Source: Pseudobacteriovorax antillogorgiicola (GTDB taxonomy: Bacteria; Bdellovibrionota_B; Oligoflexia; Oligoflexales; Oligoflexaceae). Taken from it: a stretch of DNA of 64,000 bases. Under the pieces are notes generated by a model. That model ran no database searches and had not been told where the DNA came from. It saw only the letters and a list, made by a program, of their open reading frames with translations. Made by a program: the position numbers and the translations under genes. Shown piece by piece: positions 1 through 64,000 of this stretch (positions are counted from its first letter, which is position 1; every line of letters starts with the position of its first letter). Location: positions 186,001-250,000 of the forward strand of contig NZ_FWZT01000004.1 in assembly GCF_900177345.1 (NCBI RefSeq), written 5' to 3'.

Positions 1-779
1 AAGATATGTTCAGTCTGCTTAGCCTTAGTGATGTCGGTGTGAGTTCCTATCATGCGAAGTGGCTGACCCGCATCGTCCCACTCAACGACTTTTCCGCGGC
101 AAAGAACCCAAATGGTAGAGCCATCTTTCGCTCGATAACGTACTTCAAGGCTGTAAGGGTCCGCTCCGTGGGAGGCCACATGACGATCGAAACTCTTGAG
201 AGCCCGTTTTAAATCTTCGGGAAAAATTAGTTCCTGCCACTCTTTGGGATCGTGTTTTTTTTCGTGAGCCTGAAACCCGAGGATCTCCCAGAATCGGGGC
301 GACATGTATTCGTAGTTTTCTTGAATTTTCCAATCCCAATAGCCATCATAGGTAGCTTCTATAAGGCTTTGGTGGACGCGCTGCTGAGTTTCTAGGTCTT
401 GGTGATCGCGTTTTTGCTGAGTGATATCTTGGGCCTGAGAAATAAAGTACTTAGGGCTTCCATCCTTGCGTCGAACTAGAGATACCGTAAGGAGAATCCA
501 CACTAGGCTTCCGTCTTTACGAAAGAATCGTTTCTCAATCGAGTAGCTGTCTCGCAGCCCTGCAAGCACCTCTTTCACAAGGGACAGGTCCTCTTCGAGG
601 TCGTCCGGGTGCGAAATCGTTTGAAAATCCATCTGCTGCAGCTCAGACTGAGTGTAGTCCATGATTTTGCACATCGAAGGGTTGACTCGAATGAAGCGTC
701 CCTCAGGGCTTACCAAGGCCATTCCAATCGCCGCATATTTAAAGGCACTTTCGAATTCGTCAATGTCCAGAAGAGTCAT
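1..779 (-). CDS. PAS-domain sensory protein, C-terminus beyond window edge
   Basis: The reading frame stays open from an ATG at 777-779 to the left edge, giving about 259 residues. An AGGAGA ribosome site lies just upstream of the ATG. The visible part holds two PAS/PAC units. The first, about residues 5-125, begins with the typical 'FKYAAIGMALVSPEGRF' and ends in QDITQQ. The second, about 135-255, contains MSPRFWEILGF and ends in GTHTDITK. The output domain is not in view; a histidine kinase or diguanylate cyclase would be usual but cannot be claimed. It is divergent from the kinase at 936. Its second PAS closely resembles the third PAS of that kinase (shared MSPRFW, GKVxEWD and MxGxHTxxTK), which suggests duplication. 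PAS identity is clear; function is open. Confidence 0.85.
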   Translation of the reverse strand, partial: MTLLDIDEFESAFKYAAIGMALVSPEGRFIRVNPSMCKIMDYTQSELQQMDFQTISHPDDLEEDLSLVKEVLAGLRDSYSIEKRFFRKDGSLVWILLTVSLVRRKDGSPKYFISQAQDITQQKRDHQDLETQQRVHQSLIEATYDGYWDWKIQENYEYMSPRFWEILGFQAHEKKHDPKEWQELIFPEDLKRALKSFDRHVASHGADPYSLEVRYRAKDGSTIWVLCRGKVVEWDDAGQPLRMIGTHTDITKAKQTEHI

Positions 780-935
780 CTAATTCTCCTATATTCCCAC
801 ATAAGTCGTATCGTACGGGGAGCCAGCGACCTTCTCTTACAATTATGAAAAATATGGTTATCATAGTAGGAAAGGAATTTTGCAAACTATGGCTGCCAAG
901 AATTTAGCTATGTAAAATTATGGGAAAAATTACTT

Positions 936-3173
936 ATGACCTCGATGTCTAGCCCCTACATGCCTCACGGTCACTGCTACTTATGGCAGACAGATTTGAT
1001 GAGTTTGCATGGTATTTCCGATAGTCTCATTTTCCTATCTTACATGGTGATTCCTGCTTGTCTACTGCATCTCCTACGGTCTCGCCAAGATCTTCCCACA
1101 CGCTCCATTTTTTATCTCTTCATAGCTTTTATATTTTTCTGTGGAGTCACCCACCTCATCGAAGTCTATTCGATTTGGGTTCCTGACTACTGGCTTACTG
1201 GTTTTTTTAAGGCTGTTACTGCAGGAGTATCGATAGTAACAGCATTTATTTGTGTTCGTGCGGTTCCGCATATCGAAGCATTGCCCAATATTCCTGAGTC
1301 CTTAGCTGAAGCCCGCAAGGAATTGAATCGGATTGTTAACAATGTTTCCATGGGAATTCTTGCTCTCGATGAAGAGTTGAGGATTGAATTTGCTAACGCT
1401 GCTGCGTTGAATTTAACGGGTTTAGAAGAAGCGCAGTTGTATTTTGCGAATATAGATACCTTATTTGAATTCAAAAGCCGAGAGCTACTGATTACAAAGT
1501 TAGGACAAATTTCAGAAGAGGAAGGTGAGCAACAGCTTGAACTCCACCTACTCCAGTCAGACGGCAGTCTCCTGCCTGTGCTAGTCAATCTTTCTCAGGC
1601 GCAGACTAATCGTGGCTTACGTCACATCCTATGCATTGAAGATCGAACAACGATTAAGAAGCAGCAGCAAACCATTCTAAAGCTTCATGAGAAGCTTAAT
1701 GAAGCTATTGAAGGGGCGAATCATGGTGTCTGGAGTTGGAGTGCTAATTCATCGCAAAACACCTGGTGGTCGGATAAATTATATGAGCTCATTGGCTATC
1801 AGCGATCTGAACTGTCGGCAACGTTTAGAAGTTTTCTAAAGACCGTCTATCCTCAGGATCGGGAGTCCGTCATCAAGCAATTGCGCGATGCGGTTAAGTC
1901 CCAGGTCTTCAAGGATATTGAGTGCCGGATCAAGACAGGAAGTGGACCATTTAGATGGTTTCTCATAAGGGGGCAAGTGAATCGTAATGCCGATGGCTAT
2001 CAGTTTTCTGGAACTATCACTGATATTCATAAACACAAGATCCTGGAAGTTAAAGTTCATGAACAAAATGAAATCTTGCGTTTTGTTCAAGAAGAAACCA
2101 ATGATGGCTGGTGGGATCATGGTGTGAGTCAAAATTATATGTATATGTCCCCTCGCTTCTGGGCAACTTTTGGCTACGACTTCAAGACTCGGCAACACTC
2201 CCCTGGGGAATGGGATACGATCATTCATCCTGAAGATAGAGAGAAGTCTGTTACGGCTCTCCGTCGCCATGTCAACTCTAAGGGTCGCATTCCTTATCGC
2301 TTGACTCTGCGATTCTTGCATCAAAAGGGTTACTACGTGTCTGTAATCTGCAACGGTAAAGTTATCGAGTGGGATCAAGACGGTCATCCTGCACGGATGG
2401 TGGGCTCTCATACCAACGTAACCAAGATGGTCCAGTACCAGGATCTTCTTGTAGAGCTAAACGGCAAACTTAAATCGAAGAATAGCGAGCTTGAGGATTT
2501 TGCCCATGTCGTATCTCATGATCTGAGAGCGCCTGTGAGACACATTAAACAGTACGCGCAGTTTGTACTTCAAAATATCGATCCAAGTAATCCTCAGGTC
2601 GACTATTTGAACGAGCATATCCAGTTGATTGAGAAAAATGCGAAAAAATCTCTAGAGATGATTCGCTCTCTATTGGTGGTTTCCAAGCTAGAACGTGACC
2701 AAGTTCAATGGCAGTCTGTTTCTGTTGAGAAAGTCATGGCAGAAGTGGAGGATGCGTTGCTGCCAAAAATAGAAGCTGCCCATGCAGTCATCAAGGTTAA
2801 AGGAGAAACGAGTTTTTATGCTGATCCTCGGTTGATGGAAAGGTTGTTTAGTAATCTGGTAGATAATTCAATAAAGTATGCAAGACAGGGGATTGCACCT
2901 GAAATCATGGTGGAGGCCTATCTTTTGGGTGGCTCATTTGTCATCGACTATCGAGACAATGGAATCGGCATTCCAGAAGGTTTCAGGGAAAAGGCCTTTG
3001 GTCTATTTGAAAAAGGCATGGAGTCCATGGCAGAATCGATGGGTATCGGCTTATCCATTTGCAAGAAGATCGTTGATATGCACCATGGTACCATAGATAT
3101 ATCGTCTCATGATCAACAAGGTACAAAGTTTACTATTGTATTGCGGAAAAAAGATGAAAAGAAATCTGCCTAG
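936..3173 (+). CDS. Histidine kinase with ethylene-receptor-like membrane domain and three PAS domains
   Basis: A 745-residue membrane sensor kinase. Residues about 25-112 form three hydrophobic helices matching the copper-dependent ethylene-binding domain of plant ETR1 and cyanobacterial relatives. D29, Y36, P40, I66, C69 and H73 align with ETR1 D25, Y32, P36, I62, C65 and H69, and the signature reads FFCGVTHLIEVYSIW. PAS/PAC domains follow at about 128-245, 258-372 and 380-500, then HisKA with phospho-accepting H528 (VVSHDLRAP), then HATPase with an N-box (NLVDNSIKYA) and a GIGLSI box near the C-terminus. The protein should autophosphorylate and pass phosphate to the regulator that overlaps its 3' end. 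The ligand is inferred from Cu-site conservation only. The start is uncertain because no strong ribosome site is visible; later in-frame ATGs exist at codons 4 and 9. Confidence 0.92.
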   Translation: MTSMSSPYMPHGHCYLWQTDLMSLHGISDSLIFLSYMVIPACLLHLLRSRQDLPTRSIFYLFIAFIFFCGVTHLIEVYSIWVPDYWLTGFFKAVTAGVSIVTAFICVRAVPHIEALPNIPESLAEARKELNRIVNNVSMGILALDEELRIEFANAAALNLTGLEEAQLYFANIDTLFEFKSRELLITKLGQISEEEGEQQLELHLLQSDGSLLPVLVNLSQAQTNRGLRHILCIEDRTTIKKQQQTILKLHEKLNEAIEGANHGVWSWSANSSQNTWWSDKLYELIGYQRSELSATFRSFLKTVYPQDRESVIKQLRDAVKSQVFKDIECRIKTGSGPFRWFLIRGQVNRNADGYQFSGTITDIHKHKILEVKVHEQNEILRFVQEETNDGWWDHGVSQNYMYMSPRFWATFGYDFKTRQHSPGEWDTIIHPEDREKSVTALRRHVNSKGRIPYRLTLRFLHQKGYYVSVICNGKVIEWDQDGHPARMVGSHTNVTKMVQYQDLLVELNGKLKSKNSELEDFAHVVSHDLRAPVRHIKQYAQFVLQNIDPSNPQVDYLNEHIQLIEKNAKKSLEMIRSLLVVSKLERDQVQWQSVSVEKVMAEVEDALLPKIEAAHAVIKVKGETSFYADPRLMERLFSNLVDNSIKYARQGIAPEIMVEAYLLGGSFVIDYRDNGIGIPEGFREKAFGLFEKGMESMAESMGIGLSICKKIVDMHHGTIDISSHDQQGTKFTIVLRKKDEKKSA

Positions 3174-3588
3174 TCACGTGGTCTACATTGAGGATGATCC
3201 CGATGATATCCGATTCTATACTACCGAATTCAATCGTATTGAAGCGATCGACAAGCTTTCCATTCTCAGTTCTAGGGAGCATCTTAATGAGTTTGAAAGA
3301 ACTGTTGGAGCAGCCAGGAATGAAGATGTTCCGAGTCTTATCTTAATGGATTGGAAGTTTCACGATATTACTGGTGACAAGATATTAAGCAAGCTTCGTC
3401 GCGTGGACATCCTGAAGCAGAAGCCTATGATTGTCATTTCTAGCAGTGATCAGGACAAGGATTTGGAAAGTGCTTTTGAAAATGGTGCGACAAGCTTTAT
3501 CCAGAAACCCGAAGATCTGGTGGACCTGCGCAACATGATTGAAGTCTTGATCCGGTACTGGCTTGAAGTCTGCGCCCGTCATCCCTAA
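3154..3588 (+). CDS. Single-domain response regulator (receiver only)
   Basis: A 144-residue stand-alone receiver domain of the kind paired with phytochrome- and ETR-type kinases. The acidic pair is in YIEDDPDD, the phospho-acceptor is D66 in LILMDW, the Thr/Ser switch region reads VISSSD, and the conserved Lys is in IQKPEDL. No DNA-binding or enzymatic output domain is present, so it probably acts by protein contact or as a phosphorelay shuttle. The ATG at 3154 lies inside the last codons of the preceding kinase (20-base overlap), which implies translational coupling and a cognate pair. An alternative in-frame start at 3109 would add 15 residues unlike receiver proteins and is less likely. 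The 3' end overlaps the convergent REC-kinase gene by four bases. Confidence 0.9.
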   Translation: MKRNLPSHVVYIEDDPDDIRFYTTEFNRIEAIDKLSILSSREHLNEFERTVGAARNEDVPSLILMDWKFHDITGDKILSKLRRVDILKQKPMIVISSSDQDKDLESAFENGATSFIQKPEDLVDLRNMIEVLIRYWLEVCARHP

Positions 3589-4676
3589 GCAGCTTGGCTA
3601 TTTCTTGCTTTCTTTAAATAATTGAGGCTGAAGAAAAACCGAGAGCCATCAGGGGAGGATGTTACCTGGAGGTTGGAATCATGGGCCTTTATGATATCGA
3701 AGGCAAAAGGTAGGCCAAGCCCATAGCCTTTTTCACCTCGGAGCCCCTGAGTGCTAATATTACTGCCTTTGTTAAATAGCTCACTGATTTTGTTGCTGGG
3801 AATACCGCAGCCGGTATCGCTAACTTCAATGGTATAGCGGCCCTCGTCTGGCCTTCCTACAAGTGATATCTGACCATCGACTGGGGTAAATTTCATGGCG
3901 TTTGAAATCAGGTTGTGAATAACGATGGCAAGGGTAGCAGAATCAAAAGCGATCAGACCTTCTGGCTTTTCGATGGCAAACTTGTAGTGAATACCCTTTC
4001 GATTGGCCTGACTGGCGAAGGCATTTGCCTCTGACTCAAGAAAACTGGCGATGTCCCGTTCGGTGTTTAAATCGAGTGTGATCTTGCCGCTATCGCGAAC
4101 CATTTTTAGGATATTTTCAAACATGACGATCGTGTTACGAGCCATATCACGGATAGCCTCGACATCCTCGCGCTTTGGAGTTTCCGATTCTAAGATCAGT
4201 TCTGCAAGGGATCGAATGTTGATCAATGGGCTTCGGATGTCGTGAGTTAATTGATTGGTAAACTTCTGATTGATTTCTTGTTGAATTCTAAGCTTCCGAG
4301 CAATCTCAGCCTTATCGATGGCGTTGTGTAGAATAATAGGCAATGACTCAGGAGAGATCATATCTTTCAAGACGAACTCGATAGCCCCTTCCTGGATGTA
4401 CCTCTGGCGCGATGACATCCCACTATCCCCTGAGGTTGCGATGATAGGGCAGAACAGGTTTGCTTTTCGAAGTTCTCGGAATATTTCGATGCCAGAGGTT
4501 TCGCCAGGAAAGCGATGGTCGAGGAAAATACAGTCTGGATTTTCTCGAAGTGCTGTGCTGACCCCGTCCTTGAGGTTGGCTGCCTCGGTAACACGAGCCG
4601 ATGCTTCGCTTTCTTGCAAGCAGTGCCGCAGGATGCGTCGATCTTCTGGGTCGTCATCAATGATAAGGATCTTCAC
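3585..4676 (-). CDS. REC-HisKA-HATPase hybrid signalling protein
   Basis: About 363 residues: an N-terminal receiver, then a kinase core with no membrane segment, so it is cytoplasmic. The receiver starts KILIIDDDPEDRR, with acceptor Asp in CIFLDHRFPG and Lys in FVLKDM. The HisKA H-box is QLTHDIRSPL, and the HATPase has NLISNAMKF, DTGCGIP and GYGLGLPF. An N-terminal receiver feeding a kinase core is typical of relays placed downstream of another kinase. The adjacent ETR-like kinase is a plausible partner, but this is inference. I chose the GTG at 4674-4676 because GAGG sits five bases upstream. The ATG at 4692-4694 would add six residues but its nearest ribosome-site-like sequence is too far away. 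Confidence 0.88.
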   Translation of the reverse strand: MKILIIDDDPEDRRILRHCLQESEASARVTEAANLKDGVSTALRENPDCIFLDHRFPGETSGIEIFRELRKANLFCPIIATSGDSGMSSRQRYIQEGAIEFVLKDMISPESLPIILHNAIDKAEIARKLRIQQEINQKFTNQLTHDIRSPLINIRSLAELILESETPKREDVEAIRDMARNTIVMFENILKMVRDSGKITLDLNTERDIASFLESEANAFASQANRKGIHYKFAIEKPEGLIAFDSATLAIVIHNLISNAMKFTPVDGQISLVGRPDEGRYTIEVSDTGCGIPSNKISELFNKGSNISTQGLRGEKGYGLGLPFAFDIIKAHDSNLQVTSSPDGSRFFFSLNYLKKARNSQAA

Positions 4677-4896
4677 AGTTACCTCGTACCCCATGTTAAT
4701 GGGCTGCTTCCCTCTCGTCTTTTTTTCAGATAGCTTGAGTATCTAGCTGTAAGTGGTTAACACGGTGAGGTTTGTCTTCTCTGCTCTTCGCTGAGGACAG
4801 CTTGCCTGGGAGAGGTTTTGTTATAATTGACCGGGAGTCAGACTGATAGTTTTAACTAACCATAACCATGTGTTATTGGAATCATGCTCACCTGCA

Positions 4897-4940
4897 CATC
4901 GCTAGCTCTCCCCAGGAGCTCTTGTGGAGAGCTAGCGATG
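4897..4940. repeat. 44-base near-complete palindrome in 414-base intergenic region
   Basis: Perfect 15-base arms CATCGCTAGCTCTCC (4897-4911) and GGAGAGCTAGCGATG (4926-4940) flank a 14-base centre that is itself almost self-complementary (CAGGAGCTCTTG at 4913-4924). The whole forms one long hairpin or cruciform. It lies between the start of the REC-kinase (minus) and sufS (plus), about 150 bases before sufS. No T-run follows on either strand, so a simple intrinsic terminator is not supported. A regulator site, attenuator-type leader or mobile palindromic element are all possible. I see nothing else recognisable in 4677-5090. Confidence 0.7.
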
Positions 4941-5090
4941 CTGGTTCCTCGCTGTCTTGTGGCGTGAGGCATCGCATAGGTTTCATTTGTTTTTTCCGCA
5001 AAAAAAACGTAAGTCTAATACGACCATAAAATAGTTTATCATTTTGGTCAGGATTTACTTGCCCGTCAATTTGCACCTTAAGAGGAACTC

Positions 5091-6311
5091 ATGGTATCGG
5101 CATCAATAGCATCCATCCGCGAACAATTTCCTATTATTACCCAGTCCAAGCCAGCATTGGCGTATCTAGACTCAGCTGCAAGTAGTCAAAAACCTAAGTG
5201 TGTCATTGATAGAATCAAATCTTACTACGAATCAGAAAATGCTAACGTCCATCGTGGTATCTATAAGCTGAGTGAAACAGCGACAGCTGCATTTGAAGCA
5301 AGCCGGAAGACGGTGGCTGAGTTTCTAGGTGGTGTCAAAGAGCAAGAAGTTATTTTCACTAAGGGTACGACTGATAGCGTGAATCTAGTAGCAAGTTCTT
5401 GGTGCGGGAAGAACCTTAAAGAAGGTGATGAGATTGTCCTAACGGTCGCTGAGCACCATTCAAACATGGTTCCTTGGCAAATCGCAGCCGAGAAAGCAGG
5501 GGCCACCATCAAATATATTCCCCTGACAAGTGATTACAGACTCGATCTTGATGTTGCAGCCTCGTTAATCTCAGGTAAAACTAAGCTGGTAGCCATGGGC
5601 CATGTTTCCAATGTTCTTGGTATCATTCATCCCGTTAAATCTGTCATTGCGTTAGCTAAGAAAGTCGGAGCTGTGACGTTTATCGATGGTGCCCAAGGTG
5701 CACCGCATCTGACACTAGATATGAAAGACCTAGATTGCGATTTCTATGCATTTAGTGGTCACAAGGTGATGGCACCTACAGGCACTGGAGTTCTCTACGG
5801 TCGTGAGAATCTTTTGAACGATATGCCCCCATATCAGGGCGGTGGAGATATGATTGAGACAGTGAGCCTTAAGGGATCAACATGGAACACTCTCCCTAGC
5901 AAGTTCGAGGCAGGAACTCCGAACATTGCCGGTTTTGTAGGGCTAGGAGAAGCGCTTAGGTTTGTGATGGCTATCGATAAAGAGGCTGCTTTGGAGCACG
6001 ATCGTAGGCTTGGAGCAAGGGCTATTGAAGTCTTATCTGAAGCCAAGGGGGTGAGGCTCTTCAGTAAGGTTGCTGATGACTGGGTTGGAGTGGTGACCTT
6101 CTATCACGAACAAATTCATCCCCACGACCTTGCTTCCATTTGCGATTCTGAACAAGTCTGCATCAGAGCGGGGCATCACTGTGCGCAGCCATTGATGGAA
6201 GCTCTCGGAGTTAGTGCAACCTCGCGGATGTCCCCTTATGTATATAACAACGACGATGATGTTGATGCATTTATTAAGGCCTTCCGGAAGGCTGAAAAAC
6301 TTTTCTGCTAG
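5091..6311 (+). CDS. sufS: SufS-type cysteine desulfurase
   Basis: A 406-residue class V aminotransferase-fold PLP enzyme of the SufS/group II type. It removes sulfur from L-cysteine as a persulfide for Fe-S cluster assembly in the cytosol. K225 in FSGHK is the expected PLP Schiff-base lysine; H122 and H123 are in the AEHHSN cofactor stacking motif; C364 in RAGHHCAQP is the expected persulfide cysteine on the short SufS-type loop. Length and start match the family, with AAGAGGA just upstream of the ATG. The next gene, a Rieske-type ferredoxin, begins 9 bases later and is probably co-transcribed. No sufBCD, sufU or sufE lies in the window, so the partner genes must be elsewhere. Confidence 0.95.
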   Translation: MVSASIASIREQFPIITQSKPALAYLDSAASSQKPKCVIDRIKSYYESENANVHRGIYKLSETATAAFEASRKTVAEFLGGVKEQEVIFTKGTTDSVNLVASSWCGKNLKEGDEIVLTVAEHHSNMVPWQIAAEKAGATIKYIPLTSDYRLDLDVAASLISGKTKLVAMGHVSNVLGIIHPVKSVIALAKKVGAVTFIDGAQGAPHLTLDMKDLDCDFYAFSGHKVMAPTGTGVLYGRENLLNDMPPYQGGGDMIETVSLKGSTWNTLPSKFEAGTPNIAGFVGLGEALRFVMAIDKEAALEHDRRLGARAIEVLSEAKGVRLFSKVADDWVGVVTFYHEQIHPHDLASICDSEQVCIRAGHHCAQPLMEALGVSATSRMSPYVYNNDDDVDAFIKAFRKAEKLFC

Positions 6312-6320
6312 AGGGCTCCT

Positions 6321-6635
6321 ATGACTTGGTACAATATATGTAAGTTTGATGAGCTGCAGAGCGACGTTCTCCAACGATTCGAGCTGCCTGCCCAAGCCAT
6401 AGTCGTGGTTAAGTCTGACGACAAGGTTAGTGCCTTTCAAGACCGATGCTCCCATCAGGATATTCCGCTGTCTGACTTTGGCCAAATTCAAGATGGTGAA
6501 ATCATTTGCTTCGCCCATGGAGCTAAGTTTTGTGCAGCAGATGGCAAGGTGCTTTGTGCTCCGGCGACTGCCCCGTTGAAGGCATTTCCTTGTAAAGTGG
6601 AAAGTGGTGTGGTCATGGTTGAAGTGGGTCCATAG
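6321..6635 (+). CDS. Rieske-type [2Fe-2S] ferredoxin
   Basis: A 104-residue soluble protein with one Rieske fold. The cluster ligands are visible as C43-x-H45 (RCSHQD) and C63-x-x-H66 (CFAHGA). There is no signal peptide or membrane helix, so it resembles the small cytosolic Rieske proteins related to NirD or dioxygenase ferredoxins rather than the membrane Rieske of cytochrome bc1. It follows sufS by 9 bases. Similar small Rieske proteins are often encoded beside suf genes, and a role as electron donor or assembly partner in Fe-S metabolism is inferred from that. The exact redox partner is unknown. Confidence 0.9.
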   Translation: MTWYNICKFDELQSDVLQRFELPAQAIVVVKSDDKVSAFQDRCSHQDIPLSDFGQIQDGEIICFAHGAKFCAADGKVLCAPATAPLKAFPCKVESGVVMVEVGP

Positions 6636-6930
6636 TAATAGAGATTCGGGTTTCCCTAGTCTTAAATCACTATTAGGGTCAGCTTGCTTTCTCTGTTAGT
6701 TATGATAAAACCCGACCGAGACCCTTAGCACCTTCAGTTATTCCAGGTATTTAGCCTCAGATTTCAAGTTATGTCAAAATGGCTGCATCTGGTTCGCTAA
6801 TATTTTAATTCAAGCTGTTGCAATGACTCAAGATTTGTGATTAATTCCCGATGGTATTTATTGACTTTGTAGGACGGTACTGATAGGTAATCCGATCTCA
6901 GGTCGTCTGAAACTAGGAGTTGTGAGTAAA

Positions 6931-7173
6931 ATGAAAAAAGACATTCATCCAGAGTACGGGTTCGTAGTATTTAAAGATATCGCTTCCGATTTTTCGTTCC
7001 TAACCCGCTCTACTAAGAAATCAAGTGAAACTGTTAAGTGGGAAGATGGTAACGAGTATCCCGTGATCAACGTTGAAATCTCGTCTGCATCTCACCCATT
7101 CTACACGGGTAAGCAGAAGCTTGTGGATACTGCTGGACGTATCGAAAAGTTCCGTCGCAAGTACAACAAGTAA
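6931..7173 (+). CDS. rpmE2: 50S ribosomal protein L31 type B
   Basis: An 80-residue L31 of the zinc-independent (YkgM/RpmE2) type: [16 protein letters not shown] at the start, SHPFYTG in the middle and a basic end. The CxxC zinc ligands of type-A L31 are absent. In many bacteria the C-minus form replaces the zinc form during zinc limitation, but here it may be the only copy. An AGGAG lies 11 bases before the ATG at 6931. A GTG at 6922 would add three residues but sits only two bases after the AGGAG, so ATG is preferred. The 295 bases upstream carry no other gene. Confidence 0.93.
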
Positions 7174-7183
7174 GCCTCCAAGT

Positions 7184-7210
7184 ACCAGCCGTTTAAGGCT
7201 GGTTCTTACT
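7184..7210 (+). terminator. Intrinsic terminator after L31
   Basis: Arms ACCAGCC (7184-7190) and GGCTGGT (7197-7203) with a six-base loop are followed by TTCTTACTTCC. It lies 10 bases beyond the L31 stop. The T tract is interrupted, so efficiency is uncertain. Confidence 0.65.
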
Positions 7211-7272
7211 TCCTCCTCCTCTTCGTATTATTCCCCTACAGAGCAAGTAAATAGCTTCCTTATGACAGCCTC

Positions 7273-8031
7273 TTATTCTTCTCCAGCAGATCGTTGACTT
7301 GGAGCGATAAACGACTCAAGCTTCTGCCTGATCGCCCTAGGGTTTTCACCTTTGGAAATCGAGTTCACTCCCTCACGTATGATCCGCATGTGGGTAATTT
7401 CCTCATTGGTTCTATATTTCAATTTGCCTGCTAATGGAATGAAGATCATATTCGCAACGATCGCGCCGTAAAGTGTTGTAATCAGTGCCACCGCGAGACC
7501 AGGGCCAATGGCGTTCGGATCGGATAAGTTCGCCATAATAACAATCAGTCCAATCACTGTTCCAATCATTCCCCAAGCAGGTGTTGCCGAACCCATCTGT
7601 TCCACCACATCGCGAAAGCTTTTATGCCTGGCCTTCAAATTATTAATCTCAAGATCGATCATAGCATTGATGATATCTGGCTCGTAGCCGTCCACTAGGA
7701 GCCTCACAGTCTTGGCGAAAAACTCATGCTCAATGGAGACCTTCTCTAAGGCAAGAATGGAGCCTTTGCGGGCTGTATCTGCACACTCAACAGCTACATC
7801 AATCAATTCAGTAGGTTTTGTGGTAGGCTGTGACAAGGTCTTAAGAGCAGCTTTGATAGCGCCTATGAATACGTCTATGGGAAATGCTATCAAGGTGGCG
7901 AAAGCTGCTCCCCCAAAAACAATGATGACAGAAAGGAAATCCCAGAACATCCCTAGGGTACCTGCAAGCACCATGGACACTAAGACCAGGGCCGTGGCAC
8001 CAACAAAACCTATTATGGTTCCTATATCCAA
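7273..8031 (-). CDS. motA: Flagellar stator subunit MotA/PomA
   Basis: A 252-residue four-helix membrane protein of the MotA/TolQ/ExbB proton or sodium channel family. The N-terminus (MDIGTIIGFVGATALVL) and glycine-rich second helix (VIIVFGGAAFATLIAFP) are of PomA/MotA type. The conserved proline region before helix 3 reads GSATPAWGMIGTVIGLIVIM, and helix 4 reads ALITTLYGAIVANMIFIPLA. The cytoplasmic loop between helices 2 and 3 carries the charged residues that contact the rotor protein FliG. Together with MotB it powers flagellar rotation. GGAGGT precedes the ATG. Oddly, it is divergent from motB instead of leading a motAB operon. The coupling ion cannot be decided from sequence alone. Confidence 0.93.
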   Translation of the reverse strand: MDIGTIIGFVGATALVLVSMVLAGTLGMFWDFLSVIIVFGGAAFATLIAFPIDVFIGAIKAALKTLSQPTTKPTELIDVAVECADTARKGSILALEKVSIEHEFFAKTVRLLVDGYEPDIINAMIDLEINNLKARHKSFRDVVEQMGSATPAWGMIGTVIGLIVIMANLSDPNAIGPGLAVALITTLYGAIVANMIFIPLAGKLKYRTNEEITHMRIIREGVNSISKGENPRAIRQKLESFIAPSQRSAGEE

Positions 8032-8178
8032 GACTACCTCCGATGTCTGAGACTCGCCAGATAGAAATGGGAATCTCTGTTTTTTTTGAATCTCTTGAAA
8101 AATGCTTTTTGTGCGAGACTCAGTTCATGGGTATTATTATAAGAGAAACTGTCAATTGTTCCAAAGTAGGAAACGCTT

Positions 8179-8979
8179 GTGTCCGATCAAGATGATGAAG
8201 AATCCGCTGGTGAAGGATGGATCGTAAGTTTTGCTGATCTTATGACTCTGCTTTTCGCAGCGTTTGTGGTTCTCTATGGTTTGAAGCCTGAAGGGATCGG
8301 TGATGCTATCAAAGTATTGACAGTAACGGCTTCTATTCGGGAAACATTTAACGAAACCCCCGATACGATTCCTGAAGATCGGCGCACAGGACCCACTATT
8401 CAAGGAAAGGCAGCCTTTGAATACTTTAAGGGCGAAACCCTTGTGAGACCGATTATCAAACGCTATCGTCGCTCAGAAAATGTACTCAATATTATTAACA
8501 AAGAGATGATGCAAATCAAAAGGGTCATCGATTTGAAACTGCAAGACGAGACGGTTCTCAACAAAAGGAGAAAAAAAGATGATAGCCAGAATCAAGGGGT
8601 TTCGGTTCATAAGGATACCAACGGCTACGTTGTGAGGCTACTGTCATCATACTTTTACGAGCCAGGAGAATATCGCGTAAAGCAAAAAGATCTTAGGAAG
8701 TTGAAAGAGCTTGGTAGAGCCCTGAAACAGCATGGCCGCCGAATCTCAATTGAAGGGCATACAGATAAGGTGCCTCAACAAGGGCAGTATAGTAATTGGG
8801 AGCTTTCGGCCTTGCGAGCATCTTTTATAGCGAAATATATGATTAATGAACTAGGTTTTGCGCCAGATCGAGTAAAGGCTTCGGGTTATGCTGATACGAA
8901 GCCAATAGCAACAAATTCAACACCCCAGGGTCGGAAGCTCAATCGTCGGGTGGAAATAAGGGTTGAGTATGATGAATAG
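8179..8979 (+). CDS. motB: Flagellar stator subunit MotB
   Basis: A 266-residue single-pass protein with a GTG start (AGGAAA upstream). The transmembrane segment, about residues 14-35, contains WIVSFADLMTLLFAAF with D20 as the ion-carrying aspartate (equivalent to E. coli MotB D32). About 110 residues of periplasmic linker follow, then an OmpA/MotB peptidoglycan-binding domain with the motif ISIEGHTDKVP and LNRRVEI near the end. It anchors the stator to the cell wall. The gene is head to head with motA; the shared 147-base gap must hold both promoters. It overlaps the following lipoprotein gene by 11 bases, so those two are probably co-translated. Confidence 0.93.
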   Translation: MSDQDDEESAGEGWIVSFADLMTLLFAAFVVLYGLKPEGIGDAIKVLTVTASIRETFNETPDTIPEDRRTGPTIQGKAAFEYFKGETLVRPIIKRYRRSENVLNIINKEMMQIKRVIDLKLQDETVLNKRRKKDDSQNQGVSVHKDTNGYVVRLLSSYFYEPGEYRVKQKDLRKLKELGRALKQHGRRISIEGHTDKVPQQGQYSNWELSALRASFIAKYMINELGFAPDRVKASGYADTKPIATNSTPQGRKLNRRVEIRVEYDE

Positions 8980-9280
8980 AAGCCTATTGGGAGTAATTCT
9001 GTGCTGTGTACCACTGTTAGGATGTGACCCTGATCGCCATAAAAAATGTGAATGGTATCTTGTTCCAGAGCCAGATCATAGAGAGCTAGTGAAGGATGGG
9101 TGGGTAAGCCTGTGTGCTAGAAACTACACGAATAACAAGCAGAGGTGCTTTTTACAGGCAAAGCTGGGTTATGCAGAAAAGGTCTATGGCACACCATTTC
9201 GATTTACAACATTGAAGCTTGATGAAAAAACCTTTCCTAGAAAAGTGATCTCTATTAAAGCATGCAAGCCGCAAGACTAG
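8969..9280 (+). CDS. Small lipoprotein coupled to motB
   Basis: About 103 residues with a short lipoprotein signal peptide: after MMNRSLLGVILCC comes the lipobox LLGC, with Cys at about residue 19. The mature part is polar with further cysteines (KKCEWYL, SLCARN, RCFLQ, KACKP), suggesting one or two disulfides in the periplasm. No known domain is recognised. Its start lies inside the motB 3' end, so it is likely co-translated and may act at the stator or cell wall, but that is only contextual. Two consecutive ATG codons (8969 and 8972) could serve as start. Confidence 0.75.
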   Translation: MMNRSLLGVILCCVPLLGCDPDRHKKCEWYLVPEPDHRELVKDGWVSLCARNYTNNKQRCFLQAKLGYAEKVYGTPFRFTTLKLDEKTFPRKVISIKACKPQD

Positions 9281-9310
9281 CGAGTGGCGCTAGGAGATAG
9301 TAGTTCCGTT

Positions 9311-10492
9311 CTATATATCTTCAGGATCACATGAAACTCCCCGCAAACGAAAGCCTTGTGGGGAATCAGGGCCGCTCTTGTCGAGAATTTTCAGGTAGCG
9401 GACTGCATGCAGGCTTTTGATATCGAAGGATTGATCCCCGCATATAGGGCTGGGGCCGGACACTAGGGTCCACTCATCTTGCCGATGCTCTTTCACAAAA
9501 ACTTGGTAGCGGTTGCTGTCTTGGCAAGTACCAATGGAGCCACCTTCAGCAAAGACGCGAAATTCAGGGCCTTCTTTATTGAGAATCATGCCATCCCACT
9601 CCAGTTCTATCATTCCCCCTCGGCCTAAGGCAAAGTGCTGTTTGCGCTTACGCTCCATAGGAGTGCTCAGAAAGCTTGGGTCAGACGGACTATAAACGCC
9701 AACGATGTCTCCTACTTTGATCTCCCCTAATTGATTGATACCTTGGCAAATTTGAGGAGCACAGCCCGCCACTGCTAAACCAAGAGCAAAGCTTTGGCCT
9801 CGTAGTGGCTCTAGGGCTCGGATGGTGAGCTGATTGAACTGGGCTCCTTCCTTTGGGCGAAGGATGAGAATACCCGAAACGCTGGCTTGAGGGCCTTCAT
9901 GAGTGAATAACGCAGCTTGGTTTTGTTCCTGCCAGCGAATCTCTGCATCGTAGTCTCTGTTACCAATGGCTGATGCTGAATACAAAACATCAAAAGATTC
10001 GCTAAAGTTGGACAGTTCTTCAGCTTGCAGTTTCAAAGTTGGCTGGTTGGCAGAGTATGGGAGAAACCCTAATAGGATAGCCATTCTTGAGTCGATCGCT
10101 TGGCGTCGAAACCTAATCAATACCCGGCTCTGATCTTTAGACTCAGGGACAATGGTAAGCCATCGAATAGGGTATGTGTAGCCGACATCAGCAAGATCTT
10201 CCTCGAAGATACGAGACGTTGATATTTGAGGATTGACCCGAGCTTGTTCAACTTTGAAGTTTAGATACTTGGGTGCTTGATCGAGGTCGAGCCAGTGATA
10301 GTATGGTGTTGCCGGGCACTTTAGTCGGGCATCAACACCAATCGGTAAAGGTGATTTGGCTTCGATAGCTAGGGGGGCTTTCTGGTTAGGGTTGTTGACT
10401 ATTTGTAGAGGCGTTCGATCCGTGGGATCGTGAAAGCACGATTGAAGTACAACTACCAAGAATCCCCAAGCAAGATAGATGATTACTTTCAA
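9311..10492 (-). CDS. Cell-surface lipoprotein with C-terminal binding-type beta domain
   Basis: A 393-residue lipoprotein; the signal ends VVVLQSC, with Cys at residue 19. The middle part, about residues 60-260, is beta-rich without a recognised family. The C-terminal 120 residues have the layout of a beta-sandwich often seen in surface proteins: ALGRGGMIELEW, then GPEFRVFAEGG, an inserted 'QVFVKEH...WTLVSG', then RYLKILDKSG and a final GFRLRGVSC. I recall similar modules ending in GFDLDAV in exported proteins; ligand binding rather than catalysis is the likely role. It is convergent with the motB unit (30-base gap). Function remains unassigned. Confidence 0.75.
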   Translation of the reverse strand: MKVIIYLAWGFLVVVLQSCFHDPTDRTPLQIVNNPNQKAPLAIEAKSPLPIGVDARLKCPATPYYHWLDLDQAPKYLNFKVEQARVNPQISTSRIFEEDLADVGYTYPIRWLTIVPESKDQSRVLIRFRRQAIDSRMAILLGFLPYSANQPTLKLQAEELSNFSESFDVLYSASAIGNRDYDAEIRWQEQNQAALFTHEGPQASVSGILILRPKEGAQFNQLTIRALEPLRGQSFALGLAVAGCAPQICQGINQLGEIKVGDIVGVYSPSDPSFLSTPMERKRKQHFALGRGGMIELEWDGMILNKEGPEFRVFAEGGSIGTCQDSNRYQVFVKEHRQDEWTLVSGPSPICGDQSFDIKSLHAVRYLKILDKSGPDSPQGFRLRGVSCDPEDI

Positions 10493-10538
10493 TATATAGC
10501 CTCATCTTTGAAATAAATTGTGATATCTGGTTTAAGAT

Positions 10539-11192
10539 TTATGTTCCATCGGCAATCAAATGCAGATCACGTGATGGATAAACATGAAATCCGGGCTTGG
10601 CTTCTATGGCAATCGATAGCATCGCCTTAGCCACCGAAAAACCTTCAATTGGCTTCCAAGGACCAATAATTAAAGGAGCTAGTAATTTACCTATATCCTC
10701 TGCTGGACGAGATTCCTCTCGATCCCCCAATAGCAATGAGGGGCGCACGATACTGGTAGAGTTCAGATCTAGCTTTTCTACTTCACGTTCCATCCGCCCT
10801 TTAACTCGGCAGTAATAAGATAGCGAATGAGTACTTGCACCTAAAGAGCTTACGATACTGAGGTGCTTAGCGCTGATGCTTTTGCATATCTTTGAAAATC
10901 TTAGCACGTACTGGTAGTCTACCATCTCAAATTTTTCCTTTGAGCCGGCTTTTTTTTGTGTGGTCCCTAGGCAGCAAAACCCGAAGGTATCTTCGCTTAA
11001 ATCTGGGACATGAGATGATTCCAAAGACTCAAAATCTTCAATGATGACATTGTTGAAGCCTTCGGAGCTGATTCCAGTAATGGGGCGTCTGCTAAAGGCT
11101 GTAACACGATCAAAGAATGGGCTTTCATTACATAGATGAGTCAAGCAATTCCCAACAAGGCCAGTGGCACCAATAATCACAGCATGAGCCAT
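10539..11192 (-). CDS. NAD(P)-binding Rossmann-fold protein (atypical SDR, HTATIP2-like)
   Basis: A 217-residue cytosolic protein starting with a dinucleotide-binding motif, IIGATGLVGNCL. It has the layout of short NAD(P)H-binding atypical SDRs related to HTATIP2/TIP30: FSRRPI after the second strand, FCCLGTTQKKAGSKE (a typical loop in this subfamily), SIVSSLGAS, a YYCRVKGRME segment with the Tyr/Lys pair, and SIVRPSLLLG. The substrate is unknown. Many members are oxidoreductase-like proteins without proven activity. The gene stands alone, with an intergenic stretch of more than 700 bases upstream. Confidence 0.85.
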   Translation of the reverse strand: MAHAVIIGATGLVGNCLTHLCNESPFFDRVTAFSRRPITGISSEGFNNVIIEDFESLESSHVPDLSEDTFGFCCLGTTQKKAGSKEKFEMVDYQYVLRFSKICKSISAKHLSIVSSLGASTHSLSYYCRVKGRMEREVEKLDLNSTSIVRPSLLLGDREESRPAEDIGKLLAPLIIGPWKPIEGFSVAKAMLSIAIEAKPGFHVYPSRDLHLIADGT

Positions 11193-11369
11193 AAGTTTAT
11201 CCCAAGCATCAAAATTCAGATTACAGTTGTTTCTAGGCGACCACGTAGCAGCCTAGTGATCCAATATATAAGAGTTCTTTATCCTATATACTATGTATCA
11301 AATATTGGCATTTGTGTAAGCAGTTTAAAACAAACTGGAAGAACTTGGTGGCAAGGAGTCTGAGAAAAG

Positions 11370-11397
11370 AAGGGCTCTGTCTGCAGACAGAGCCCTT
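11370..11397. repeat. Perfect 28-base palindrome
   Basis: AAGGGCTCTGTCTG (11370-11383) is followed directly by its exact reverse complement CAGACAGAGCCCTT (11384-11397). On the minus strand the next bases are CTTTTCTCAG, so it could end a minus-strand transcript. No gene in that direction is evident within several hundred bases, so it may instead be a regulator site or a terminator of an untranslated RNA. It lies in the gene-poor stretch 11193-11959, whose remaining sequence is AT-rich. Confidence 0.65.
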
Positions 11398-11695
11398 GTC
11401 AAGAGTTCAGAAACAGGGAAAGTAGACAGATGCTCACTTTCTCCTAATGGGCCGCGACCCATGTGTTAGACCCTATAGCACCCTTGCACGATTCTTTCAT
11501 AGAACTGGCCAGCCAGTTAATTAGAAATATTTACAGGTCACAGAAGGGTGGGAAAGCAGCAGAGCAGTAAAAATAAAAAATATTTTAAATAGAGTTGTGA
11601 TATCTGCATCTAGCATCTAAGAGTCTGAAAATCGTTCAGGGAACCTAGAATCGAGGGATTCATCCACTTTCCACCATTTTGTTTGCTTTCAGGAT

Positions 11696-11745
11696 AGCTA
11701 TATATACAAAAATTTTTATATAGCTTCTATCGATTATATCGATAG
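11696..11745. repeat. Two adjacent AT-rich inverted repeats
   Basis: First repeat: AGCTATATA (11696-11704) and TATATAGCT (11717-11725), perfect 9-base arms with a 12-base centre. Second repeat: CTATCGAT (11727-11734) and ATCGATAG (11738-11745), perfect 8-base arms with a 3-base centre. They lie about 130 bases upstream of the promoter of the small membrane protein gene. Binding sites for dimeric regulators are possible, but no factor can be named. Confidence 0.45.
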
Positions 11746-11874
11746 GAACGATTGTAAGCAATTTGTAAAACTTTGATTCTTGTCCTTCAGTATTTATCTA
11801 ACGATATTAGGTATTAAGAAAAATAAACCGAGTTTGTCTTCGACTGCTACAAAATAAGTCTGGACAAATCAAAG

Positions 11875-11903
11875 TTGATAATTAGAATCAATATCAAGAT
11901 AAT
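11875..11903 (+). promoter_or_regulatory. Sigma70-type promoter of the microprotein gene
   Basis: TTGATA (11875-11880), exactly 17 bases, then GATAAT (11898-11903). Each hexamer differs from consensus at one position. Transcription would begin near 11910, giving a leader of about 50 bases that contains GGCC...GGCC complementarity before the GAAAGGAG ribosome site of the ORF at 11960. Confidence 0.6.
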
Positions 11904-11959
11904 GTTCTGATCGGCCGATATATTAAAGGCCAATTGAGGCAGAAAGGAGAAGCAAAACC

Positions 11960-12070
11960 ATGATGTATCTTGTGCTTTTAATTCTCTCAGTATTACTAGC
12001 TCTTGCCTCTAGCAACGAGCTGACCCTGCGTGATGTTATTAGAGAAAAGAAACAACAGCGCCTTGGCTAA
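11960..12070 (+). CDS. 36-residue predicted membrane microprotein
   Basis: A short ORF of 36 codons. Residues 1-18 form one hydrophobic helix (MMYLVLLILSVLLALASS), followed by a charged tail with NELTLRDVIREKK and ending QQRLG. The AGAAAGGAGA ribosome site is close to ideal, and a consensus-like promoter lies 57 bases upstream. Together these make it a credible expressed single-pass membrane protein with its basic tail in the cytoplasm. No family is recognised. Similar microproteins elsewhere modulate membrane enzymes or sensors; whether this one acts on the nearby CheA-like/REC pair is not known. Confidence 0.6.
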   Translation: MMYLVLLILSVLLALASSNELTLRDVIREKKQQRLG

Positions 12071-12112
12071 TTCTAAGCTACAAGCCATAGGACTTTCAAT
12101 TCAAAGGACTAT

Positions 12113-12140
12113 GCCTAGTCAAATGAACTTCTGACTAGGC
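12113..12140. terminator. Hairpin between microprotein and CheA-like gene
   Basis: GCCTAGTCA (12113-12121) and TGACTAGGC (12132-12140) form a 9-base stem with a 10-base loop. It lies 43 bases after the microprotein stop and spans the stop codon of the convergent CheA-like gene. A T-rich tract is missing on both strands, so a bidirectional terminator is only probable. Confidence 0.45.
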
Positions 12141-13544
12141 TACCTTTCGATTTTGACTACGGTTTTGATCGATAAGAAGATCAATCGAATGCTCTCCAAT
12201 ACTGAAGACATCTAGGATGAATGTTGGTTTGCCATCGGGAGTGACCCCTTTCCCAGAGAATACTAGCAGAGGTGGGCAAGGCCTTTGGCTAATTGTAACT
12301 AAGGCTTCATTGGTTTTTACTTCAACCAGTAGAGCGAAGTGCTTGAATCCTAGGTTGAATTCAAAAGCACGGTAGTCTTTGCCTTTGAGCGGGAACTTGG
12401 TTTTATATATATCCTTATAGGTTTCTTCGGTAAATCGCGAATTATGATTCAAAACATCATCCAGGAATACTGCAGGTACATTCCTCTCACCTTGTTTGAG
12501 ATAGAAGTGATGGCCAACGGCGATAATATTGTCACTGCAGTCGGCTTCTAAGATGGTGCGCTTGCTGTCCACTTGATTGAGGGGGATTGCAAAAGTCTGA
12601 TTCTGCCAAGTAAAAGTTTCACAGGGAATCTGGGCAATCGTTTCATGGAGTAGCAATTTGAACGAAACTCCACTATCGGGAGAGGTTTGGATCGCAATCT
12701 TGCTATTGAGGCTTTCCAGCCTTGGTTTGATCTGGCTAATAATCTCAGCGAGCGCTTTTTCGTCGGTGCCTGAACCATCATCAGATACAATTAGCTCAAC
12801 TTGATCTTCGTATTGGGCTACGCGAAAGGAAATTTGGCTCTCAGCGGGTTTTGCCAGTTCGCGCCTCTTGTCTTCAGGTTCGATGCTATGATTCACGATA
12901 AACTCGGTAAGCGCATGAACTTCGGGTACAAGCTCCTCTATGATGGTATTTTCTACCAGTACATCACCACCCTGAGTCCAAATTCTAAATCGCTTATTGT
13001 CGCGGCCTTGAAGAACGTCAATTTTTTCTTCAATAAGCTCGAAAACTATCTGAAACGGTATCATCTTGTCACGCTTAAGGAAACGCTGTAGCTGTTTGCT
13101 GATGAGATCGAGATATTCCACATTTGCTTTGGCCTGCAGATTGCTCCAATCGGTAATTCTCTGCTGTTGGAAATTGATGAGACTTAGTTCACCCAGTAGA
13201 AAATGGCTTATGGTTCGTGGATCGAGAGGGTCTGTCTGCTGCTTTGTGTTGGCGATGGCTATTGGGCTATCGAGGGGATCGATGACGTAAAAATCATCGC
13301 TAAAGTGCTTGCGAAGCTCAACGATGTTATGTTTTGTTTTCAATTTACAGCTCAAGACGGGATGATCGAATACTTCACCATCATGAATTTCCTGTTGCCC
13401 CAAATCGATCTCTAATTCGTAGAGTGATCCCAATGATAATAAGGCCCGCATAAGTTTCGTTGGTTGAGTACCTTCGTCTCGCTCGACTTGATTTAGATCG
13501 CAAAAGAAGGAAAAGTTGTACCATTCATCCTTGGAAGTCGTCAT
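12135..13544 (-). CDS. CheA-like protein lacking the phosphotransfer domain, with degenerate kinase
   Basis: About 469 residues, cytoplasmic. The layout recalls the CheA core: a dimerisation-like helical region (about 140-200), an HATPase-like P4 domain (about 210-330) and a CheW-like P5 domain (about 335-460, with CETFTWQNQTFAIPLNQV where CheA couples to receptors). It has no N-terminal Hpt (P1) domain and so no phosphorylatable His. In P4 the N-box that normally reads VRNxxDHGIE is changed to 'FIVNHSIEPEDKR', losing the Mg-ATP asparagine, while the VSDDGSGTD box is kept. Catalysis is therefore doubtful and a scaffolding role more likely. The gene follows a REC-STAS gene by 7 bases. I chose the ATG at 13542-13544 (GAGGAA upstream); an earlier ATG would add 32 residues inside the neighbour. 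Confidence 0.7.
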   Translation of the reverse strand: MTTSKDEWYNFSFFCDLNQVERDEGTQPTKLMRALLSLGSLYELEIDLGQQEIHDGEVFDHPVLSCKLKTKHNIVELRKHFSDDFYVIDPLDSPIAIANTKQQTDPLDPRTISHFLLGELSLINFQQQRITDWSNLQAKANVEYLDLISKQLQRFLKRDKMIPFQIVFELIEEKIDVLQGRDNKRFRIWTQGGDVLVENTIIEELVPEVHALTEFIVNHSIEPEDKRRELAKPAESQISFRVAQYEDQVELIVSDDGSGTDEKALAEIISQIKPRLESLNSKIAIQTSPDSGVSFKLLLHETIAQIPCETFTWQNQTFAIPLNQVDSKRTILEADCSDNIIAVGHHFYLKQGERNVPAVFLDDVLNHNSRFTEETYKDIYKTKFPLKGKDYRAFEFNLGFKHFALLVEVKTNEALVTISQRPCPPLLVFSGKGVTPDGKPTFILDVFSIGEHSIDLLIDQNRSQNRKVA

Positions 13545-13551
13545 AAGTTCC

Positions 13552-14271
13552 TCAAACAGCAGAATTATATGTAATGAGTTGGGATGAAAGTAAGGTATCC
13601 AACTCAGCGCTAATATTGTGCCAATGAAAGCGACGCCCATCTTGCTCTAGGTTGTCAAAAAAAGATTTCAGAAATATGAGGTTTTCTGTACTTACCTCAC
13701 TTACTTCAGAAAAATCAAAGGTCAGTGCTGAAGTGATTGCAGACTGGGCCTTCATTAACTGTAGCCTTACGAGCTGCGCGTTCTTATTCGATAGCAAGGC
13801 CGCCTTGCCAAAAGAGACTTTTAGCCCGAGCTGATGGTCTTCAATTCTAATGAGCTTGCTAGCCTCGTCTAAGTTTGTACGAGAATGGATTTCTTTGCCG
13901 TGCTTCAAAACTCTCGTAATCTTTTCAGATAGCTCTTGGTAGCGAAACGGTTTACTCAGAAAGTCGAAGCAACCCATACGGAATAGGTCGATGATCTGAT
14001 CTTTTTCTCCATAGCCACTGATGACCAGAATGGGAAGTGCGGTGTTGGTCTTTCGAATCTTGCGGACGAATTCTACACCATCCATCTTAGGCATCACCAA
14101 ATCTGACACCAAGCAGTCAGGGGGAGATTCTTGGATCGCCTCCAAGGCCTCTTCAGGGCGATTGAACGTTTTAACGCGAAAGTTCAGGCTTAAAGCATCT
14201 TGGAAAACCTCTAAAGCATCGGTTTCATCGTCCACCACAAAAACCAGGGGTAATTCCTTTGAATCCGACAT
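13552..14271 (-). CDS. Response regulator with C-terminal STAS-like domain
   Basis: About 239 residues. Residues 8-125 are a complete receiver: FVVDDE, acceptor Asp in CLVSDLVMPKMDG, VISGYGE, and Lys in FLSKPFRYQE. After a linker, residues about 145-239 resemble a STAS/anti-sigma-antagonist-like beta-alpha domain (LTFDFSEVSEVSTENLIFLKSFFDNL), the kind often used to bind switch kinases. This C-terminal assignment is moderate. The start at 14269-14271 has AGAGG upstream and fits the receiver N-terminus. The downstream CheA-like gene begins 7 bases after its stop, so the two form an operon and probably a module in which phosphorylation changes a protein-protein contact. Confidence 0.8.
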   Translation of the reverse strand: MSDSKELPLVFVVDDETDALEVFQDALSLNFRVKTFNRPEEALEAIQESPPDCLVSDLVMPKMDGVEFVRKIRKTNTALPILVISGYGEKDQIIDLFRMGCFDFLSKPFRYQELSEKITRVLKHGKEIHSRTNLDEASKLIRIEDHQLGLKVSFGKAALLSNKNAQLVRLQLMKAQSAITSALTFDFSEVSEVSTENLIFLKSFFDNLEQDGRRFHWHNISAELDTLLSSQLITYNSAV

Positions 14272-14398
14272 AAACAAACCTCTAATTAATCTCAATCCAT
14301 TAGGAGTATCGGAGCAGAGTTCGACAACTGTGTTACATTGATGAAAGATTGCGTATAATGGAAAAGGAATGTAATTATTACCAGCACTAAGGGCAGTT

Positions 14399-15898
14399 AT
14401 GGGTCCAACATTAGAACTCAGCCGGTTCCTCGGTTTCATATGCTTGCTTGTAACGTATGTTGGTGGCCCGGCCTTGGCTAAAGACAAGGGAGTTAGGCCC
14501 GTCGTCGGTGTCATAAAAGAGGTGAAGGGTGCTCCAGATGTTTTACGAGACCCTACACCGGCCGTTACCACTGAGCTTAAGCAACGGTCGAAAAATCAGG
14601 GCTTCGCCATTGTCTTGTATAAGAAAAAGTACTGGGAAGCGTTTCCACTGAAGTCAGGATTAAAGATATATTACGGTGACGTCCTAAGCTCCGGTCGGAC
14701 ATCAAAAATGGTCCTTGAGCTAATCGATGGCTTCAAAATTGTTATGGCCAAAGATACTCGCGTTCGGCTCACACCAAGATTTGTAGAAGATCAATCCGGA
14801 AGTGGGAGCACTTGGTTAAATCTCTTGGGTGGTAAGGTTAGGGCATACCTACTAGGGAACCGTAAGGAAACTCGCACCGGGTTTCGTTCACGATCAATGG
14901 TTTTGGGTGTGCGAGGAACAGACTTCGTTTTCTCAGTCAAAGATAAGAAAAGTCAACTCATAACTATAGAAGGTGATGTGGCAGCGCGACCTGTGTCTGA
15001 AAAAGAGGCTGAGACCTTTGAGTCGATTGCGGAGGCCTATGTGGAGAAAAAAGAGAATCAAGACGTTATTAGTCAGAAAATTGAGGAACTTAAAGACACT
15101 CAGGTTGCTGAGCCAGTCAGCGTTAAGAGGGGCCAAAAGGTTGAGGTTCGTGAGCCAGCTGAAGGAGGTGACAGTCCTGATCCAGCTGAGAAAGCACTTG
15201 AGCCCTTCGCGGTGGCCCCTGCTGAGTCACAAGATCTCGAAACTGTTAAAGACATCACAGAGGATATCCAAGAGCTTAAGGCTGATCAAAACGATCAGTC
15301 CCTAGACAAATTAATTGAAGATAGGCGCTTGGACGAGCCAAGCCAGGATTTCCTTGCGCAATTCAAAACCTTTAGTTTCCGAATCGGGTTAGAAAATATT
15401 TCATCAGATGGGGAAGGGTATTTGATCGAAAGCGGAGGAGTCTCCTTGGGTGTTGAATATAGGCCTTTTAAATATGGTTTTGCTTCCCTAAGCTTCACTT
15501 CAGGGGATTATAAGGTCAGCATTAACGACAACAATAATATGGAGTACCTGACAGAAAGTTATGACAAGCTCATGCTTTCTATCGGGGCTCGCTATGTGAT
15601 ATGGGATTCACTTAGTGTTGGCTTAGCACTCAGCTACCTAGGAGGCCATCAATTCATATTCAGAGATCCACAACAGAAAGTGATCCTTGTGGATTTCGAC
15701 TCTACGACCCTTACGCGGCTCCAACTCGCCTATAACTTTTGGCAAGATGCGGAAGTCTTCCTGTCCATGGGGGGAAGCAACCGAGCCGCTCGCTTAGAAA
15801 GCATAGAAAGCCCCCAAGGAGGGGATAGCCAACATGGGAGCCGAAAGGTTGATTTCGAGACCGGCTTTTTCAGGATTGGGTTGGGGTGGGCCTACTAA
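14399..15898 (+). CDS. FecR-domain protein with C-terminal outer-membrane beta-barrel
   Basis: 499 residues. A signal peptide (about 1-27, ending GGPALA) is followed by a FecR-type domain (about 60-200) with 'LKIYYGDVLSSG', LELIDGFKIVMAK and the typical SRSMVLGVRGTDFVF. Next is an acidic, Glu/Asp-rich linker (about 205-320), then some 180 residues of alternating strands (FSFRIGLENIS, GVSLGVEYRPF, MLSIGARYV) ending in GWAY, an outer-membrane barrel signature. FecR domains in exported proteins usually bind surface ligands or pass signals. A fusion to a small barrel would place the domain in the periplasm. It is divergent from the REC-STAS operon. Confidence 0.8.
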   Translation: MGPTLELSRFLGFICLLVTYVGGPALAKDKGVRPVVGVIKEVKGAPDVLRDPTPAVTTELKQRSKNQGFAIVLYKKKYWEAFPLKSGLKIYYGDVLSSGRTSKMVLELIDGFKIVMAKDTRVRLTPRFVEDQSGSGSTWLNLLGGKVRAYLLGNRKETRTGFRSRSMVLGVRGTDFVFSVKDKKSQLITIEGDVAARPVSEKEAETFESIAEAYVEKKENQDVISQKIEELKDTQVAEPVSVKRGQKVEVREPAEGGDSPDPAEKALEPFAVAPAESQDLETVKDITEDIQELKADQNDQSLDKLIEDRRLDEPSQDFLAQFKTFSFRIGLENISSDGEGYLIESGGVSLGVEYRPFKYGFASLSFTSGDYKVSINDNNNMEYLTESYDKLMLSIGARYVIWDSLSVGLALSYLGGHQFIFRDPQQKVILVDFDSTTLTRLQLAYNFWQDAEVFLSMGGSNRAARLESIESPQGGDSQHGSRKVDFETGFFRIGLGWAY

Positions 15899-15904
15899 AG
15901 TGGG

Positions 15905-17014
15905 CTAAGTACCTGGTAGGCTAGACTTAACTCTTCGCCACCAGGCTTCTAGCGTGCTTGTTCGGTTAACGTAGAGCACTTCACCGATCTTTGGAGCCAC
16001 AAGCTCAATATTGTTTTTGCGGGAAAGGGCAAAGGCCTTCTCAATTGGTTCATACCAAGTATGGTAACTAAGAACGAACATCCCCCAATGAACTGGGAAG
16101 AATTTCTTTGCATTCAAGTCATTGATAGCGGTAATCGCTTCTTCTGGAAGAAGATGAACTTCTCGCCAATCGATATTGTATTGACCGTTGTCAAGGAGAG
16201 CAAGGTCGAACGGCCCCAGTTTCTCTCCTATGGATTTAAAATGGGTATCATAGCCCGAATCTCCACTGAAGAAAATTCGATGGCTTGGGGTTTGGATCAC
16301 CCATGATGCCCATAGCGTGCTATTGCGATTGCTCAGGCCACGACCAGAGAAGTGTTGGGCCGGGGTTGCTGTGAATGTAATACCGTCTGCCTCAAATGAC
16401 TCCCACCAATCTTTCTCCAGGATCATTTTCTGGTCGATTCCCCAAGCGCGAAGGTGGCTTCCTACACCTAGAGGAACTAAGAACGTAGGGCTTTTATCCC
16501 TGAAAAACCGAATCGATTCCATGTCGAGATGGTCATAGTGGTCGTGGGAGATTACGATGTAGTCTATCGGTGGTAGCTCATGAATGCTCAGAACGGGGGG
16601 CTGAAATCGCTCTACAAGAAAGCTTACCGGTGCCGCATTGTTGGAAAATATCGGATCGACGAGCACTGTTTTGCCACCGAGGTTCATGAGAAAGGTGGAG
16701 TGACCAAACCAAATGATCTTGACGTCATCATCTGTGGACATGAATTCTTCCATGTCGGGGCGTACTTCAGGTAGCTTACCACCTGGAGCCCGGTCCGGGG
16801 CATCCTCCAGCCATTTACGCAGATTAGACCATAAACTGAATCTAGCATTCATTTTTTCGAATAGATCGGCCTGCCTGTTTTCGAAGACTTGCTTTTCAGA
16901 ATTATACTGCTGTGACTGTTTAAATCGCTCCTGATCGACGTGGCTTGGGTTGCTGCCCATGCTGGAACATCCCGTAAGCCAAAGCGATCCAAATATTGCT
17001 AAGATCTGCTTCAT
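15905..17014 (-). CDS. Metallo-beta-lactamase-fold hydrolase lipoprotein
   Basis: About 369 residues. The signal MKQILAIFGSLWLTGCSS ends in a lipobox (LTGC). The catalytic domain is of the UlaG/NAPE-phospholipase D-like branch of the metallo-beta-lactamase fold: FGHSTFLMNLGGKTVLVDP, the metal motif ISHDHYDHLD, FFSGDSGYDTHF and FPVHWGMF. It should be a binuclear-metal hydrolase on the periplasmic face of a membrane; the YhfI/RomA-type outer-membrane relatives suggest a lipid or amide substrate, not proven here. I took the ATG at 17012-17014 (AAGGAA upstream) because it yields a proper lipoprotein signal; a frame start at 17188 would bury it. It is convergent with the FecR gene (6-base gap). 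Confidence 0.9.
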   Translation of the reverse strand: MKQILAIFGSLWLTGCSSMGSNPSHVDQERFKQSQQYNSEKQVFENRQADLFEKMNARFSLWSNLRKWLEDAPDRAPGGKLPEVRPDMEEFMSTDDDVKIIWFGHSTFLMNLGGKTVLVDPIFSNNAAPVSFLVERFQPPVLSIHELPPIDYIVISHDHYDHLDMESIRFFRDKSPTFLVPLGVGSHLRAWGIDQKMILEKDWWESFEADGITFTATPAQHFSGRGLSNRNSTLWASWVIQTPSHRIFFSGDSGYDTHFKSIGEKLGPFDLALLDNGQYNIDWREVHLLPEEAITAINDLNAKKFFPVHWGMFVLSYHTWYEPIEKAFALSRKNNIELVAPKIGEVLYVNRTSTLEAWWRRVKSSLPGT

Positions 17015-17364
17015 TTTTTGATTTTCCTTCTTGTTACCTATCCCCAGCGGGAACGTCCATGAAAACTTACTAAATGCATTACCAAAATCGAATGATTTCA
17101 AGAAGTGGAACTTTGATCTTCGCTCTATTGAACTCATCTGTCTATTTTGAGAAATGTTTAGTTTTGTGGTTAAACGGCAGTTTTTCATCCTGAAAGAGGA
17201 ATCTAAATTAGTGAATGATGAATATAGGCCTCGGGAAATACTTTGAGTTTCAGTATTATTCTCAACGGTAAGATTTGACGGAATATTTTGTTATTTCTTC
17301 ATTGTTAAATAATAACTTATCCAAGTTAAGGTTTTACCGATTATTGAGGGTAGCGAGGAGAAAT

Positions 17365-19062
17365 ATGGAATCCGAATACAATTTCCGGCGTAAAGTACTC
17401 ATTGGGCTTTCCATTTCAATTGGATTGGCGGAGCTTGTGGCGGTTATTTTTCGAGAGATTGTCAGACCCTATCAAGATATGGGTTTTTACGTGGGGCTAT
17501 TCGTTGGAATTTCTCTTTTTCTTAATGGAATGATTGCCAGAAAATTTCAATCGACGACCTTCTCCGCTCACACATTTCTCGCTTTGTGCGTAGGGTTTTT
17601 AACGTATAGTGTCGGCAATGACCTAGGTATTCAGGCTCCTGGAGTCGTCTTTCTTTCTCTGGTTCCAGTCCTAGCGTTCTTCCTTCTCGGTTTTTCTAAT
17701 GGAGTTGCTTATACTGTCTACTGCCTGCTGTTTTTACTAGCACTGGCTTGGGGAGATATTAGCGGTTCCTGGCCATCCCGAGCAATCACGGCCGAATCGA
17801 GAGCGCAACTTGCTGGTGTCATCGGCGCGATAGCAGTTGTGATGGGTGGCTCTTTGGGTGCTGTGTTCGAGTGGAATCGCAGCCGGACCTTGAAGCGGCT
17901 CGACGAGTTGAATAAACGCCTTCGGGAAGAGAAGGCCATTGCAGAACAAGCCTCGAAACACAAATCACAGTTTCTAGCAAATATGTCTCATGAAATTCGA
18001 ACTCCAATGAATGGTATCTTGGGAATGAATGCCTTGTTAAAAGAAGAGGTGTCAGATCCCTACCTTGAAGAAAAGATTGCTATCATTGAATCGTCGAGCA
18101 ACCACCTCCTGCGTGTTATCGATGATATCCTAGATTTTTCGAAATTAGAAAACAAGATGTTAGCACTTGAAGAAATAACGTTCAACCTAGACAGTCTCTT
18201 TAACGAAACAGTTCTAATCCTAGAAGAAGAGGCGAAGAAAAGTAAAGTCGCGATTCAATACAATTTGGCATCTGGGGTTCCACATTGGATTTCTGGTGAT
18301 CCAACAAGAATTCGCCAGGTGATGATTAATTTGCTTTCCAATGGAATCAAATTCTCAGATGGCAATGATGTTGTAATCGAAGTTGCTAGGGAAGCAGATA
18401 ACTTGCTCAAAGTAAATGTAATCGACAAAGGTATTGGTATCCCAGAAGATAAGTTAGAGCATATCTTTTCTTCATTCACCCAATCGGATATTTCTACAAC
18501 CAGAAAGTTTGGTGGAACCGGACTAGGATTGAGTATTAGCCGAACCTTGGCTCGGCTTATGGGTGGGGATCTAACAGTAGAAAGTCGTCTTGGCGAAGGT
18601 GCAACCTTCACTTTTAGGTTCTCGTATAAAAAAGCGTCTGCTCCGGCTGAAGGTCAGAGCTCAGATCCTACTCTAATGACCGATTATAGTTCTCTCAGAG
18701 TTTTGGTTGTCGAAGATAATGAAGTAAATCAGCAGGTCATCGATCTGCATCTTAAGAAGCTAAAGATCCAGGCAGACTTAGTAAGCAATGGCCAGGAAGC
18801 AGTAGATCAATGCCAAACTAAGGTCTATGATCTGATCCTTATGGATTGCCATATGCCTGTGTTGGATGGCTTTGAAGCTACACAGAAGATTCTTGAGAGC
18901 AACAATGGAAACGAATTTATTGTTGCGCTTACAGCTGGGGTATTGCCAGAGGAACAAGCTAGATGCCGCGAGGTGGGCATGGTTGATGTTCTTTTGAAGC
19001 CTCTGAATCGAGCACTTCTGATGAGTGTTTTGGAGCGCGCGAAGAGAAAAGAGGCTGCTTAA
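17365..19062 (+). CDS. Membrane hybrid histidine kinase (6TM-HisKA-HATPase-REC)
   Basis: 565 residues. Six or so hydrophobic helices span residues about 10-170 with little periplasmic sequence, so the signal is probably sensed in or near the membrane. A short coiled coil leads to HisKA (FLANMSHEIRTPMNG), HATPase (NLLSNGIKF, DKGIGIP, GTGLGLSIS) and a C-terminal receiver (VVEDNEVN, acceptor Asp in LILMDCHMPVLDG, Lys in LLKPLN). No Hpt domain or DNA-binding regulator is adjacent, so the relay partner is elsewhere. The ATG at 17365 has a strong GAGGAG; a TTG at 17275 would add 30 unlikely residues. The kinase at 25609 has the same design. Confidence 0.93.
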   Translation: MESEYNFRRKVLIGLSISIGLAELVAVIFREIVRPYQDMGFYVGLFVGISLFLNGMIARKFQSTTFSAHTFLALCVGFLTYSVGNDLGIQAPGVVFLSLVPVLAFFLLGFSNGVAYTVYCLLFLLALAWGDISGSWPSRAITAESRAQLAGVIGAIAVVMGGSLGAVFEWNRSRTLKRLDELNKRLREEKAIAEQASKHKSQFLANMSHEIRTPMNGILGMNALLKEEVSDPYLEEKIAIIESSSNHLLRVIDDILDFSKLENKMLALEEITFNLDSLFNETVLILEEEAKKSKVAIQYNLASGVPHWISGDPTRIRQVMINLLSNGIKFSDGNDVVIEVAREADNLLKVNVIDKGIGIPEDKLEHIFSSFTQSDISTTRKFGGTGLGLSISRTLARLMGGDLTVESRLGEGATFTFRFSYKKASAPAEGQSSDPTLMTDYSSLRVLVVEDNEVNQQVIDLHLKKLKIQADLVSNGQEAVDQCQTKVYDLILMDCHMPVLDGFEATQKILESNNGNEFIVALTAGVLPEEQARCREVGMVDVLLKPLNRALLMSVLERAKRKEAA

Positions 19063-19189
19063 AACAGCCCGGTGTTTCGCCGCTAATCTGAAGGCCCTCC
19101 ACCAGAAAGTTAGTGCAAATGAACTAATTCTGTCCGTGAGCCCACAAAATATGATTTCAAGGTAGCGATTCAAGCCAATAATATCGTGA

Positions 19190-19219
19190 TCGACCCTAGT
19201 TTTAACTATCTAATATAAT
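19190..19219 (+). promoter_or_regulatory. Probable promoter of the vWA lipoprotein gene
   Basis: TCGACC (19190-19195), an 18-base spacer, and a perfect TATAAT (19214-19219) in a very AT-rich stretch about 80 bases before the gene. The -10 is convincing; the -35 is weak. Confidence 0.45.
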
Positions 19220-19300
19220 ATAGAAATATACAAATTTTTACACCACCATTGATTCTTTTCTAACCTATACCGATAGAGTGGCTATAGGGGGTCGTGATTG

Positions 19301-20335
19301 ATGAAATACGCAAAACATTTAGTGCCGGTAATATTTCTTGTGTCCTGCCAGGCTGAGTTTAAGGCAGTGGATACAGCGTCGGAGACTAGTAGCTCAGTGG
19401 TCGAGGTGGGAGATCCACCGCCGCCATCCAGTGGTGATGCTCGTCCTTTATCTCCCGACACAGTCATTGAAGACTCGCTCTTGCTATCTAGTGTTGAAGT
19501 GGTCGTTGAAAAGAGCGTCCAGCCAGTTGAAGTTTTCGTTGGTATCGATAGCAGTGGTAGTATGAAGAAGGAGATTGGTTTTCTTGAACAAAGTATACCA
19601 AAGTTTGTCAATGATTTGAGTGCTACCGAAGTGCCGTTTCTCTTACATTTCGTCTATGATTTTAGCCGGATCAACCTTGTGATCGATGATGCTGTGAACG
19701 ATAAGGTGATGCAGTCTAACATGCCTATCGGCAGCAATAACGCCATCTCTGTTCTTAATCAATTTTTTGATGGCTATACATCATCTCTCAAAGACGCTCG
19801 CATGGATATCGTGATCACGTCAGACGATGATGGGAAGGGTGATGGCAACCTTGCTGACGACTTTGAGATTCCTGTAGCAGGGGCTCGCGTTCATGCCATG
19901 GTTGGTCAAGCTGCGGGGCAAGATCCACAAAATGCTGACTGCAATATCAAGCGAGCTGGAGAGCAACATATCAAGCTCGCTGAGAAAACCAATGGCTCGA
20001 ATCACAATTTGTGCATGAGAGAGTGGGATAAATTAGTTGAGGAGATCGTCAAGCTTATCAAGCAAGATGCAAAGCGCGAGATCCAGCTGGATATGATCGA
20101 TGGTAATGCCAAACCTGTTTATGTTGAATATGCTGGCTCCTTCTACAAACTCAACGATGAAGGCAGTCCTTTCAAAGCTCAAGGTAGCATACTGTCGATT
20201 GCAGCAGACTTTCAGATAAAAATTGCAGATCGTCTCAAAGTCCTTTATCAAAGTGGAACTGGAAACACCACACCCCCTAGTGAAGATGCCGGTGATGACG
20301 ATGACGATGATGATGATGATGGCGAAGACGACTAA
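19301..20335 (+). CDS. von Willebrand factor A-type lipoprotein with poly-aspartate tail
   Basis: 344 residues. The lipoprotein signal ends IFLVSC (Cys about residue 16). After a Ser/Pro-rich linker comes a vWA-like domain (about 75-245) whose MIDAS motif is VFVGIDSSGSMKKE; the later VITSDDDGKGD may supply another metal ligand. Such domains bind proteins or matrix through a divalent metal. The C-terminus is unusual: after GNTTPPSEDAG comes a run of nine aspartates, then GEDD. A Ca2+-binding or anionic surface tail is possible. A TTG one codon earlier could also be used. Family membership is well supported; ligand unknown. Confidence 0.82.
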   Translation: MKYAKHLVPVIFLVSCQAEFKAVDTASETSSSVVEVGDPPPPSSGDARPLSPDTVIEDSLLLSSVEVVVEKSVQPVEVFVGIDSSGSMKKEIGFLEQSIPKFVNDLSATEVPFLLHFVYDFSRINLVIDDAVNDKVMQSNMPIGSNNAISVLNQFFDGYTSSLKDARMDIVITSDDDGKGDGNLADDFEIPVAGARVHAMVGQAAGQDPQNADCNIKRAGEQHIKLAEKTNGSNHNLCMREWDKLVEEIVKLIKQDAKREIQLDMIDGNAKPVYVEYAGSFYKLNDEGSPFKAQGSILSIAADFQIKIADRLKVLYQSGTGNTTPPSEDAGDDDDDDDDDGEDD

Positions 20336-20453
20336 TCGCCTGCCAGACCTGTACACGCATTATTAAACTCATGAATCCATGTAGGGAATCAAGGGTTCGA
20401 CTCTTGGGGTACATTAAAATTTCTAGCTAAGATTCATCAAGATTACTATTCTT

Positions 20454-20483
20454 AAGGCCTTCATCTTTTAAGATGCAGGCCTT
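20454..20483 (+). terminator. Hairpin downstream of the vWA gene
   Basis: AAGGCCT (20454-20460) and CATCTT (20462-20467) pair with AAGATG (20470-20475) and AGGCCTT (20477-20483), with one T/C mismatch and a 2-base loop: 13 pairs in all. It lies 118 bases after the stop and is followed by ACCTATGTTTATCCTTTT. It is likely a terminator, but not a classical one. The rest of 20336-20598 holds nothing I recognise. Confidence 0.5.
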
Positions 20484-20598
20484 ACCTATGTTTATCCTTT
20501 TCACAAATCCATAGTTTCGCCCATTGATCTTGCCAACGCGACTAAACTAACCTAGGCTTTTCCTCATCTTTAGAAGGTAAAATATAAGGATTCAGCGT

Positions 20599-22476
20599 AT
20601 GAAATTCAGTAGATTTTTACGATTTCAGGCAAATGCAATAGCTATTTCTGTTCCTATCTCACTCATAGCAATGAGTTCACTTGCTTCAGCAAGCGAAGGT
20701 GAGGGTAGAAGCAATCTAGCTCAACAAACCCAGCTTCCTGTCCTCAAAGTTCAGAAGCGAGGGATCGATGAGAACCAAGCTTACGGTCTTGCAGAAAAGT
20801 TAGGCATCGAGGCTAGGGAAGGGTTCCTTTCCGAATTTGGTGTGATGAATTATATGGATGAGAAGCAATTTCAGTTTATTCCTGTAAAAGGCTTAGGGGA
20901 AGGTTATTCTGGAGAAGATCAGTTTCCGGTTCTTTACCAGGCTATTGATTTTGAAGGGGTCAAGCGAATCAAAGTGCTGCCTGCTGATGAAGCTCAAAAT
21001 AGAGTGCAAGAAGCTTTAATGGGTGCAAATATATGGCCGTCTCGGTTGTTTAAGCCTGATATTAGGGCTAGCCATAGCACTTTTCATGCGGAAACTAGAG
21101 ATGGAGATGTAATTGTTAGGCAAGAGCTTGATACCGAAGTTTCGATCGATATGTACTACGAAGGAATCCAAATTGTTGGACCCGGATCTAATATGAACGT
21201 CGTACTCAACGGTGAAGGAGCTAGTACGCGAACTTATGTTGCTTTTGACCAGCTTGAGCCAGGAGAATTGATTGATGTAATTTCCCGCGAGGAGGCTGTC
21301 AAAGCTTGTCAAAACTTAGGGATTAGTAGTTTGCCTGAAGTTAAAAAGATTGTTCCGAGGTTGGTGTACTATGCTCCACCACAGGATCAACAGGCAAAGG
21401 TATATCTACCCCACTATGAATGTAACGTCACACTCTATGACGAAGGCCGTGACATCGAAACTCTAAGGCACATCATTCCTGCAACATTTGATGAGCGATG
21501 GAGTTCAAAAATTGAGCTAAAGGGAGAATTATTGGGAGAAACGGTAGTAGCGAAGGTTAGCATTTCCGGAGGAACGCCGCCCTTCAAAATATTTTGGTCT
21601 AGCTCGTCGGGGTTTAATGCCAGTGGTCAAACAGCTGTACGGTTTCAGCCAACACCAAGAGAGAAGCAAGAATATGAAGTTGTTGTCGTAAAAGTTGTCG
21701 ATCAAAACGGAGTTTCTACAACGAAACGAATATCGGTAGAGGGTCCATTCCATCGCAGAGCTGGTGGAGAGATTGATATCAATGTCGGTGGGGTTAGAGA
21801 CTTTGGTACTGAAAATGCTGTGACCAATGAATTTGGAGCCCTAGAGCAAGGTTTCATCAATCGGATGTCCTCTGATGGAGTGACTAAAAACTTTAGCTGG
21901 ACAGGTATGAATGCTTGGGAACAGGATTTTAAGTCAAGCCAAGATAGCAGTTGGGTTGATAATACTGATATCACATTTTACGTGGGACACGGTTATGGAG
22001 GTGGATTCACCTTCGAAAATACCACTCAAGATGACTCGACCCTATATCACACCGATGCCACTGATGACTGGGGTGACAAGGATCTAGAGTGGTTGGCATT
22101 ACTCTCCTGCCAGGTGCTCAAAGATTCATGGAGCAGCATGAGTCGCTTTGAACGCTGGAAACAAGAGTTTGACGGGCTGCACCTGTTACTAGGCTTTCAC
22201 ACAAATGCCTACGCCTGGTCGAGCTTCTCTGGAAAATTCGCTGATAATATGGTGAGGCAGCCGTTCCTCTGGTGGAACAAGCCGATGAAGGTTAAGGACG
22301 CTTGGTTCAGTGCTAAAGATACCAACCAACCATCCGGGGTTGTAGCAGTTGCAATGGGTGTCTTCCGATATGATGGTGTGAGTAACATGAATGACTATTT
22401 TTGGGGCAAGGGGAGTGTGGGTCCAGACATCCGTGATTCTGATATCGCAGGCTATTGGTCGATTTCAAGCCCCTAA
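20599..22476 (+). CDS. Secreted protein with DUF6345-like C-terminal domain and possible His/Cys dyad
   Basis: 625 residues. A signal peptide (about 1-32, ending SSLASA) is followed by a prodomain-like region (40-300), a beta-sandwich-like segment (about 305-385) and a C-terminal domain (about 390-625). That domain resembles what I recall as DUF6345 of myxobacteria and actinomycetes. A hydrophobic strand leads to H464-G465 (ITFYVGHGYGGGF), and another leads to C504 (LEWLALLSCQVL), followed by a third strand LHLLLGFHT. This order of strand-His-Gly then strand-Cys is how clan CD cysteine peptidases (gingipain, caspase) place their dyad, so a secreted cysteine peptidase is possible. This is inference; other His and Cys residues exist. 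Confidence 0.75.
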   Translation: MKFSRFLRFQANAIAISVPISLIAMSSLASASEGEGRSNLAQQTQLPVLKVQKRGIDENQAYGLAEKLGIEAREGFLSEFGVMNYMDEKQFQFIPVKGLGEGYSGEDQFPVLYQAIDFEGVKRIKVLPADEAQNRVQEALMGANIWPSRLFKPDIRASHSTFHAETRDGDVIVRQELDTEVSIDMYYEGIQIVGPGSNMNVVLNGEGASTRTYVAFDQLEPGELIDVISREEAVKACQNLGISSLPEVKKIVPRLVYYAPPQDQQAKVYLPHYECNVTLYDEGRDIETLRHIIPATFDERWSSKIELKGELLGETVVAKVSISGGTPPFKIFWSSSSGFNASGQTAVRFQPTPREKQEYEVVVVKVVDQNGVSTTKRISVEGPFHRRAGGEIDINVGGVRDFGTENAVTNEFGALEQGFINRMSSDGVTKNFSWTGMNAWEQDFKSSQDSSWVDNTDITFYVGHGYGGGFTFENTTQDDSTLYHTDATDDWGDKDLEWLALLSCQVLKDSWSSMSRFERWKQEFDGLHLLLGFHTNAYAWSSFSGKFADNMVRQPFLWWNKPMKVKDAWFSAKDTNQPSGVVAVAMGVFRYDGVSNMNDYFWGKGSVGPDIRDSDIAGYWSISSP

Positions 22477-22488
22477 TTGTTGAAACTA

Positions 22489-22520
22489 AAGCGCCTCAAA
22501 TCCCGAGGGGTGAGGCGCTT
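22489..22520. terminator. Bidirectional terminator between secreted protein and thrS
   Basis: AAGCGCCTCA (22489-22498) and TGAGGCGCTT (22511-22520) form a perfect 10-base stem with a 12-base loop between two convergent genes. Terminal TT/AA pairs provide short U tracts in both directions. Confidence 0.75.
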
Positions 22521-22549
22521 ATTGCTTGGCTACGAATGTTAGAGGAGTA

Positions 22550-24463
22550 CTAGTCTAAAGCACCTTCTTCGATCAGTGTCTTGGCAAAGGCTTCCAGGTT
22601 CATAGGATCAAGCTGATCACCATTTACTTTTCTTGGGCTCAAGGTGCGCTGGTCGGCTTCGTTGTCACCAATCACCACCATATAAGGCACCTGCTCCATT
22701 TGAGCTTCTCGAATTTTAAAATTCAAGCGCTCATTCCGACCATCCATCTTCACCCGCAAGCCTTTGGCCTGAAGTGCATTTGTCACTTCTTCCGCATACT
22801 CTAGGTGGCGATCGCCAATTGGAATGATCTTCACCTGCTCAGGAGCTAGCCAAACGGGGAATCGACCAGCAAAGTGTTCGATCATAATCCCTAAGAAACG
22901 CTCGATGCTCCCCAATACAGCGCGGTGGATCATCACAGGGGTGTGCTTATTATCATCGGAACCCATGTACTCAAGCCCAAACCGCTCTGGCATGGAAAAG
23001 TCGAGCTGAACAGTTCCACACTGCCAAGAGCGCCCGAGTGAGTCGATCAAATGACAGTCAATTTTCGGGCCGTAGAACGCACCATCACCGGGGTTTAGCT
23101 GCCAGGTTTTTCCAGAGCTTTTAAGAACCTTCTCCAAGGCAGCTTCCGCTGTTTGCCATACTTCATCGCTACCGATGGATTTCTCAGGGCGTGTTGAAAG
23201 CTCAAGACGGACATTATCGAAGCCCATGTACTTGTATACTTTATCGATTTGTCTCAGAACACCTTCGATCTCTTCTTGAATCTGCTCCACTGTACAAAAG
23301 ATATGGGCATCATCTTGGACGAACGTTCGCACTCGGAAGAGGCCATGGGTGGCGCCGCTTGGCTCGTGACGGTGGACTCGGCCAAACTCAGAGAAACGGA
23401 GGGGAAGGTCCCGATAACTATGTCTTGTAGACTTGTAAACGAGGCAGTGACCGGGGCAGTTCATCGGTTTAATCGCAGCTTCCCGATCATCGACGTTGGT
23501 AAAATACATGTTTTCTTTATAGTTATCGTAGTGTCCACTCTTGTGCCAAAGGTCTACGTTCATCACAAGGGGTGTTCCAACCTCTTCAAAGCCAGCCTCA
23601 CGATTGCTCTTGCGCATATAGTTCTGTAGTTGATTATAAAGAACCGTTCCTCTCGGATGAAAAAAGGCATTAGCTGGAGCTTCATCATGGAAGCTGAAAA
23701 GGTTGAGTTTCTTACCCAAAACCCGGTGATCACGTTTTTTAGCCTCTTCCATTCGGTAGAGGTGCTCATCTAGCTGCTCTTGACTTGCCCAAGCGGTGCC
23801 GTAGATCCGCGTAAGTTGATCACGGTTCTCATCACCTCTCCAGTATGCACCAGCAATGTGAGTTAACTTAAAGATGCCTAGGAATTTGCTGGAAGGCACA
23901 TGAGGGCCACGGCAAACGTCAAACCAGCCATCACCTAAGTCATATATGGAGACGTCTTCATTTTCTGGAATCGCATCGATCACTTCACATTTGAAGTGCT
24001 CTCCCATATCTTTAAAGAGTTTAACGGCTTCGTCTCTGGGAACCACCCGTCTCACAAACGGATGGTTGGCCTTAAGTAAACGGCGCATTTCCTTTTCAAT
24101 TTGCGGAAGGTCTTTGTCGCTTAGCTTGACGTCTTCGGGAAACTTAAAGTCGTAGAAGAAACCATCTTTGATAACCGGTCCGATGGTTACCTGAGTTCCA
24201 GGCCAGAGGTTTTGCACTGCAAAAGCAAGAAGGTGAGCTGTCGAGTGACGAATCACTTCGAGAGAGTCTTCATCTGTCTTGCTAAGAATCTGAATGCTGG
24301 TGTCCGTGGTTAAGGGGGTCATTAAGTCGGTGATCGTGTCGCCGGTCTTAAGAGCCACTGAGTTTTTTGCAAGTTTGGGACTGATGCCTTTTGCAATTTC
24401 CATCCCTGTAACACCATCGTCGAATTCCTTCGCGTTGCCGTCAGGGAACGTTACCTTAACCAT
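22550..24463 (-). CDS. thrS: Threonyl-tRNA synthetase
   Basis: 637 residues, full family length. Domains in order: N-terminal TGS (VKVTFPDGNAKEF), editing domain with the HSTAH metal motif, class II catalytic core with motif 2 (FRSEFGRVHRHE-like: LRFSEFGRVHRHEPSG) and the zinc-binding cysteine in MNCPGHCLVYK, motif 3 near HRAVLGSIERFLG, and a C-terminal anticodon-binding domain (FPVWLAPEQVKIIP). It charges tRNA-Thr in the cytosol and clears mis-charged Ser. The ATG at 24461-24463 has GAGGAAG upstream; the ATG at 24484 would add seven non-conserved residues. I saw no T-box leader in the 200 bases upstream. Confidence 0.97.
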   Translation of the reverse strand: MVKVTFPDGNAKEFDDGVTGMEIAKGISPKLAKNSVALKTGDTITDLMTPLTTDTSIQILSKTDEDSLEVIRHSTAHLLAFAVQNLWPGTQVTIGPVIKDGFFYDFKFPEDVKLSDKDLPQIEKEMRRLLKANHPFVRRVVPRDEAVKLFKDMGEHFKCEVIDAIPENEDVSIYDLGDGWFDVCRGPHVPSSKFLGIFKLTHIAGAYWRGDENRDQLTRIYGTAWASQEQLDEHLYRMEEAKKRDHRVLGKKLNLFSFHDEAPANAFFHPRGTVLYNQLQNYMRKSNREAGFEEVGTPLVMNVDLWHKSGHYDNYKENMYFTNVDDREAAIKPMNCPGHCLVYKSTRHSYRDLPLRFSEFGRVHRHEPSGATHGLFRVRTFVQDDAHIFCTVEQIQEEIEGVLRQIDKVYKYMGFDNVRLELSTRPEKSIGSDEVWQTAEAALEKVLKSSGKTWQLNPGDGAFYGPKIDCHLIDSLGRSWQCGTVQLDFSMPERFGLEYMGSDDNKHTPVMIHRAVLGSIERFLGIMIEHFAGRFPVWLAPEQVKIIPIGDRHLEYAEEVTNALQAKGLRVKMDGRNERLNFKIREAQMEQVPYMVVIGDNEADQRTLSPRKVNGDQLDPMNLEAFAKTLIEEGALD

Positions 24464-24664
24464 GTCTTCCTCTTTATACGTCAAATTAACATTAACACAT
24501 CACACTAGCTTATCGGACCTTATTAAACAATAGAAATCCTTAGCCTTTGCACAGGCCTACATTGATAGCTTAATCCTTAGGTCGCGTCTATAGGTCAGTG
24601 GCTTGAAACTGCTTCAAGACGGGCATTTAATGGAGCCGACTAGGTCGTCGACTCTTTAAACATA

Positions 24665-25504
24665 CTAGCTCCCTGTTTCGATGGGCCGCTTAGGATCTGT
24701 GATCCACTCGCTCCAGGAGCCTGGGTAAAGGCGAGCTTCCCCAAGTCCGGCCAACTTCATGGCCAGGATATTGTGAGTGGCCGTAACCCCCGATCCACAG
24801 TAGCAGATAGCCTCGTCAGCTTTGCCAGAAAGGATTCCAAGGTAGTGGGATCGTAATTGGGATGGCTCCTTAAAAAGCCCTTCCGAATTGAGATTTTTTT
24901 CAAACGGGGCACTGCGGGCTGTTTGGATATGACCAGCGACAGGGTCAATGGTTTCGTTTTTACCCTCGAAGCGATCGAGGTTCCTAGCATCAAGTAAGTC
25001 GATTTTACCTAGGTGATTCATAATGTCCTGGGCGCTTGCCACAAGAAACGGTTCCGGTGGCAGGTCCCAGTCAGCTAGGGGCAGGGTGCGAATCTCCTGA
25101 GTGACGGGATTTGACTTCTGCCAATTCGCGAAGCCTCCATCGAGGACTGCGACATTTTCGAAGCCTAGCCAGCGAAACATCCACCAAGCTCGGCTGGCGA
25201 AACACCCTGGCCCCTGGTCATAGACTACAAGCTGCTGCTTGGGGGACAATCCTAGCTGTCTTGCGGTAAGGTGAAATGTACTGCGGTGCGGTAGGGGGTG
25301 GCGTCCTGTTTGTCCTGCAGTCGGCGGTCCCGATAGTTCGTGGTCCATATCTATAAATATAGCGCCCGGTATGTGACCGAGTCGGTATTGTGTCAGGCCC
25401 CACCGTGGCGACTCTAGCCGATAGCGGCAGTCGATGGCAACGGTGGACCCTTGGTGTAGGATTTGATGCAGTTCCTCGGCAGATATGAGCAAGTTATAAG
25501 GCAT
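24665..25504 (-). CDS. sseA: Thiosulfate/3-mercaptopyruvate sulfurtransferase (tandem rhodanese)
   Basis: 279 residues with two rhodanese domains, the usual SseA length. The N-terminal inactive domain has AIDCRYRL, YRLGHIPGAIFIDMD and YDQGPGCFASRAWWMFRWLG; the C-terminal domain has the active-site loop ICYCGSGVTA with the persulfide-forming cysteine. CGSGVTA is the loop form of mercaptopyruvate sulfurtransferases rather than the CRKGVT of rhodanese. It transfers sulfur from 3-mercaptopyruvate to thiols or cyanide in the cytosol. A sulfur-supply link to the sufS gene is possible, but they lie 18 kb apart. No signal peptide. Confidence 0.93.
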   Translation of the reverse strand: MPYNLLISAEELHQILHQGSTVAIDCRYRLESPRWGLTQYRLGHIPGAIFIDMDHELSGPPTAGQTGRHPLPHRSTFHLTARQLGLSPKQQLVVYDQGPGCFASRAWWMFRWLGFENVAVLDGGFANWQKSNPVTQEIRTLPLADWDLPPEPFLVASAQDIMNHLGKIDLLDARNLDRFEGKNETIDPVAGHIQTARSAPFEKNLNSEGLFKEPSQLRSHYLGILSGKADEAICYCGSGVTATHNILAMKLAGLGEARLYPGSWSEWITDPKRPIETGS

Positions 25505-25608
25505 GGTGTGCTGGCTCCGATATGATCTAATCTAAATAGTGCCAGGAGGTATATCACGGGCGTGTTCTGCTAGGGAAGCTGAGAGTTCTTAAAAAATTTG
25601 ATGCCCAC

Positions 25609-27705
25609 TTAGGAAGCCTGTGAAGGCTTGGGTTGGTCATAATTTTCAAACTTGATCAGAAACTCTTGGAGCCGCTTCTTGCTGAGAGGCTTGCCAAGGA
25701 ATCCAGACATTCCGCAGGAAGCTGCCAACTCTTGCTCCTCTTTCATGACACTAGCTGTGAGCGCGACGATCGTTGGAGCGGGTGAGTTCCCTAGAGCTAA
25801 GATCTTGCGGGTGGCTTCAAAACCATCCATGATCGGCATATGACAATCCATAAAAACGATGTCGTAATTCTTCTGTTGGCACATTTTTAGAGCGACATCC
25901 CCATTGCTGGCAAAATCTGCGCGATAACCAAGCCTATCTAAGTAGCGCCGCACCAAATCAGTATTGATTTCATTGTCTTCCGCCACCAGGATTTGAAGGG
26001 GTTTGCGATCAGCTAAGAGCTGCGATGATTCTTTGCTCGAAGCGACTTCAGGAGCGCTAGACTTAGGCAGGTGGCAGGTAAATGAAAAGCGAGTGCCAAC
26101 ACCCACCTGGCTTTCAAGAGCAAAAACACCGCCCTGGGCTTGTACAAGCTTATAGGCAATGGCGAGACCCAAGCCAGTGCCTCCAAATTTTCTGGTAGTG
26201 GAGTTGTCGCCCTGATGGAAAGACTTAAAGACGTTCTCCTGCTGGTCAATGGGAATACCAGCGCCAGTATCTTCCACCACGAAGTCTAGGTAGTCTGCCG
26301 AGCTTCCCGGAGATAGAGTCACTGATACACCGCCCTCATTGGTGAACTTTATGCTGTTGCTAATTAAGTTGAGAAGAACTTGTCTCAGTCTGGTAGGGTC
26401 GCCATAGACCCATTCAGGAGTTTGTTCTGCGATGGTCACATTCAAATCTATATTCTTCTGGAAAGCCTTATCTAAAAACATGCTTACCACGTCGTTCATC
26501 AGATATGGGAGGTTGAAACTTATCCTCTCTAGATTTAAGTTTCCTGTTTCAATTTTTGAAACATCGAGGATGTCATCGAGAACACGCATCAAGTGCTGTC
26601 CAGATGACTCGATAGTCTTGATCCTTTGGCTAGCTTCTTCTGGGAGATTCATATCGGATAAAAGCTCTATATTGCCTAACAATCCATTCATCGGAGTTCG
26701 AATCTCGTGAGACATGTTAGCTAGAAACTGAGATTTTGCCACCATTGCTTGCTCAGCAAAACGCTTTGCTCGCTCCATATCTTGTTCCCGAGCTTTCAGA
26801 GCGGTGATGTCCTTCATAATCGTAGACACATACTCGGGATAACCGTGATGGTTCACATGGGCGATGATAGTTTGGAGAACAGGAACCTCATTCTTGTCTT
26901 TGTTGTAGATAGCTGTTTCGCCTGTCCAGGAACCATTCTTAATAGCTTCTGGAATCCCTTCACTTACCACGAGATCACTGGCCCATTGGGGATGGAATTG
27001 TGGAATGATCATATCTTGGGCATCCTCTTGTGAAACTCCTACCAGCTTATTGAAAGCTCGGTTGTGATAAATGATTCTTCCATGGCTGTCGGACATTCCG
27101 ATAAAGTCCTCCGCCTGATCAAAAACTTTTAAGAGGTTTTGCTGGATACTCGAAAGTTGCCTATTTTGTTGTGTCTGTTGGAGCACAAATTGCGAAAAGC
27201 GATAGAATAAGGCAAAGGCAAAGGCAATGCAGGTTGCCACTGAAAGAGTGTGTACTGTAGGGAGTATTGTTGCGCCTTGAAAAAATGGGTCTAGTTCCCG
27301 CGGCTTAACAATCTCAATAGTCACCTGGGCAACTAAATGAACACTAAAGTGAAGTATCGTCTGTTGCTTGCTGAGCAGAAATGGTGACACCGCGATCGCA
27401 ATGACGACCCAAGGTATCGCTGGTGATTGTGTTCCACCGGAGAAATAGGCGATGGCTGATAACAGGCATCCATAGGCAGCTAGTGTAAAAATTTTAAGTG
27501 GGCCAAGAAACCGTTCCACCAGGGTGCGGCTACAACCGGGACCCAGAGTTATAATGCCTAGAAGAGCGACACTGAGTAAAGGGGGGTAAAACTCGATGGT
27601 GAAGAAAGCTGCGAATACCAAGCAGACCGGGCAAAAGAAACGGCAAAGGTAAATGATTAACGTGGCTTCAATCTCTTTTTGAAGGCTTTCAGTACAAAAA
27701 TTCAT
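25609..27705 (-). CDS. Membrane hybrid histidine kinase (6TM-PAS-HisKA-HATPase-REC)
   Basis: About 698 residues. The first 180 residues contain about six hydrophobic helices; a PAS/PAC domain follows (about 200-315, with 'DFIGMSDSHGRIIYHNRAF' and TIMKDITALK), then HisKA (FLANMSHEIRTPMNG), HATPase (NLISNSIKF, DTGAGIP, GTGLGLAIA) and a receiver (VAEDNEIN, acceptor Asp in IVFMDCHMPIMDG, Lys in LGKPLS). The last 20 residues are a short basic/polar tail. It is the larger counterpart of the kinase at 17365, with a PAS added. The phosphate receiver beyond its own REC is not encoded nearby. I used the ATG at 27703-27705; another at 27744 is in frame. Confidence 0.93.
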   Translation of the reverse strand: MNFCTESLQKEIEATLIIYLCRFFCPVCLVFAAFFTIEFYPPLLSVALLGIITLGPGCSRTLVERFLGPLKIFTLAAYGCLLSAIAYFSGGTQSPAIPWVVIAIAVSPFLLSKQQTILHFSVHLVAQVTIEIVKPRELDPFFQGATILPTVHTLSVATCIAFAFALFYRFSQFVLQQTQQNRQLSSIQQNLLKVFDQAEDFIGMSDSHGRIIYHNRAFNKLVGVSQEDAQDMIIPQFHPQWASDLVVSEGIPEAIKNGSWTGETAIYNKDKNEVPVLQTIIAHVNHHGYPEYVSTIMKDITALKAREQDMERAKRFAEQAMVAKSQFLANMSHEIRTPMNGLLGNIELLSDMNLPEEASQRIKTIESSGQHLMRVLDDILDVSKIETGNLNLERISFNLPYLMNDVVSMFLDKAFQKNIDLNVTIAEQTPEWVYGDPTRLRQVLLNLISNSIKFTNEGGVSVTLSPGSSADYLDFVVEDTGAGIPIDQQENVFKSFHQGDNSTTRKFGGTGLGLAIAYKLVQAQGGVFALESQVGVGTRFSFTCHLPKSSAPEVASSKESSQLLADRKPLQILVAEDNEINTDLVRRYLDRLGYRADFASNGDVALKMCQQKNYDIVFMDCHMPIMDGFEATRKILALGNSPAPTIVALTASVMKEEQELAASCGMSGFLGKPLSKKRLQEFLIKFENYDQPKPSQAS

Positions 27706-28104
27706 AGGTAAACCTTTTGCTCCAGCCGATCTATGGCTTTGCATCGGCTATTTTCTTACTACAAATAAGGGGATAAACGCCTCTTTCGAATTTGTAATAA
27801 GGATATGTGTAGTCGTTTGCGCTAGTTTTTGGGTGGTAGGCGTAGCCTTTTACTTCGTAGCTGAATTCATTCATCCCGGTATAAATGACAGTCGGAGGAT
27901 TGAGACATGGCTTTCGCTTTTCACGTGTATATCAGTGCCAACAAATCTGGGTTCTTTTACTAGCCAAACGCAAGGGCTGCGTGGTTTGAAGCGGTTAAGA
28001 TTTCTTTCTTGGTCAAAGGTGAGTGAAAAAGCCAATCTTCAATTGAAATTAGCTGGCATAATAAGTGCTTGCAGTTGTTGTGAAGAATCAAAAGGAGGTT
28101 CAGT
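27706..28104 (+). other. Divergent intergenic region with a short interrupted ORF
   Basis: This 399-base gap separates the hybrid kinase (minus) from the trypsin-LRR gene (plus). At 27907-27963 an ATG eight bases after a good GGAGG opens an 18-codon ORF (MAFAFHVYISANKSGFFY). It ends at TAG, and the same frame then continues open for 20 codons to 28026. It may be a leader peptide or a decayed small gene. No promoter or terminator is clear. The trypsin-LRR gene itself has an AAAGGAGG just before its GTG. Confidence 0.3.
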
Positions 28105-30426
28105 GTGAAGTGGCGGATCGCAGCGCTATTACTAATTGTCCAAATGGTGTCATCTTGCTCAAGTGATCAAAATCGAGCAGAACAAATGACGTTGAAAATG
28201 GTTCATGGCTACGACTTACCTCAGGGTCACCCTTTGGTGAATGCTATCGTGGCTCTGGAAGATGCTCAGAGTAAGAAATCGTTCTGCACTGGAACTTTGG
28301 TACATCCCAAACTAGTTGTCACCGCAGCTCATTGCATTTTTAAAAAAACCGTACGGGACTATCAGCTGGCTTTTTACGGAGGAGACTCACCAGAAGTTCG
28401 TCAGGGAGAGGTCCATGAGGCATTCAAAAAGTCTCATAAGTACGATAGCAACTTCGATATCGCTTGGATTCGCCTTGCTGAACCAGCACCAGCCTATACA
28501 AAACCTCTTGAAATATGGAACGACCCCGATGTGATTGAGCCCGGTCAGGGGTTGACGATGGGAGGTTTCGGTCAGAAGAAAACCCACTGTTCTCTAAGCG
28601 ACCCAGATTGCTACGGTGGTGACTTAGCTTTTGTGGATACCATGTTGCAAGAGTATGTCAATCAAGGGCGTATCTTTCATTTGTTGCTTGTGGGACCAAC
28701 GCCGAACGAGGGGCCATGTTTTGGTGATTCGGGAGGGCCTTTAGGTGTCCAGAGGAATGGGCAATGGTATCTTTTAGGAAATTTCATGGGCTGGGATAAA
28801 ATTCTTGTTCAGGAGGATTATAACAGGCTCTGCGAAAATGGTGAGGCAATCTATAATTCTGTTGGGGCCTACGTTCACTGGATTGAGCAAAGCTCTGGTA
28901 TCCAACTAAACTTCGACGGAGATGCCAACCAAAGGCCTGCACCTCCTGTTTATCCAAGCAAGCCAGACTTAGATCAGAGTAGTTTTGTGGAATGGTGTGC
29001 TTATGATGACATTAAGTCACCAAGCTGGTTTACGACGCAAAGTATTATCAGACAAGCGGCGGACTTCGCTCGCAAACAAGATTCTAGTATTGAAGGTCGG
29101 GAGCTTTTCGAAGATTGCTATCTAGCGGAAGCATGGTTGACGATGATGTTTGCCAAAGATCCAACATTGAATTTCTCAATCAGTGAGTTTGGTCGAGGCA
29201 ACTTTGACTATTTCTTAGAAGATCTAAGACCACTTCAATCTCTACAAAAATTTAATATCAAGCGCTTGGTATTAGTCAACCACACCATCGTTGACTTAAG
29301 CCCGATCCTACACTTAACAAGTTTGGAAGAGCTTACCATAATGGACAACCACCCTCGGGTGCAGTTAAAAAAATCTTGGAACATTGAGCCACTGACCCAG
29401 CTTAAAAAGCTGACACTTTTCAACACCGGGTTTCCGCTCGATGCGCAAAGCTTGACGGGCAAGTCGAGCCTGAGTTTTCTAAAGCTTGGCTATATGGAAT
29501 CCCAAGGGTGGACCGAGATATCAGGCCTCAAAATCAAGACGATGATTCTCACTGATGTGAAGGGAGTACGATTGAGTGCACTAGATCCGCAGAGCCTGGA
29601 AGCATTGGAAGTGTCGGGCTCTCAAGATCTTGGGCTTACTGGTTCCTACCCCAAGCTGAAAAGCCTGCGTTTATACGAACCAAAACTCCAGGCGAATTTG
29701 TCATTGGGTCGTTTTCCATCCCTTCAGCAGCTCTATATTCAGGATAGCAACGTAGAAAGCCTTCTAGGCCTGAGCAGTTGCAAGCAATTGGAAGAAGTAT
29801 TTCTCATGAGAAATCGCAAACTCAAGACCATTGACGCCATTACTGACTTAGAATCACTTCGAATCTTGGAAGTCTTAGATGGCAGCCTAGAAGAGGCTCC
29901 GGTGCTTGCTGATCTACCCAAACTGGAGCATATCAGCTTTCGCGGTAATCAGATCGTTGAACTGCCTCCGCTTGAAGGCATGGCAAGTCTCAAAAGTTTA
30001 GACTTAGAAGGTAATCAAGTTGAGAAGTTAACACTGACACAGCCATTGGAATCTTTAACTCACTTCAACATCAGTAATAATCCTATTGGCAGTTTTGAAG
30101 GAGCAAGTTTCTTTCCAAACCTTGAGATGCTGATTGCTAGTAATGAGAAATACAAGAGCCTTACAAATCTAAGTGGCCTTGAAACTCTAGGAGAATTAAA
30201 GGAATTGAATGCCAGCCACAATCAAGTGAGCGATGTGCGCCCTTTAGTTCAGAATCAGAACTTAGGGGTGATTATTCTGAGTCACAATAATGTTGCTGAC
30301 TTTGGGGTCTTGAAGGAGCTTGAGAATGTGGTTTATCTGGAGGGGGTGAAGAACCCTGCTCCTAAGCAGTGCCCTTGGGGTGATAGCAAGGTTTGTCGGT
30401 TTGATTGGTTTCGTTTGAGTATTTAA
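28105..30426 (+). CDS. Trypsin-like serine protease lipoprotein with C-terminal leucine-rich repeats
   Basis: 773 residues. The signal ends in lipobox VSSC (Cys18). An S1 chymotrypsin-fold protease spans about 33-265: FCTGTLVHPKLVVTAAHC with H76, SNFDIAWIRL with D118, and GPCFGDSGGPLG with S209 complete the catalytic triad. The activation site equivalent is around KMVHGYDL rather than IVGG. A linker (about 270-300) and a small Cys-containing segment lead to some 15-18 leucine-rich repeats (about 370-760, e.g. LKSLDLEGNQVEKL), ending with QCPWGDSKVCRF as a cap. S1 proteases usually use pro-peptide or PDZ companions; a C-terminal LRR suggests target capture. The GTG start has AAAGGAGG. Probably anchored to the outer membrane. 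Confidence 0.9.
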   Translation: MKWRIAALLLIVQMVSSCSSDQNRAEQMTLKMVHGYDLPQGHPLVNAIVALEDAQSKKSFCTGTLVHPKLVVTAAHCIFKKTVRDYQLAFYGGDSPEVRQGEVHEAFKKSHKYDSNFDIAWIRLAEPAPAYTKPLEIWNDPDVIEPGQGLTMGGFGQKKTHCSLSDPDCYGGDLAFVDTMLQEYVNQGRIFHLLLVGPTPNEGPCFGDSGGPLGVQRNGQWYLLGNFMGWDKILVQEDYNRLCENGEAIYNSVGAYVHWIEQSSGIQLNFDGDANQRPAPPVYPSKPDLDQSSFVEWCAYDDIKSPSWFTTQSIIRQAADFARKQDSSIEGRELFEDCYLAEAWLTMMFAKDPTLNFSISEFGRGNFDYFLEDLRPLQSLQKFNIKRLVLVNHTIVDLSPILHLTSLEELTIMDNHPRVQLKKSWNIEPLTQLKKLTLFNTGFPLDAQSLTGKSSLSFLKLGYMESQGWTEISGLKIKTMILTDVKGVRLSALDPQSLEALEVSGSQDLGLTGSYPKLKSLRLYEPKLQANLSLGRFPSLQQLYIQDSNVESLLGLSSCKQLEEVFLMRNRKLKTIDAITDLESLRILEVLDGSLEEAPVLADLPKLEHISFRGNQIVELPPLEGMASLKSLDLEGNQVEKLTLTQPLESLTHFNISNNPIGSFEGASFFPNLEMLIASNEKYKSLTNLSGLETLGELKELNASHNQVSDVRPLVQNQNLGVIILSHNNVADFGVLKELENVVYLEGVKNPAPKQCPWGDSKVCRFDWFRLSI

Positions 30427-30544
30427 TTATATGGCCTAGGAGAATTTATTATAAGCCATAGATGTCTAACTGTATTAGTTAGCTAAATCATTTATTTTTC
30501 TCATAAACTCTATCTGCCTGAAATAACTTCATAAAAAATCTTTA

Positions 30545-30563
30545 TGTGCTCATGATGAGCACA
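30545..30563. promoter_or_regulatory. 19-base palindromic operator upstream of the barrel-metalloprotease operon
   Basis: TGTGCTCAT, one central G, ATGAGCACA: perfect 9-base arms. It lies 139 bases before the operon start in a 275-base AT-rich gap. One base between the arms and 19 bases in total suit a dimeric helix-turn-helix or Fur-family regulator. A weak Fur-box-like sequence on the minus strand at 30564-30582 (12 of 19 matches to GATAATGATAATCATTATC) touches it. Confidence 0.5.
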
Positions 30564-30701
30564 TGAAATTGTCATCATTCTCATGTAATATTAAGAAACC
30601 ATAAAAATGTAATTTATTTCCTACCAATTAGTATGCTAATGTTGGCCTACTTGACTTATTGACTGCCCAGCCAGTCGGAAGTAAACCGTGAAAGGAAGCA
30701 T

Positions 30702-31538
30702 ATGGGACTCGGAAATTTCTTAATTGTAGCTGCAACCCTCGTATCCGCCAAAGAAGCTCTTGCCCAGGAAGTAGTACAGACTAAACACACTGAAAAAACT
30801 TGGGGACTTTCCTTGACAGCTTCATTGAGCGAGACCCCAATTGAGTCCAGCAGCGTTGATCATTATCGACAGTATGGTTTGGCCCTTGTCACCTCTTTTC
30901 GGCCGAGTTTTCCGACAACAAGTTGGCTAAAGGACCCATTGCTAAGCGCGAAGTTTTCCTATGTTGATGAAATTGGCTACGAGGATAATAATTCTAATTT
31001 TCAAAACACGAAGTTGAGCTTCACAGGTGTCGGATTCGATTTCACAGATGACTTAAAGCTAAGTTCCGAATTCTCATCATACCTTGCAACTAATGATGAT
31101 TCGCGGAAATACTATGGCTTTGTTGGATCCATAAAGATAGCTCCTGCGCTTGCATACACGACGGCGATTCCAGGTCTCACCCTATCTGCTGGTTTAGGCG
31201 TATCATACAGCTACTACGAGTTTGAAACTAACAAGGGTGGTGTTTTTAACCCCGAGTCGCTCTATGAAGTGAGTTTTGGAATAGGGTACGAGATAGAGCC
31301 CGTTACTTTTAATATTGGTGGCTCAAATTCCACTGTTTTCTTGGCTGACGGCAGCAAGAAGGACGATATCTATAGTGGTCATGCTTCGATTACGTATTCA
31401 CAAACCGATCAACTTTCATACGGGCTAAGCCTTAGCAAAGAAGATCGAACTTATGGCTATGATGGCCTAACCCCAAACCTTAACTTTACTTACGCGGACC
31501 AGAGTCTTGTCACTGCGTCTGTAACGTATTCGCTGTAA
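30702..31538 (+). CDS. Outer-membrane beta-barrel protein
   Basis: 278 residues with a signal peptide (about 1-21, ending EALAQ). The mature chain is made of alternating aromatic/hydrophobic strands, e.g. WGLSLTASLSE, 'YGLALVTSF', LSAGLGVSYSYYEF and 'SYGLSLSKEDRTYGY', with about 10-12 strands and final residues VTASVTYSL, close to the C-terminal barrel signature. It is likely a small porin or assembly partner. A ribosome site (AAAGGAAG) precedes the ATG. The zinc metalloprotease gene starts 39 bases after its stop, so both are likely one operon. No specific family was recognised. Confidence 0.8.
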   Translation: MGLGNFLIVAATLVSAKEALAQEVVQTKHTEKTWGLSLTASLSETPIESSSVDHYRQYGLALVTSFRPSFPTTSWLKDPLLSAKFSYVDEIGYEDNNSNFQNTKLSFTGVGFDFTDDLKLSSEFSSYLATNDDSRKYYGFVGSIKIAPALAYTTAIPGLTLSAGLGVSYSYYEFETNKGGVFNPESLYEVSFGIGYEIEPVTFNIGGSNSTVFLADGSKKDDIYSGHASITYSQTDQLSYGLSLSKEDRTYGYDGLTPNLNFTYADQSLVTASVTYSL

Positions 31539-31577
31539 CGGTAATTTATGGAACGAAAGTCGCAAAGGAGTTTTTAC

Positions 31578-34500
31578 ATGACGAAACAGTTCAACAACCC
31601 ACTCAAAAAGGTATTGCTGGTGATGCTTGCCATCGCAGTAGTTCCTTCATGTCAGAAGAAAAGGTCTCCTGACTTCGTTCAGGGCGATGGAGAAAACCTA
31701 TACTCCATCTCAGATTACCAGGGTAAGAGTTTTACGATTACCACGGGGGCGAATAGGTTCAAGGGTCAAACATCAAAAGCAGATGTTATCGAGATTATCG
31801 ATGGCTTTGATGGAATCAATAGCCTCGATGCCGTTGAGTTTTCTGTGAGCGAGGGACTTTTCGCTAATATTGACCTTAGTGACTATTATTTCTATGGAAA
31901 AGAAAACGCAGATTATACGCTTAGCTACTCCATGACAGATAGCCATGTGATCCTCTCAAAGGTAGCAGCGAAAGAGGATATTCCTTCTCAGGAGCTTACC
32001 TACGCTACTAAACTAGCAAACGGTAGTTACTCTGTACCAATGATGGGCCTCCCTGTATCTCTTTATACAGTTGAAAAAGTTAAGGACTCTCGTGGCAAAA
32101 GTACTCAGCAGAACGCTACTTTTTCTAAAGACTATCTCTCAGAGTCAACGCACTTCAAGGTCAGCAAAGATAGTATCAAATATTTCGATGCTCCCAAGAA
32201 GTTGGATTTGCTTCCTGCGTCATTTTTTACTGGTGATGATGAGTGGGTTTATACAAAGACACTTGTTGGTCGTGCAATCAACAGCAAGTCGATTCTAGGT
32301 GATACACCTTCTGCACTAAAGATAAAATTTGCTCGTACTAAGAACAGTATCCTCGGTGTGGATCTAAATATCGCGAAAGAGCAAGAAGTGCTCGACCCGA
32401 CTAAGACTATTGTAGCTCTTGAGATTCCTGTTAAGTGGGTCGACTTTGCTCTTACAAAGTCTGGTTCAAACGCCCAACTCGAAGAAACTATGCTCGATGA
32501 TGATGAGTCAGGTGCCCGCTTCTGGGAGGAAAGAGCTTACGGCCTAGTCGACTTCAACAATGCTGATCGTCTTGGGCAAAGCTTAACGCAAGACAACAAG
32601 CTTGAAAAACTTGAGATTGGCAATGACTATTTCTCTTTTACTATCTATGAATCTACCACTGGAAACACATATAAGTACTCGCTTAAGAAAGACAATCGTA
32701 AGCTGGATGGGCAAAGAATCTTTGCAGCAGACAAGCGAATGTTTCATATTTTCTACAACAGGCGAAATGTGATCAATGGTAACCTTTATCAGCAAGATGC
32801 CGATTTTGAAAAGCTAGACTTTGCAAACCGGATCTATCCTGAAGATGGTGAAATCGTCTTTAATATTACCAAAAATACTCCAAATGACCCGATCTACTTG
32901 GAAGCTATTCAAGCTTCAGTTGACGCTTGGGACAAGGCTTTTACAGAAGCAGGAACCGGAATCAGGGTTCGCCTTGACGATAAACGGGTGGACCTTGGTG
33001 ATGTTCGCTACAACCAAATTTCATTCTACGGCTACGAAATTGACTCTTCCATGAATGGTGGTGGGATGCTTCTTGGTTTCGGGCCGTCGGTTCAGGACAC
33101 TAGAAATGGTGTCACCTTTTCAGCTTCTACTCATATCTATCTTCGCGCTTATCGCGAGGGAATCATTAGGAGTGTTAGAAGCTTTGTTCGAAACGAACTT
33201 GGGCTATATGATGACAAAGCAGTAAAGGGAATTCAACTAATCGATCTCGCTGATGGTATCCTGGAGGGGGGAGCGTTAATTAATAGCAAGATTGGGTTTG
33301 CAGAGTCAAAAGAATCCCTGTTTGATGTGAACGATGAAGACCTGTTTGCGCCAATTGCGAAAGCTAAAGTTAAACCTAAAGATTCAACAGAATTGCAAGC
33401 TGCTATTCCAGCGTTCGCTAGAACCTCATTTTCAGACTCTGGTTGTGGCTTTGCAGCAGTTGCTTCAAGCTCCAACAACTGGAAGAAAATTAGGAACGAG
33501 TGCTTAAAGGGAAATTCGAGTTTAGATTCTTACCTTAAAAAGTTGAAAGAAGCGCATTCGAACAATTCTGAAGTTTTGAACCTAGAAGGTGAGGAAGAGG
33601 CGATACTCTCCTGTGCTCAAAACTTGATGAAGGATACCTTAATTTCAACATTGATTCATGAAATCGGCCACAACTTAGGGCTTGGTCACAACTTTGCTGC
33701 AAGTAGCGATGAGCCTAACTTTGCCAAGAAAGAGGACAAGAAAACTTACGCATACCCTTCTTCTTCCGTAATGGATTACCCTGACAGAGACTTCGACCTA
33801 TTCTCTAAAGCAGGCCCGTATGATGTGGCCGCTATCAAGTACCTATATGGTAGAAAAGTAGATCTTAAGGATGGCACTACCGTTGAGATCCCAGCCAACA
33901 CTAGTGTCGCGGATGCTGCAGCTCAAGCAGGTAGCTCAAAAGATGAGTTGAAAAAATACCGGATGTGTACTGACTCTGAGAATAATGGCAACGATCCGTT
34001 CTTCGATCCTTTGTGTCGAAAATGGGATGTTGGATCTAAGCCTCAAGAGTACGTTACGTGGGCTGTTAGCCAGATACATGCTGGAATCATCCAAAATGGT
34101 TACGTGTACAATAACAAGGTTTTTAGTGGCAGAGTTGGTGTGGATACCTACTTCCTAGCGTTCAGGCAAATTTACGAGTACTGGAGATACTTGATCTACA
34201 ACTACCCAGGTGTTGGCCGGTATTTAGAAGGCGATAAGGGTACGTTAGAAGAGCTGCAGAAAATTGTTGATGCGGAAGCAGCAAATGGAAACGTTGAATA
34301 TAAGAACTATTTTGAGGCGTCAAAATTGATTTTTAACTTTTTGACAGATGTCCTCTTTCAGCCATTGAAAGTTTGCCAAGTATACAACGAGGAAGATCGA
34401 GCCAGCATTGTGGAGTTCAGAAAGTTTCGATCGAATCTGTTTGCGACCCGCGGTGTTACAGTTCAAAATTGTAAAGAGGCGGAGAAATACTTGGTCGAAG

Positions 34501-35534
34501 ATTATTCAGAGTTGCTAGGCGAAAACTTAGGTGTAATCGAGTATGGGCAAAGCGTTCAAAGCCTTGAGCTTGATCTCGACCCCGATGTTCTCGCTGAGAA
34601 GCTTAAGGAAGTTTATACGTATGCAGACTACTTCTCTGCTTTGAATCCTGTCTATTCTTATGGGTTTGAAGAGATTAAAAATTTGGCAATGGTTACGCTT
34701 TTCCGAAAGTCGCCAAACTTACAGCCAAACTTTAATAGAGGCTTCTACCCTTCTATGATGGACAGCCGAGAGTACAGCCAATTGATAAGAGAGAAGCTAC
34801 TTGATCGAGTGATTAATGGACTAGATGGGAAGACTGTGGGGTTAACTGGCGGTCACCTTCCATTCTTTAAAGAAGAGCAGGGAGTATACTTGACTGCACT
34901 TTCAACATTTATCAATCGGGCTGACAGGGCGAATTCGGCAAGTCGTCCGATTCGTAGAAGTTTTACTGCGACGGTGAAGCTGAATGAAAAGGCATCAGGG
35001 TATGCTGGAGATTCTGGTACGCTATATAGGCTAGATTCAAACGGAATGCTGAATATTGCGACAGAGTCTAGAAACCCTGACCTATACAAAATGATGAAAC
35101 GGCTTAATCTCCTTGATCAGCTGTTTAAGGGTGACATTGAGACCGTAGACATAGTTATGGAGAAGATTGAGAAAAACTCGGGTGACCTTAGAGTAGACTT
35201 TAATAGAAAGCGTCTGGAAGACTTTATGAGCCAGTTGCTTCGAGAAGCTGTAGATACTTTTGCGGAGGAGGAAATTTATTTCACGCCTGAGCAATATAAT
35301 GCGCTTCTTACTATGCTAGATATGGGTGACGATTTTGATAGGACTGAAGAAGGTGCCTTCGATGAGGTTATCGCTAATCTAAAGAACAAGCTTGTAGAGT
35401 TCACGGAAAATCGTTTCGAAATCAGTAAGTTAGATATCTTAACGAAAGATGAATTGAATAGCTTTATGAGTGTTCTGGGCAGCTCGGATCTTTCTGCACA
35501 ATATGGCCTTCTTTACAACTTGGTCGAACCTTAA
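31578..35534 (+). CDS. Large zinc metalloprotease lipoprotein (metzincin-like)
   Basis: 1318 residues. Lipoprotein signal with AIAVVPSC (Cys about 24). The catalytic site begins at H694: LIHEIGHNLGLGHN, i.e. HExxHxxxxxH with E695 as base. A Met-turn-like SSVMDYPDRD follows about 40 residues later, as in metzincins and in the exported zinc proteases I know as DUF5117/DUF4953. The 650 residues before it hold a beta-rich region and a segment 'AIQASVDAWDKAFTEAG' that commonly precedes the catalytic domain in that group. The 550 residues after it are mostly helical and unassigned. I used the ATG at 31578 because AAAGGAG lies just upstream; the ATG at 31548 adds ten residues before the signal. It probably digests extracellular or prey protein. 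Confidence 0.9.
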   Translation: MTKQFNNPLKKVLLVMLAIAVVPSCQKKRSPDFVQGDGENLYSISDYQGKSFTITTGANRFKGQTSKADVIEIIDGFDGINSLDAVEFSVSEGLFANIDLSDYYFYGKENADYTLSYSMTDSHVILSKVAAKEDIPSQELTYATKLANGSYSVPMMGLPVSLYTVEKVKDSRGKSTQQNATFSKDYLSESTHFKVSKDSIKYFDAPKKLDLLPASFFTGDDEWVYTKTLVGRAINSKSILGDTPSALKIKFARTKNSILGVDLNIAKEQEVLDPTKTIVALEIPVKWVDFALTKSGSNAQLEETMLDDDESGARFWEERAYGLVDFNNADRLGQSLTQDNKLEKLEIGNDYFSFTIYESTTGNTYKYSLKKDNRKLDGQRIFAADKRMFHIFYNRRNVINGNLYQQDADFEKLDFANRIYPEDGEIVFNITKNTPNDPIYLEAIQASVDAWDKAFTEAGTGIRVRLDDKRVDLGDVRYNQISFYGYEIDSSMNGGGMLLGFGPSVQDTRNGVTFSASTHIYLRAYREGIIRSVRSFVRNELGLYDDKAVKGIQLIDLADGILEGGALINSKIGFAESKESLFDVNDEDLFAPIAKAKVKPKDSTELQAAIPAFARTSFSDSGCGFAAVASSSNNWKKIRNECLKGNSSLDSYLKKLKEAHSNNSEVLNLEGEEEAILSCAQNLMKDTLISTLIHEIGHNLGLGHNFAASSDEPNFAKKEDKKTYAYPSSSVMDYPDRDFDLFSKAGPYDVAAIKYLYGRKVDLKDGTTVEIPANTSVADAAAQAGSSKDELKKYRMCTDSENNGNDPFFDPLCRKWDVGSKPQEYVTWAVSQIHAGIIQNGYVYNNKVFSGRVGVDTYFLAFRQIYEYWRYLIYNYPGVGRYLEGDKGTLEELQKIVDAEAANGNVEYKNYFEASKLIFNFLTDVLFQPLKVCQVYNEEDRASIVEFRKFRSNLFATRGVTVQNCKEAEKYLVEDYSELLGENLGVIEYGQSVQSLELDLDPDVLAEKLKEVYTYADYFSALNPVYSYGFEEIKNLAMVTLFRKSPNLQPNFNRGFYPSMMDSREYSQLIREKLLDRVINGLDGKTVGLTGGHLPFFKEEQGVYLTALSTFINRADRANSASRPIRRSFTATVKLNEKASGYAGDSGTLYRLDSNGMLNIATESRNPDLYKMMKRLNLLDQLFKGDIETVDIVMEKIEKNSGDLRVDFNRKRLEDFMSQLLREAVDTFAEEEIYFTPEQYNALLTMLDMGDDFDRTEEGAFDEVIANLKNKLVEFTENRFEISKLDILTKDELNSFMSVLGSSDLSAQYGLLYNLVEP

Positions 35535-35565
35535 TCGATTGAGTCATCAAAAAAAATTGAGTTAT

Positions 35566-35594
35566 AAGAGGGGGGATAGCCCCCTCTTTTTTTA
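35566..35594 (+). terminator. Intrinsic terminator of the metalloprotease operon
   Basis: AAGAGGGGG and CCCCCTCTT pair around a short loop, followed by an uninterrupted T run (35587-35593). This is the clearest intrinsic terminator in the window. Confidence 0.85.
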
Positions 35595-35603
35595 TGGATT
35601 TTT

Positions 35604-36299
35604 ATGATAGTGCCCTGTTCAAACGAAGACATCCCAATTTTAAAAGAAACCAAAGACCTAATAGCCATCCAGAAACCATCAGGCTACTTAGTCCACCGCT
35701 CACCACTCGACCAGGAAAAAGAACGCCTCATCCTCCAGCTCCTCAGACGCAAACTAGGCTACCACCTCTATCCAGTCCATCGGCTCGATAAACCCACGTC
35801 GGGAGTCTTAGTCCTGGCAAAGAGCTCCGAAGCAGCGAGTGAAATGGGAGAACTGTTCCGATCCCATCAGGTAAAAAAGATCTATCATGCCCTAGTCAGA
35901 GGCTGGCTAGCTGAACCACTGCTATTAGACTACCCTTTAAAGCATCCAGACACTGGTGCAATTCAAGAGTGTCAGACTAGGTTTGAAACGGTTGCAGAAT
36001 ATACTTTGCCATTCCCCATCGATCGATTTCCCGAGGCTCGCTATAGCCTTTTGCAGATCGAGCCCAAACATGGTCGTCGCCATCAGATCCGTCGGCATTT
36101 GAAGCACCTCGGGCATCCTATCATCGGAGATACCAAGTATGGCAAAGGAAATCATAATCGTCTCTTCCGCGATCAATTGGGTTGGCAGCGGCTTTTACTT
36201 CACTGTTCTGAACTATCGTTTCCTTGGCAGGGGCAAGAGCTTACGATTACTTCTTACGATCAAAAAGAGTCTTGGCATCGCTCCCTATCGCAGTTCTGA
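35604..36299 (+). CDS. truC: tRNA pseudouridine(65) synthase TruC
   Basis: 231 residues of the RluA/TruC family, which converts uridine 65 in certain tRNAs to pseudouridine. Catalytic D62 is in VHRLDKPTSGVLV. The N-terminal AIQKPSGYLVHRS, the YHALVRGWL strand, PKHGRRHQIRRHLKHLGHPIIGD and RLLLHCSEL all follow the E. coli TruC pattern closely, including the short N-terminus without an S4 domain. It begins only 10 bases after the terminator T run, so its promoter would overlap the terminator or it depends on readthrough. The first 150 bases are unusually C/A-rich compared with neighbours. Confidence 0.93.
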   Translation: MIVPCSNEDIPILKETKDLIAIQKPSGYLVHRSPLDQEKERLILQLLRRKLGYHLYPVHRLDKPTSGVLVLAKSSEAASEMGELFRSHQVKKIYHALVRGWLAEPLLLDYPLKHPDTGAIQECQTRFETVAEYTLPFPIDRFPEARYSLLQIEPKHGRRHQIRRHLKHLGHPIIGDTKYGKGNHNRLFRDQLGWQRLLLHCSELSFPWQGQELTITSYDQKESWHRSLSQF

Positions 36300-36384
36300 A
36301 AAAGGCTTCCGTTTCTAGCTGGTGATCTATAAGACAAGTTGTTAGAGTTCCTCCTGAACAATCCAATCTAGAAACAAGGAGATT

Positions 36385-36876
36385 ATGATGAAAGCCAGTG
36401 CTGATGTCTGCGATGCTCTTGGAGAAAAGGCCCATGTATTGCCACTTTCGTGGCAGTCTTTTGGTAAGTTGAAAGGAGCCGTGGGCCCAGTGGCCACGGT
36501 CAAGGCTCCTGAAGATAATACCTTAGTCCGTGAAGCCCTTGAAAAGCCTGGGTTTGGCCGAGTATTGGTCGTTGATGGTGATGAAAGCCTGCGCTGCGCG
36601 TTACTTGGGGGTAATCTTGCGGAGCTGGCAGCTACTAATAGTTGGGCTGGTGTTGTGGTGGCCGGCGCGGTGCGAGACCATGACGAGCTGATTCGCACTC
36701 CCATTGGAATCTTTGCCCTAGGGACCTGCCCAAGAAAATCGCTCAAACGTGGATTAGGTGAGCATGATGCAGCAATTCGTATTGGAGGCGTTGCAATCGC
36801 CCCAGGGGACCATATTGTTGCCGATGCGGATGGTGTGGTGGTCGTAGCTAAGTCCCATTGGGAAAGCTTGCCATGA
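36385..36876 (+). CDS. rraA: RraA-family protein
   Basis: 163 residues of the RraA/HMG-aldolase-like fold: STADVCDALG-like start (KASADVCDALGEK), then PVATVKAPEDN, VLVVDGDESLRCALLGGNLAE, 'WAGVVVAGAVRDHDELIRTPIGIFALG', and a final GDHIVADADGVVVV. GNLAE plus VRD matches the conserved active-site region. Proteobacterial RraA binds RNase E and lowers its activity; other members cleave 4-hydroxy-4-methyl-2-oxoglutarate. The length and the lack of a pathway neighbour fit RraA, but aldolase activity cannot be excluded. A strong AAGGAG precedes two consecutive ATGs. Confidence 0.88.
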   Translation: MMKASADVCDALGEKAHVLPLSWQSFGKLKGAVGPVATVKAPEDNTLVREALEKPGFGRVLVVDGDESLRCALLGGNLAELAATNSWAGVVVAGAVRDHDELIRTPIGIFALGTCPRKSLKRGLGEHDAAIRIGGVAIAPGDHIVADADGVVVVAKSHWESLP

Positions 36877-36982
36877 TCTGTTTGATACATTGTTTCTCTA
36901 GCTAGTGGAGCTTGCGGCTGAACCTAAAATGCCCTATATCTGGTGTCCCAATGACAGCAACCAGAGGCGAGGGTGCGTAAAG

Positions 36983-38041
36983 ATGCGCGGTTTGGAGAGT
37001 TTAGGAGCTTCTTTTCCATTTATGGTCGGGCCAATGGTCGGCCTTTCTCATGTAGCATTTCGTGAGCTAATCCGGTCTTTTACCCCAGCAAATCTGGATA
37101 TCAAACTTTTCTCCGAAATGCTTTCCACTTTGAGGCTACCCAGCGAGCGCCTTGATCTTTCCGAAGAGTTGCAGATCACCAAGCGAGATCGAGGCAGTAT
37201 GATTCCCCAGATTCTCGGCAATGAGGAGTGGTATATCGAGCGCAGTTTAAGAAAGCTCGATCACCTCGAACCTTGGGGTATTGATATTAATATGGGCTGC
37301 CCTGTAAAGCGGACCCTTCGCCACAACTGGGGAGTTCGTCTGATGGGCGACGAAGACTATGCTGCTCGTGTTGTGGAAACCACTCGCCGCCATTATCAGG
37401 GGCCTCTTAGCGTGAAGATGCGCTGTGGTCTCAAGAAAGAAGATCCTGCCTACATCGATTCGTTTACTGCCAAATTGGAAGCTGCCGGTGCAGATTGGAT
37501 CACCATCCATGCTCGCCTCCAAGCTGAAAAGCATCGTGGTGACGCCAACTGGTCGGCCTTAACTAGCGTCAAAAAAGCTCGTAAGATTCCCGTGGTCGGC
37601 AATGGGGATATCCAGACTAGCAGCGATGCAATCGATATGATTGAGAAATATGGCCTTGACGGAGCTATGATCGGTCGCGCTGCTACAGCTAGGCCTTGGA
37701 TTCTTTGGCAAATCGCCCACGATTTAGGGCTAGAGTTGGAGGCACCAGAGGGCTTTAGTTCCCCAGTTCCCCCTAGAAGCCGGGAAGATGAGGGGATGGC
37801 CTATCTGATGGCTGTTGAGCGATTTATTGCCCTGGTGGATAAGCACTTCGAGAATGAAACAAAGAAAGTGCGGAAAATTAGATTCTTTGTGACCCACTCT
37901 CATCGCTGGCTCACCTTTGGTCACTCCTTTTACTCGCGGTGCATGAAGGCAAAGTCTATCGAAGCCCTGGCGGATACCGTTCGCCGATACCGAGAAACTG
38001 TTAGCAGCTTTCCAATGAGTGAACGGATTAATCTCCTTTGA
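36983..38041 (+). CDS. tRNA-dihydrouridine synthase (DusB/DusC-like)
   Basis: About 352 residues. An FMN-binding TIM barrel of the Dus family: FMVGPMVGLSHVAFREL at the start, GIDINMGCPVKR with the catalytic cysteine, LSVKMRCG, ITIHARLQAEKHRGDANW, VVGNGDIQTSSDA and GAMIGRAATARPWI. A C-terminal helical domain (about 240-350) recognises tRNA. It reduces uridine to dihydrouridine in tRNA D-loops using NADPH. The subgroup is uncertain, as the GCPV-x-x-T region is intermediate. I chose the ATG at 36983 (GAGG ten bases upstream); an ATG at 36905 would add 26 residues not typical of the family. Confidence 0.9.
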   Translation: MRGLESLGASFPFMVGPMVGLSHVAFRELIRSFTPANLDIKLFSEMLSTLRLPSERLDLSEELQITKRDRGSMIPQILGNEEWYIERSLRKLDHLEPWGIDINMGCPVKRTLRHNWGVRLMGDEDYAARVVETTRRHYQGPLSVKMRCGLKKEDPAYIDSFTAKLEAAGADWITIHARLQAEKHRGDANWSALTSVKKARKIPVVGNGDIQTSSDAIDMIEKYGLDGAMIGRAATARPWILWQIAHDLGLELEAPEGFSSPVPPRSREDEGMAYLMAVERFIALVDKHFENETKKVRKIRFFVTHSHRWLTFGHSFYSRCMKAKSIEALADTVRRYRETVSSFPMSERINLL

Positions 38042-38153
38042 TTCCATTTATACTCATTGGCCCAGAAATTGTTGCGCGAATCTTACCTAGTCGCAGCAGA
38101 CCCCTCTAAGCGGATAAGAATTTTAAGCATTTAGAATTTCCTTTGGCTGAACC

Positions 38154-38181
38154 TTGACAAGCCGCAGATGGAAATTACCTT
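38154..38181 (+). promoter_or_regulatory. Probable promoter of the hsp20 gene
   Basis: A perfect TTGACA (38154-38159) preceded by CC, a 16-base spacer and TACCTT (38176-38181). CCTTGACA also resembles the -35 of heat-shock sigma32 promoters, but no CCCCAT -10 follows, so vegetative sigma is preferred. No CIRCE element is visible. Confidence 0.5.
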
Positions 38182-38216
38182 TTACACAGATGCAAGACAT
38201 GTAAAGGAGAAATGCA

Positions 38217-38636
38217 ATGTTACCATCTGTTTTTTACCGAGACTTAGACAAAGTTCCCTCTTTATTTGGGACTTCGCTTTTAAACGATCTTATTGAAGGA
38301 GGTCACCAGGCAGCTCTAAGACCTGCAGTTGATATTGGAGAAACTGAAGATGCATTTTTAATCAAAGCATCTCTACCTGGCATCAAGTCAGATCAGATCG
38401 ATATCAAACTGGATAAGGATAAGCTGATCTTGGAAACAAAGTTAGAAGATTCTAAGGAAGAGTCTTCTGAGAATTGGTTTCGCAAGGAAATTCATGCAGG
38501 ACAGTATCGCAGGGTCTTTACCCTACCTGATACGATCAAGCGGGATGCCATAGATGCGAAACTTGACGAGGGTCTGCTCACGATTGTTTTACCAAAAGGC
38601 GAGGAGCATCAGCCTAAAACGATTAAAATCTCATAG
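38217..38636 (+). CDS. Hsp20-family small heat-shock protein
   Basis: 139 residues. After a short N-terminal arm comes the alpha-crystallin domain (about 38-130): PAVDIGETEDAFLIKASLPG, DKLILETKLED, 'WFRKEIHAGQYRRVFTLPD' and the GLLTIVLPK strand, followed by a short tail ending KTIKIS with the I-x-I anchor motif. It is an ATP-independent holdase that keeps unfolded proteins soluble. AAAGGAG precedes the ATG, and a TTGACA promoter and a terminator bracket the gene, so it is monocistronic. Confidence 0.95.
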   Translation: MLPSVFYRDLDKVPSLFGTSLLNDLIEGGHQAALRPAVDIGETEDAFLIKASLPGIKSDQIDIKLDKDKLILETKLEDSKEESSENWFRKEIHAGQYRRVFTLPDTIKRDAIDAKLDEGLLTIVLPKGEEHQPKTIKIS

Positions 38637-38640
38637 CTAC

Positions 38641-38668
38641 AAGGGAGCGTCCTGCTCCCTTTAATTCT
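38641..38668 (+). terminator. Terminator of hsp20
   Basis: AAGGGAGC (38641-38648), 5-base loop, GCTCCCTT (38654-38661), then TAATTC. It starts 5 bases past the stop codon. Confidence 0.7.
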
Positions 38669-38797
38669 ATAGTCCTATGAGTTTCTCGCCAAAATGCTTA
38701 AATCCATAGATTCCCGCAGTCCCTGACTTCGAGATGGTTACTTTCCGGTTTTGAGAACACATCTTTAAAAAAACACCATTGACCCCGGTTTATCTCT

Positions 38798-38819
38798 AAT
38801 GATAATGAATCTCATAATT
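38798..38819 (+). promoter_or_regulatory. Fur-box-like site upstream of the YceI/cytochrome block
   Basis: The segment from 38801 matches the E. coli Fur consensus GATAATGATAATCATTATC at 14 of 19 positions, with the first eight bases identical. It lies 128 bases upstream of the YceI-like gene. Fur use in this organism is assumed, not shown. Nothing else is evident in the 310-base gap 38637-38946. Confidence 0.5.
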
Positions 38820-38946
38820 AATATTTTGGATTCGGTCATGATCTAAGCTTCTCATCTGAGTTGACGGCACCATGTTCTTGCCGGTGCTTAGATCTTTCAG
38901 GCTTTGTTTTTGGGAATTTGATACCATTTTAAGTAAAGGATCTCTG

Positions 38947-39513
38947 ATGCGTTCAACTCTAGCAATAACTGCGATTTTAGGCTGTAGTTCTGTTTTAATT
39001 GCCAATCAAATCGAAGAAGCTCCTCTAAACCTCTGGCAAATTACTTATAAGGCTGTTACATCCTACGCAGATGGCTACACTATCGAGGGGCAAAGCTCAC
39101 AGTTTCAAGGCAAATTCCAATATACCGATGGTGTCCTGCAACATATCGAGGGAACTGTAGAGCCAGAAGCCTTGAGTTCGGGGCTGAAGGTTCGCGATGA
39201 AAGTATCCTAGAAATTGTGTTCACAGATCGCGATGGCTCCATTCCAGACTTGCAGTGGCGCTCCAAAGAAGCAACCACCTGTAATTTATCGGAAGGTTTT
39301 TGGGTTTGTGAAGTTGACGGAGAGTTTAAAATTAGAAGAGAGTGGCAGGATCTGCCTCTAATCGTATACATCTCCGATTATCAGGGGCGAACCTGGGTTC
39401 ATGCTGAGGCGTCACTCAAACTATCCAGCTATCAGTTCTACGAAAATGCCTCTGATGATACCATTAAAGTCGCAGACGAAGTCTCGTTTGTCATTGATCT
39501 TCTAGGCGACTGA
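38947..39513 (+). CDS. YceI-like periplasmic protein
   Basis: 188 residues. A signal peptide (about 1-20; MRSTLAITAILGCSSVLIANQ) is followed by a beta-barrel-like domain reminiscent of the YceI lipocalin fold: FQGKFQYTDGVLQHIEGTVEPEAL, then SGLKVRDESILEIVF, where YceI usually has TGxxxRDxH. YceI proteins bind isoprenoid or other lipophilic molecules, and many lie beside cytochromes. Here the metal-like RDxH His is not kept, so the assignment is tentative. The start at 38947 has AAAGGA upstream. It is convergent with the monohaem lipoprotein (2-base gap) and preceded by a Fur-like site. Confidence 0.6.
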   Translation: MRSTLAITAILGCSSVLIANQIEEAPLNLWQITYKAVTSYADGYTIEGQSSQFQGKFQYTDGVLQHIEGTVEPEALSSGLKVRDESILEIVFTDRDGSIPDLQWRSKEATTCNLSEGFWVCEVDGEFKIRREWQDLPLIVYISDYQGRTWVHAEASLKLSSYQFYENASDDTIKVADEVSFVIDLLGD

Positions 39514-39515
39514 TT

Positions 39516-40517
39516 TCATAGATTATCGTCACTGATCACAAAAATCTCGCTTAAGCTTAAGTTGTGAGAGGCTTGAACCCCTTTTCGTTCGATAGTGTGG
39601 GATTGATCTTGATAGTTGATGGCTATCTTGAAATCGTAGAAATGTCCGGGAATCAGATATAGGTCTGATTGAAACAGAAGTCCTTTAAGGGGTAGAGCTT
39701 GGGCTTTCTCAGCTAACCTAAAACTAGGTTGGTAGTGAAGAGTTACTTGGGCATTGGATATGGGGGTCTGCTGATTGAGATTGAGATCGGGTAGGGCTCC
39801 CTCTTCAATCCAAGCTAAGATCCTTGAGGAGTCTTCGGAACTAAGTTTTTTCAGCTCTTTCGGAGGCATGTGCTGGCCTTCGATCACAGTTGCTAGCTTC
39901 TTTAATATATCCATATTCGTTTCCCGACTTTGAGAAAAAGGAAACGTTTGCAGGTTGATCGGAGAGTTTACGCGGTGACACACTACGCAGTTGTAGGTGT
40001 CGAGCACATCTTCGATTTGATGGAACCGAAGCCCTTCCCGTTGATCGTCAGTGCTTAGCTCAGAAACAAGAGCGAGACTTGCTCTAATTTGAGCCTGGCT
40101 TTGATCAGGTTCTATATTTTGGAGAGTCACTGTATGAAGATTTAAACTTTCCCCGGGCTCGATCCTAATGTCGGTTTCATATTTTCCTAGAGCACGCTCA
40201 TCATTGCTGATGACTGTGATTACTATGCGCTTTAATCCAATGCTAGGTGGAGTGAAGCTAATTTCTGTACTTTCTAAATCATGATAAGAAACCCATTGAG
40301 GATATTCTATAATGGAACCACTCTGGTCAAAACTGTGAAGCCTGACTTCCAAAATTTCCTCGCCAGTTAAATCTAATTGCGAATGGCTTGCAACCTGAAA
40401 CTTTAGTGGTAAGCGGTGTTCGCTAGGCGCTATGGTTTTTGATTGTAGGCAAGAGATGATATTTGAGACGAGAAAAATAGGAATAAATGAAATCAATCGA
40501 TAGCGCTTGACTTTCAT
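39516..40517 (-). CDS. Monohaem cytochrome c lipoprotein
   Basis: 333 residues. Signal with lipobox NIISC (Cys about 23). An N-terminal beta-sandwich-like region (about 35-165) precedes one haem site, NCVVCHRVNSP, with a likely distal Met in GQHMPPKEL 56 residues later, as in small class I-like cytochromes. A further beta region (about 255-333) closes the protein. It should be an anchored periplasmic or surface electron carrier. It is divergent from the dihaem cytochrome at 40595; on its strand TTGTCA, 17 bases and TATTTA precede it as a possible promoter. The start has an ideal AAGGAG. Confidence 0.8.
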   Translation of the reverse strand: MKVKRYRLISFIPIFLVSNIISCLQSKTIAPSEHRLPLKFQVASHSQLDLTGEEILEVRLHSFDQSGSIIEYPQWVSYHDLESTEISFTPPSIGLKRIVITVISNDERALGKYETDIRIEPGESLNLHTVTLQNIEPDQSQAQIRASLALVSELSTDDQREGLRFHQIEDVLDTYNCVVCHRVNSPINLQTFPFSQSRETNMDILKKLATVIEGQHMPPKELKKLSSEDSSRILAWIEEGALPDLNLNQQTPISNAQVTLHYQPSFRLAEKAQALPLKGLLFQSDLYLIPGHFYDFKIAINYQDQSHTIERKGVQASHNLSLSEIFVISDDNL

Positions 40518-40594
40518 GAGGCACTCCTTCAAAAGAATGTTTATCACTAAATAACGATCACATCTCCCTTTGACAAGAAGTATTTGAGACTCCC

Positions 40595-41263
40595 ATGAGA
40601 CTTTGTGATTTCTTTATTCCCAAACTGCATGCCCTTGTACTGCTTGTAGATGTTTCTCTACCTAGCACAGGCTTTGGTCAGTTACCTACACCGCCGACAC
40701 CATTGCCGCCAGTACCGCAACCACCAAGTCCCCCTACGCCCGAGCCGCCGACGCCAGATCCTAACCCTCCGGCTGATGAGGTTCATGGTTACGATCTATA
40801 TTTAGAGCAATGTGCTCTATGTCATGGCACGGACGGCGAGGGAACTGACCGTGGTTATCCTATCATTCTATTGCCAAAGGCCTACGCAACTGAGGTGATT
40901 CGACAAGGTCGTTCGGGTAACGATGAATTTAAGATTCCTATGCCTGCCTACGATGATGAAACCATCTCAGACTATCAGTTGGCTCAAATGTATGAGGCAA
41001 TTTATAAACCTCTATCCGCAAAAACAGGAAAAAGCCTTTACCTCACGTACTGTAGTAACTGTCATGGCTTAGAGGGTGAGGGAGGAATGAGTAAAAGGCC
41101 TGTGTCAACGAAACTGGATCAATTTAAAACGTTCATCCGTCAAGGCGCTGGGAGGCAAGACTACCTCAATCGAAATCTGTATATGCCGCGTTGGAATGCA
41201 AGGCAAATTTCAGATGACGATATTCAGCTCATGATTCAATACATCAAAGGTGAAAACTCTTGA
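40595..41263 (+). CDS. Dihaem cytochrome c with proline-rich N-terminal linker
   Basis: 222 residues. A signal peptide (about 1-28) is followed by a stretch dominated by Pro (about 30-62, repeating PPTP/PPSP). Two class I cytochrome c domains follow: haem 1 in CALCHGTDGEGTDRG with Met in IPMPAYDD, haem 2 in CSNCHGLEGEGGMS with Met in LYMPRWNARQIS. The stiff Pro linker would hold the haems away from a membrane or partner. It is closely related to the cytochrome at 44408. The next gene starts within its stop codon (TTGA overlap), so it is translationally coupled to the cytochrome-barrel protein. It should carry electrons in the periplasm. Confidence 0.9.
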   Translation: MRLCDFFIPKLHALVLLVDVSLPSTGFGQLPTPPTPLPPVPQPPSPPTPEPPTPDPNPPADEVHGYDLYLEQCALCHGTDGEGTDRGYPIILLPKAYATEVIRQGRSGNDEFKIPMPAYDDETISDYQLAQMYEAIYKPLSAKTGKSLYLTYCSNCHGLEGEGGMSKRPVSTKLDQFKTFIRQGAGRQDYLNRNLYMPRWNARQISDDDIQLMIQYIKGENS

Positions 41264-42645
41264 GACACTTTTTTGCCTGCATATTGATCTTAATTTGCCC
41301 AAATATTTTAGCTGAACCATGGCTAGGAACCCGGTATGCCCAGAACTGTGCTGGTTGCCATGCTCCAGGTCGTATCAATCTGCCGCCTATTGATCGGCGA
41401 TGTACACTATCCTGTCAAGGTTGTCACATCAGTCCCTCGGGAGGAGGCATGAGAAACCAGTATGGCCGTTGGAACGGGAATCGCTGGTTGACTATGTTTA
41501 GGTCGAAGTCACTACGAAGTAAGCCACTACCTAAAAGTTTTCCTGAACAGACCTACAACTTAGATACAGATGTGTTGCAGGAACTCATCACTACAGATGA
41601 CCTACATCCTGAGCAAATCTACGACCGTCGTGATCGTCGCGAGCATGTGACCGCGGCCCATCGGCGGCAGTTCGAAATGAATATTCCAAAGGATGATCCC
41701 TATTACTATCTTGGCAACTCTGTAATTGATGGTGGCATTGATCTAAGATATCTAAGCCTAAAAAGGGAACGGGCTCAAAAATCGTTTTTGATGAATATGG
41801 ATTTTGGAGTTCGATATCGACCATATCATCGGCATCTGAACTTAGTCTACGAATCCCGATTCTTAGGGAGCCCAGACGACCAAAGCCCAGAAGAATCATT
41901 GAATCGGCAAACGCTACGTTCGCTCTATATATTGTTTGATGACTTACCCTACAATACCTTTCTCCAGTACGGTTATTTTCTGCCACTGTTTGGCAATTAT
42001 ACATCTGATCATACTAGCCTGCCACAGCAGATGTTTTCATCGGCTATAACCGGCAGCCCTCAAGGTGCCTATGGGATTAGTTTTAAGGCTTTGAGCTTAG
42101 GTACAGCACCAAACGTACCATTTGCCAATGTCCATGGTTTTTCCCAGGTGAAGGATGGCGATCAAATTTATCGACATAAAGGATATGCTCTCAATATTGG
42201 CTTAAGATTCGTTACTTTGGGTGGGACTGTCAACTATTCGTTTTGGCGATCTGATTTGGAGCATGCCAATGGTGATGAATCAGATCTTGCTATGCATTCA
42301 CTTAATCTGGCAATGCAGCTAGGTTTTAATCGAGTTTACCTATCTTTTGAGGGTTTGGTGATCGAAAAAGATAGCTCTTTTGAATTTATTCGAATCAGTC
42401 TTCAAAATTATCAAGCCCGTGTGCGCCTGTGGCGCGAGTCTTATCTTGAACTGGATTATTCTCAAGCCAATGGGGGAGCTGACCTTCAACCAGGAAAAAC
42501 CACACAAGTTAGCCATGGACTCAGAGCGTTCCTCTTGCCAGGGGTGGACTGGAGCCTTAAAGTCGTTCACGATCGTTTCGAGGGAGAATCGCAGCCAGTC
42601 ATATACGAACGCACCTTGTTGAGTCATATTCACCTCTACTTGTAA
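41260..42645 (+). CDS. Cytochrome c-outer membrane beta-barrel fusion protein
   Basis: 461 residues. A signal peptide (1-18, ending ILAE) leads straight to two haem motifs, NCAGCHAPG and SCQGCHISPSGGGMRNQYGRW. After a linker with Arg/Asp-rich sequence (about 100-145), residues 150-461 show 14-16 alternating strands (FLMNMDFGVRYRPY, HLNLVYESRFLG, YALNIGLRFVTLGG and so on), ending LLSHIHLYL, a barrel C-terminus. The layout matches the principle of Cyc2-type fused porin-cytochromes, in which a haem plugs a barrel and moves electrons across the outer membrane, but it has two haem motifs and is not an evident Cyc2 homologue. A TTG start overlaps the upstream stop; AAAGGTG lies eight bases before it. 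Confidence 0.82.
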   Translation: MRHFFACILILICPNILAEPWLGTRYAQNCAGCHAPGRINLPPIDRRCTLSCQGCHISPSGGGMRNQYGRWNGNRWLTMFRSKSLRSKPLPKSFPEQTYNLDTDVLQELITTDDLHPEQIYDRRDRREHVTAAHRRQFEMNIPKDDPYYYLGNSVIDGGIDLRYLSLKRERAQKSFLMNMDFGVRYRPYHRHLNLVYESRFLGSPDDQSPEESLNRQTLRSLYILFDDLPYNTFLQYGYFLPLFGNYTSDHTSLPQQMFSSAITGSPQGAYGISFKALSLGTAPNVPFANVHGFSQVKDGDQIYRHKGYALNIGLRFVTLGGTVNYSFWRSDLEHANGDESDLAMHSLNLAMQLGFNRVYLSFEGLVIEKDSSFEFIRISLQNYQARVRLWRESYLELDYSQANGGADLQPGKTTQVSHGLRAFLLPGVDWSLKVVHDRFEGESQPVIYERTLLSHIHLYL

Positions 42646-42650
42646 GGATT

Positions 42651-43055
42651 ATGATGCTTCGACTTTACTTTTTTTTGGGCCTGATCTCATTCGCATGTGG
42701 TTATTCAGACTACGAACGAGTAGTTTATCCACAAGCTTCGCCACAGGAACTAGCGGGAGATACAACTTGTGCTCTATCATTTGCAGCCTACGATTACCTG
42801 GTAAAAGACGCTATTGCAATGTCGTGTACGAGTGGATGTCATGAACTGGGTGGAATCGGTGAGGCTGCCCTAAAGTTTACAGGCGATACCCAGGATGACA
42901 GCACTTTGCTTTTGGATTGGCTTCGCACTCAAGAAAATTTGTTCTTAGACAAGGCTACGGGCCGTATTGATCATTTGGGAGGCCCTGCATTAGATGCTAT
43001 GGGTGAGCAAGATATGCTGAATTTTAAGAATATTCAGGACTATTGTCGTACATAA
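42651..43055 (+). CDS. Small lipoprotein with a CX3CH haem-like motif
   Basis: 134 residues. Signal with lipobox ISFAC (Cys about 16). The mature part has two spaced cysteines: TTCALSF and MSCTSGCHELGG. The latter is CX3CH, one residue longer than canonical CXXCH; such variants can carry haem c in a few systems. Alternatively, C-x3-C is a disulfide. A later KFTGDTQDD and GEQDMLNFKNIQDYC complete it, with the general look of the cytochrome lipoproteins that pair with 'DTYNCVVCH' proteins. It starts 5 bases after the fusion protein and ends the three-gene operon, so it probably serves the same conduit. Confidence 0.65.
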   Translation: MMLRLYFFLGLISFACGYSDYERVVYPQASPQELAGDTTCALSFAAYDYLVKDAIAMSCTSGCHELGGIGEAALKFTGDTQDDSTLLLDWLRTQENLFLDKATGRIDHLGGPALDAMGEQDMLNFKNIQDYCRT

Positions 43056-43064
43056 ATAAGGGGA

Positions 43065-43095
43065 GTAAAGTTCCATGCAGATCATGGAGCTTTAC
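43065..43095. terminator. Hairpin between convergent cytochrome and esterase genes
   Basis: GTAAAG-T-TCCATG (43065-43077) pairs with CATGGA-G-CTTTAC (43083-43095) with one T/G pair: 13 pairs and a 5-base loop. It lies right after the cytochrome operon stop and 3 bases from the esterase stop, so it can serve both. Confidence 0.7.
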
Positions 43096-43098
43096 GAT

Positions 43099-44100
43099 TT
43101 ACTTACTCTGTGGGGGGAGAATAATGTTGGAGTCAAAGTTATCGGCGCTAAAAACGTCTAGGGAAAGAGCTTCATCTTTCTTGCTGAAGTGGCCAGGAGC
43201 ACTATTGGTAAAGTAGCTCATGTAACGCAGATCTTTCTTTAAAAATAGGTAGTGCCAAGCGATGGCGAACGCAGCAATCGGGCCTTGCTGGGGGCCTGTG
43301 ATATTGATGTTATGATTAACTCCCGTGAGGTCCATAAACGCCTTTGATTTGCCTTGGATCTCGTTATACCGATTGCGAATAGCGCCCGACTGGGAAACAA
43401 TATCCTCCACTCCAGCAATCAACAGAACTGCTGCATCGGTCGTTACCAGAGCTGGGGCAAATGCCATCAGGGGAATCGCAGCCTTCACTTCGCCACTTCT
43501 GGCATTGGCAGCTAATATGGTGCCAGCGCCGCCCATGGAATGGCCTACGATCCCAAGAGCATCTAAGTTGACCTTGCTAAAGATCGCCGAGTTCTCGTTG
43601 GCGGTCTCTTGCTTGAGCATATCCAACGCTCCCTCATGGCCTCGCTGCCATATGGTAGCATCGATTAGATTGATGTTCGTAGGAGTGAACGTGATTACAA
43701 TAAAACCGTGACTTGCCATTCTCTTTGCGAGCCACTCGACCATTTCCTTGCGAGTCCCCAATCCCGGACTGAGCGTCGTCGCCGGAAATATGTCTCCCTC
43801 AGCGCCGATGGGATAGAAGATCTTGGCTGATTCATAGGCTTCTGATTCAAGGCCTGTGTCATAACTATTCCAAGACTCACGATAGGGACCCCAAGTATCT
43901 GTTTCGTGAAAAGGGGTTCCATCCTGAAAGGATTCGGGGTTCTCCGTGGGTTCAGGTGACGGACTAGAATCAGGTTGTTGTGCGGGTAGGGTATCTACAG
44001 TTTGCCCTGGTGCGGTGGTCTGCTGTTCATTTTGCTCTGTTGGTTGGTTGCAAGCCATCGCTAAAAGCAAAATCGATATAACGATTAAATTGGTATTCAT
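43099..44100 (-). CDS. Cutinase/PET-hydrolase-like alpha/beta-hydrolase lipoprotein
   Basis: 333 residues. Signal with lipobox LAMAC (Cys17), then a Gln/Pro/Ser-rich linker (18-60). The hydrolase domain has S188 in IVGHSMGGAG, D233 in LIAGVEDIVSQSGA and H263 in LTGVNHNIN as the probable triad, plus the oxyanion-side SPGLGTRKEM and PLMAFAP. These patterns resemble polyester hydrolases (cutinase/PETase type and chlorophyllase-like relatives). The cutinase-type aromatic W after the Ser-loop is not evident, so activity on polyesters is only possible. It is anchored in the envelope and faces the cytochrome operon tail to tail. A putative minus-strand TTGACA lies about 54 bases upstream. Confidence 0.8.
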   Translation of the reverse strand: MNTNLIVISILLLAMACNQPTEQNEQQTTAPGQTVDTLPAQQPDSSPSPEPTENPESFQDGTPFHETDTWGPYRESWNSYDTGLESEAYESAKIFYPIGAEGDIFPATTLSPGLGTRKEMVEWLAKRMASHGFIVITFTPTNINLIDATIWQRGHEGALDMLKQETANENSAIFSKVNLDALGIVGHSMGGAGTILAANARSGEVKAAIPLMAFAPALVTTDAAVLLIAGVEDIVSQSGAIRNRYNEIQGKSKAFMDLTGVNHNINITGPQQGPIAAFAIAWHYLFLKKDLRYMSYFTNSAPGHFSKKDEALSLDVFSADNFDSNIILPPQSK

Positions 44101-44341
44101 AAGTTTTCTCCTCTTGTCTGCTTTCAGTTCTGCAAATAGCGGTCCTTAGTTGCTGTCAAGAAAAAGTGAACCAAATGCCAAACGGCGCCAATAAAATTTA
44201 AGAATTTCAGTTAGTTAAGTTATTGCAGTAGATAGGAATCTTAGGGTATCGTGTCACATAAATGTGGATGAAGAACTGTTGTTAGGAATTAAGAGTCCGA
44301 AATGATTGCTGTATGCTCTTTGCATAACGTCATATCTGAGT

Positions 44342-44372
44342 AAAAACGAAAAAGCCCGCCTCTAGGGCGAGC
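44342..44372 (-). terminator. Intrinsic terminator of the protease-cytochrome operon
   Basis: On the minus strand GCTCGCC, loop CTAGA, GGCGGGC (one G/U pair) is followed by TTTTTCGTTTTT. It lies 36 bases after the stop of the cytochrome at 44408. The remaining sequence of the gap 44101-44407 holds no gene I can see. Confidence 0.8.
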
Positions 44373-44407
44373 AGAGATTTCAGTTGATACTCCCTTCAAG
44401 TGTCCGG

Positions 44408-45136
44408 TCAATCATCATCGTCGTCGTCATCGTAGCCCCCTCCCAAAGAGTATAGGTAGTAAATCATCATTCTTATCTCTTCATTAGGAAGTTCCTGCCA
44501 GTTCCATCGAGGCATGTAGTCGGTACGAGACCAATAGTTATTATAGCCTTCCCCTTCCCGTACATATTCATAAACTTCATCTAGCTCCCCAAGAACCGAT
44601 TCCCCGGACATGCCTCCTCTACCATCGAGTCCGTGACAATTGGCGCAAAAGGTTTCATACACCTTCTTTCCGGTTCGCGGTCGGGGGAGGTTATGCAGGT
44701 AGTCCCACATTTCCCTCATCTGTTGATCGGAAATCAATTCACGACTATAGGCTGGCATATCGATATCAAAGTCTGGATGATTCTTGCGACCATGACGTGT
44801 GATATAGGTAGCAAAGCCTCGAACGGGAAACTGAATGCGATAGCCACGCTCGGTACCCTCTCCAATCTCTCCATGACATACTGCACACTCTTTCAGATAA
44901 ACTTCTTTACCAGAAAGGCCAAAGTTGGAGTCGTCCCCACCTCCCGGTGGGGTAGGGGGCTGGGGATCTCCAGGAGATGGCGGTGGTGTGGGGCCTGGTG
45001 GTGTTGGAGGTGTTGGAGGTGTTGGTGGTTCAGAGGGATTGATCACCACAGGTGGGCTAGGAAAACCAGGTATGGTTACCTCCCCAGCAAAAGCAGCTGA
45101 ACTTAGAGTTGTGATAACGGCGATGATAGTCTTCAT
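44408..45136 (-). CDS. Dihaem cytochrome c with Pro-rich linker and poly-Asp tail
   Basis: 242 residues. Signal peptide (about 1-17, ending SSAAFA), then a Pro/Gly-rich linker (about 25-68) built from PPTPPTPP-like units. Two cytochrome c domains: CAVCHGEIGEGTERGYRI with Met in IDMPAYSRE, and CANCHGLDGRGGMSGES with Met in DYMPRWNWQEL. It parallels the protein at 40595 almost motif for motif, so the two are paralogues. Unlike that one it ends GGGY followed by seven aspartates. It starts 10 bases after the subtilisin-like protease stop and is followed by a terminator, so it forms an operon with that protease. Periplasmic electron carrier; partner unknown. Confidence 0.9.
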   Translation of the reverse strand: MKTIIAVITTLSSAAFAGEVTIPGFPSPPVVINPSEPPTPPTPPTPPGPTPPPSPGDPQPPTPPGGGDDSNFGLSGKEVYLKECAVCHGEIGEGTERGYRIQFPVRGFATYITRHGRKNHPDFDIDMPAYSRELISDQQMREMWDYLHNLPRPRTGKKVYETFCANCHGLDGRGGMSGESVLGELDEVYEYVREGEGYNNYWSRTDYMPRWNWQELPNEEIRMMIYYLYSLGGGYDDDDDDD

Positions 45137-45146
45137 GTGTTCTCCT

Positions 45147-47438
45147 TTATATCTGCTTTGCTCGCATCAATCTAAGAGACCAAGATTCTATACTTCCTGT
45201 CAGTCGTCCATCTTGGGCGATGATAATGAGCTTCCATATTCCGGGGCTACTAGCACCGCGAATACCACGGAGAGGAAAATCTGAAATAATCAGTTGATCA
45301 TTGAATTCAGCGCTGTCTTTTACGGGAACCTTAAATATGCTTCTATCGGGGCTTTCAAGGAGAATCACAAGGTCTTCGTGGTCTCGATGTTCAATATGAT
45401 AGGATACGGCCGCCGCCAGTACCTCACCTTCGCCTTCAACGATAATTTCGCGCTCAATGATACCATCCTTAGGGATCTCAATCTTTGAGCGATCACTTTC
45501 AAGTAGAATCGTTGGCTTGGGACGCAGTTTGGAACGAACTCCGACCAGTTGAAGCTTGGCCTCGTTTAAAGTGCCGTAGCTCATATAGGAAGAATCCACC
45601 AGGCGCAGTATCCAAGCCCCTTCCATCGTATAGGATAGGCCTTCAAAAGAAAATGTTCGTTGCAAGTGGTTCAAGGTGTGGTCAAGATCTTGGAACAAAG
45701 GGATGATATCTCCTTCTGGGGTGATGAGTTCTCCACGAAGGTCGCTAAACCAAGTATGCTTCACATCAAGCTCAAGCTTAATATCAGTCACTTCTCCTGG
45801 TTCTGATACAAAAAATGGAATGGCTAGACCCTCCGCCATGTTTGAAGGAATACGTTGTCCCTTGATGGGGGTTTCATAATCAAGAACGCGGGTTCCTTCA
45901 GGGTAGATGCGAAGGGGAATCGTGAGAGAGTCGTTGATGTCGCCCGAAGTCGCTGTAAATCGCAGTTCAAGCTTCATCGATGTCATGGAGACATCGGGTA
46001 GGATGGTAACCTTTAAGGGTTCGTCAGGTGTTCGTGGTTCCCGATCAAAATCCACTTGTAGCCCTTTTGGTACTTGATCGAGAGTGAAGCTTACGGCTCC
46101 CTGCCAATCATAGATTCTGCGAACGTTAATTTCGAAGTCGATAGATTCACCAGCACTCACCTTGAGTCGACTGACCTTACTATTCAGGCGGAACCCTGGC
46201 GTTGGGTCGGCGAATTCGATAGCCTTGGCAAGGTTCAGCCTTCGCCCTTTTTCTATTTGGCTTTCAAGCCCTTCTATGCGATCCGCTGCTTCAAGGAGAA
46301 TATCACGTAACTCGGTAGCGCTAAGTTTATCGTTACGAGCTGCCATAAGGCCGATTGCACCTGCAATGTGGGGCGATGCCATAGAAGTGCCACTCATCGT
46401 GGAGTATCGATTGTTACGGACGGTAGAATAGATTCCACCACCTGGGGCAGCAATGGGAACAGTGGTGACGCCATAATTGGAAAACGATGATAACTCATCG
46501 GAGTTGTCAGTGCTACCAACTGCAATATGGCTGGGAGTGACATAGGATGAGGGATAGTGTGGTGTAGCATCCATATTACTACGATCATTGCCCGCAGAGC
46601 TTACCATTACGATACCTGCGTCGTGAGCACGAAGCCATGCCTCTTCCAGAGCTTTGCTGTGTTCACCACCACCCCAACTGTTATTTATCGCCTTAATATT
46701 GACTCCCTTATTTTTAAGGTCGATCATATAATCAATGCACTCAATGGCATCCGCTGTGGTGCCCGTGCCACCTGCACCAATGAAGCTGCAACCAACAATT
46801 TGAACGTTCCAATTGATGCCTGCGATACCCTTACCATTATTACCGCGAGCTCCCATTATCCCAGCTACATGGCTGCCGTGTCCATGAGTGTCCATAGGAT
46901 CTCCACTGCTTTTGACGGTGCTAATGCCGTGAAGGTCATCGACGTAACCATTGTCATCGTCATCAACGCCGTTTCCAGGGATCTCCTGGGGATTTGTCCA
47001 AATGTTGTCGACCAAATCTTCATGGCTATAGTCGACCCCAGAATCGATCACCCCTAGAACCACCTCTCGCTTACCCTGTGTGACAAGCCAAGCATCAGCA
47101 GCATGGATGTGGCCTTGAGCCTCATCCATCATTGCCCACTGTTCGCCTAGGTGCTCATCATCAGGTAGCTGATCGAGCTTTAAAATATAATTTGGCTCCA
47201 GCCATTCGATCTCCTGATTCTCTGTCGCAATTCGCCATAGAGCAATTTCTTGCATTGGTATGGGGTAGTAGGCCAATGTTCCATTCGACAATATCTTGCT
47301 AGGTTCCTTGCCAGCGATCGACAAAGGGGTATTCTTAAACTTCACTAGGACGCCTGAACTCGGGCTCGGATTAGCAAATAATGATGCACTCACAATTGAT
47401 AGCAGGCAAAGTATGCTGCCGCGCAAACTTATTCTCAT
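45147..47438 (-). CDS. Subtilisin-like (S8) protease with two P-domain-like modules
   Basis: 763 residues. Signal peptide about 1-23, ending SLFA. An inhibitor-like propeptide (about 28-90) precedes the S8 domain (about 95-405): D132 (GVIDSGVDYSHEDLV), H187 (DTHGHGSHVAGI), oxyanion N253 region (INNSWGG) and S352 (MSGTSMASPHIAG). An internal Ca-type loop reads 'GNGVDDDDNGYVDDLHG'. A beta-domain (about 435-530) is followed by two P/Homo B-type modules, about 545-650 (DIKLELDVKHTWFSDLRGELITP, split by residues) and 665-763 (HIEHRDHEDLVILLESP; 'SPGIWKLIIIAQD'). Two such modules are unusual. It starts with AGGAG seven bases before ATG at 47438; a longer frame to 47504 lacks a signal peptide. A Fur-like box lies directly upstream. 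Confidence 0.93.
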   Translation of the reverse strand: MRISLRGSILCLLSIVSASLFANPSPSSGVLVKFKNTPLSIAGKEPSKILSNGTLAYYPIPMQEIALWRIATENQEIEWLEPNYILKLDQLPDDEHLGEQWAMMDEAQGHIHAADAWLVTQGKREVVLGVIDSGVDYSHEDLVDNIWTNPQEIPGNGVDDDDNGYVDDLHGISTVKSSGDPMDTHGHGSHVAGIMGARGNNGKGIAGINWNVQIVGCSFIGAGGTGTTADAIECIDYMIDLKNKGVNIKAINNSWGGGEHSKALEEAWLRAHDAGIVMVSSAGNDRSNMDATPHYPSSYVTPSHIAVGSTDNSDELSSFSNYGVTTVPIAAPGGGIYSTVRNNRYSTMSGTSMASPHIAGAIGLMAARNDKLSATELRDILLEAADRIEGLESQIEKGRRLNLAKAIEFADPTPGFRLNSKVSRLKVSAGESIDFEINVRRIYDWQGAVSFTLDQVPKGLQVDFDREPRTPDEPLKVTILPDVSMTSMKLELRFTATSGDINDSLTIPLRIYPEGTRVLDYETPIKGQRIPSNMAEGLAIPFFVSEPGEVTDIKLELDVKHTWFSDLRGELITPEGDIIPLFQDLDHTLNHLQRTFSFEGLSYTMEGAWILRLVDSSYMSYGTLNEAKLQLVGVRSKLRPKPTILLESDRSKIEIPKDGIIEREIIVEGEGEVLAAAVSYHIEHRDHEDLVILLESPDRSIFKVPVKDSAEFNDQLIISDFPLRGIRGASSPGIWKLIIIAQDGRLTGSIESWSLRLMRAKQI

Positions 47439-47462
47439 GGAGAAGCTCCTATTATTGATTAT

Positions 47463-47481
47463 GATTTTTGATATCATTATC
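47463..47481 (-). promoter_or_regulatory. Fur-box-like site upstream of the protease-cytochrome operon
   Basis: On the minus strand this segment matches GATAATGATAATCATTATC at 14 of 19 positions, with the first ten bases identical. It sits 25 bases before the S8 protease ATG, where a bound repressor would block transcription. This is the better of the Fur-like sites in the window. Confidence 0.55.
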
Positions 47482-47573
47482 GATTTTGAGCTGCAAGTAC
47501 TCAATCTTGGGTATGCTTCCAGGAGGAATGAGTTTTGATTAAAGTGGTGACTTTGGGAACGGTGGCATTTTCG

Positions 47574-47614
47574 ATCCCACCAAACGACATTTGTTCAAGA
47601 GTCTTTGGTGGGAT
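47574..47614. terminator. Long-stem hairpin after the sterol desaturase gene
   Basis: ATCCCACCAAA (47574-47584) and TTTGGTGGGAT (47604-47614) give a perfect 11-base stem with a 19-base loop, 7 bases beyond the stop of the minus-strand gene. There is no U tract, so it could also act as an mRNA end stabiliser. Confidence 0.5.
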
Positions 47615-47620
47615 TGGAGT

Positions 47621-48685
47621 TTAGATAGATTCGCGATTTGCTTGATCCAATAGCTTACCCACAAGGTAAAGAGCGATCGAGCTGATAGCGATCAGAGCGA
47701 TTTTAACACCCATGCTAAGATGAGTGATTTGAAAGAGGTAGTAAGAAACCATAACGGTGGCACTGGTAAAAATGCCGAGAGCGAGCACTGTTTTGGCTTT
47801 GGGGATGATGGGGTCATATTTCTCGCGATTTTCAAAAGAAAGGTCGATTGTATCGTTTTCTGGGCACCAACCTGGAGGGTGGAGTAAAGTTCGAATACCA
47901 TTTTTAAAGCCCCGTTGCCGCGCTGTTTGAGTCAAGTCACGGAGAGTAGAAAATTGACCATAAAATGGGTTCCAAGTCTTAGGCGCAACGGTGATACCGA
48001 AAACAACTTTTTCTTTCTCAGGCTCAAACGTACCGAACATCCGATCCCAGATGATCAAAGCACCCGCATAATTCTTATCAATGTACTGGGGATTACGACC
48101 ATGGTGAACCCGATGATGTGAGGGTGTGTTCAAGAAGTATTCGAGCCAACGAGGGAGCTTGTCAATGTGTTGAGTGTGGACCCAAAACTGCAAGACAGTA
48201 TTCAGACCCATGCTGACAACCACCACTTTATAGTCGATCCCCAAAACGCCATAGATTGCGATCCACGGAGCGCTATAGATACCTTGAAGAATGGACTGCC
48301 TGAGTGCGACTGTTAAATTATACTCCTCACTTTGATGGTGAACCACATGGCCTGTCCAGAGCAGAGCAATGCGGTGTGAGGCTCGATGGAACCAATAATA
48401 GACAAAGTCGACTAGAAAGAACATGCCTATCCAAACCCACCACTTGTCGGCGGTAAAAATATCCTTGAAAATGCCAAAATAGGTGTAGCAAGCTGCAAAA
48501 ACCGCAGCGCGAATGGCCGCCGCAACGAAGCCATAGCTTTGTTGAAGTACACCTGCTGTAAGGTTTGAAATAGAGTCGTTGACCCGATAAGTCTTGGTTT
48601 TCTTGTAGATATCTACAGCGATCTCGGTTCCGATCATCAGGAAAAAGATCGGAATCGAGAGTGTGATGACATTAAGGATTTCCAT
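47621..48685 (-). CDS. Sterol desaturase/fatty acid hydroxylase-family membrane enzyme
   Basis: 354 residues with about seven membrane helices (N-terminal LNVITLSIPIFFLMIG, further helices at 55-75, 85-105 and two at the C-terminus). The three histidine clusters of this di-iron family are present: FHRASH, HVVHHQSEE and HHRVHHGRN, with a preceding WVHTQHID. The pattern RASHR...GHVVHH...HHRVHHG resembles alkylglycerol monooxygenase-like and bacterial sterol-desaturase-related proteins. It inserts oxygen into a lipid, using a di-iron centre; the substrate is unknown. A 7-4-7 inverted repeat resembling an iron-regulator site lies 18 bases upstream, fitting an iron enzyme. Confidence 0.9.
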   Translation of the reverse strand: MEILNVITLSIPIFFLMIGTEIAVDIYKKTKTYRVNDSISNLTAGVLQQSYGFVAAAIRAAVFAACYTYFGIFKDIFTADKWWVWIGMFFLVDFVYYWFHRASHRIALLWTGHVVHHQSEEYNLTVALRQSILQGIYSAPWIAIYGVLGIDYKVVVVSMGLNTVLQFWVHTQHIDKLPRWLEYFLNTPSHHRVHHGRNPQYIDKNYAGALIIWDRMFGTFEPEKEKVVFGITVAPKTWNPFYGQFSTLRDLTQTARQRGFKNGIRTLLHPPGWCPENDTIDLSFENREKYDPIIPKAKTVLALGIFTSATVMVSYYLFQITHLSMGVKIALIAISSIALYLVGKLLDQANRESI

Positions 48686-48703
48686 GAGCGCTCTCCCCTT
48701 GAA

Positions 48704-48721
48704 TTAGAATCATTATTCTAA
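48704..48721. promoter_or_regulatory. Inverted repeat resembling an iron-regulator site
   Basis: TTAGAAT, CATT, ATTCTAA: perfect 7-base arms. On the minus strand it matches the Fur consensus at 12 of 19 positions, and it also resembles the Irr-type TTAGAA...TTCTAA. It lies 18 bases before the sterol-desaturase-family ATG. Confidence 0.45.
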
Positions 48722-48860
48722 TTTCATACTAAGCCCGCTCACTGTCAAGGCTTCCTTATGTACATCGGTTATTTCATAGGTAGATTTAAGTATGCAGTAC
48801 GAGTCCTTCGGAACTGGAGGCCTATGCCCCCTATGCCATGGAGGTTTTTCTGCCCCTTAA

Positions 48861-49763
48861 TTAGTAGCCGTACACCTCTAGCTCATGGGTGATGTCGATA
48901 AAGAAATTGCGAGCGTCAAACCCAGGAGTACCACCTGTGGCAAAGATATAGCCGCGATCAACGATTCCAAAGTGTGAAATGCTCTGATTACGGGCGGTAG
49001 TGATCGTACCTCGATTGAGACCAAAGACGCTGGAACCTTTCTGTACCATCCCATCATTATCGCTATGACCGAGAAAGTTATTGACTTTGGACATCACGTA
49101 GAGAAATTTATCGGGAATGGGGCCTGATATCACCGTATTCCAGCTCTGGGTGTATACTTGGCTGAGACCGATGCGTGGGTTGCCGATAGTTCGGTTCATA
49201 GCTTGGATTCGGTCTGACTTCATTTGTTCGTATACGCTCCAGGCGTCGGCATCCATCTCTCCCTGAAACCAGCCGACCAGGTTAGATACACTTTCAACAA
49301 GCTTCTTTACGGGCAGTGGTAGAACGCGGAAGAGCGAGTCAGCGGTGGCAGCTCCTTCATGAGGAGAATTCAGAGTTGTAATCGAGGCGACCCGCTCGCT
49401 GATACCTTCGTCCTGATATTTCCACATCATGTAGCGAACGTCGAGCCCACCTTTGGAATGAGCGATGATATTGACTTTATCATGGCCAAAGTCGTCAGTG
49501 ATGGTGAGCAGGTCTTGATAGATCAAGTCTGCATTATCTTCGTAGCTGCCCCAAGCTAGTGGGTTTGCATCAAAGACTTCGTTGCCTCGCTGCCTAAGGG
49601 TTTCTGGAATGCGACCGAAGTAGTGGACCCCAAGGGTTTCATTTTTGAGAGCAACTCCGTGGACCAGTAGGATGGGATATTTAGTAGCACCGTGGGCTGA
49701 GGTTCCCAATAGAATAGTAAGAAGAAAAGACGCAACAAACCAACCACTTCTATAAAGAAGCAT
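48861..49763 (-). CDS. Secreted triacylglycerol lipase (alpha/beta hydrolase)
   Basis: 300 residues. Signal peptide about 1-25, ending GTSAHGA. The mature protein begins KYPILLVHGVALKN, the start typical of Pseudomonas/Burkholderia-type lipases with the oxyanion HG. The nucleophile motif is IIAHSKGGLDVRYM (AHSKG in place of GHSxG), followed by 'ITTLNSPHEGAATAD'. D and H of the triad probably lie in GHSDNDGMV and ISHFGIVD. It hydrolyses ester bonds of acylglycerols outside the cell or in the periplasm. I did not see a lipase-specific foldase gene nearby. The ATG at 49763 has a perfect GGAGGT; a longer frame to 49811 begins before the signal. Confidence 0.9.
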   Translation of the reverse strand: MLLYRSGWFVASFLLTILLGTSAHGATKYPILLVHGVALKNETLGVHYFGRIPETLRQRGNEVFDANPLAWGSYEDNADLIYQDLLTITDDFGHDKVNIIAHSKGGLDVRYMMWKYQDEGISERVASITTLNSPHEGAATADSLFRVLPLPVKKLVESVSNLVGWFQGEMDADAWSVYEQMKSDRIQAMNRTIGNPRIGLSQVYTQSWNTVISGPIPDKFLYVMSKVNNFLGHSDNDGMVQKGSSVFGLNRGTITTARNQSISHFGIVDRGYIFATGGTPGFDARNFFIDITHELEVYGY

Positions 49764-49921
49764 TTTGACCTCCGAATTATGATCCCCTGTCTTGGGTCTG
49801 TGCGGGAACACCTGATTTTGCGTTGCTTCGTAAAAAATAAATCCTTGGGTAATGCTATAAGCTCCGGTCTATTTTTTACTCCGCCTTGTCTGAGGAATTT
49901 CCGGACAGACCCTAACTAACG

Positions 49922-49980
49922 AAAAGCGCCTGGGCGAATGTTGTAAGCGCTTTTAATTAATCACCGAGAACATTCGCCCA
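49922..49980. promoter_or_regulatory. Two interlocked inverted repeats in a divergent gap
   Basis: AAAAGCGC (49922-49929) pairs with GCGCTTTT (49947-49954), and TGGGCGAATGTT (49931-49942) pairs with AACATTCGCCCA (49969-49980). Both are perfect, and they interleave in A-B-A'-B' order. In RNA they are either alternative hairpins or a pseudoknot. The gap 49764-50070 separates the lipase from the MASE1 kinase and otherwise shows only a poor promoter candidate (TTGTGA near 50009 with ATATTA after 18 bases). Confidence 0.55.
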
Positions 49981-50070
49981 ATTACTCAAAAAAATCAAGG
50001 CTGTCCCTTGTGAACAAATGTAAAACCTGTGATATTAGAAATACGAACCCATGTACAATGAACAGTGACC

Positions 50071-51723
50071 ATGTCTCTCCAAGTAGAACTTGATCGAAAA
50101 AATTTGCTTCGAAACACCGTGATCTTGAATTTGGTCATGGCAGTTGTCTATACCCTATTAGGCCATCTTGCTAGGATTATGAGCATTCCTCCAGGGAATG
50201 TGACAGCCTTCTGGCCCGCTTCTGGCCTAGCTCTAGCTCTTATGCTTTGCTTTGGCTATCGACTATGGCCAGGCTTGCTCTGTGGAAACATTGCAGCCAA
50301 TCTACCCGCATTCTTTGATCCAAGCTCCAGTGCGTCTATCGGAACGACGTCTCTCGTGGGGCTAGGCATCGGCGTTGGTGACGTATTACAGACTGTCACT
50401 GCTTGTTATGGCATTCATCGCTATATTGAACGGCCATTCAAGGGCTTCTTCAAAACAGGGTCGCTGGGGTGGTTTCTTGTGATTTGTAGCATAAGTCACA
50501 CGCTATCGCCCAGTTTTGGAGTGAGTGCTCTGTATTTTGGAGGTCTGATATCCCCTGAAAACTTTCTTTATACCTGGATCACATGGTACACAGGTGATCT
50601 GCTTGGAGCGCTATATGTGTCAGTATTTGTGATGGATCTTATTGGAAAGAAAAGCCTCGTTGGCTGGAGTAAGTCCGGTGTTCTGGGGTTAATCGTCATC
50701 CCTGCTATCAGTTACTACCTGGTAACAGCTGATCGTAATTTGTTTTTTCTGATTTTCCTCTTTCCTTTCGTTGTCTTTTTTACAGTCAGCTATCGGGGGC
50801 TTTATGTTTCAACATTGAACATCGGCATTGTCTTTGCGTCAATTGGCGCTCTAATTGGGTCAATCGAAGATCCAAAGTTCTTCAATGAGCGCTTGATGGC
50901 AATGGAGTCGTTCATGTTTGTGTTATTTTTGATCAATAACATCATCTTGGCATTCATCAATGAGAGAGAGTCACTTCGCAAAGAGTTGGATGAAGTTGCT
51001 CTACTATCGATGCAAAACTCTAAGCTAGCAGCGCTAGGAGAGATGGCTGGCGGTGTGGCCCATGAGGTCAAGAACCCCTTAGCTATTATTGAAGGGCACG
51101 CGAGGATTGCCAAACGTCTATTGATCAAGGACGCAGATAGCCAAGGAAAAGTTTTAGAACGTCTCACGAAGATCCAAGACATGGTTCGCCGCATTGATAA
51201 AATAATCCATGGCATGAAGTCACTGACACATAGCTCAGTAGGTGAAGAGGCTAGCGTTTTCAGGGCGGACCAGCTGGTTGAGGATATAAAAAGTATCAGT
51301 GCCGAGAGATTGAAAACGCTTCATATAGAGTTCGTGGTTGATGCGCGACATGACCTGCAGATTTATGGAAATCGTATTCAAATAAGTCAGGTAGTTCTCA
51401 ACCTTCTCAATAACGCCGTGGATGCGATGGTTGACCATGAAGTGGAGTCCGGAAGGATTCTTCTGAAAATGATGGCAAGTGATGGCGGCATTAGTATTGA
51501 TGTGATCAATTCTGGTCCGAAAATTCCAGTTGATATCGTCGAGCGAGTGTTTGACCCATTCTTTACTACCAAAGAAGTCGGCCACGGCACCGGAATGGGG
51601 CTTAGCATTTCACAGCGGATTATGAGCAATCACGGCGGCCGATTGACCTTGGTCCCCAACACAGAGGAAACTACTTTCCGCATGACTCTTCCTGGGCCTC
51701 CACGTACTAAAACTTCAGCGTGA
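50071..51723 (+). CDS. MASE1-domain histidine kinase
   Basis: About 550 residues. An integral-membrane MASE1 sensor domain (residues about 15-300, eight helices) has the family start motif GNVTAFWPASGLALALML and later helices such as TWITWYTGDLLGALYV. Then comes a short coiled coil, HisKA with KLAALGEMAGGVAHEVKNPL, and HATPase with NLLNNAVDAM, FDPFFTTKEVGHGTGMGLSIS. The H-box HEVKNPL is of the NtrB-like type. No receiver is attached, so it signals to a separate regulator. The ligand of MASE1 is unknown in general. ATG 50071 and GTG 50065 are both possible; neither has a clear ribosome site. Its last 17 bases overlap the convergent lipoprotein gene. Confidence 0.93.
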   Translation: MSLQVELDRKNLLRNTVILNLVMAVVYTLLGHLARIMSIPPGNVTAFWPASGLALALMLCFGYRLWPGLLCGNIAANLPAFFDPSSSASIGTTSLVGLGIGVGDVLQTVTACYGIHRYIERPFKGFFKTGSLGWFLVICSISHTLSPSFGVSALYFGGLISPENFLYTWITWYTGDLLGALYVSVFVMDLIGKKSLVGWSKSGVLGLIVIPAISYYLVTADRNLFFLIFLFPFVVFFTVSYRGLYVSTLNIGIVFASIGALIGSIEDPKFFNERLMAMESFMFVLFLINNIILAFINERESLRKELDEVALLSMQNSKLAALGEMAGGVAHEVKNPLAIIEGHARIAKRLLIKDADSQGKVLERLTKIQDMVRRIDKIIHGMKSLTHSSVGEEASVFRADQLVEDIKSISAERLKTLHIEFVVDARHDLQIYGNRIQISQVVLNLLNNAVDAMVDHEVESGRILLKMMASDGGISIDVINSGPKIPVDIVERVFDPFFTTKEVGHGTGMGLSISQRIMSNHGGRLTLVPNTEETTFRMTLPGPPRTKTSA

Positions 51724-52756
51724 AGGGTTCGGTAGTATCTGCTTTAATGTCTTTAAGCACTGTCCAGCTCTGACCATCCTGAGAGCTTTGAATTTGGAAA
51801 TGGCTAGGTGAACATTGACTGTAGTCCACTCCCTGACCAAAATCACTTATCGATCCACCGTTGATAGTGAGGGCATCGAGGAGGACTCCTTGGTCGCCGA
51901 TGAACTCAATCTGAAAATAAACCTGAGTCGTTGCAGGAGCTGGAGTGCTTGCTTCGAAGCTATCCTGAGCAGACCACCACCCGCCACCGAAACCACCACC
52001 AAATGCTTCGTAAGGATAGAAGTCAGTGAATGTTGGGCTGCTGCTCAGGCTAACTTGCTCGTTGCCCACAAAGCCGATGTTCGCTTGAGGGTCTGGTGTA
52101 TCGGGAAGGCCCGCGAAGGTATCCTCTTGAAAGGTACCATTCCAGGATAGTGCAAGCCCTTCAATGCCCACAGTATTTGTTTCGCAGGCCTGTTTCATTT
52201 CAAAGATTTCAATGCGATAGAATCGGTAGGCTGTAGCCTGGGCTTGGGGGCTTCGATCTTTCGCAGATTCGTAGGTGCTCACCATGGAGCCTAGTGCCTT
52301 CCCTGCTGAGTCGCTGACAAGGGCTATCACGCGCATGCTTGCCAAAGCTTGGCTCACGGTTCCTGCCACTATCGAACTAAGATAATAGCTAACATGCCAA
52401 GGGCTACTGCCTTCTTCATAAACAACTGTGGATTGATCCACACTTAGGTTCTCATCGAGGGCTAGTTGCCACTGGATGGAATAGCTACTACTCACATTGA
52501 TCCGTTGGCCATTGCCATCGCTAATCCAACAGCCAACATGTGCTAGCTCATTAGTATCGCTGGGGCTTTGCAGCTCCGCGCAAGCCAGATATGCGCCAGA
52601 AATCGGCTGCGGGATGTTTGCAGCCTCGCTGTCGTCACTTTCTAGCAAGTCTTCGCTTTGTAGAGGCTCCTGATTTTCTTTAGGATTTGAAGAAAAGTCT
52701 TGGTCGGTGCAGGATGCACTGAAGCCTAGCATCCATAGTATTGTGAAGATTCGCAT
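51707..52756 (-). CDS. Surface lipoprotein with discoidin-like C-terminal region
   Basis: About 349 residues. Signal with lipobox FSASC, then an acidic linker with Glu/Asp/Ser (about 18-45). The body is beta-rich, with cysteines in LACAELQ, HVGCWIS and KQACETN. It contains 'AYRFYRIEIF', a Gly-rich patch (AFGGGFGGGWWSAQDSF) and near the end PSHFQIQSSQDGQSWTVL. The latter is the kind of strand seen in F5/8-type (discoidin) carbohydrate-binding domains. Binding at the cell surface is likely; no catalytic residues recognised. The gene overlaps the kinase 3' end by 17 bases. Two in-frame ATGs (52762 and 52756) are close together. Confidence 0.7.
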   Translation of the reverse strand: MRIFTILWMLGFSASCTDQDFSSNPKENQEPLQSEDLLESDDSEAANIPQPISGAYLACAELQSPSDTNELAHVGCWISDGNGQRINVSSSYSIQWQLALDENLSVDQSTVVYEEGSSPWHVSYYLSSIVAGTVSQALASMRVIALVSDSAGKALGSMVSTYESAKDRSPQAQATAYRFYRIEIFEMKQACETNTVGIEGLALSWNGTFQEDTFAGLPDTPDPQANIGFVGNEQVSLSSSPTFTDFYPYEAFGGGFGGGWWSAQDSFEASTPAPATTQVYFQIEFIGDQGVLLDALTINGGSISDFGQGVDYSQCSPSHFQIQSSQDGQSWTVLKDIKADTTEPFTLKF

Positions 52757-52907
52757 AAACATAGTGATTCTCGCCTTATTCGCTTACCTATCGTAAGATT
52801 GAATCCTTCCCTTTAGAAATTTATTCGAGCTTCTTAACTGTCGAAGTCAACTAGAAAAAATCGCCTGGGACCGATCCTATTTACCGATCCTACGAGCTGG
52901 CAACGTC

Positions 52908-54086
52908 CTATCCAGCCTGTCGATCGAGTATTTTGTTTAAGAGAGCCTTCGCCTTTTCGAAGTTAGGTTGGAGTTTCAGGCACGCGCTGAGATGCTCTTT
53001 GGCTTGGGGAAGGAACTTAGGATCGCGTTTTCTTAGAAACGCCAGTGCAATATTGAAGTGGATGAGATAGTTATCCTTATTGTTGGGATAGTAGGTGATA
53101 GCTCGTTTGTATTCTTCGATGGCAACATCGATAGAATCAGTTTGGGCCATCACAACACCTTTGTTGTTGAAGTAACGTACCACTTCCTTCGGAGCACTCG
53201 TCTCCTGGCAAAAGGATGCTGCATGATCTGCAAAGCCATTGTCTTCCAGTTGCTTGAACAGATCAAACTTGATGTCGCGATTTTCGGGATTAAGGTCGAG
53301 AATTTGCCGTTGTTTATCAACTGCTTTATCGGGGGACTTGAGTTGAAGGTACATGTCCACCATATCAGTGATTCGTTCCATATTCTTGGGAGCAACCTGA
53401 TCCGCCTCTTCGTAAAACTTGCGGGCGTCCTCTAGATTCCCCATCTTCAAATTGAACTTGCCCATCAGGTTTAAACGCTGAAGTGGGTCCATCTTTTCAT
53501 TAGGTATCTGTCTGAGAACTTCGATACCTTCTTCGTAGTTGTCATGAAGTTGATATAGCTCTAAGAGCAATGGATAGTATTCATCGCTAAGAGGTTCCTT
53601 GAATTCTTGTACAGACTTAATTGCTGCCTTCAGATCCCCGTCTTTTTCAAGTTTCTCCGTGATATCCTTCTTGATTTTCAGAGCCAATTCATAGCGTACG
53701 TGAAGCTTATATGCTCGTTGAATCTGAGTGATCATGGGGCCTACCTGGAGAGGCTTTTGTACCACTTGAATCTTCCCCATCTCGTTGACTAGCGCAAGCT
53801 GTTCCTTACTGAGAGGGGCGCTGGTCATGACGATAAAACCGGCCGTCTGCTTTTCTGCAATTTCGTGATTCCGCCATTTCTGGATAACGGAAAGCCCATC
53901 CAACTCGGGGAACTTTAATTCAACGAAAATGACTCGAAAGAACTGCTTATTGAAGCGATACATGGCGGTTTGAAGGTCAGAGGCTGCAAAAACTTCGATC
54001 CCCATCTTATCTAACGGGTCGGAAATAGGGCCTGTGACGGTCGGATCTGCATCCACAACCAGTATTTTAGGAGGTAGGTTTGCCAT
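52908..54086 (-). CDS. Receiver-like domain fused to TPR repeats; acceptor Asp replaced by Glu
   Basis: 392 residues, cytoplasmic. Residues 6-130 form a receiver-like domain: KILVVDADPTV keeps the acidic pair, VMTSAP keeps the Ser/Thr position and VVQKPLQ keeps the Lys. The phospho-acceptor position, however, reads VIFVELKFPELDG with E56 where Asp is normal. Glu often mimics phospho-Asp, so the domain may be locked on. Residues about 140-390 hold about six or seven TPR units, including NNKGVVMAQTDSIDVAIEEYKRAI and 'IHFNIALAFLRK', which bind partners. It is likely a constitutively active scaffold; REC-TPR proteins are known in Bdellovibrio-type and delta-proteobacteria. No operon partner in the window. 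Confidence 0.88.
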   Translation of the reverse strand: MANLPPKILVVDADPTVTGPISDPLDKMGIEVFAASDLQTAMYRFNKQFFRVIFVELKFPELDGLSVIQKWRNHEIAEKQTAGFIVMTSAPLSKEQLALVNEMGKIQVVQKPLQVGPMITQIQRAYKLHVRYELALKIKKDITEKLEKDGDLKAAIKSVQEFKEPLSDEYYPLLLELYQLHDNYEEGIEVLRQIPNEKMDPLQRLNLMGKFNLKMGNLEDARKFYEEADQVAPKNMERITDMVDMYLQLKSPDKAVDKQRQILDLNPENRDIKFDLFKQLEDNGFADHAASFCQETSAPKEVVRYFNNKGVVMAQTDSIDVAIEEYKRAITYYPNNKDNYLIHFNIALAFLRKRDPKFLPQAKEHLSACLKLQPNFEKAKALLNKILDRQAG

Positions 54087-54340
54087 CGAGCCCTTCTATG
54101 AGGCGGTTCAATCGTACGTCTAGCTTCGGCCCCCAAAGGCAAAGGTTGAGTCAATTTTTCGGCAAATTTTGAACCCATGTAATAATGGCGTAATTTCAGG
54201 AACTTAAAATATGCCGTGGAGGGCTCAATAGATTTTTACTAAGCCGAAAAAAACAATGCAATCCAGTGATTTAGCAGATTTTCTTAATGGGGGAAGGGTG
54301 AATTCCGATCAATTTTTAGGTGAGATCAAAGGAGGAGCCA

Positions 54341-54889
54341 ATGATTCAGACCTTATTAAGATTACTTGGAGTAAGTTTGTTTTCCGTGTCCTGTGTGTCC
54401 CACGGGCCGTACTTCAAGCTGGGTGAGTTGCAAGAGTTAGTCAAATTTCGTACTGAGAGGCAGATTGTGGTAGAGGATTACGGACTGCCTCAAAAGGCCT
54501 TTTCAGATCGAGTCTTTCATAATGCCAATCAAGCTCACAAGGACAAGTTGGTGGTAAGAGAAGTCGATGGGGTATTATTTACACACCTTTCGACCGAGTC
54601 TGAATCTGACTATAATAATATGGAATTTGCAGATTGGGAGAAGAAGCCACAAAAGGGCAAACAACCGGTTAAGAAAGCTGAAACTCTTCGGGAACAAGCG
54701 CCGTTTGTGAGCCATAATTCAGATATTACCGAAGTCAATGATTGCGATAGTCGGTCTAGGAATATTCGCTACCTTTCTGATCGCAGTGATCCAAATGGTT
54801 ACACAGAGCGGCAGTTTACTGTGATCTACTTCGACAAGGCCAACCAAGTTTGTGGGTTCAAGATCCGCTCCCTGTTTCTCGCTCACTAG
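54341..54889 (+). CDS. Lipoprotein of unknown function
   Basis: 182 residues. Signal MIQTLLRLLGVSLFSVSC with Cys18 as lipidation site. The mature part is polar and charged with no recognised domain: KLGELQELVKFRTERQI, a Lys-rich patch (KKPQKGKQPVKK), and a C-terminal part with NDCDSRSR and VCGFKIRSLFLAH that could form one disulfide. The start is supported by AAAGGAGG just upstream; an in-frame ATG at 54320 adds seven residues. The gene lies between the REC-TPR gene (divergent) and the YdiJ-like gene (same strand, 144 bases on). The region in front of it, 54087-54340, contains no obvious promoter. Confidence 0.75.
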   Translation: MIQTLLRLLGVSLFSVSCVSHGPYFKLGELQELVKFRTERQIVVEDYGLPQKAFSDRVFHNANQAHKDKLVVREVDGVLFTHLSTESESDYNNMEFADWEKKPQKGKQPVKKAETLREQAPFVSHNSDITEVNDCDSRSRNIRYLSDRSDPNGYTERQFTVIYFDKANQVCGFKIRSLFLAH

Positions 54890-55033
54890 CCTTAAACGCT
54901 ATTTTCTAACATAGCCTCCTCGTACGGGATAGTGGCCTCTTTCGAAGAGGCCCGCAATTCTGGTTGATATTTATTAGTACGTCCGTCTATTATCGGCACT
55001 TGCACTACGTACACCAGCGGAGATGACGGACCC

Positions 55034-58000
55034 ATGATCCCCCAGCTCACCGAACGCGATGCTTTGCCGACCACTGTTCGAAACTTTTTCGCCACCCTCC
55101 AACGCAGCTCTGATTTTAAGGGAGATCTGGAAACGGATTGGGCTGGGCGAATGGTAGCATCGACAGATAACTCCATCTATCAGGTGATTCCTCAGGGCAT
55201 TATCTATCCTAGGGACGTGAGCGATGTTCAATTGGTGATGAGCCTGGCGTCAGGTTCCGACTATCGGGCCATTACATTTACGGCAAGGGGTGGAGGCACT
55301 GGTACCAATGGTCAGTCGCTTACCCATGGTGTAGTGGTCGATCTATCACGCCATATGAATCAGGTCTTAGAGATTAATTTGGAAGAGCGCTGGGTTCGTG
55401 TGGAGCCGGGAGTGGTTCTCGATCAATTAAATAAAGACTTAAAGCCTCACGGATACTTCTTTGCTCCAGATCTTTCTCCCAGCAATCGTGCAACTCTAGG
55501 TGGGATGTGCAACACGGATGCTTGTGGAAAGGGCTCGCGAATTTATGGAAAAACATCGAACCACCTACTGGCCCTGGATCTTGTCTTCTCGGAAGGTACG
55601 ACATGGTCGTCGTTGCCCCTCACGGCTGAAGCACTTGCTCAGGCCAAAGAAGACGAAGGGCTAGTGGGGCAAATCCATCGCGAAGTTGATGATATTATCA
55701 ACGGGCACCGGGAATTGATTAAGCAACGGTTTCCCAAACTCACCCGCTTTCTTACGGGATATAATCTGGCCCATGTGTGTGATGATCAAGGTGGGTTTAA
55801 CCTAAACTATCTGATCTCAGGCTCAGAAGGAACCCTGGCTTTTGTTACTGAGTTGAAGCTTAAGCTCACGCCAATTCCGAAAGTCAAACGTCTCATTCTA
55901 GCAAAATATGCGGAATTTGATGATAGTTTGCGAGCAGCACAAGTTTTGGTAGAAGCTAATCCGGCTGCCATCGAAACTGTGGATGATACCATTGTCCAGT
56001 TGGCAAGAGGTGATGTGATTTGGGACAAAGTCGGTAAATTTTTCTCTGGGCCTGATGATCACAAAGTGAAGTCAGTCAATCTTATTGAGTTTGTTGGCGA
56101 TGATGAACAGGGGGTGGAGTCTCAGGTTCAGGACTTAGTGAAAGTACTGAAAGACCGCATGGGACAAGCCAATCAAGCGATCGGCTACGCCATAGCTGAG
56201 GGTGATGCAGACATTGCTGCACTATGGAGCTTACGTAAAAAGGGAGTTGGCTTACTAGGCAATCGGCCAGGCCACCGCCGCCCTGTGCCTTTTGTTGAAG
56301 ACACTGTGGTTCCACCGGAGCATCTAGCCGATTTTATCACTGAGTTTCGGGGGATCCTAGATGAGCATGGCTTGGATTACGGCATGTTCGGCCATGTGGA
56401 TGCTGGTTGTCTCCATGTGCGGCCCGCTTTAGACCTAAAGACTGAAGACGACGAGCGCTTGATCCGAAAAATCACTGATGAAGTGAAGGATTTAGTATTA
56501 AAGTATGGTGGTGTCATCTGGGGGGAGCATGGCAAGGGTCTTCGCAGTGAGTATATGCCGGAGTTTTTTGGTCCAGAATTGTACCAGGATTTACGCCGTA
56601 TCAAAGGCATCTTCGATCCCCACAATAAACTAAATCCAGGGAAGCTGGTGACGCCTCTCAACTCAGAAGATAAGGTGGTCCGCCTCGATGAGGCTCCATT
56701 GAGAGGGCAGCGTGATCGCCAAATACCAGCGCCTGTAAGAGATTCTTACGATGTCTCCATCAATTGTAATGGCAATGGTGCCTGCTTTAATTTTGAAGCT
56801 GATGACGTGATGTGTCCGTCTTATAAATTCACGCGGAATCGCATTCATTCTCCGAAAGGGCGAGCTGGTCTTATGAGAGAGTGGTTAAGGCAACTAAGCC
56901 GCGAGGGCTACGATGCCAATGCCTTCGATGGGGATCGAGGTGGTCAACGTCTTGCCCCTAAGGTGGATGATTTTTCAGTAGAGGTTTTTCATGCCATGAA
57001 CGGCTGCTTGTCTTGTAAGGCTTGCTCAGCAACTTGCCCAATCAAGGTTGATATTCCCGAATTGAAATCAAAGTTCTTATATCGATTTTATACCCGCTAT
57101 CGTAGGCCACTCAAGGATAAGCTTGTGGCCATGGGTGAGCGGGTTCATAGCAAGTTTGTGAACTTGCCGTGGATTTACAATCTTGGCTTAAGGATTCCTG
57201 GCTTTCACTTCTTGATGAAGCATTGGGTAGGGCTCGTGGATACTCCACAGTTGAGTAGCCCTAGTTATCGAGCACAGCTGAATCATAGCGAAATTCCTCA
57301 GCTTAAGTTCTCTGAATTTGATTCTTGGCAGAGTCGCGACTTGAGTCGCGTCGTGATCATTCTTCCAGATGCTATAACGGGCTTTTACGAAGCAGAAACA
57401 TTTGTCAGTTCCCTTAGGGTTCTGAAGAGGCTTGGCTACCAACCTGTAGTTAGCGAATTTATCGAGAATGGTAAGGGTCTTCATGTGAAAGGATTTCTTG
57501 ATGAGTTCCGGCAAACTGCAAAGATAGCCCATGAAAAGATTCACAAGCTCATGAGTTTAAACTGTCCGATTGTGGGTTTTGATCCCGCTATCACACTTAC
57601 TTACCGCGAGGAGTATCGTAACTATGGCCCAGCGGGCGAGCTGAAGGTTCAACTTCTTCAGGAGTTTCTAAGCAAGGTAGTGTCCGAGCATGGTCTCAGC
57701 CTTAATGAAAGCAAACCGCTCATCTTGCTTGGGCACTGCGGTGAAACTACTGCAGTGCCAGAATCTGGGCGCCAATGGCAGAGCATTTTTAAGTCCCTTG
57801 GTTTGGATCTTCAAGTAGCCAAAGTTGGCTGCTGTGGAATGGCCGGAGCATTTGGTCATGAGGCAGAGCACTTGGAAGAATCGGAGGGGGTTTTCAATAT
57901 GTCTTGGCGTCGTAAATTAAGGGATAACGGAGCCGCAATATTCTTGGCGACGGGTGCATCATGTCGGTCCCAGGTTAAACGCTTTTCACAGCAGGGGATC

Positions 58001-58057
58001 GATCACCCTCTTGCTTATCTTGATCGTCAGTTAAGTCATAGGGCAAAGCTTCATTAA
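55034..58057 (+). CDS. ydiJ: YdiJ-like FAD/Fe-S 2-hydroxyacid dehydrogenase
   Basis: 1007 residues, close to E. coli YdiJ (D-2-hydroxyglutarate dehydrogenase) in length and motif order. N-terminal FAD-linked oxidase (about 40-300: FTARGGGTGTNGQSL, LVFSEG; ISGSEGTLAFVTEL), C-terminal oxidase part (300-560: YGMFGHVDAGCLHVRPALDL, GVIWGEHGKGLRSEYMP, 'FDPHNKLNPGKLV'), a 4Fe-4S ferredoxin-like segment with MNGCLSCKACSATCPIK (about 655-671), then a CCG-type domain (about 760-1000) with CGETTA and VGCCGMAGAFGHE. It oxidises a D-2-hydroxyacid and passes electrons onward. Single gene without partner. GGAG lies 11 bases before the ATG. YdiJ versus Dld specificity is inferred from overall pattern. Confidence 0.93.
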   Translation: MIPQLTERDALPTTVRNFFATLQRSSDFKGDLETDWAGRMVASTDNSIYQVIPQGIIYPRDVSDVQLVMSLASGSDYRAITFTARGGGTGTNGQSLTHGVVVDLSRHMNQVLEINLEERWVRVEPGVVLDQLNKDLKPHGYFFAPDLSPSNRATLGGMCNTDACGKGSRIYGKTSNHLLALDLVFSEGTTWSSLPLTAEALAQAKEDEGLVGQIHREVDDIINGHRELIKQRFPKLTRFLTGYNLAHVCDDQGGFNLNYLISGSEGTLAFVTELKLKLTPIPKVKRLILAKYAEFDDSLRAAQVLVEANPAAIETVDDTIVQLARGDVIWDKVGKFFSGPDDHKVKSVNLIEFVGDDEQGVESQVQDLVKVLKDRMGQANQAIGYAIAEGDADIAALWSLRKKGVGLLGNRPGHRRPVPFVEDTVVPPEHLADFITEFRGILDEHGLDYGMFGHVDAGCLHVRPALDLKTEDDERLIRKITDEVKDLVLKYGGVIWGEHGKGLRSEYMPEFFGPELYQDLRRIKGIFDPHNKLNPGKLVTPLNSEDKVVRLDEAPLRGQRDRQIPAPVRDSYDVSINCNGNGACFNFEADDVMCPSYKFTRNRIHSPKGRAGLMREWLRQLSREGYDANAFDGDRGGQRLAPKVDDFSVEVFHAMNGCLSCKACSATCPIKVDIPELKSKFLYRFYTRYRRPLKDKLVAMGERVHSKFVNLPWIYNLGLRIPGFHFLMKHWVGLVDTPQLSSPSYRAQLNHSEIPQLKFSEFDSWQSRDLSRVVIILPDAITGFYEAETFVSSLRVLKRLGYQPVVSEFIENGKGLHVKGFLDEFRQTAKIAHEKIHKLMSLNCPIVGFDPAITLTYREEYRNYGPAGELKVQLLQEFLSKVVSEHGLSLNESKPLILLGHCGETTAVPESGRQWQSIFKSLGLDLQVAKVGCCGMAGAFGHEAEHLEESEGVFNMSWRRKLRDNGAAIFLATGASCRSQVKRFSQQGIDHPLAYLDRQLSHRAKLH

Positions 58058-58178
58058 CGAAGGAAATTGCCTACCGAAACGTGCCTTGCTCCAAGCACGC
58101 GCTGGAAAACCGGGTGTAATTCTTCATCGGATTCATTACGTTTAAAGCGAACTAAGATTCAAGATGAGGAGGTTAGTC

Positions 58179-58688
58179 ATGAAAGGTCTTTCAAAATGGC
58201 TTTTAGTAGGTGCTTTGTTGCCTTGCCAAGCTATGGGCCAGCAAATTGAAGTCGCAGGAATAGGGCAGTGGGCCGATAATTACTGCGCGCCGTCTGGAGT
58301 TCGCTATGGATGGTTTTGGGATGCTAAGGTGTGGATCGATCTCCAGGTTAGCGAAGGTGGATTTGGCAAAGATGTGGGGGTGCGTTGGACCATTGACGAT
58401 TGGCAAACGAGCCATGAGACTCTAGGCAAGTATGATGGACCCGGAGCCGAAGGTAGAGAGCTATGGAGCATTGATTTCACGGCTGCAAAAATGGAATCTT
58501 GCTTCTGGTGTAAACCACAAAATGTTGTCCTTGAATACGCTCTTTTTAGCCGCAATGGCAGTGCTGAAATCTGGGAAAATAATGAAGGTTTGAACTATCA
58601 GCTGCCCATTGAATCGATTTATCATGAAATCGAAATTCCGCCACCGGAAGCAGATGACAGTGAGGATGAGGTTGCGTGCCCAGGTTGA
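58179..58688 (+). CDS. Secreted protein resembling a carbohydrate-binding module
   Basis: 169 residues. Signal peptide about 1-21, ending LPCQAMGQQ. The mature domain is about 140 residues of beta structure with WDAKVWIDLQVSE, VGVRWTIDDWQTSHETLGKY, then ELWSIDFTA and VLEYALFSRNG, ending in a polar acidic tail. This pattern (VxVRxTxDxWxT followed by W/F-rich strands and YxL) resembles CBM21-type starch- or glycogen-binding modules. Two cysteines (ESCFWCKP) sit in a loop. The protein would be a lone binding domain, as no enzyme part is visible. ATG 58179 has GAGGAGG upstream. Assignment is tentative. Confidence 0.65.
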   Translation: MKGLSKWLLVGALLPCQAMGQQIEVAGIGQWADNYCAPSGVRYGWFWDAKVWIDLQVSEGGFGKDVGVRWTIDDWQTSHETLGKYDGPGAEGRELWSIDFTAAKMESCFWCKPQNVVLEYALFSRNGSAEIWENNEGLNYQLPIESIYHEIEIPPPEADDSEDEVACPG

Positions 58689-58784
58689 CTCGAAATCGTG
58701 GGTTCACGATGAGCTACACTGTTTCAGTAGCCCCGACTGGACACGCCGAGTGAATCTAAAGCAATTGCCGGGTGTGGTCAAGAA

Positions 58785-59420
58785 TTAGAGTAGGTTCCTC
58801 TGTAAATACTCTAACTTATCGAATTGTCGTGCCATGCTACGCTCATCGGTTAGCCGTCGTGCCTCGTCGAGCGTGAACCAACGAAGATCATTAGCTTCAT
58901 GGTTCTGCGCGATCGCTTGGTTCGGGCCAGCTACAAGCAAATAGCGAATATCGTAGTGCTTGTGCTCCGGCTCGGATTTTCGTGCTGGTATCACATGGAT
59001 ATCGAGATCGAATGGAAATGGTTGCTGCCCTTCCTGGGCCCCGAGAATTTTAAGGTCAGCCCGATAGTTCAAAAAATCCAGAGTTTGAAGTCCGCTTTCT
59101 TCTTGGGCCTCTTTCATAGCTACGGCTGCGGGATCAGGATTGCCATCGGCATGACCACCAAGCTGCAGCCACTTATTTAGCTTTTTATGGTGGAGCAAGA
59201 GAACTTGGTTCATAGACTTATTGCAGATGAGAGCTGAGCCGGTAACGTGACCTGGCACATGGCTTCTTTCAAAACATTGATCGCTGCTATCTATAAATTC
59301 GAGGAAGCGCTCTGTAGCGTCTAGTTCTTCTTGGGGGTTGTAACCTTGATATGGAATATGGCCATCAGCCCAAGATGATTGGTACTGGAACAATAGGTTT
59401 CGGGTAAGTGATCGTATCAT
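58785..59420 (-). CDS. Nudix hydrolase
   Basis: About 211 residues. The Nudix motif region is LGGHADGNPDPAAVAMKEAQEESGLQ; the first Glu of the G-x5-E part is replaced, but KEAQEESGL keeps the catalytic EExG. GGHADG marks a well-known Nudix subgroup, so this is not a sign of loss. The N-terminal 50 residues are helical. It would hydrolyse a nucleoside diphosphate derivative; substrate unknown. The start at 59420 has AAGGA upstream and gives MIRSLTRNLLFQYQ; a longer frame from 59522 would add 34 residues. It is divergent from udk with about 140 bases between them. Confidence 0.85.
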   Translation of the reverse strand: MIRSLTRNLLFQYQSSWADGHIPYQGYNPQEELDATERFLEFIDSSDQCFERSHVPGHVTGSALICNKSMNQVLLLHHKKLNKWLQLGGHADGNPDPAAVAMKEAQEESGLQTLDFLNYRADLKILGAQEGQQPFPFDLDIHVIPARKSEPEHKHYDIRYLLVAGPNQAIAQNHEANDLRWFTLDEARRLTDERSMARQFDKLEYLQRNLL

Positions 59421-59558
59421 TTCGGGGGTCCTTATTTGGCGATGAAACGGGGCTCTGGAGAATCTTGCGCCACAGGTTAAATATATGGCTTTATCGTTGC
59501 CAAAAGCAAGTGATTCTGCCATATCTTCACCTTCGATTCATCTGCAATAGGAGATTTT

Positions 59559-60197
59559 ATGGACGCCCCGTTTATGGTAGCGGTATCTGGTGGGTCTGGA
59601 GCCGGCAAAACCACCTTTGTGAAGAATCTCACGGAGCGTTTGGCTGCTGAAACACCATTGATTATTTCGATGGATGACTACTATCGCGATCTGTCGCACC
59701 TTAGCCCAGAAGAGCGAACATCAGTGAACTTTGATCATCCCAAAGCTATTGAGCGAGAGCTGGTCCATGAGCAAATTAGCTTGCTACGTGCCGGAGTTGC
59801 AGTCGAGAAGCCTCGCTATGATTTCGCTAGCCATACCCGCACCGGACAAACTGATACCTTAACACCAGGCAAGGTGATCATCCTCGATGGAATATTCGCT
59901 TTATGCTACCCCGAGTTGTATCGCTTGCTAGACCTTAAGATTTTTCTGGATGTCGATAATGATGTTCGTGTGGTGAGACGTATTGGGCGCGATATGGCCG
60001 AACGAGGACGGAACTTCGAAAGCTGCGCCCAGCAGTACTTAGGCTCCGTGAAGGCGATGCATGAGACGTATATCGAGCCAACAAAGTGCCATGCTGATTT
60101 TGTGGTGCCTTGGCGTGAGTTCAATCATCGCGCTGTCATGTACCTGTCCGAGCTAATCAAGTTCGAGTTGGCAAAGGATGCCCAAGCCGAGAGTTAA
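59559..60197 (+). CDS. udk: Uridine kinase
   Basis: 212 residues of the uridine/cytidine kinase family. Walker A GGSGAGKTTF (residues 10-19), followed by ISMDDYYRDLSHL, 'NFDHPKAIERELV', KPRYDFASHTRTGQTD, IILDGIFALC and RRIGRDMAERGR, all in Udk order. It phosphorylates uridine or cytidine to the monophosphate with ATP or GTP for pyrimidine salvage. Length is normal (E. coli Udk has 213). No other nucleotide gene is nearby. The next recognisable element is a hairpin about 115 bases beyond the stop. Confidence 0.95.
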   Translation: MDAPFMVAVSGGSGAGKTTFVKNLTERLAAETPLIISMDDYYRDLSHLSPEERTSVNFDHPKAIERELVHEQISLLRAGVAVEKPRYDFASHTRTGQTDTLTPGKVIILDGIFALCYPELYRLLDLKIFLDVDNDVRVVRRIGRDMAERGRNFESCAQQYLGSVKAMHETYIEPTKCHADFVVPWREFNHRAVMYLSELIKFELAKDAQAES

Positions 60198-60312
60198 GGC
60201 CCAGTATTTTACATGGGCGTTCCTAAAAACCTAACTATATCTAGTCATTCGCTCGACGAACAGTTTTCGAGCTATCCCTGATAACGCTAGGCGCTATCTC
60301 GAAAGGAAGACT

Positions 60313-60360
60313 GGAGGCTAAAGACATGACTTCTTGGTAAGTCTAGCTTGAGCCTCCTTT
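60313..60360. terminator. Compound hairpin downstream of udk
   Basis: GGAGGCT (60313-60319) pairs with AGCCTCC (60351-60357), and inside it GACTT (60328-60332) pairs with AAGTC (60339-60343). TTTGCCTTTC follows on the plus strand. Further upstream, TTTCGAG and CTCGAAA near 60267 and 60295 form another inverted repeat. The gap 60198-60508 contains these structures but no gene. Confidence 0.4.
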
Positions 60361-60508
60361 GCCTTTCAGGATTAAATGGCAAGTAACAACCTTTGATGGT
60401 TCTATAGTCTTGGGGCTGTTGATGTTTTGAACATAAGTATCGTCTAGCTCGTCCCATGGTTTCAATCTAGCAGAACAAGCACTCATGAGCCAAAGACATC
60501 GCATGGGA

Positions 60509-60964
60509 TCAAACGTCTTTGGCTAGCGCCTCGATTTCTTCGACAGAGAGCTTTGTAGCTTCCGCAATAAGCATCTTATCGAGGCCTTTTTGAAGTAGTG
60601 CAAGAGCAATGGCTCGTTGAGCTCTCGTCTGGCCTCTTGCTTCACCCCTGGCTTCGCCTCTTGCTTCACCTTCAGCAATCCAATTATCGATCTTTTTAGA
60701 AAGCATGATTTCAACCTCGTCCAAACTTTTCACTTTAATGGAAGGATCTCTTTCCTCCACGCGAGTCGCGGCAGTTACATATGCTATAGATGCTTGCGCA
60801 ATATCAGCAAACTCAGCAGAACTTCCAAAACCCGTTTTAATAGCAAAAACGTCGTGTATAGATTCTTCTGGTCTGCTTGCTCTAGAGCAAATATGGGTGC
60901 CACAAATTTTCGTCTGTCTTAGAATATTTGTATTGGCAAGGGATAACAGGCGGTTTACGGCGTT
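60509..60964 (-). pseudogene. Rpn/PD-(D/E)XK nuclease-transposase C-terminal remnant
   Basis: The frame is open for about 150 codons from after a TGA at 60965-60967 to the TAG at 60509, but it has no ATG; the first usable start is GTG near 60760, giving 83 residues. Its C-terminal half has the signature of Rpn-type (formerly transposase-like) proteins: a charged helix, three copies of GEAR and an ending like 'LLQKGLDKMLIAEATKLS' with VEEIEALAKD. The N-terminal nuclease domain with its D/E-x-K residues is missing, so this is probably a decayed mobile-type gene. The three GEAR units come from 12-base tandem repeats. Confidence 0.5.
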
Positions 60965-61024
60965 TCAAGCGACCAGTTACCCCCAAGAAGGTGTATCAGA
61001 CTGATACATCGAGAGCCTAGCGGC

Positions 61025-61288
61025 TTACTCTTGTATCAAGTGGATGAGTTCGCCGCTTTCAGTGCTGGCTTCAATGACTTCTAGGGCTTCGAGTGTTAAT
61101 AACCTTCTTGGCTCTATGTCTTCATTGATATGATGAGAAAAAACCGTGTCCCTCTTTTCGAGAGCTTCTAAAGCAGTCGAAAAGTCAGTGGAGGATAGGG
61201 TGAACTGTCTACCAACTACGCCACCGCCGGACCCCTCACAAACCGCAATGGTACTTACTAGGGTTAATGCTAGAAATATATATTTCAT
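61025..61288 (-). CDS. Small exported protein in the HTH cassette
   Basis: 87 residues. Signal peptide about 1-18 (MKYIFLALTLVSTIAVCEG), then a Gly-rich GSGGGVVG and a polar helical part with FSTALEALEKRD and LLTLEALEVIEASTESGEL. No family recognised. The ATG at 61286-61288 lies just beyond the stop of the preceding HTH gene (61290), with GGAGAG inside that gene's end, so the two are co-translated. A longer frame to 61417 would lack a signal. Possible roles include a secreted factor or a periplasmic partner of the divergent proteins; neither is shown. Confidence 0.65.
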   Translation of the reverse strand: MKYIFLALTLVSTIAVCEGSGGGVVGRQFTLSSTDFSTALEALEKRDTVFSHHINEDIEPRRLLTLEALEVIEASTESGELIHLIQE

Positions 61289-61289
61289 G

Positions 61290-62012
61290 TTAGCTCTCTC
61301 CTTCGATAGATCCGAAAACGATGCTAACACAACTTGGCTTACAAGTCTTATCCAATGGTTCCCTGTTGGCGTTAATCTCATCCATTTTCTGAATGAAGTC
61401 GATTGTCGCATTGGCAATTTTTCTTAGATCAGATTCAGTGTACCTGCTAGCGTAGAAATATTGCCCGCTCAACTTGTCGGCGTTCATTTTTACTAGTCTG
61501 GGCGTTTTGTCGCATGCATCCAATATAGATTGTTTTGAAGTAAATAGAACTTGTTTGGAGTATAGGCGACCATTTTTTAATGTTAAGCTTCCATCATCTA
61601 GTAGTTGCTCAATTCTAGCTGCCCCGTTTTCTCCTAGTTTTTTAATCAAAGCTTTTTCGCAATAGCCAATAGAAGAAGTTGTAGCCACAAATATTTCAAA
61701 GCCTAGGGCGTCCTCTTTGTAGAACTCTACAGCAATGTCGGTTGCTGTAGCTCCTTGAAGCGCTTGTGCGACGTAACTTAGATGCTCGTTACTACTAGGA
61801 AAGGCTTTGTTTAAAAGAGTTACATACTCGCTAGGGTCCGAGGCTGTGACTCGTAATATACTTCTCGCTGTTTCTTCGTTTGGGGTTTGCTCTCCGTTCA
61901 TAATCCTTCTAATGGTGGAGGTGGCCAGCCCTGTCTTCTGCGCTAATCCAGGTACAGACCGAGAAGCGTGACCTTCCAACCAAGTACGCCAATGGTCGAT
62001 GAGATCGTCCAT
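61290..62012 (-). CDS. HTH (XRE-type) regulator with an unknown C-terminal domain
   Basis: 240 residues. Residues about 1-55 form a lambda-repressor-like helix-turn-helix: RSVPGLAQKTGLATSTIRRIMNG contains the two recognition helices. The rest (about 85-240) is a mixed domain with 'DIAVEFYKEDALGFEIFV', TTSSIGYCEKALIKKLGENG and TESDLRKIANATIDFIQKM, not assigned. Similar N-terminal-HTH proteins of roughly this size exist as paralogous regulators in Fibrobacteres and Bdellovibrionota, but I cannot name the family. GGAGAT precedes the ATG. It heads a two-gene operon and faces three exported proteins across a gap with repeated ACGCT, so it probably controls both sides. Confidence 0.75.
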   Translation of the reverse strand: MDDLIDHWRTWLEGHASRSVPGLAQKTGLATSTIRRIMNGEQTPNEETARSILRVTASDPSEYVTLLNKAFPSSNEHLSYVAQALQGATATDIAVEFYKEDALGFEIFVATTSSIGYCEKALIKKLGENGAARIEQLLDDGSLTLKNGRLYSKQVLFTSKQSILDACDKTPRLVKMNADKLSGQYFYASRYTESDLRKIANATIDFIQKMDEINANREPLDKTCKPSCVSIVFGSIEGES

Positions 62013-62087
62013 GATATCTCCAGAACAGTTGGTTTGCTAAATAATCGCTATTGATTGATTTAATATCAGAATAAGTCATAGGGCACC

Positions 62088-62146
62088 ACGCTCTTTATTG
62101 GAAAAATAGAGAGCGTAGGGACGCTTAATTTTTAGAGTGTCACGCT
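62088..62146. promoter_or_regulatory. Repeated ACGCT motifs and hairpin in the divergent promoter
   Basis: ACGCT occurs at 62088-62092, 62121-62125 and 62142-62146, plus once inverted at 62112-62116. The first and inverted copies form a 12-base stem, ACGCTCTTTATT with AATAGAGAGCGT (one T/G pair), loop GGAAA (62088-62116). Spacing of the direct copies is 33 and 21 bases, near whole helical turns. A binding array for the adjacent HTH protein is likely; direct proof is lacking. The remainder of 62013-62225 shows no gene. Confidence 0.5.
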
Positions 62147-62225
62147 TGTATGATTGAGCTTAGAAAAATCTAGATATACGTTAGGTGCATAACTTCTTTT
62201 TTGAGAAATTTCATAGGATTATGTT

Positions 62226-62732
62226 ATGGCTATTAAAAAGTTAATGGGTTCTTTGGTATTAATTTCATCTATGACTGGAACACTAGAAGCCGCTGACGAA
62301 TTTAAGTTTAGGTCGAAGTCAATAGCTGTCAATAAAACGCCTTCTTCTGCCAATATCTACATAGGCAGCCACGGAGCGCTTTTCACATGGACTAACAAAA
62401 CTGGGGAACAGAAACAAGCTCTCAATTTACGTCTATTCACTAGCGAGGAAAGCACGCTAGTCTCGAACGAGAAAAATTGTGCAAAGCAGATTACAACAGT
62501 AGTTCAATACTGTAGGCGACCAAATGCTTGCCAAGTGGGCACTGATAACGCATATGCTGATGAGGCTAAATGCCTAACTGATGTTAAGGTGATTCTAGAG
62601 CCAAGCGGTGGTGAATCTGAGCGTCTTTCAGATTGGGAGGATGTTGTGTTGCGTAACGCTCATACAGGTGAGATTATCCCCACGTTTCCTGCGGATGAAT
62701 TTTATAACGCGCAGACAATCCTAAACCAGTAG
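62226..62732 (+). CDS. Exported protein, first of a three-gene operon
   Basis: 168 residues. Signal peptide about 1-22 (MAIKKLMGSLVLISS...TLEAADE). The mature chain carries four cysteines (EKNCAKQ, QYCRRPNACQV, AKCLTDV) that suggest two disulfides, and beta-strand patterns such as HGALFTWTNKTGEQ and LTDVKVILEPSGGE. No domain recognised. The start has AGGA eight bases upstream. The next gene follows after 8 bases. The AT content and codon use are higher in A/T than in the core genes to the left, hinting at a transferred region. Confidence 0.7.
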   Translation: MAIKKLMGSLVLISSMTGTLEAADEFKFRSKSIAVNKTPSSANIYIGSHGALFTWTNKTGEQKQALNLRLFTSEESTLVSNEKNCAKQITTVVQYCRRPNACQVGTDNAYADEAKCLTDVKVILEPSGGESERLSDWEDVVLRNAHTGEIIPTFPADEFYNAQTILNQ

Positions 62733-62740
62733 GGGTTCCT

Positions 62741-63280
62741 ATGATCAAAGCGTTAGTACTATTTGTTAGCTTCGCACCGAGCGTTTCGGCTTTTTCAACT
62801 GGTTATAATCTTACTAGTAAAGAGATCATAGATAGTCTAAGTGTCACGCCGGAGCATGAGAGGCCGCCGCCGCAAGGAGTTTTCCCAAATCCTAACAACG
62901 GTCTTGGGAATGTGTGTTTTACCGATGGCGGCAAGGGTTCTTCCATACCCTCTGCTGCTCTTGAGTTGAATAGGCGCAACTATAATTTAGAGGCCGTGCA
63001 ATGTAAAACTAAGGAGCAGCTAGTTAGTATCCTCGGGGGAGTTGGGCTAGGGCTAAAGTCAGGTTCTTACGTCTGCAAGTTGTTCCCTCACCCATACGCA
63101 CAGGTTAGTGCTGTTGTTATGGACGGGAGCGCCAACGTATTTGCATGGCTGACTTTTGGTGCCAGCGTCTTAGATTGCAAAGATGATACTAGGATTGAAT
63201 TACTACTATCGGCATGTGACGAGCTTCAAAAACAAGGTATCAAGTGTCGTGCTATTGCCAGAAAACCACTATCAACATAA
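62741..63280 (+). CDS. Exported protein, second of a three-gene operon
   Basis: 179 residues. Signal peptide about 1-18 (MIKALVLFVSFAPSVSAF). The mature part begins TSKEIIDSLS, repeated in modified form (SKDILDSLS) in the next protein. Cysteines in LGNVCFTDGG, AVQCKTKE, YVCKLFPHP, VLDCKDDT, LSACDEL and IKCRAIA could give three disulfides. The C-terminal half, with 'VSAVVMDGSANVFAWLTFGAS' followed by LLLSACDELQKQG, is a mixed alpha/beta part. No domain recognised. AGGGG lies five bases before the ATG. The following gene starts 15 bases after its stop. Confidence 0.7.
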   Translation: MIKALVLFVSFAPSVSAFSTGYNLTSKEIIDSLSVTPEHERPPPQGVFPNPNNGLGNVCFTDGGKGSSIPSAALELNRRNYNLEAVQCKTKEQLVSILGGVGLGLKSGSYVCKLFPHPYAQVSAVVMDGSANVFAWLTFGASVLDCKDDTRIELLLSACDELQKQGIKCRAIARKPLST

Positions 63281-63295
63281 GTAGGATTTAGAGAT

Positions 63296-63817
63296 ATGTT
63301 AAAAAACGGAATTACCGTTATTACTATTCTTTCTTCGAGTGCAGCTTTCTCAAGTGTTGAGTCGTCAAAAGATATTCTCGATTCGCTTAGTAGTGAAAAT
63401 ATCGGAAACTACATTCAATTAGAAAGTATTTCTAGTGGTAATATTGGTGTGATCGATGTTCCTGATTTTTACGAAACGAAGAAAAAAATGCAGTTTAGGG
63501 CGTATAATGGCTTGCCAGTGATGAATCCGCAGATTTTCATTAAAGAGCTATCTTGCAAGTATTCTTATGTTGATGTTTGGAGCTTTCCCGATGGGAGTGG
63601 TGTCGCAGCTAAGCAGTTTCGAACATGGCCTGGTCGTGAAGCTATTCTAGAAAGCGATCAGATGAAGTGCGTTGTTGAGTTTGAATGTACCTATACTTTA
63701 GCTGTGGACGGTGAAAACTACACTCGAACATTCGATCCTATAAAAGTTAACATTGACGATCATGGAGGAAAGGGCTGCTTTGAGTTTGGTAGAATCAAGC
63801 TCGTGAATAATGGATAG
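63296..63817 (+). CDS. Exported protein, third of a three-gene operon
   Basis: 173 residues. Signal peptide about 1-19 (MLKNGITVITILSSSAAFS), then SSKDILDSLSSENIGNY, like the start of the second protein. The remainder is beta-rich with KKKMQFRAYNG, ELSCKYSYVDVWSFPDGSG, 'KCVVEFECTYTLAVDGENY' and GGKGCFEFGRIKL; four cysteines. No domain recognised. The same frame stays open for about 50 codons after the TAG stop (see the next entry). AGGA precedes the ATG by 11 bases. It probably works with the two preceding proteins, as they share a motif and an operon. Confidence 0.7.
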   Translation: MLKNGITVITILSSSAAFSSVESSKDILDSLSSENIGNYIQLESISSGNIGVIDVPDFYETKKKMQFRAYNGLPVMNPQIFIKELSCKYSYVDVWSFPDGSGVAAKQFRTWPGREAILESDQMKCVVEFECTYTLAVDGENYTRTFDPIKVNIDDHGGKGCFEFGRIKLVNNG

Positions 63818-64000
63818 GTTGTTTTATTTGAAGGGCTGGTTATAATTACAATTGTAGCCAGCTTGATATATAGAGACAGCTTGCTAGAAGGTCTTGCAAT
63901 AGTTTTTCTATGCGACTTTATTGTCGAGTTAAAGCAAAGAGCTAAAGAGGACAAAAGACGGAAGTGAGGAGATTGCGACTCGTTCTTATACCTACGATCC
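63818..64000 (+). other. Post-stop open frame and window end
   Basis: After the TAG at 63815-63817 the same frame continues with a hydrophobic, then basic sequence (GLVIITIVASLIY, then 'LEGLAIVFLCDFIVELKQR', ending KEDKRRK) to a TGA near 63967. There is no ATG at its start. It could be a small membrane protein from a rare start codon, or the former C-terminus of the upstream gene cut by a nonsense change. Nothing else is evident before the edge. Confidence 0.3.

Follow-up and report, generated by a model that had tools for sequence, protein, structure and literature searches.

A predicted lipid-anchored S1 protease zymogen with an internalin-like leucine-rich repeat arm in a bacterium related to Oligoflexus

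Introduction

One gene in the 64,000-nucleotide stretch of DNA analysed here (the window), from a bacterium related to Oligoflexus, appears to join a trypsin-like S1 protease to a long run of leucine-rich repeats (LRRs) within a single lipoprotein. This raises the question of whether the product is a surface-tethered, target-guided protease, as a preliminary description of the locus had supposed, or whether its lipid anchor, protease and repeats work together in some other manner.

Results

Layout of the gene and its product

All of the features claimed in the preliminary description were found in place, far above chance; together with those added here they are as follows (all on the + strand).

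28094..28098, +, Shine-Dalgarno-like GGAGG, 6 nt 5′ of the GTG start (sequence)
28105..30426, +, S1-LRR lipoprotein gene, 773 aa, GTG start, stop included (open frame, Pfam)
28105..28155, +, predicted signal peptide, residues 1–17 (sequence; match to the PS51257 pattern)
28156..28158, +, predicted lipid-attachment cysteine C18 (invariant in the five-protein alignment)
28156..28197, +, putative 14-residue anchored propeptide C18–K31, lacking a second cysteine (from the inferred activation bond K31-M32)
28198..28908, +, S1 protease domain, residues 32–268 (Pfam Trypsin; fold match to chymotrypsin-numbered 16–245)
28330..28332, +, catalytic His76 (alignments)
28456..28458, +, catalytic Asp118 (alignments)
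28711..28713, +, Gly203, at the place of trypsin Asp189 (counted back from the catalytic Ser)
28729..28731, +, catalytic Ser209 (alignments)
28909..29220, +, linker and helical LRR N-cap, residues 269–372 (alignment, fold model)
29221..30339, +, leucine-rich repeats of internalin type, residues 373–745 (Pfam, solved-structure relatives, fold model)
30340..30423, +, LRR C-terminal cap with C756 and C764 (alignment)

Pfam analysis of the 773-aa product returned Trypsin at residues 49–225 (E 2.4e-17) and LRR_4 over four stretches (E 5.7e-26), with no domains beyond these two types. Coding on the antisense strand of 28105–30426 was ruled out, the reverse frame being riddled with stops, and a promoter/terminator scan at the gene gave nothing decisive. 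The fold was predicted from 32 aligned rows (mean pLDDT 87.6, pTM 0.83), with block pLDDT values of 76–97 for the S1 double β-barrel over residues 41–270; this model supersedes an earlier one made from 5 rows, in which much of the second S1 barrel lay below pLDDT 50 and the listed search rows were LRR-type chains. A Foldseek search with the 32-row model has both S1 proteases and internalin A among its matches, and the long LRR arm that had been described behind the protease is borne out by Pfam LRR_4 and by the predicted fold.

The protease domain

Structural alignment of the model places residues 32 to ~268 on many S1 chains at Z scores of about 24–25, and the best solved-structure relatives of the domain are thrombin/chymotrypsin (about 1.6e-10). 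The His-Asp-Ser order and the TAAHC and GDSGG motifs of S1A serine peptidases are all present. H76, D118 and S209, whose loss in orthologues the preliminary description had named as grounds for abandoning its reading, do not vary among five full-length proteins or across 32 aligned S1 rows; the triad is complete, as had been claimed, and catalytic activity is predicted. The trypsin-type specificity implied by the earlier name fares differently, since Asp at position 189, the mark of the trypsin pocket, occurs in 0/22 rows of the S1-LRR survey, with Gly203 taking its place in the window protein. 'Trypsin' therefore names a fold here and not a specificity, and the bond cleaved is probably not one that follows Lys or Arg.

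Predicted lipid anchor, propeptide and activation bond

C18 sits in the sequence MVSSC and fits the PROSITE bacterial lipoprotein pattern PS51257. The strict pattern matches 16 of the 22 rows; the six that fail it include the close relatives L009, L010 and L011, and have a cysteine at about the right place. Signal peptide and cysteine together support the earlier assignment as an exported lipoprotein, at the level of prediction from sequence.

In structural alignments of the predicted model, M32 falls repeatedly on residue 16 in chains with chymotrypsin numbering (1dlk_B, for instance, at Z 24.7 over 215 residues, rmsd 2.6), and on this ground the activation bond would be K31-M32. D208, the counterpart of chymotrypsin Asp194, the partner of the new N-terminus in known S1 enzymes, is kept in the aligned rows. 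The putative bond lies 14 residues from the lipid cysteine, C18 itself counted, and wherever measured the distance from anchor to cut is 9–14 residues, with L023 and L026 corrected for a wrongly assigned motif, and there is no extra cysteine in between. Because K31-M32 stands between C18 and the protease, normal activation would free the enzyme together with its LRR arm, and because the propeptide has no second cysteine, there should be no disulfide to retain it. The earlier expectation that the active enzyme stays tethered is thus not borne out, the inferred activation bond separating anchor from protease. Lys or Arg precedes the putative cut in 13 of 22 rows, among them L023 and L026, which were read by eye; in the other nine the preceding residue is non-basic or the motif unrecognised, so that a single activating enzyme cannot be assumed.

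These observations bear on the original idea of a permanently tethered, target-guided protease that needs no N-terminal cleavage for activity and acts at the cell surface. The invariance of C18 in the five proteins would suit such an enzyme, as would the nine rows without a basic residue or recognisable motif at the activation bond, but the alignment of M32 with residue 16 and the retention of D208 are marks of maturation by cleavage, and a 14-residue spacer would allow little reach; we regard permanent tethering as unlikely.

The LRR arm

The repeats are of the internalin type according to Pfam, solved-structure relatives and the fold model alike. Their best solved-structure relative is internalin A (2.7e-33), and in the predicted model residues 446–767 match internalin F (Z 26.8, 298 residues, rmsd 3.5), whilst residues 407–772 match the Leptospira LRR protein LIC11098 (Z 28.1, 349 residues, rmsd 3.5). 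The NCBIfam internalin models were not reached at their cut-offs, the score being 64.2 bits against 1600 for InlA.

Comparison of the five full-length proteins reveals that the S1 domain (mean pairwise identity 0.47) is better conserved than either half of the LRRs in 10/10 pairs. Over eight repeats (residues 562–745), pairwise identity is 0.24 at exposed concave positions, 0.30 at other non-core positions and 0.61 in the core. The LRR caps and their cysteines are conserved, with C298 and C338 of the N-cap region invariant and likely paired, and the length of the LRR part varies widely, in frames of 507 aa to > 800 aa. Three longer S1-LRR proteins (L013, L020 and L021) have two LRR blocks split by a second cap-like segment.

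Fast divergence of the repeats and a variable concave face fit diversified recognition and reveal no target; in the five sequences compared, the same concave variability would equally be expected without any conserved ligand, or from generally weak constraint on the LRRs. The arm may guide the protease to its targets. Alternatively, it could be a module for structure or self-regulation that covers the active site or brings two copies together, with no targeting role. The conserved caps and cysteines would be in keeping with such a module, as would the unconserved concave positions, at which no common ligand is visible; a widely varying length and the fastest divergence in the protein would, however, be odd for a part that has to fit its own protease, and we give this alternative a low probability.

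Relatives, distribution and history of the fusion

Matches to the whole protein or part of it were found at E 1e-15 or better in 11 of the 56 genomes searched, the window's own included, and four genomes of the same family (G002, G003, G005 and G006) hold full-length relatives at 31–40% identity. A profile of 13 S1-LRR proteins, with the match required to run in one frame from the S1 start past model position 450, located S1-plus-LRR frames at 19 places (counted from the result table) in 8/58 genomes of the phylum, at an E limit of 1e-30 that misses weaker members. Of these eight, six are from the same family (seven of whose genomes were searched) and two from other families of the order; the same-family genome G001 yielded no S1-plus-LRR frame in this search. 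Four frames with both domains are present in the window's own genome, among 30 S1 and 26 LRR_4 frames. Scanning named genomes yielded four loci, in assemblies titled as Oligoflexaceae (two), Proteobacteria and Oligoflexus MAGs, with full-length relatives at 31–39% identity among such assemblies; the scan used close-relative patterns and says little on S1-LRR fusions elsewhere. Among plasmids 26 records matched, with 0 covering 80% of the query, and each of the matches listed is confined to either the LRR side or the S1 side.

Pfam analysis of L026 and of nine of the 20 members that carry the S1-LRR label in the tree described below found Trypsin in 10/10 and LRR_4 over its cut-off in 6/10; LRR matches were weaker in L106, L027 and L029 and absent in L026. 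Across genera the relatives keep domain order, caps and full length, and across families they keep the order. The S1-LRR lipoprotein is real, conserved and not a one-off, and its relatives keep both the S1 and the LRR parts.

An ordinary nutritional exoprotease, with the LRRs merely sticky bulk lacking a specific target, would be consistent with the general degradative habit suggested by a genome with about 30 S1 frames and numerous LRR ones. The conservation of order, caps and length across genera, and of order across families, argues against this explanation, which we consider quite improbable.

In a tree of 47 S1 domains the window gene groups, with support, with four other S1-LRR proteins (100/99), and the other three S1-LRR genes of the genome form a supported group of their own (95/96). 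Five label changes are needed on this tree, at least two of them forced by starred branches. A single origin of the fusion, with 20 rows held together, was not rejected (p-AU 0.29, for a set that left out L106, labelled S1-LRR, and added L028).

Genomic setting

Genes for ThrS, a rhodanese and a hybrid kinase lie upstream of the S1-LRR gene. About 275 bp downstream, a 278-aa protein without a Pfam match (window 30702–31538) precedes a 1328-aa metzincin-like protein (31548–35534, +) with a HELGHNLGLGHN-type metalloprotease motif and a match to PF16313 met-zincin (E 1.4e-14). An operon or partner reading was ruled out, these neighbours being absent beside the relatives L032–L035; as the neighbours differ from those of relatives, the S1-LRR gene stands alone by the comparison made. 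Relatives L032–L034 have a common neighbourhood of their own. A plain S1 gene, a possible activator, lies divergently upstream of the S1-LRR gene at L032:3910-4794 and L033:2327-3154.

The other three S1-LRR genes of the genome are near LRR proteins of ~590–650 aa with a common N-terminal domain (L066:5849-11464, L067:4771-8557 and 12656-14449, L068:12639-14552; contigs C10, C26 and C3), and plain S1 genes are also nearby on 2/3 contigs. One S1-like frame there (L068:5527-6681, −) adjoins intact S1 genes and has the His motif without GDSGG; it is likely an inactive copy. The ~380-aa N-terminal domain of the LRR proteins has no Pfam or PDB match, is present in 30/58 genomes of the phylum at E 1e-8, and in 12 short loci carrying it an S1 motif frame adjoins only one, from this genome. 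A putative MACPF-like motif prompted the idea that these neighbouring proteins are pore-formers, which gained no support from a PDB profile search, from Pfam or from PF01823 (this genome, E up to 10).

Discussion

Proposed mechanism

Our preferred reading, held tentatively at a little under even confidence, is of an exported S1 zymogen that is lipid-anchored through its own propeptide and targeted by a C-terminal internalin-like LRR arm, so that activation and release are one event. It builds on the two folds, the position of M32 at residue 16, the retained triad and D208, the short propeptide, the stronger conservation of S1 than of the LRRs, and the paralogues. After Sec export the protein would be lipidated at C18, probably on the outer membrane, and K31-M32 would be cut by another protease or by another copy. 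The new amino end at M32 would fold in and pair with D208, forming the active site, and the same cut would free protease and LRR arm together. The arm would then bind the enzyme to a specific protein or surface, concentrating cleavage there, and different paralogues would address different targets.

A wider and more doubtful proposal is that Oligoflexaceae-type bacteria possess addressable proteases, in which one kind of S1 enzyme is carried on many LRR arms as lipid-anchored zymogens released by their activation cut. Since some paralogues adjoin LRR proteins with a second domain, LRR arms may even be an addressing system common to several effectors.

If the zymogen reading is true, a little-studied bacterial lineage would have a natural protease whose recognition arm is modular and changes fast. 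By descent the protein joins two well-known domains, and the surprise is therefore moderate; the release mechanism is testable and slightly unexpected.

Comparison with known systems

The preliminary description knew of no characterised bacterial protein with this domain order, and no family with it was found among Pfam, NCBIfam or PADLOC names or in the literature searched. The titles and abstract openings covered, with subscription journals mostly outside coverage, hold no description of a bacterial S1-LRR protein, and the architecture is not described in the available portions of PMC10781872 and PMC8195603. As far as these searches reach, the architecture is undescribed, both component domains being familiar.

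Bacterial conflict systems (Avs1b; death-domain systems, PMC8195603) include trypsin-like domains within larger proteins, where they are linked to signalling adaptor or NTPase modules; the S1-LRR protein, in contrast, is predicted to be exported, and its only Pfam domains are Trypsin and LRRs. A defence-system reading was rejected, PADLOC matches being weak and confined to the S1 domain: Avs1b and LmuA match over model positions 15–90/1924 and 18–168/425 and not as whole proteins, and the NCBIfam score for Avs1b is 15.7 bits against a cut-off of 1500.

With the S1A chymotrypsin/trypsin enzymes (MEROPS S1A; chymotrypsin 1dlk, enteropeptidase light chain 3w94) the protein shares the triad, the TAAHC and GDSGG motifs, the fold and the predicted position of the new N-terminus, whereas it lacks Asp189, is fused to LRRs and is a predicted bacterial lipoprotein. 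The Listeria internalins (InlA, InlF) and the Leptospira proteins LIC11098 and LIC12759 have the same LRR type and solenoid fold but, unlike the S1-LRR protein, no protease domain. Internalins also have additional domains and are anchored differently.

Animal type II transmembrane serine proteases (TMPRSS, matriptase, enteropeptidase) rank high among the structural matches to the S1 domain. They are membrane-anchored zymogens in which a disulfide keeps the active chain on its stem; the S1-LRR propeptide, by contrast, has no spare cysteine, and the animal enzymes have no LRR arm. The likeness is one of working, not of descent, and if our reading is true the protein would be a bacterial working counterpart of these anchored zymogens, with activation and release in one step.

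Follow-up and report, generated by a model that had tools for sequence, protein, structure and literature searches.

The way in which Cyc2 and similar one-protein conduits carry electrons through the outer membrane is an open question, and a cluster of cytochrome genes on a contig of Pseudobacteriovorax antillogorgiicola, a relative of the predatory Bdellovibrio group, raises it again: does the cluster encode a conduit in which the hemes and the membrane-spanning barrel belong to a single protein? The window that we analyzed, a stretch of 64,000 nucleotides, holds three tightly packed genes between 40595 and 43055, as read from its open reading frames (ORFs) and their translations (Table 1). 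An initial annotation had described this trio (40595, 41260, and 42651) as translationally coupled, and the coordinates, motifs, and overlaps all match the ORFs. The second gene starts with a TTG that overlaps the stop of the first, and this start is required because the signal peptide of the encoded protein (RHFFACILILICPNILA, then EPW) depends on it; 5 bases separate its end from the ATG of the third. All eight heme motifs of the window fall within 5.6 kb (39516 to 45136), in 5 of its 52 ORFs (39516, 40595, 41260, 42651, and 44408), and about 0.1 (0.08) CXXCH motifs are expected by chance in the whole window when each protein is shuffled. Those of the first gene of the trio are CALCH and CSNCH. 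Cytochrome c scores above the Pfam cutoff only in the two Pro-linked proteins, the fused protein falling below it. The second Pro-linked cytochrome, which falls outside the interval first annotated, is probably a member of the same cluster, and the monoheme lipoprotein that had been reported beside the trio is indeed there, encoded divergently.

Table 1. Genes of the window and gene sets around relatives of the fused protein (positions are those of the window unless a locus is named)
Feature	Position or locus	Strand	Evidence or remark
YceI-like secreted protein (weak assignment)	38947..39513	+	custom YceI profile, E 6.5e-4
Monoheme lipoprotein (CVVCH), divergent from operon	39516..40547	-	counterparts beside the L034 and L058 barrels
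Diheme class I cytochrome c with Pro-rich spacer, 222 aa	40595..41263	+	PF13442, E 2e-21, two stretches
Fused diheme cytochrome-porin, core protein, 461 aa	41260..42645	+	CAGCH and CQGCH; AF2 barrel
Small monoheme lipoprotein, CX3CH (CTSGCH), 134 aa	42651..43055	+	relatives beside other barrels
Lipoprotein-like alpha/beta hydrolase	43099..44100		PETase-like Pfam family PF12740, E 1.4e-31
Second Pro-linked diheme cytochrome c	44408..45136	-	44% identical to 40595-41263
YceI, heme lipoprotein, and monoheme barrel	L173, L176, L178; L166		other order in L166
YceI beside monoheme barrel	L162, L170, L175, L177		
Heme lipoprotein beside monoheme barrel	L165, L167, L168, L169; L174		CSCH variant in L174
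Operon of b561 (PF01292), DUF1924 cytochrome c, diheme lipoprotein, and monoheme barrel	L171:2734-5664; L172:2675-5575		
cbb3 oxidase genes ccoNO, ccoP, and ccoG upstream of monoheme barrel	L164		
Multicopper oxidase gene directly after monoheme fused barrel	L166:3151-4641		
DUF1585/1588-like heme protein, lipoprotein, and 500-aa secreted protein (no Pfam match) beside diheme barrel	L057:5136-8547		similar in L064, L068, L091, and L078

That annotation also described a diheme cytochrome fused to a beta-barrel, to be checked by structure prediction. The AF2 model from a 15-sequence alignment (pLDDT 75.8, pTM 0.78) bears it out, with 16 strands across residues 156 to 460, and the best Foldseek matches of this model are 16-strand general porins, among them Vibrio OmpT (E 5e-10) and OmpU and OmpF types. 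The single-sequence AF2 prediction reached a pLDDT of only 30, and in the alignment-based model the heme-bearing residues 1 to 60 lie mostly below a pLDDT of ~55. Porins carry a pore-constricting loop, L3, between strands 5 and 6, which folds into the pore. The sole long loop in the AF2 strand list (241 to 272, 32 residues) sits between the same two strands; its equivalence to L3 is one of fold only, since hhalign finds no homology to OmpF, OmpC, or PhoE (probability 0.3%). Sequence searches of Pfam, NCBIfam, and the PDB give the fused protein no name, and an internalin identity was rejected, its weak matches being judged chance.

The fused protein is built like Cyc2, yet it is not Cyc2. Cyc2 and Cyt572 are fused monoheme cytochrome-porins, Cyc2 being an iron oxidase (PMC8406198, PMC5566968); their models match porins of the same class as our barrel (PMC10654088, PMC8406198), and in published Cyc2 models the single heme sits where the pore opens to the periplasm (PMC8406198). 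The resemblance to Cyc2 drawn at the outset holds for the architecture: both have a signal peptide, a short N-terminal heme segment, and a 16-strand porin-like barrel in about 400 to 460 aa, the heme segment is the most conserved part, and the mature protein begins A-x-P. Unlike Cyc2 with its single CXXCH (PMC8406198), however, all 49 diheme members of the family carry two heme motifs and an invariant extra Cys, which in the window protein are C30-C33-H34 (heme 1), C52-C55-H56 (heme 2), and Cys48. Our comparison was made through the published motif rather than through Cyc2 sequences, and that motif, AXPXFAR[Q/K][T/Y], which has been called unique to Cyc2, is absent: the window protein reads AEPWLGTRYAQNCAGCH, the family consensus is AEPWLxxRFAQN, and the sequences of the monoheme relatives are closer (ALPEIARYG in L171), though they too fail. 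The partners differ from those of Cyc2 as well, being a small heme lipoprotein, a YceI-like protein, and Pro-linked diheme cytochromes.

Other known conduits are more distant. The annotation had set the locus apart from MtrCAB, with its separate parts, and we found no Mtr parts in it; the MtrB/PioB profile (PF11854) has no match in this genome or in 57 others of the phylum. Both MtrCAB/PioAB/MtoAB and the window system would place hemes inside an outer membrane barrel, with an outer cytochrome as a possible partner, but here the parts are fused rather than separate, with 2 rather than 10 hemes and 16 rather than 26 strands, and the neighboring cytochromes of the window, carrying no more than 2 heme motifs each, include no decaheme-type partner. 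Geobacter OmbB-OmaB-OmcB likewise pairs an outer membrane barrel with a cytochrome lipoprotein encoded alongside; going by the literature descriptions, the window system differs in having no multiheme cytochrome of that size and in a barrel that itself bears hemes. In Shewanella, YceI and YceJ (b561) have been proposed to form a chain that delivers electrons to the outer membrane (PMC8981235), and YceI-like proteins do recur beside our barrels, with b561 in two relatives, although the known pair includes no porin or fused cytochrome. We found no description of diheme fused cytochrome-porins in the open-access literature, where the Cyc2 papers treat Cyc2 as monoheme, and no publication that connects Bdellovibrio, Oligoflexus, or Pseudobacteriovorax to cytochromes of this kind.

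The system had been presented as one in an organism not known for extracellular electron transfer. Our searches show that it is not restricted to a single organism: it belongs to a family spread over the Bdellovibrionota, a family of outer membrane fused cytochromes that we take with high confidence to be real. The aligned relatives are nearly all from this phylum and often lie beside genes for heme lipoproteins, YceI, cytochrome b561, or terminal oxidases. Clear members of the diheme branch occur in 16 of the 58 genomes of our phylum sample (the copy in G004 has a single heme motif), and weak matches in 5 further genomes proved to be monoheme relatives; one of these, used as the query, found matches in 21 of the 58, nearly all of them monoheme fused proteins. 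An alignment search of 84,980 species genomes yielded at least 45 loci, a lower bound because the method requires exact matches of conserved stretches; the same contig scan with a single protein as the query returned no matches. Nearly all of these loci are from Bdellovibrionota, including Bdellovibrionales, and one is from Eisenbacteria, whose homologue retains C48, H251, and H458 and has a monoheme lipoprotein gene preceding the barrel gene. No relatives were found in viral contigs or plasmids. In our tree the window protein groups with further Oligoflexales-type sequences in a 15-member clade (support 99/99), and its own genome holds four copies: that of the window, two further full barrels, and one short form (L036). 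Two records labeled Streptomyces griseus and Zetaproteobacteria (L083 and L062) carry typical members of the Bdellovibrionota branch, and their labels look wrong.

Where the hemes might sit is best approached through conservation among 68 proteins, 49 of them diheme (the window protein included) and 19 monoheme. Diheme and monoheme barrels share a median identity of 15%, and over 312 columns only R163, M178, and H251 are invariant; G245 and G308 are kept in 66 of the 68, and residue 458 is His in 64 proteins and Gln in the other 4. H251 lies within the motif [FY]G...[DEN]H of the 241 to 272 loop, at the L3 position of the AF2 strand list. Because this long loop folds into the pore in porins, H251 is the strongest candidate for the residue that holds the heme common to all members (heme 2) in the barrel, as its distal ligand; the barrel had been called diheme plugged, and the invariant loop-3 His supports a heme in the pore, albeit indirectly. 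H458, on the last strand, faces the lumen by hydropathy alternation. We dropped a model of two invariant His for two hemes, as monoheme members keep both positions (His458 in 15 of 19). Cys48, on the other hand, is found in 49 of 49 diheme proteins and 0 of 19 monoheme ones, thus tracking heme 1 without exception. Diheme proteins as a rule have five Cys past the signal peptide, and since the other four bind heme, C48 has no intramolecular disulfide partner; the pattern makes C48 a candidate ligand or modulator of heme 1. The invariant R163, M178, and H251 columns and a Cys48 that travels with heme 1 are new here. M178 may also be a distal heme ligand, being invariant in 68 of 68 proteins, but hydropathy alternation puts it on the lipid-facing side. 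The invariance of this seemingly lipid-facing residue may mark a trimer contact or a ligand.

Conservation and topology together suggest a heme in the lumen. Porin termini, however, are periplasmic, and one or two hemes scarcely span the membrane. With an N terminus of low model confidence and a linker of ~75 residues between heme segment and barrel, the cytochrome segment could instead face the periplasm only, plugging or gating the porin or anchoring periplasmic redox partners while no electrons cross. This we consider quite unlikely: all 68 proteins retain His251 in the predicted pore-lining loop despite a barrel identity of ~15%, which would be unexpected if the heme stayed outside the lumen.

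We infer that the family probably moves electrons through the outer membrane. Taken whole, the best explanation that we can offer for the 41260 protein, one that we favor with moderate confidence, is a fused cytochrome-porin acting as an electron conduit. In such a conduit the N-terminal diheme segment would reach from the periplasmic mouth of the barrel into its lumen. Loop-3 His251 would fix heme 2 at the constriction, heme 1, confined to diheme members, would be ligated or tuned by Cys48, and His458 would project into the lumen close to the periplasmic rim. By way of the two hemes, electrons could then pass between the periplasmic cytochrome pool, here the Pro-linked diheme cytochromes, and the extracellular mouth, and the monoheme lipoprotein would dock at one side of the barrel to serve as a relay. 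A broader proposal, which we advance only tentatively and with some doubt, is a separate superfamily of mono- and diheme fused porins across the Bdellovibrionota, in which electrons would cross the outer membrane through a heme ligated by the loop-3 His in the pore and, in the diheme branch, a Cys-associated second heme would lengthen the wire. If true, one-protein conduits would either have arisen a second time or have a deep branch apart from Cyc2, in predatory-type bacteria that were not known to possess any. The family adds an electron conduit candidate to the Bdellovibrionota, for which we found no outer membrane conduit described in the literature. The natural variation of the family, with its mono- and diheme branches, an invariant pore-loop His, and a Cys that comes and goes with heme 1, provides a test of how one-protein conduits work.

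The partner genes bear on this conduit to differing degrees. Relatives of the small lipoprotein lie directly downstream of the barrel in L034, L058, L057, and L062 and near that of L090; the family adjoins a barrel in 5 loci and is ~1.2 kb off in a sixth. Its CX2CH, CX3CH, or CX4CH sites align at the same place, which suggests that the unusual CX3CH motif of the window protein does bind heme, and His108 (window numbering), invariant among these proteins, is a candidate distal ligand. The six best matches of a phylum-wide profile search are those adjacent to or near barrels, a ranking that is not independent, as these six built the profile. Lipoprotein and barrel co-occur in 12 of 13 genomes (P = 2e-8 with kinship ignored; P = 6e-5 by genus). 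Of the terminal lipoprotein partner first envisaged, recurrence beside the barrel in other genera supports the partnership and not surface exposure or a terminal role. Counterparts of the divergent monoheme lipoprotein occupy the equivalent position beside the L034 and L058 barrels; the window protein matches that of L058 with an E of 8e-6 over the heme domain (L034 versus L058, 4e-34). The YceI-like label of 38947-39513 fared less well: the protein matches no Pfam family at E 1 and falls short of the PF04264 gathering score, but among 697 ORFs it scores highest with a profile built from YceI proteins adjacent to related barrels, at the weak E value of Table 1. As for the Pro-linked diheme cytochrome, its proposed role as feeder is specific to the window locus; the only close relative in another genome (G027) lies on a contig that has no barrel copy.

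In which direction would electrons flow? We slightly favor uptake toward terminal oxidases, since genes for oxidases of the aa3 and cbb3 types adjoin some of the relatives (Table 1 for cbb3). One of these relatives, L048 in G004, which has one heme motif yet belongs to the diheme branch by its barrel, precedes coxBAC (COX1/2/3) in the same orientation, a single gene intervening. The genome of the window organism itself encodes three heme-copper oxidases. The same conduit could also run in the opposite direction: b561-type proteins, a YceI-like protein, and periplasmic cytochromes would then carry electrons from quinol outward, to acceptors outside the cell or reductases at its surface. The L171 and L172 operons, in which b561 and a DUF1924 cytochrome accompany a diheme lipoprotein and the barrel, fit export and may encode an entire route from the inner membrane to the outer one. 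YceI, moreover, recurs beside the barrels (PF04264 is confirmed in neighbors of monoheme relatives), and the YceJ-YceI chain was proposed for outward flow in Shewanella (PMC8981235). The relatives that adjoin terminal oxidase genes nevertheless fit uptake, and no CymA/NrfH-type quinol dehydrogenase or cytochrome was found in the genome of the window organism; we regard export as unlikely. Counting against the conduit reading as a whole are this lack of a CymA-type enzyme and the absence of a conserved cytochrome operon around most Bdellovibrionia copies of the barrel.

A role outside respiration would be the service of an envelope enzyme, in which barrel and cytochromes support secreted DUF1588/DUF1585-like heme proteins acting on outside substrates. 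Such a heme protein, a lipoprotein, and a secreted protein of ~500 aa do lie beside the barrel in L057, L064, L068, L091, L078, and L052, and of the 15 genomes with this secreted protein, 12 also encode the barrel. This gene set is not adjacent in the window, however, the copy in the same genome being on another contig, and the Pfam scores of the DUF1585/1588-like neighbors are weak, so that we consider this role improbable. Short diheme barrel paralogues, finally, adjoin a divergent tetraheme lipoprotein gene in L036 (C4:82 kb of the window organism's own genome) and in its relatives L052, L053, and L162; the L162 cluster extends to a diheme lipoprotein, a monoheme barrel, and YceI, with nine heme motifs in five genes.
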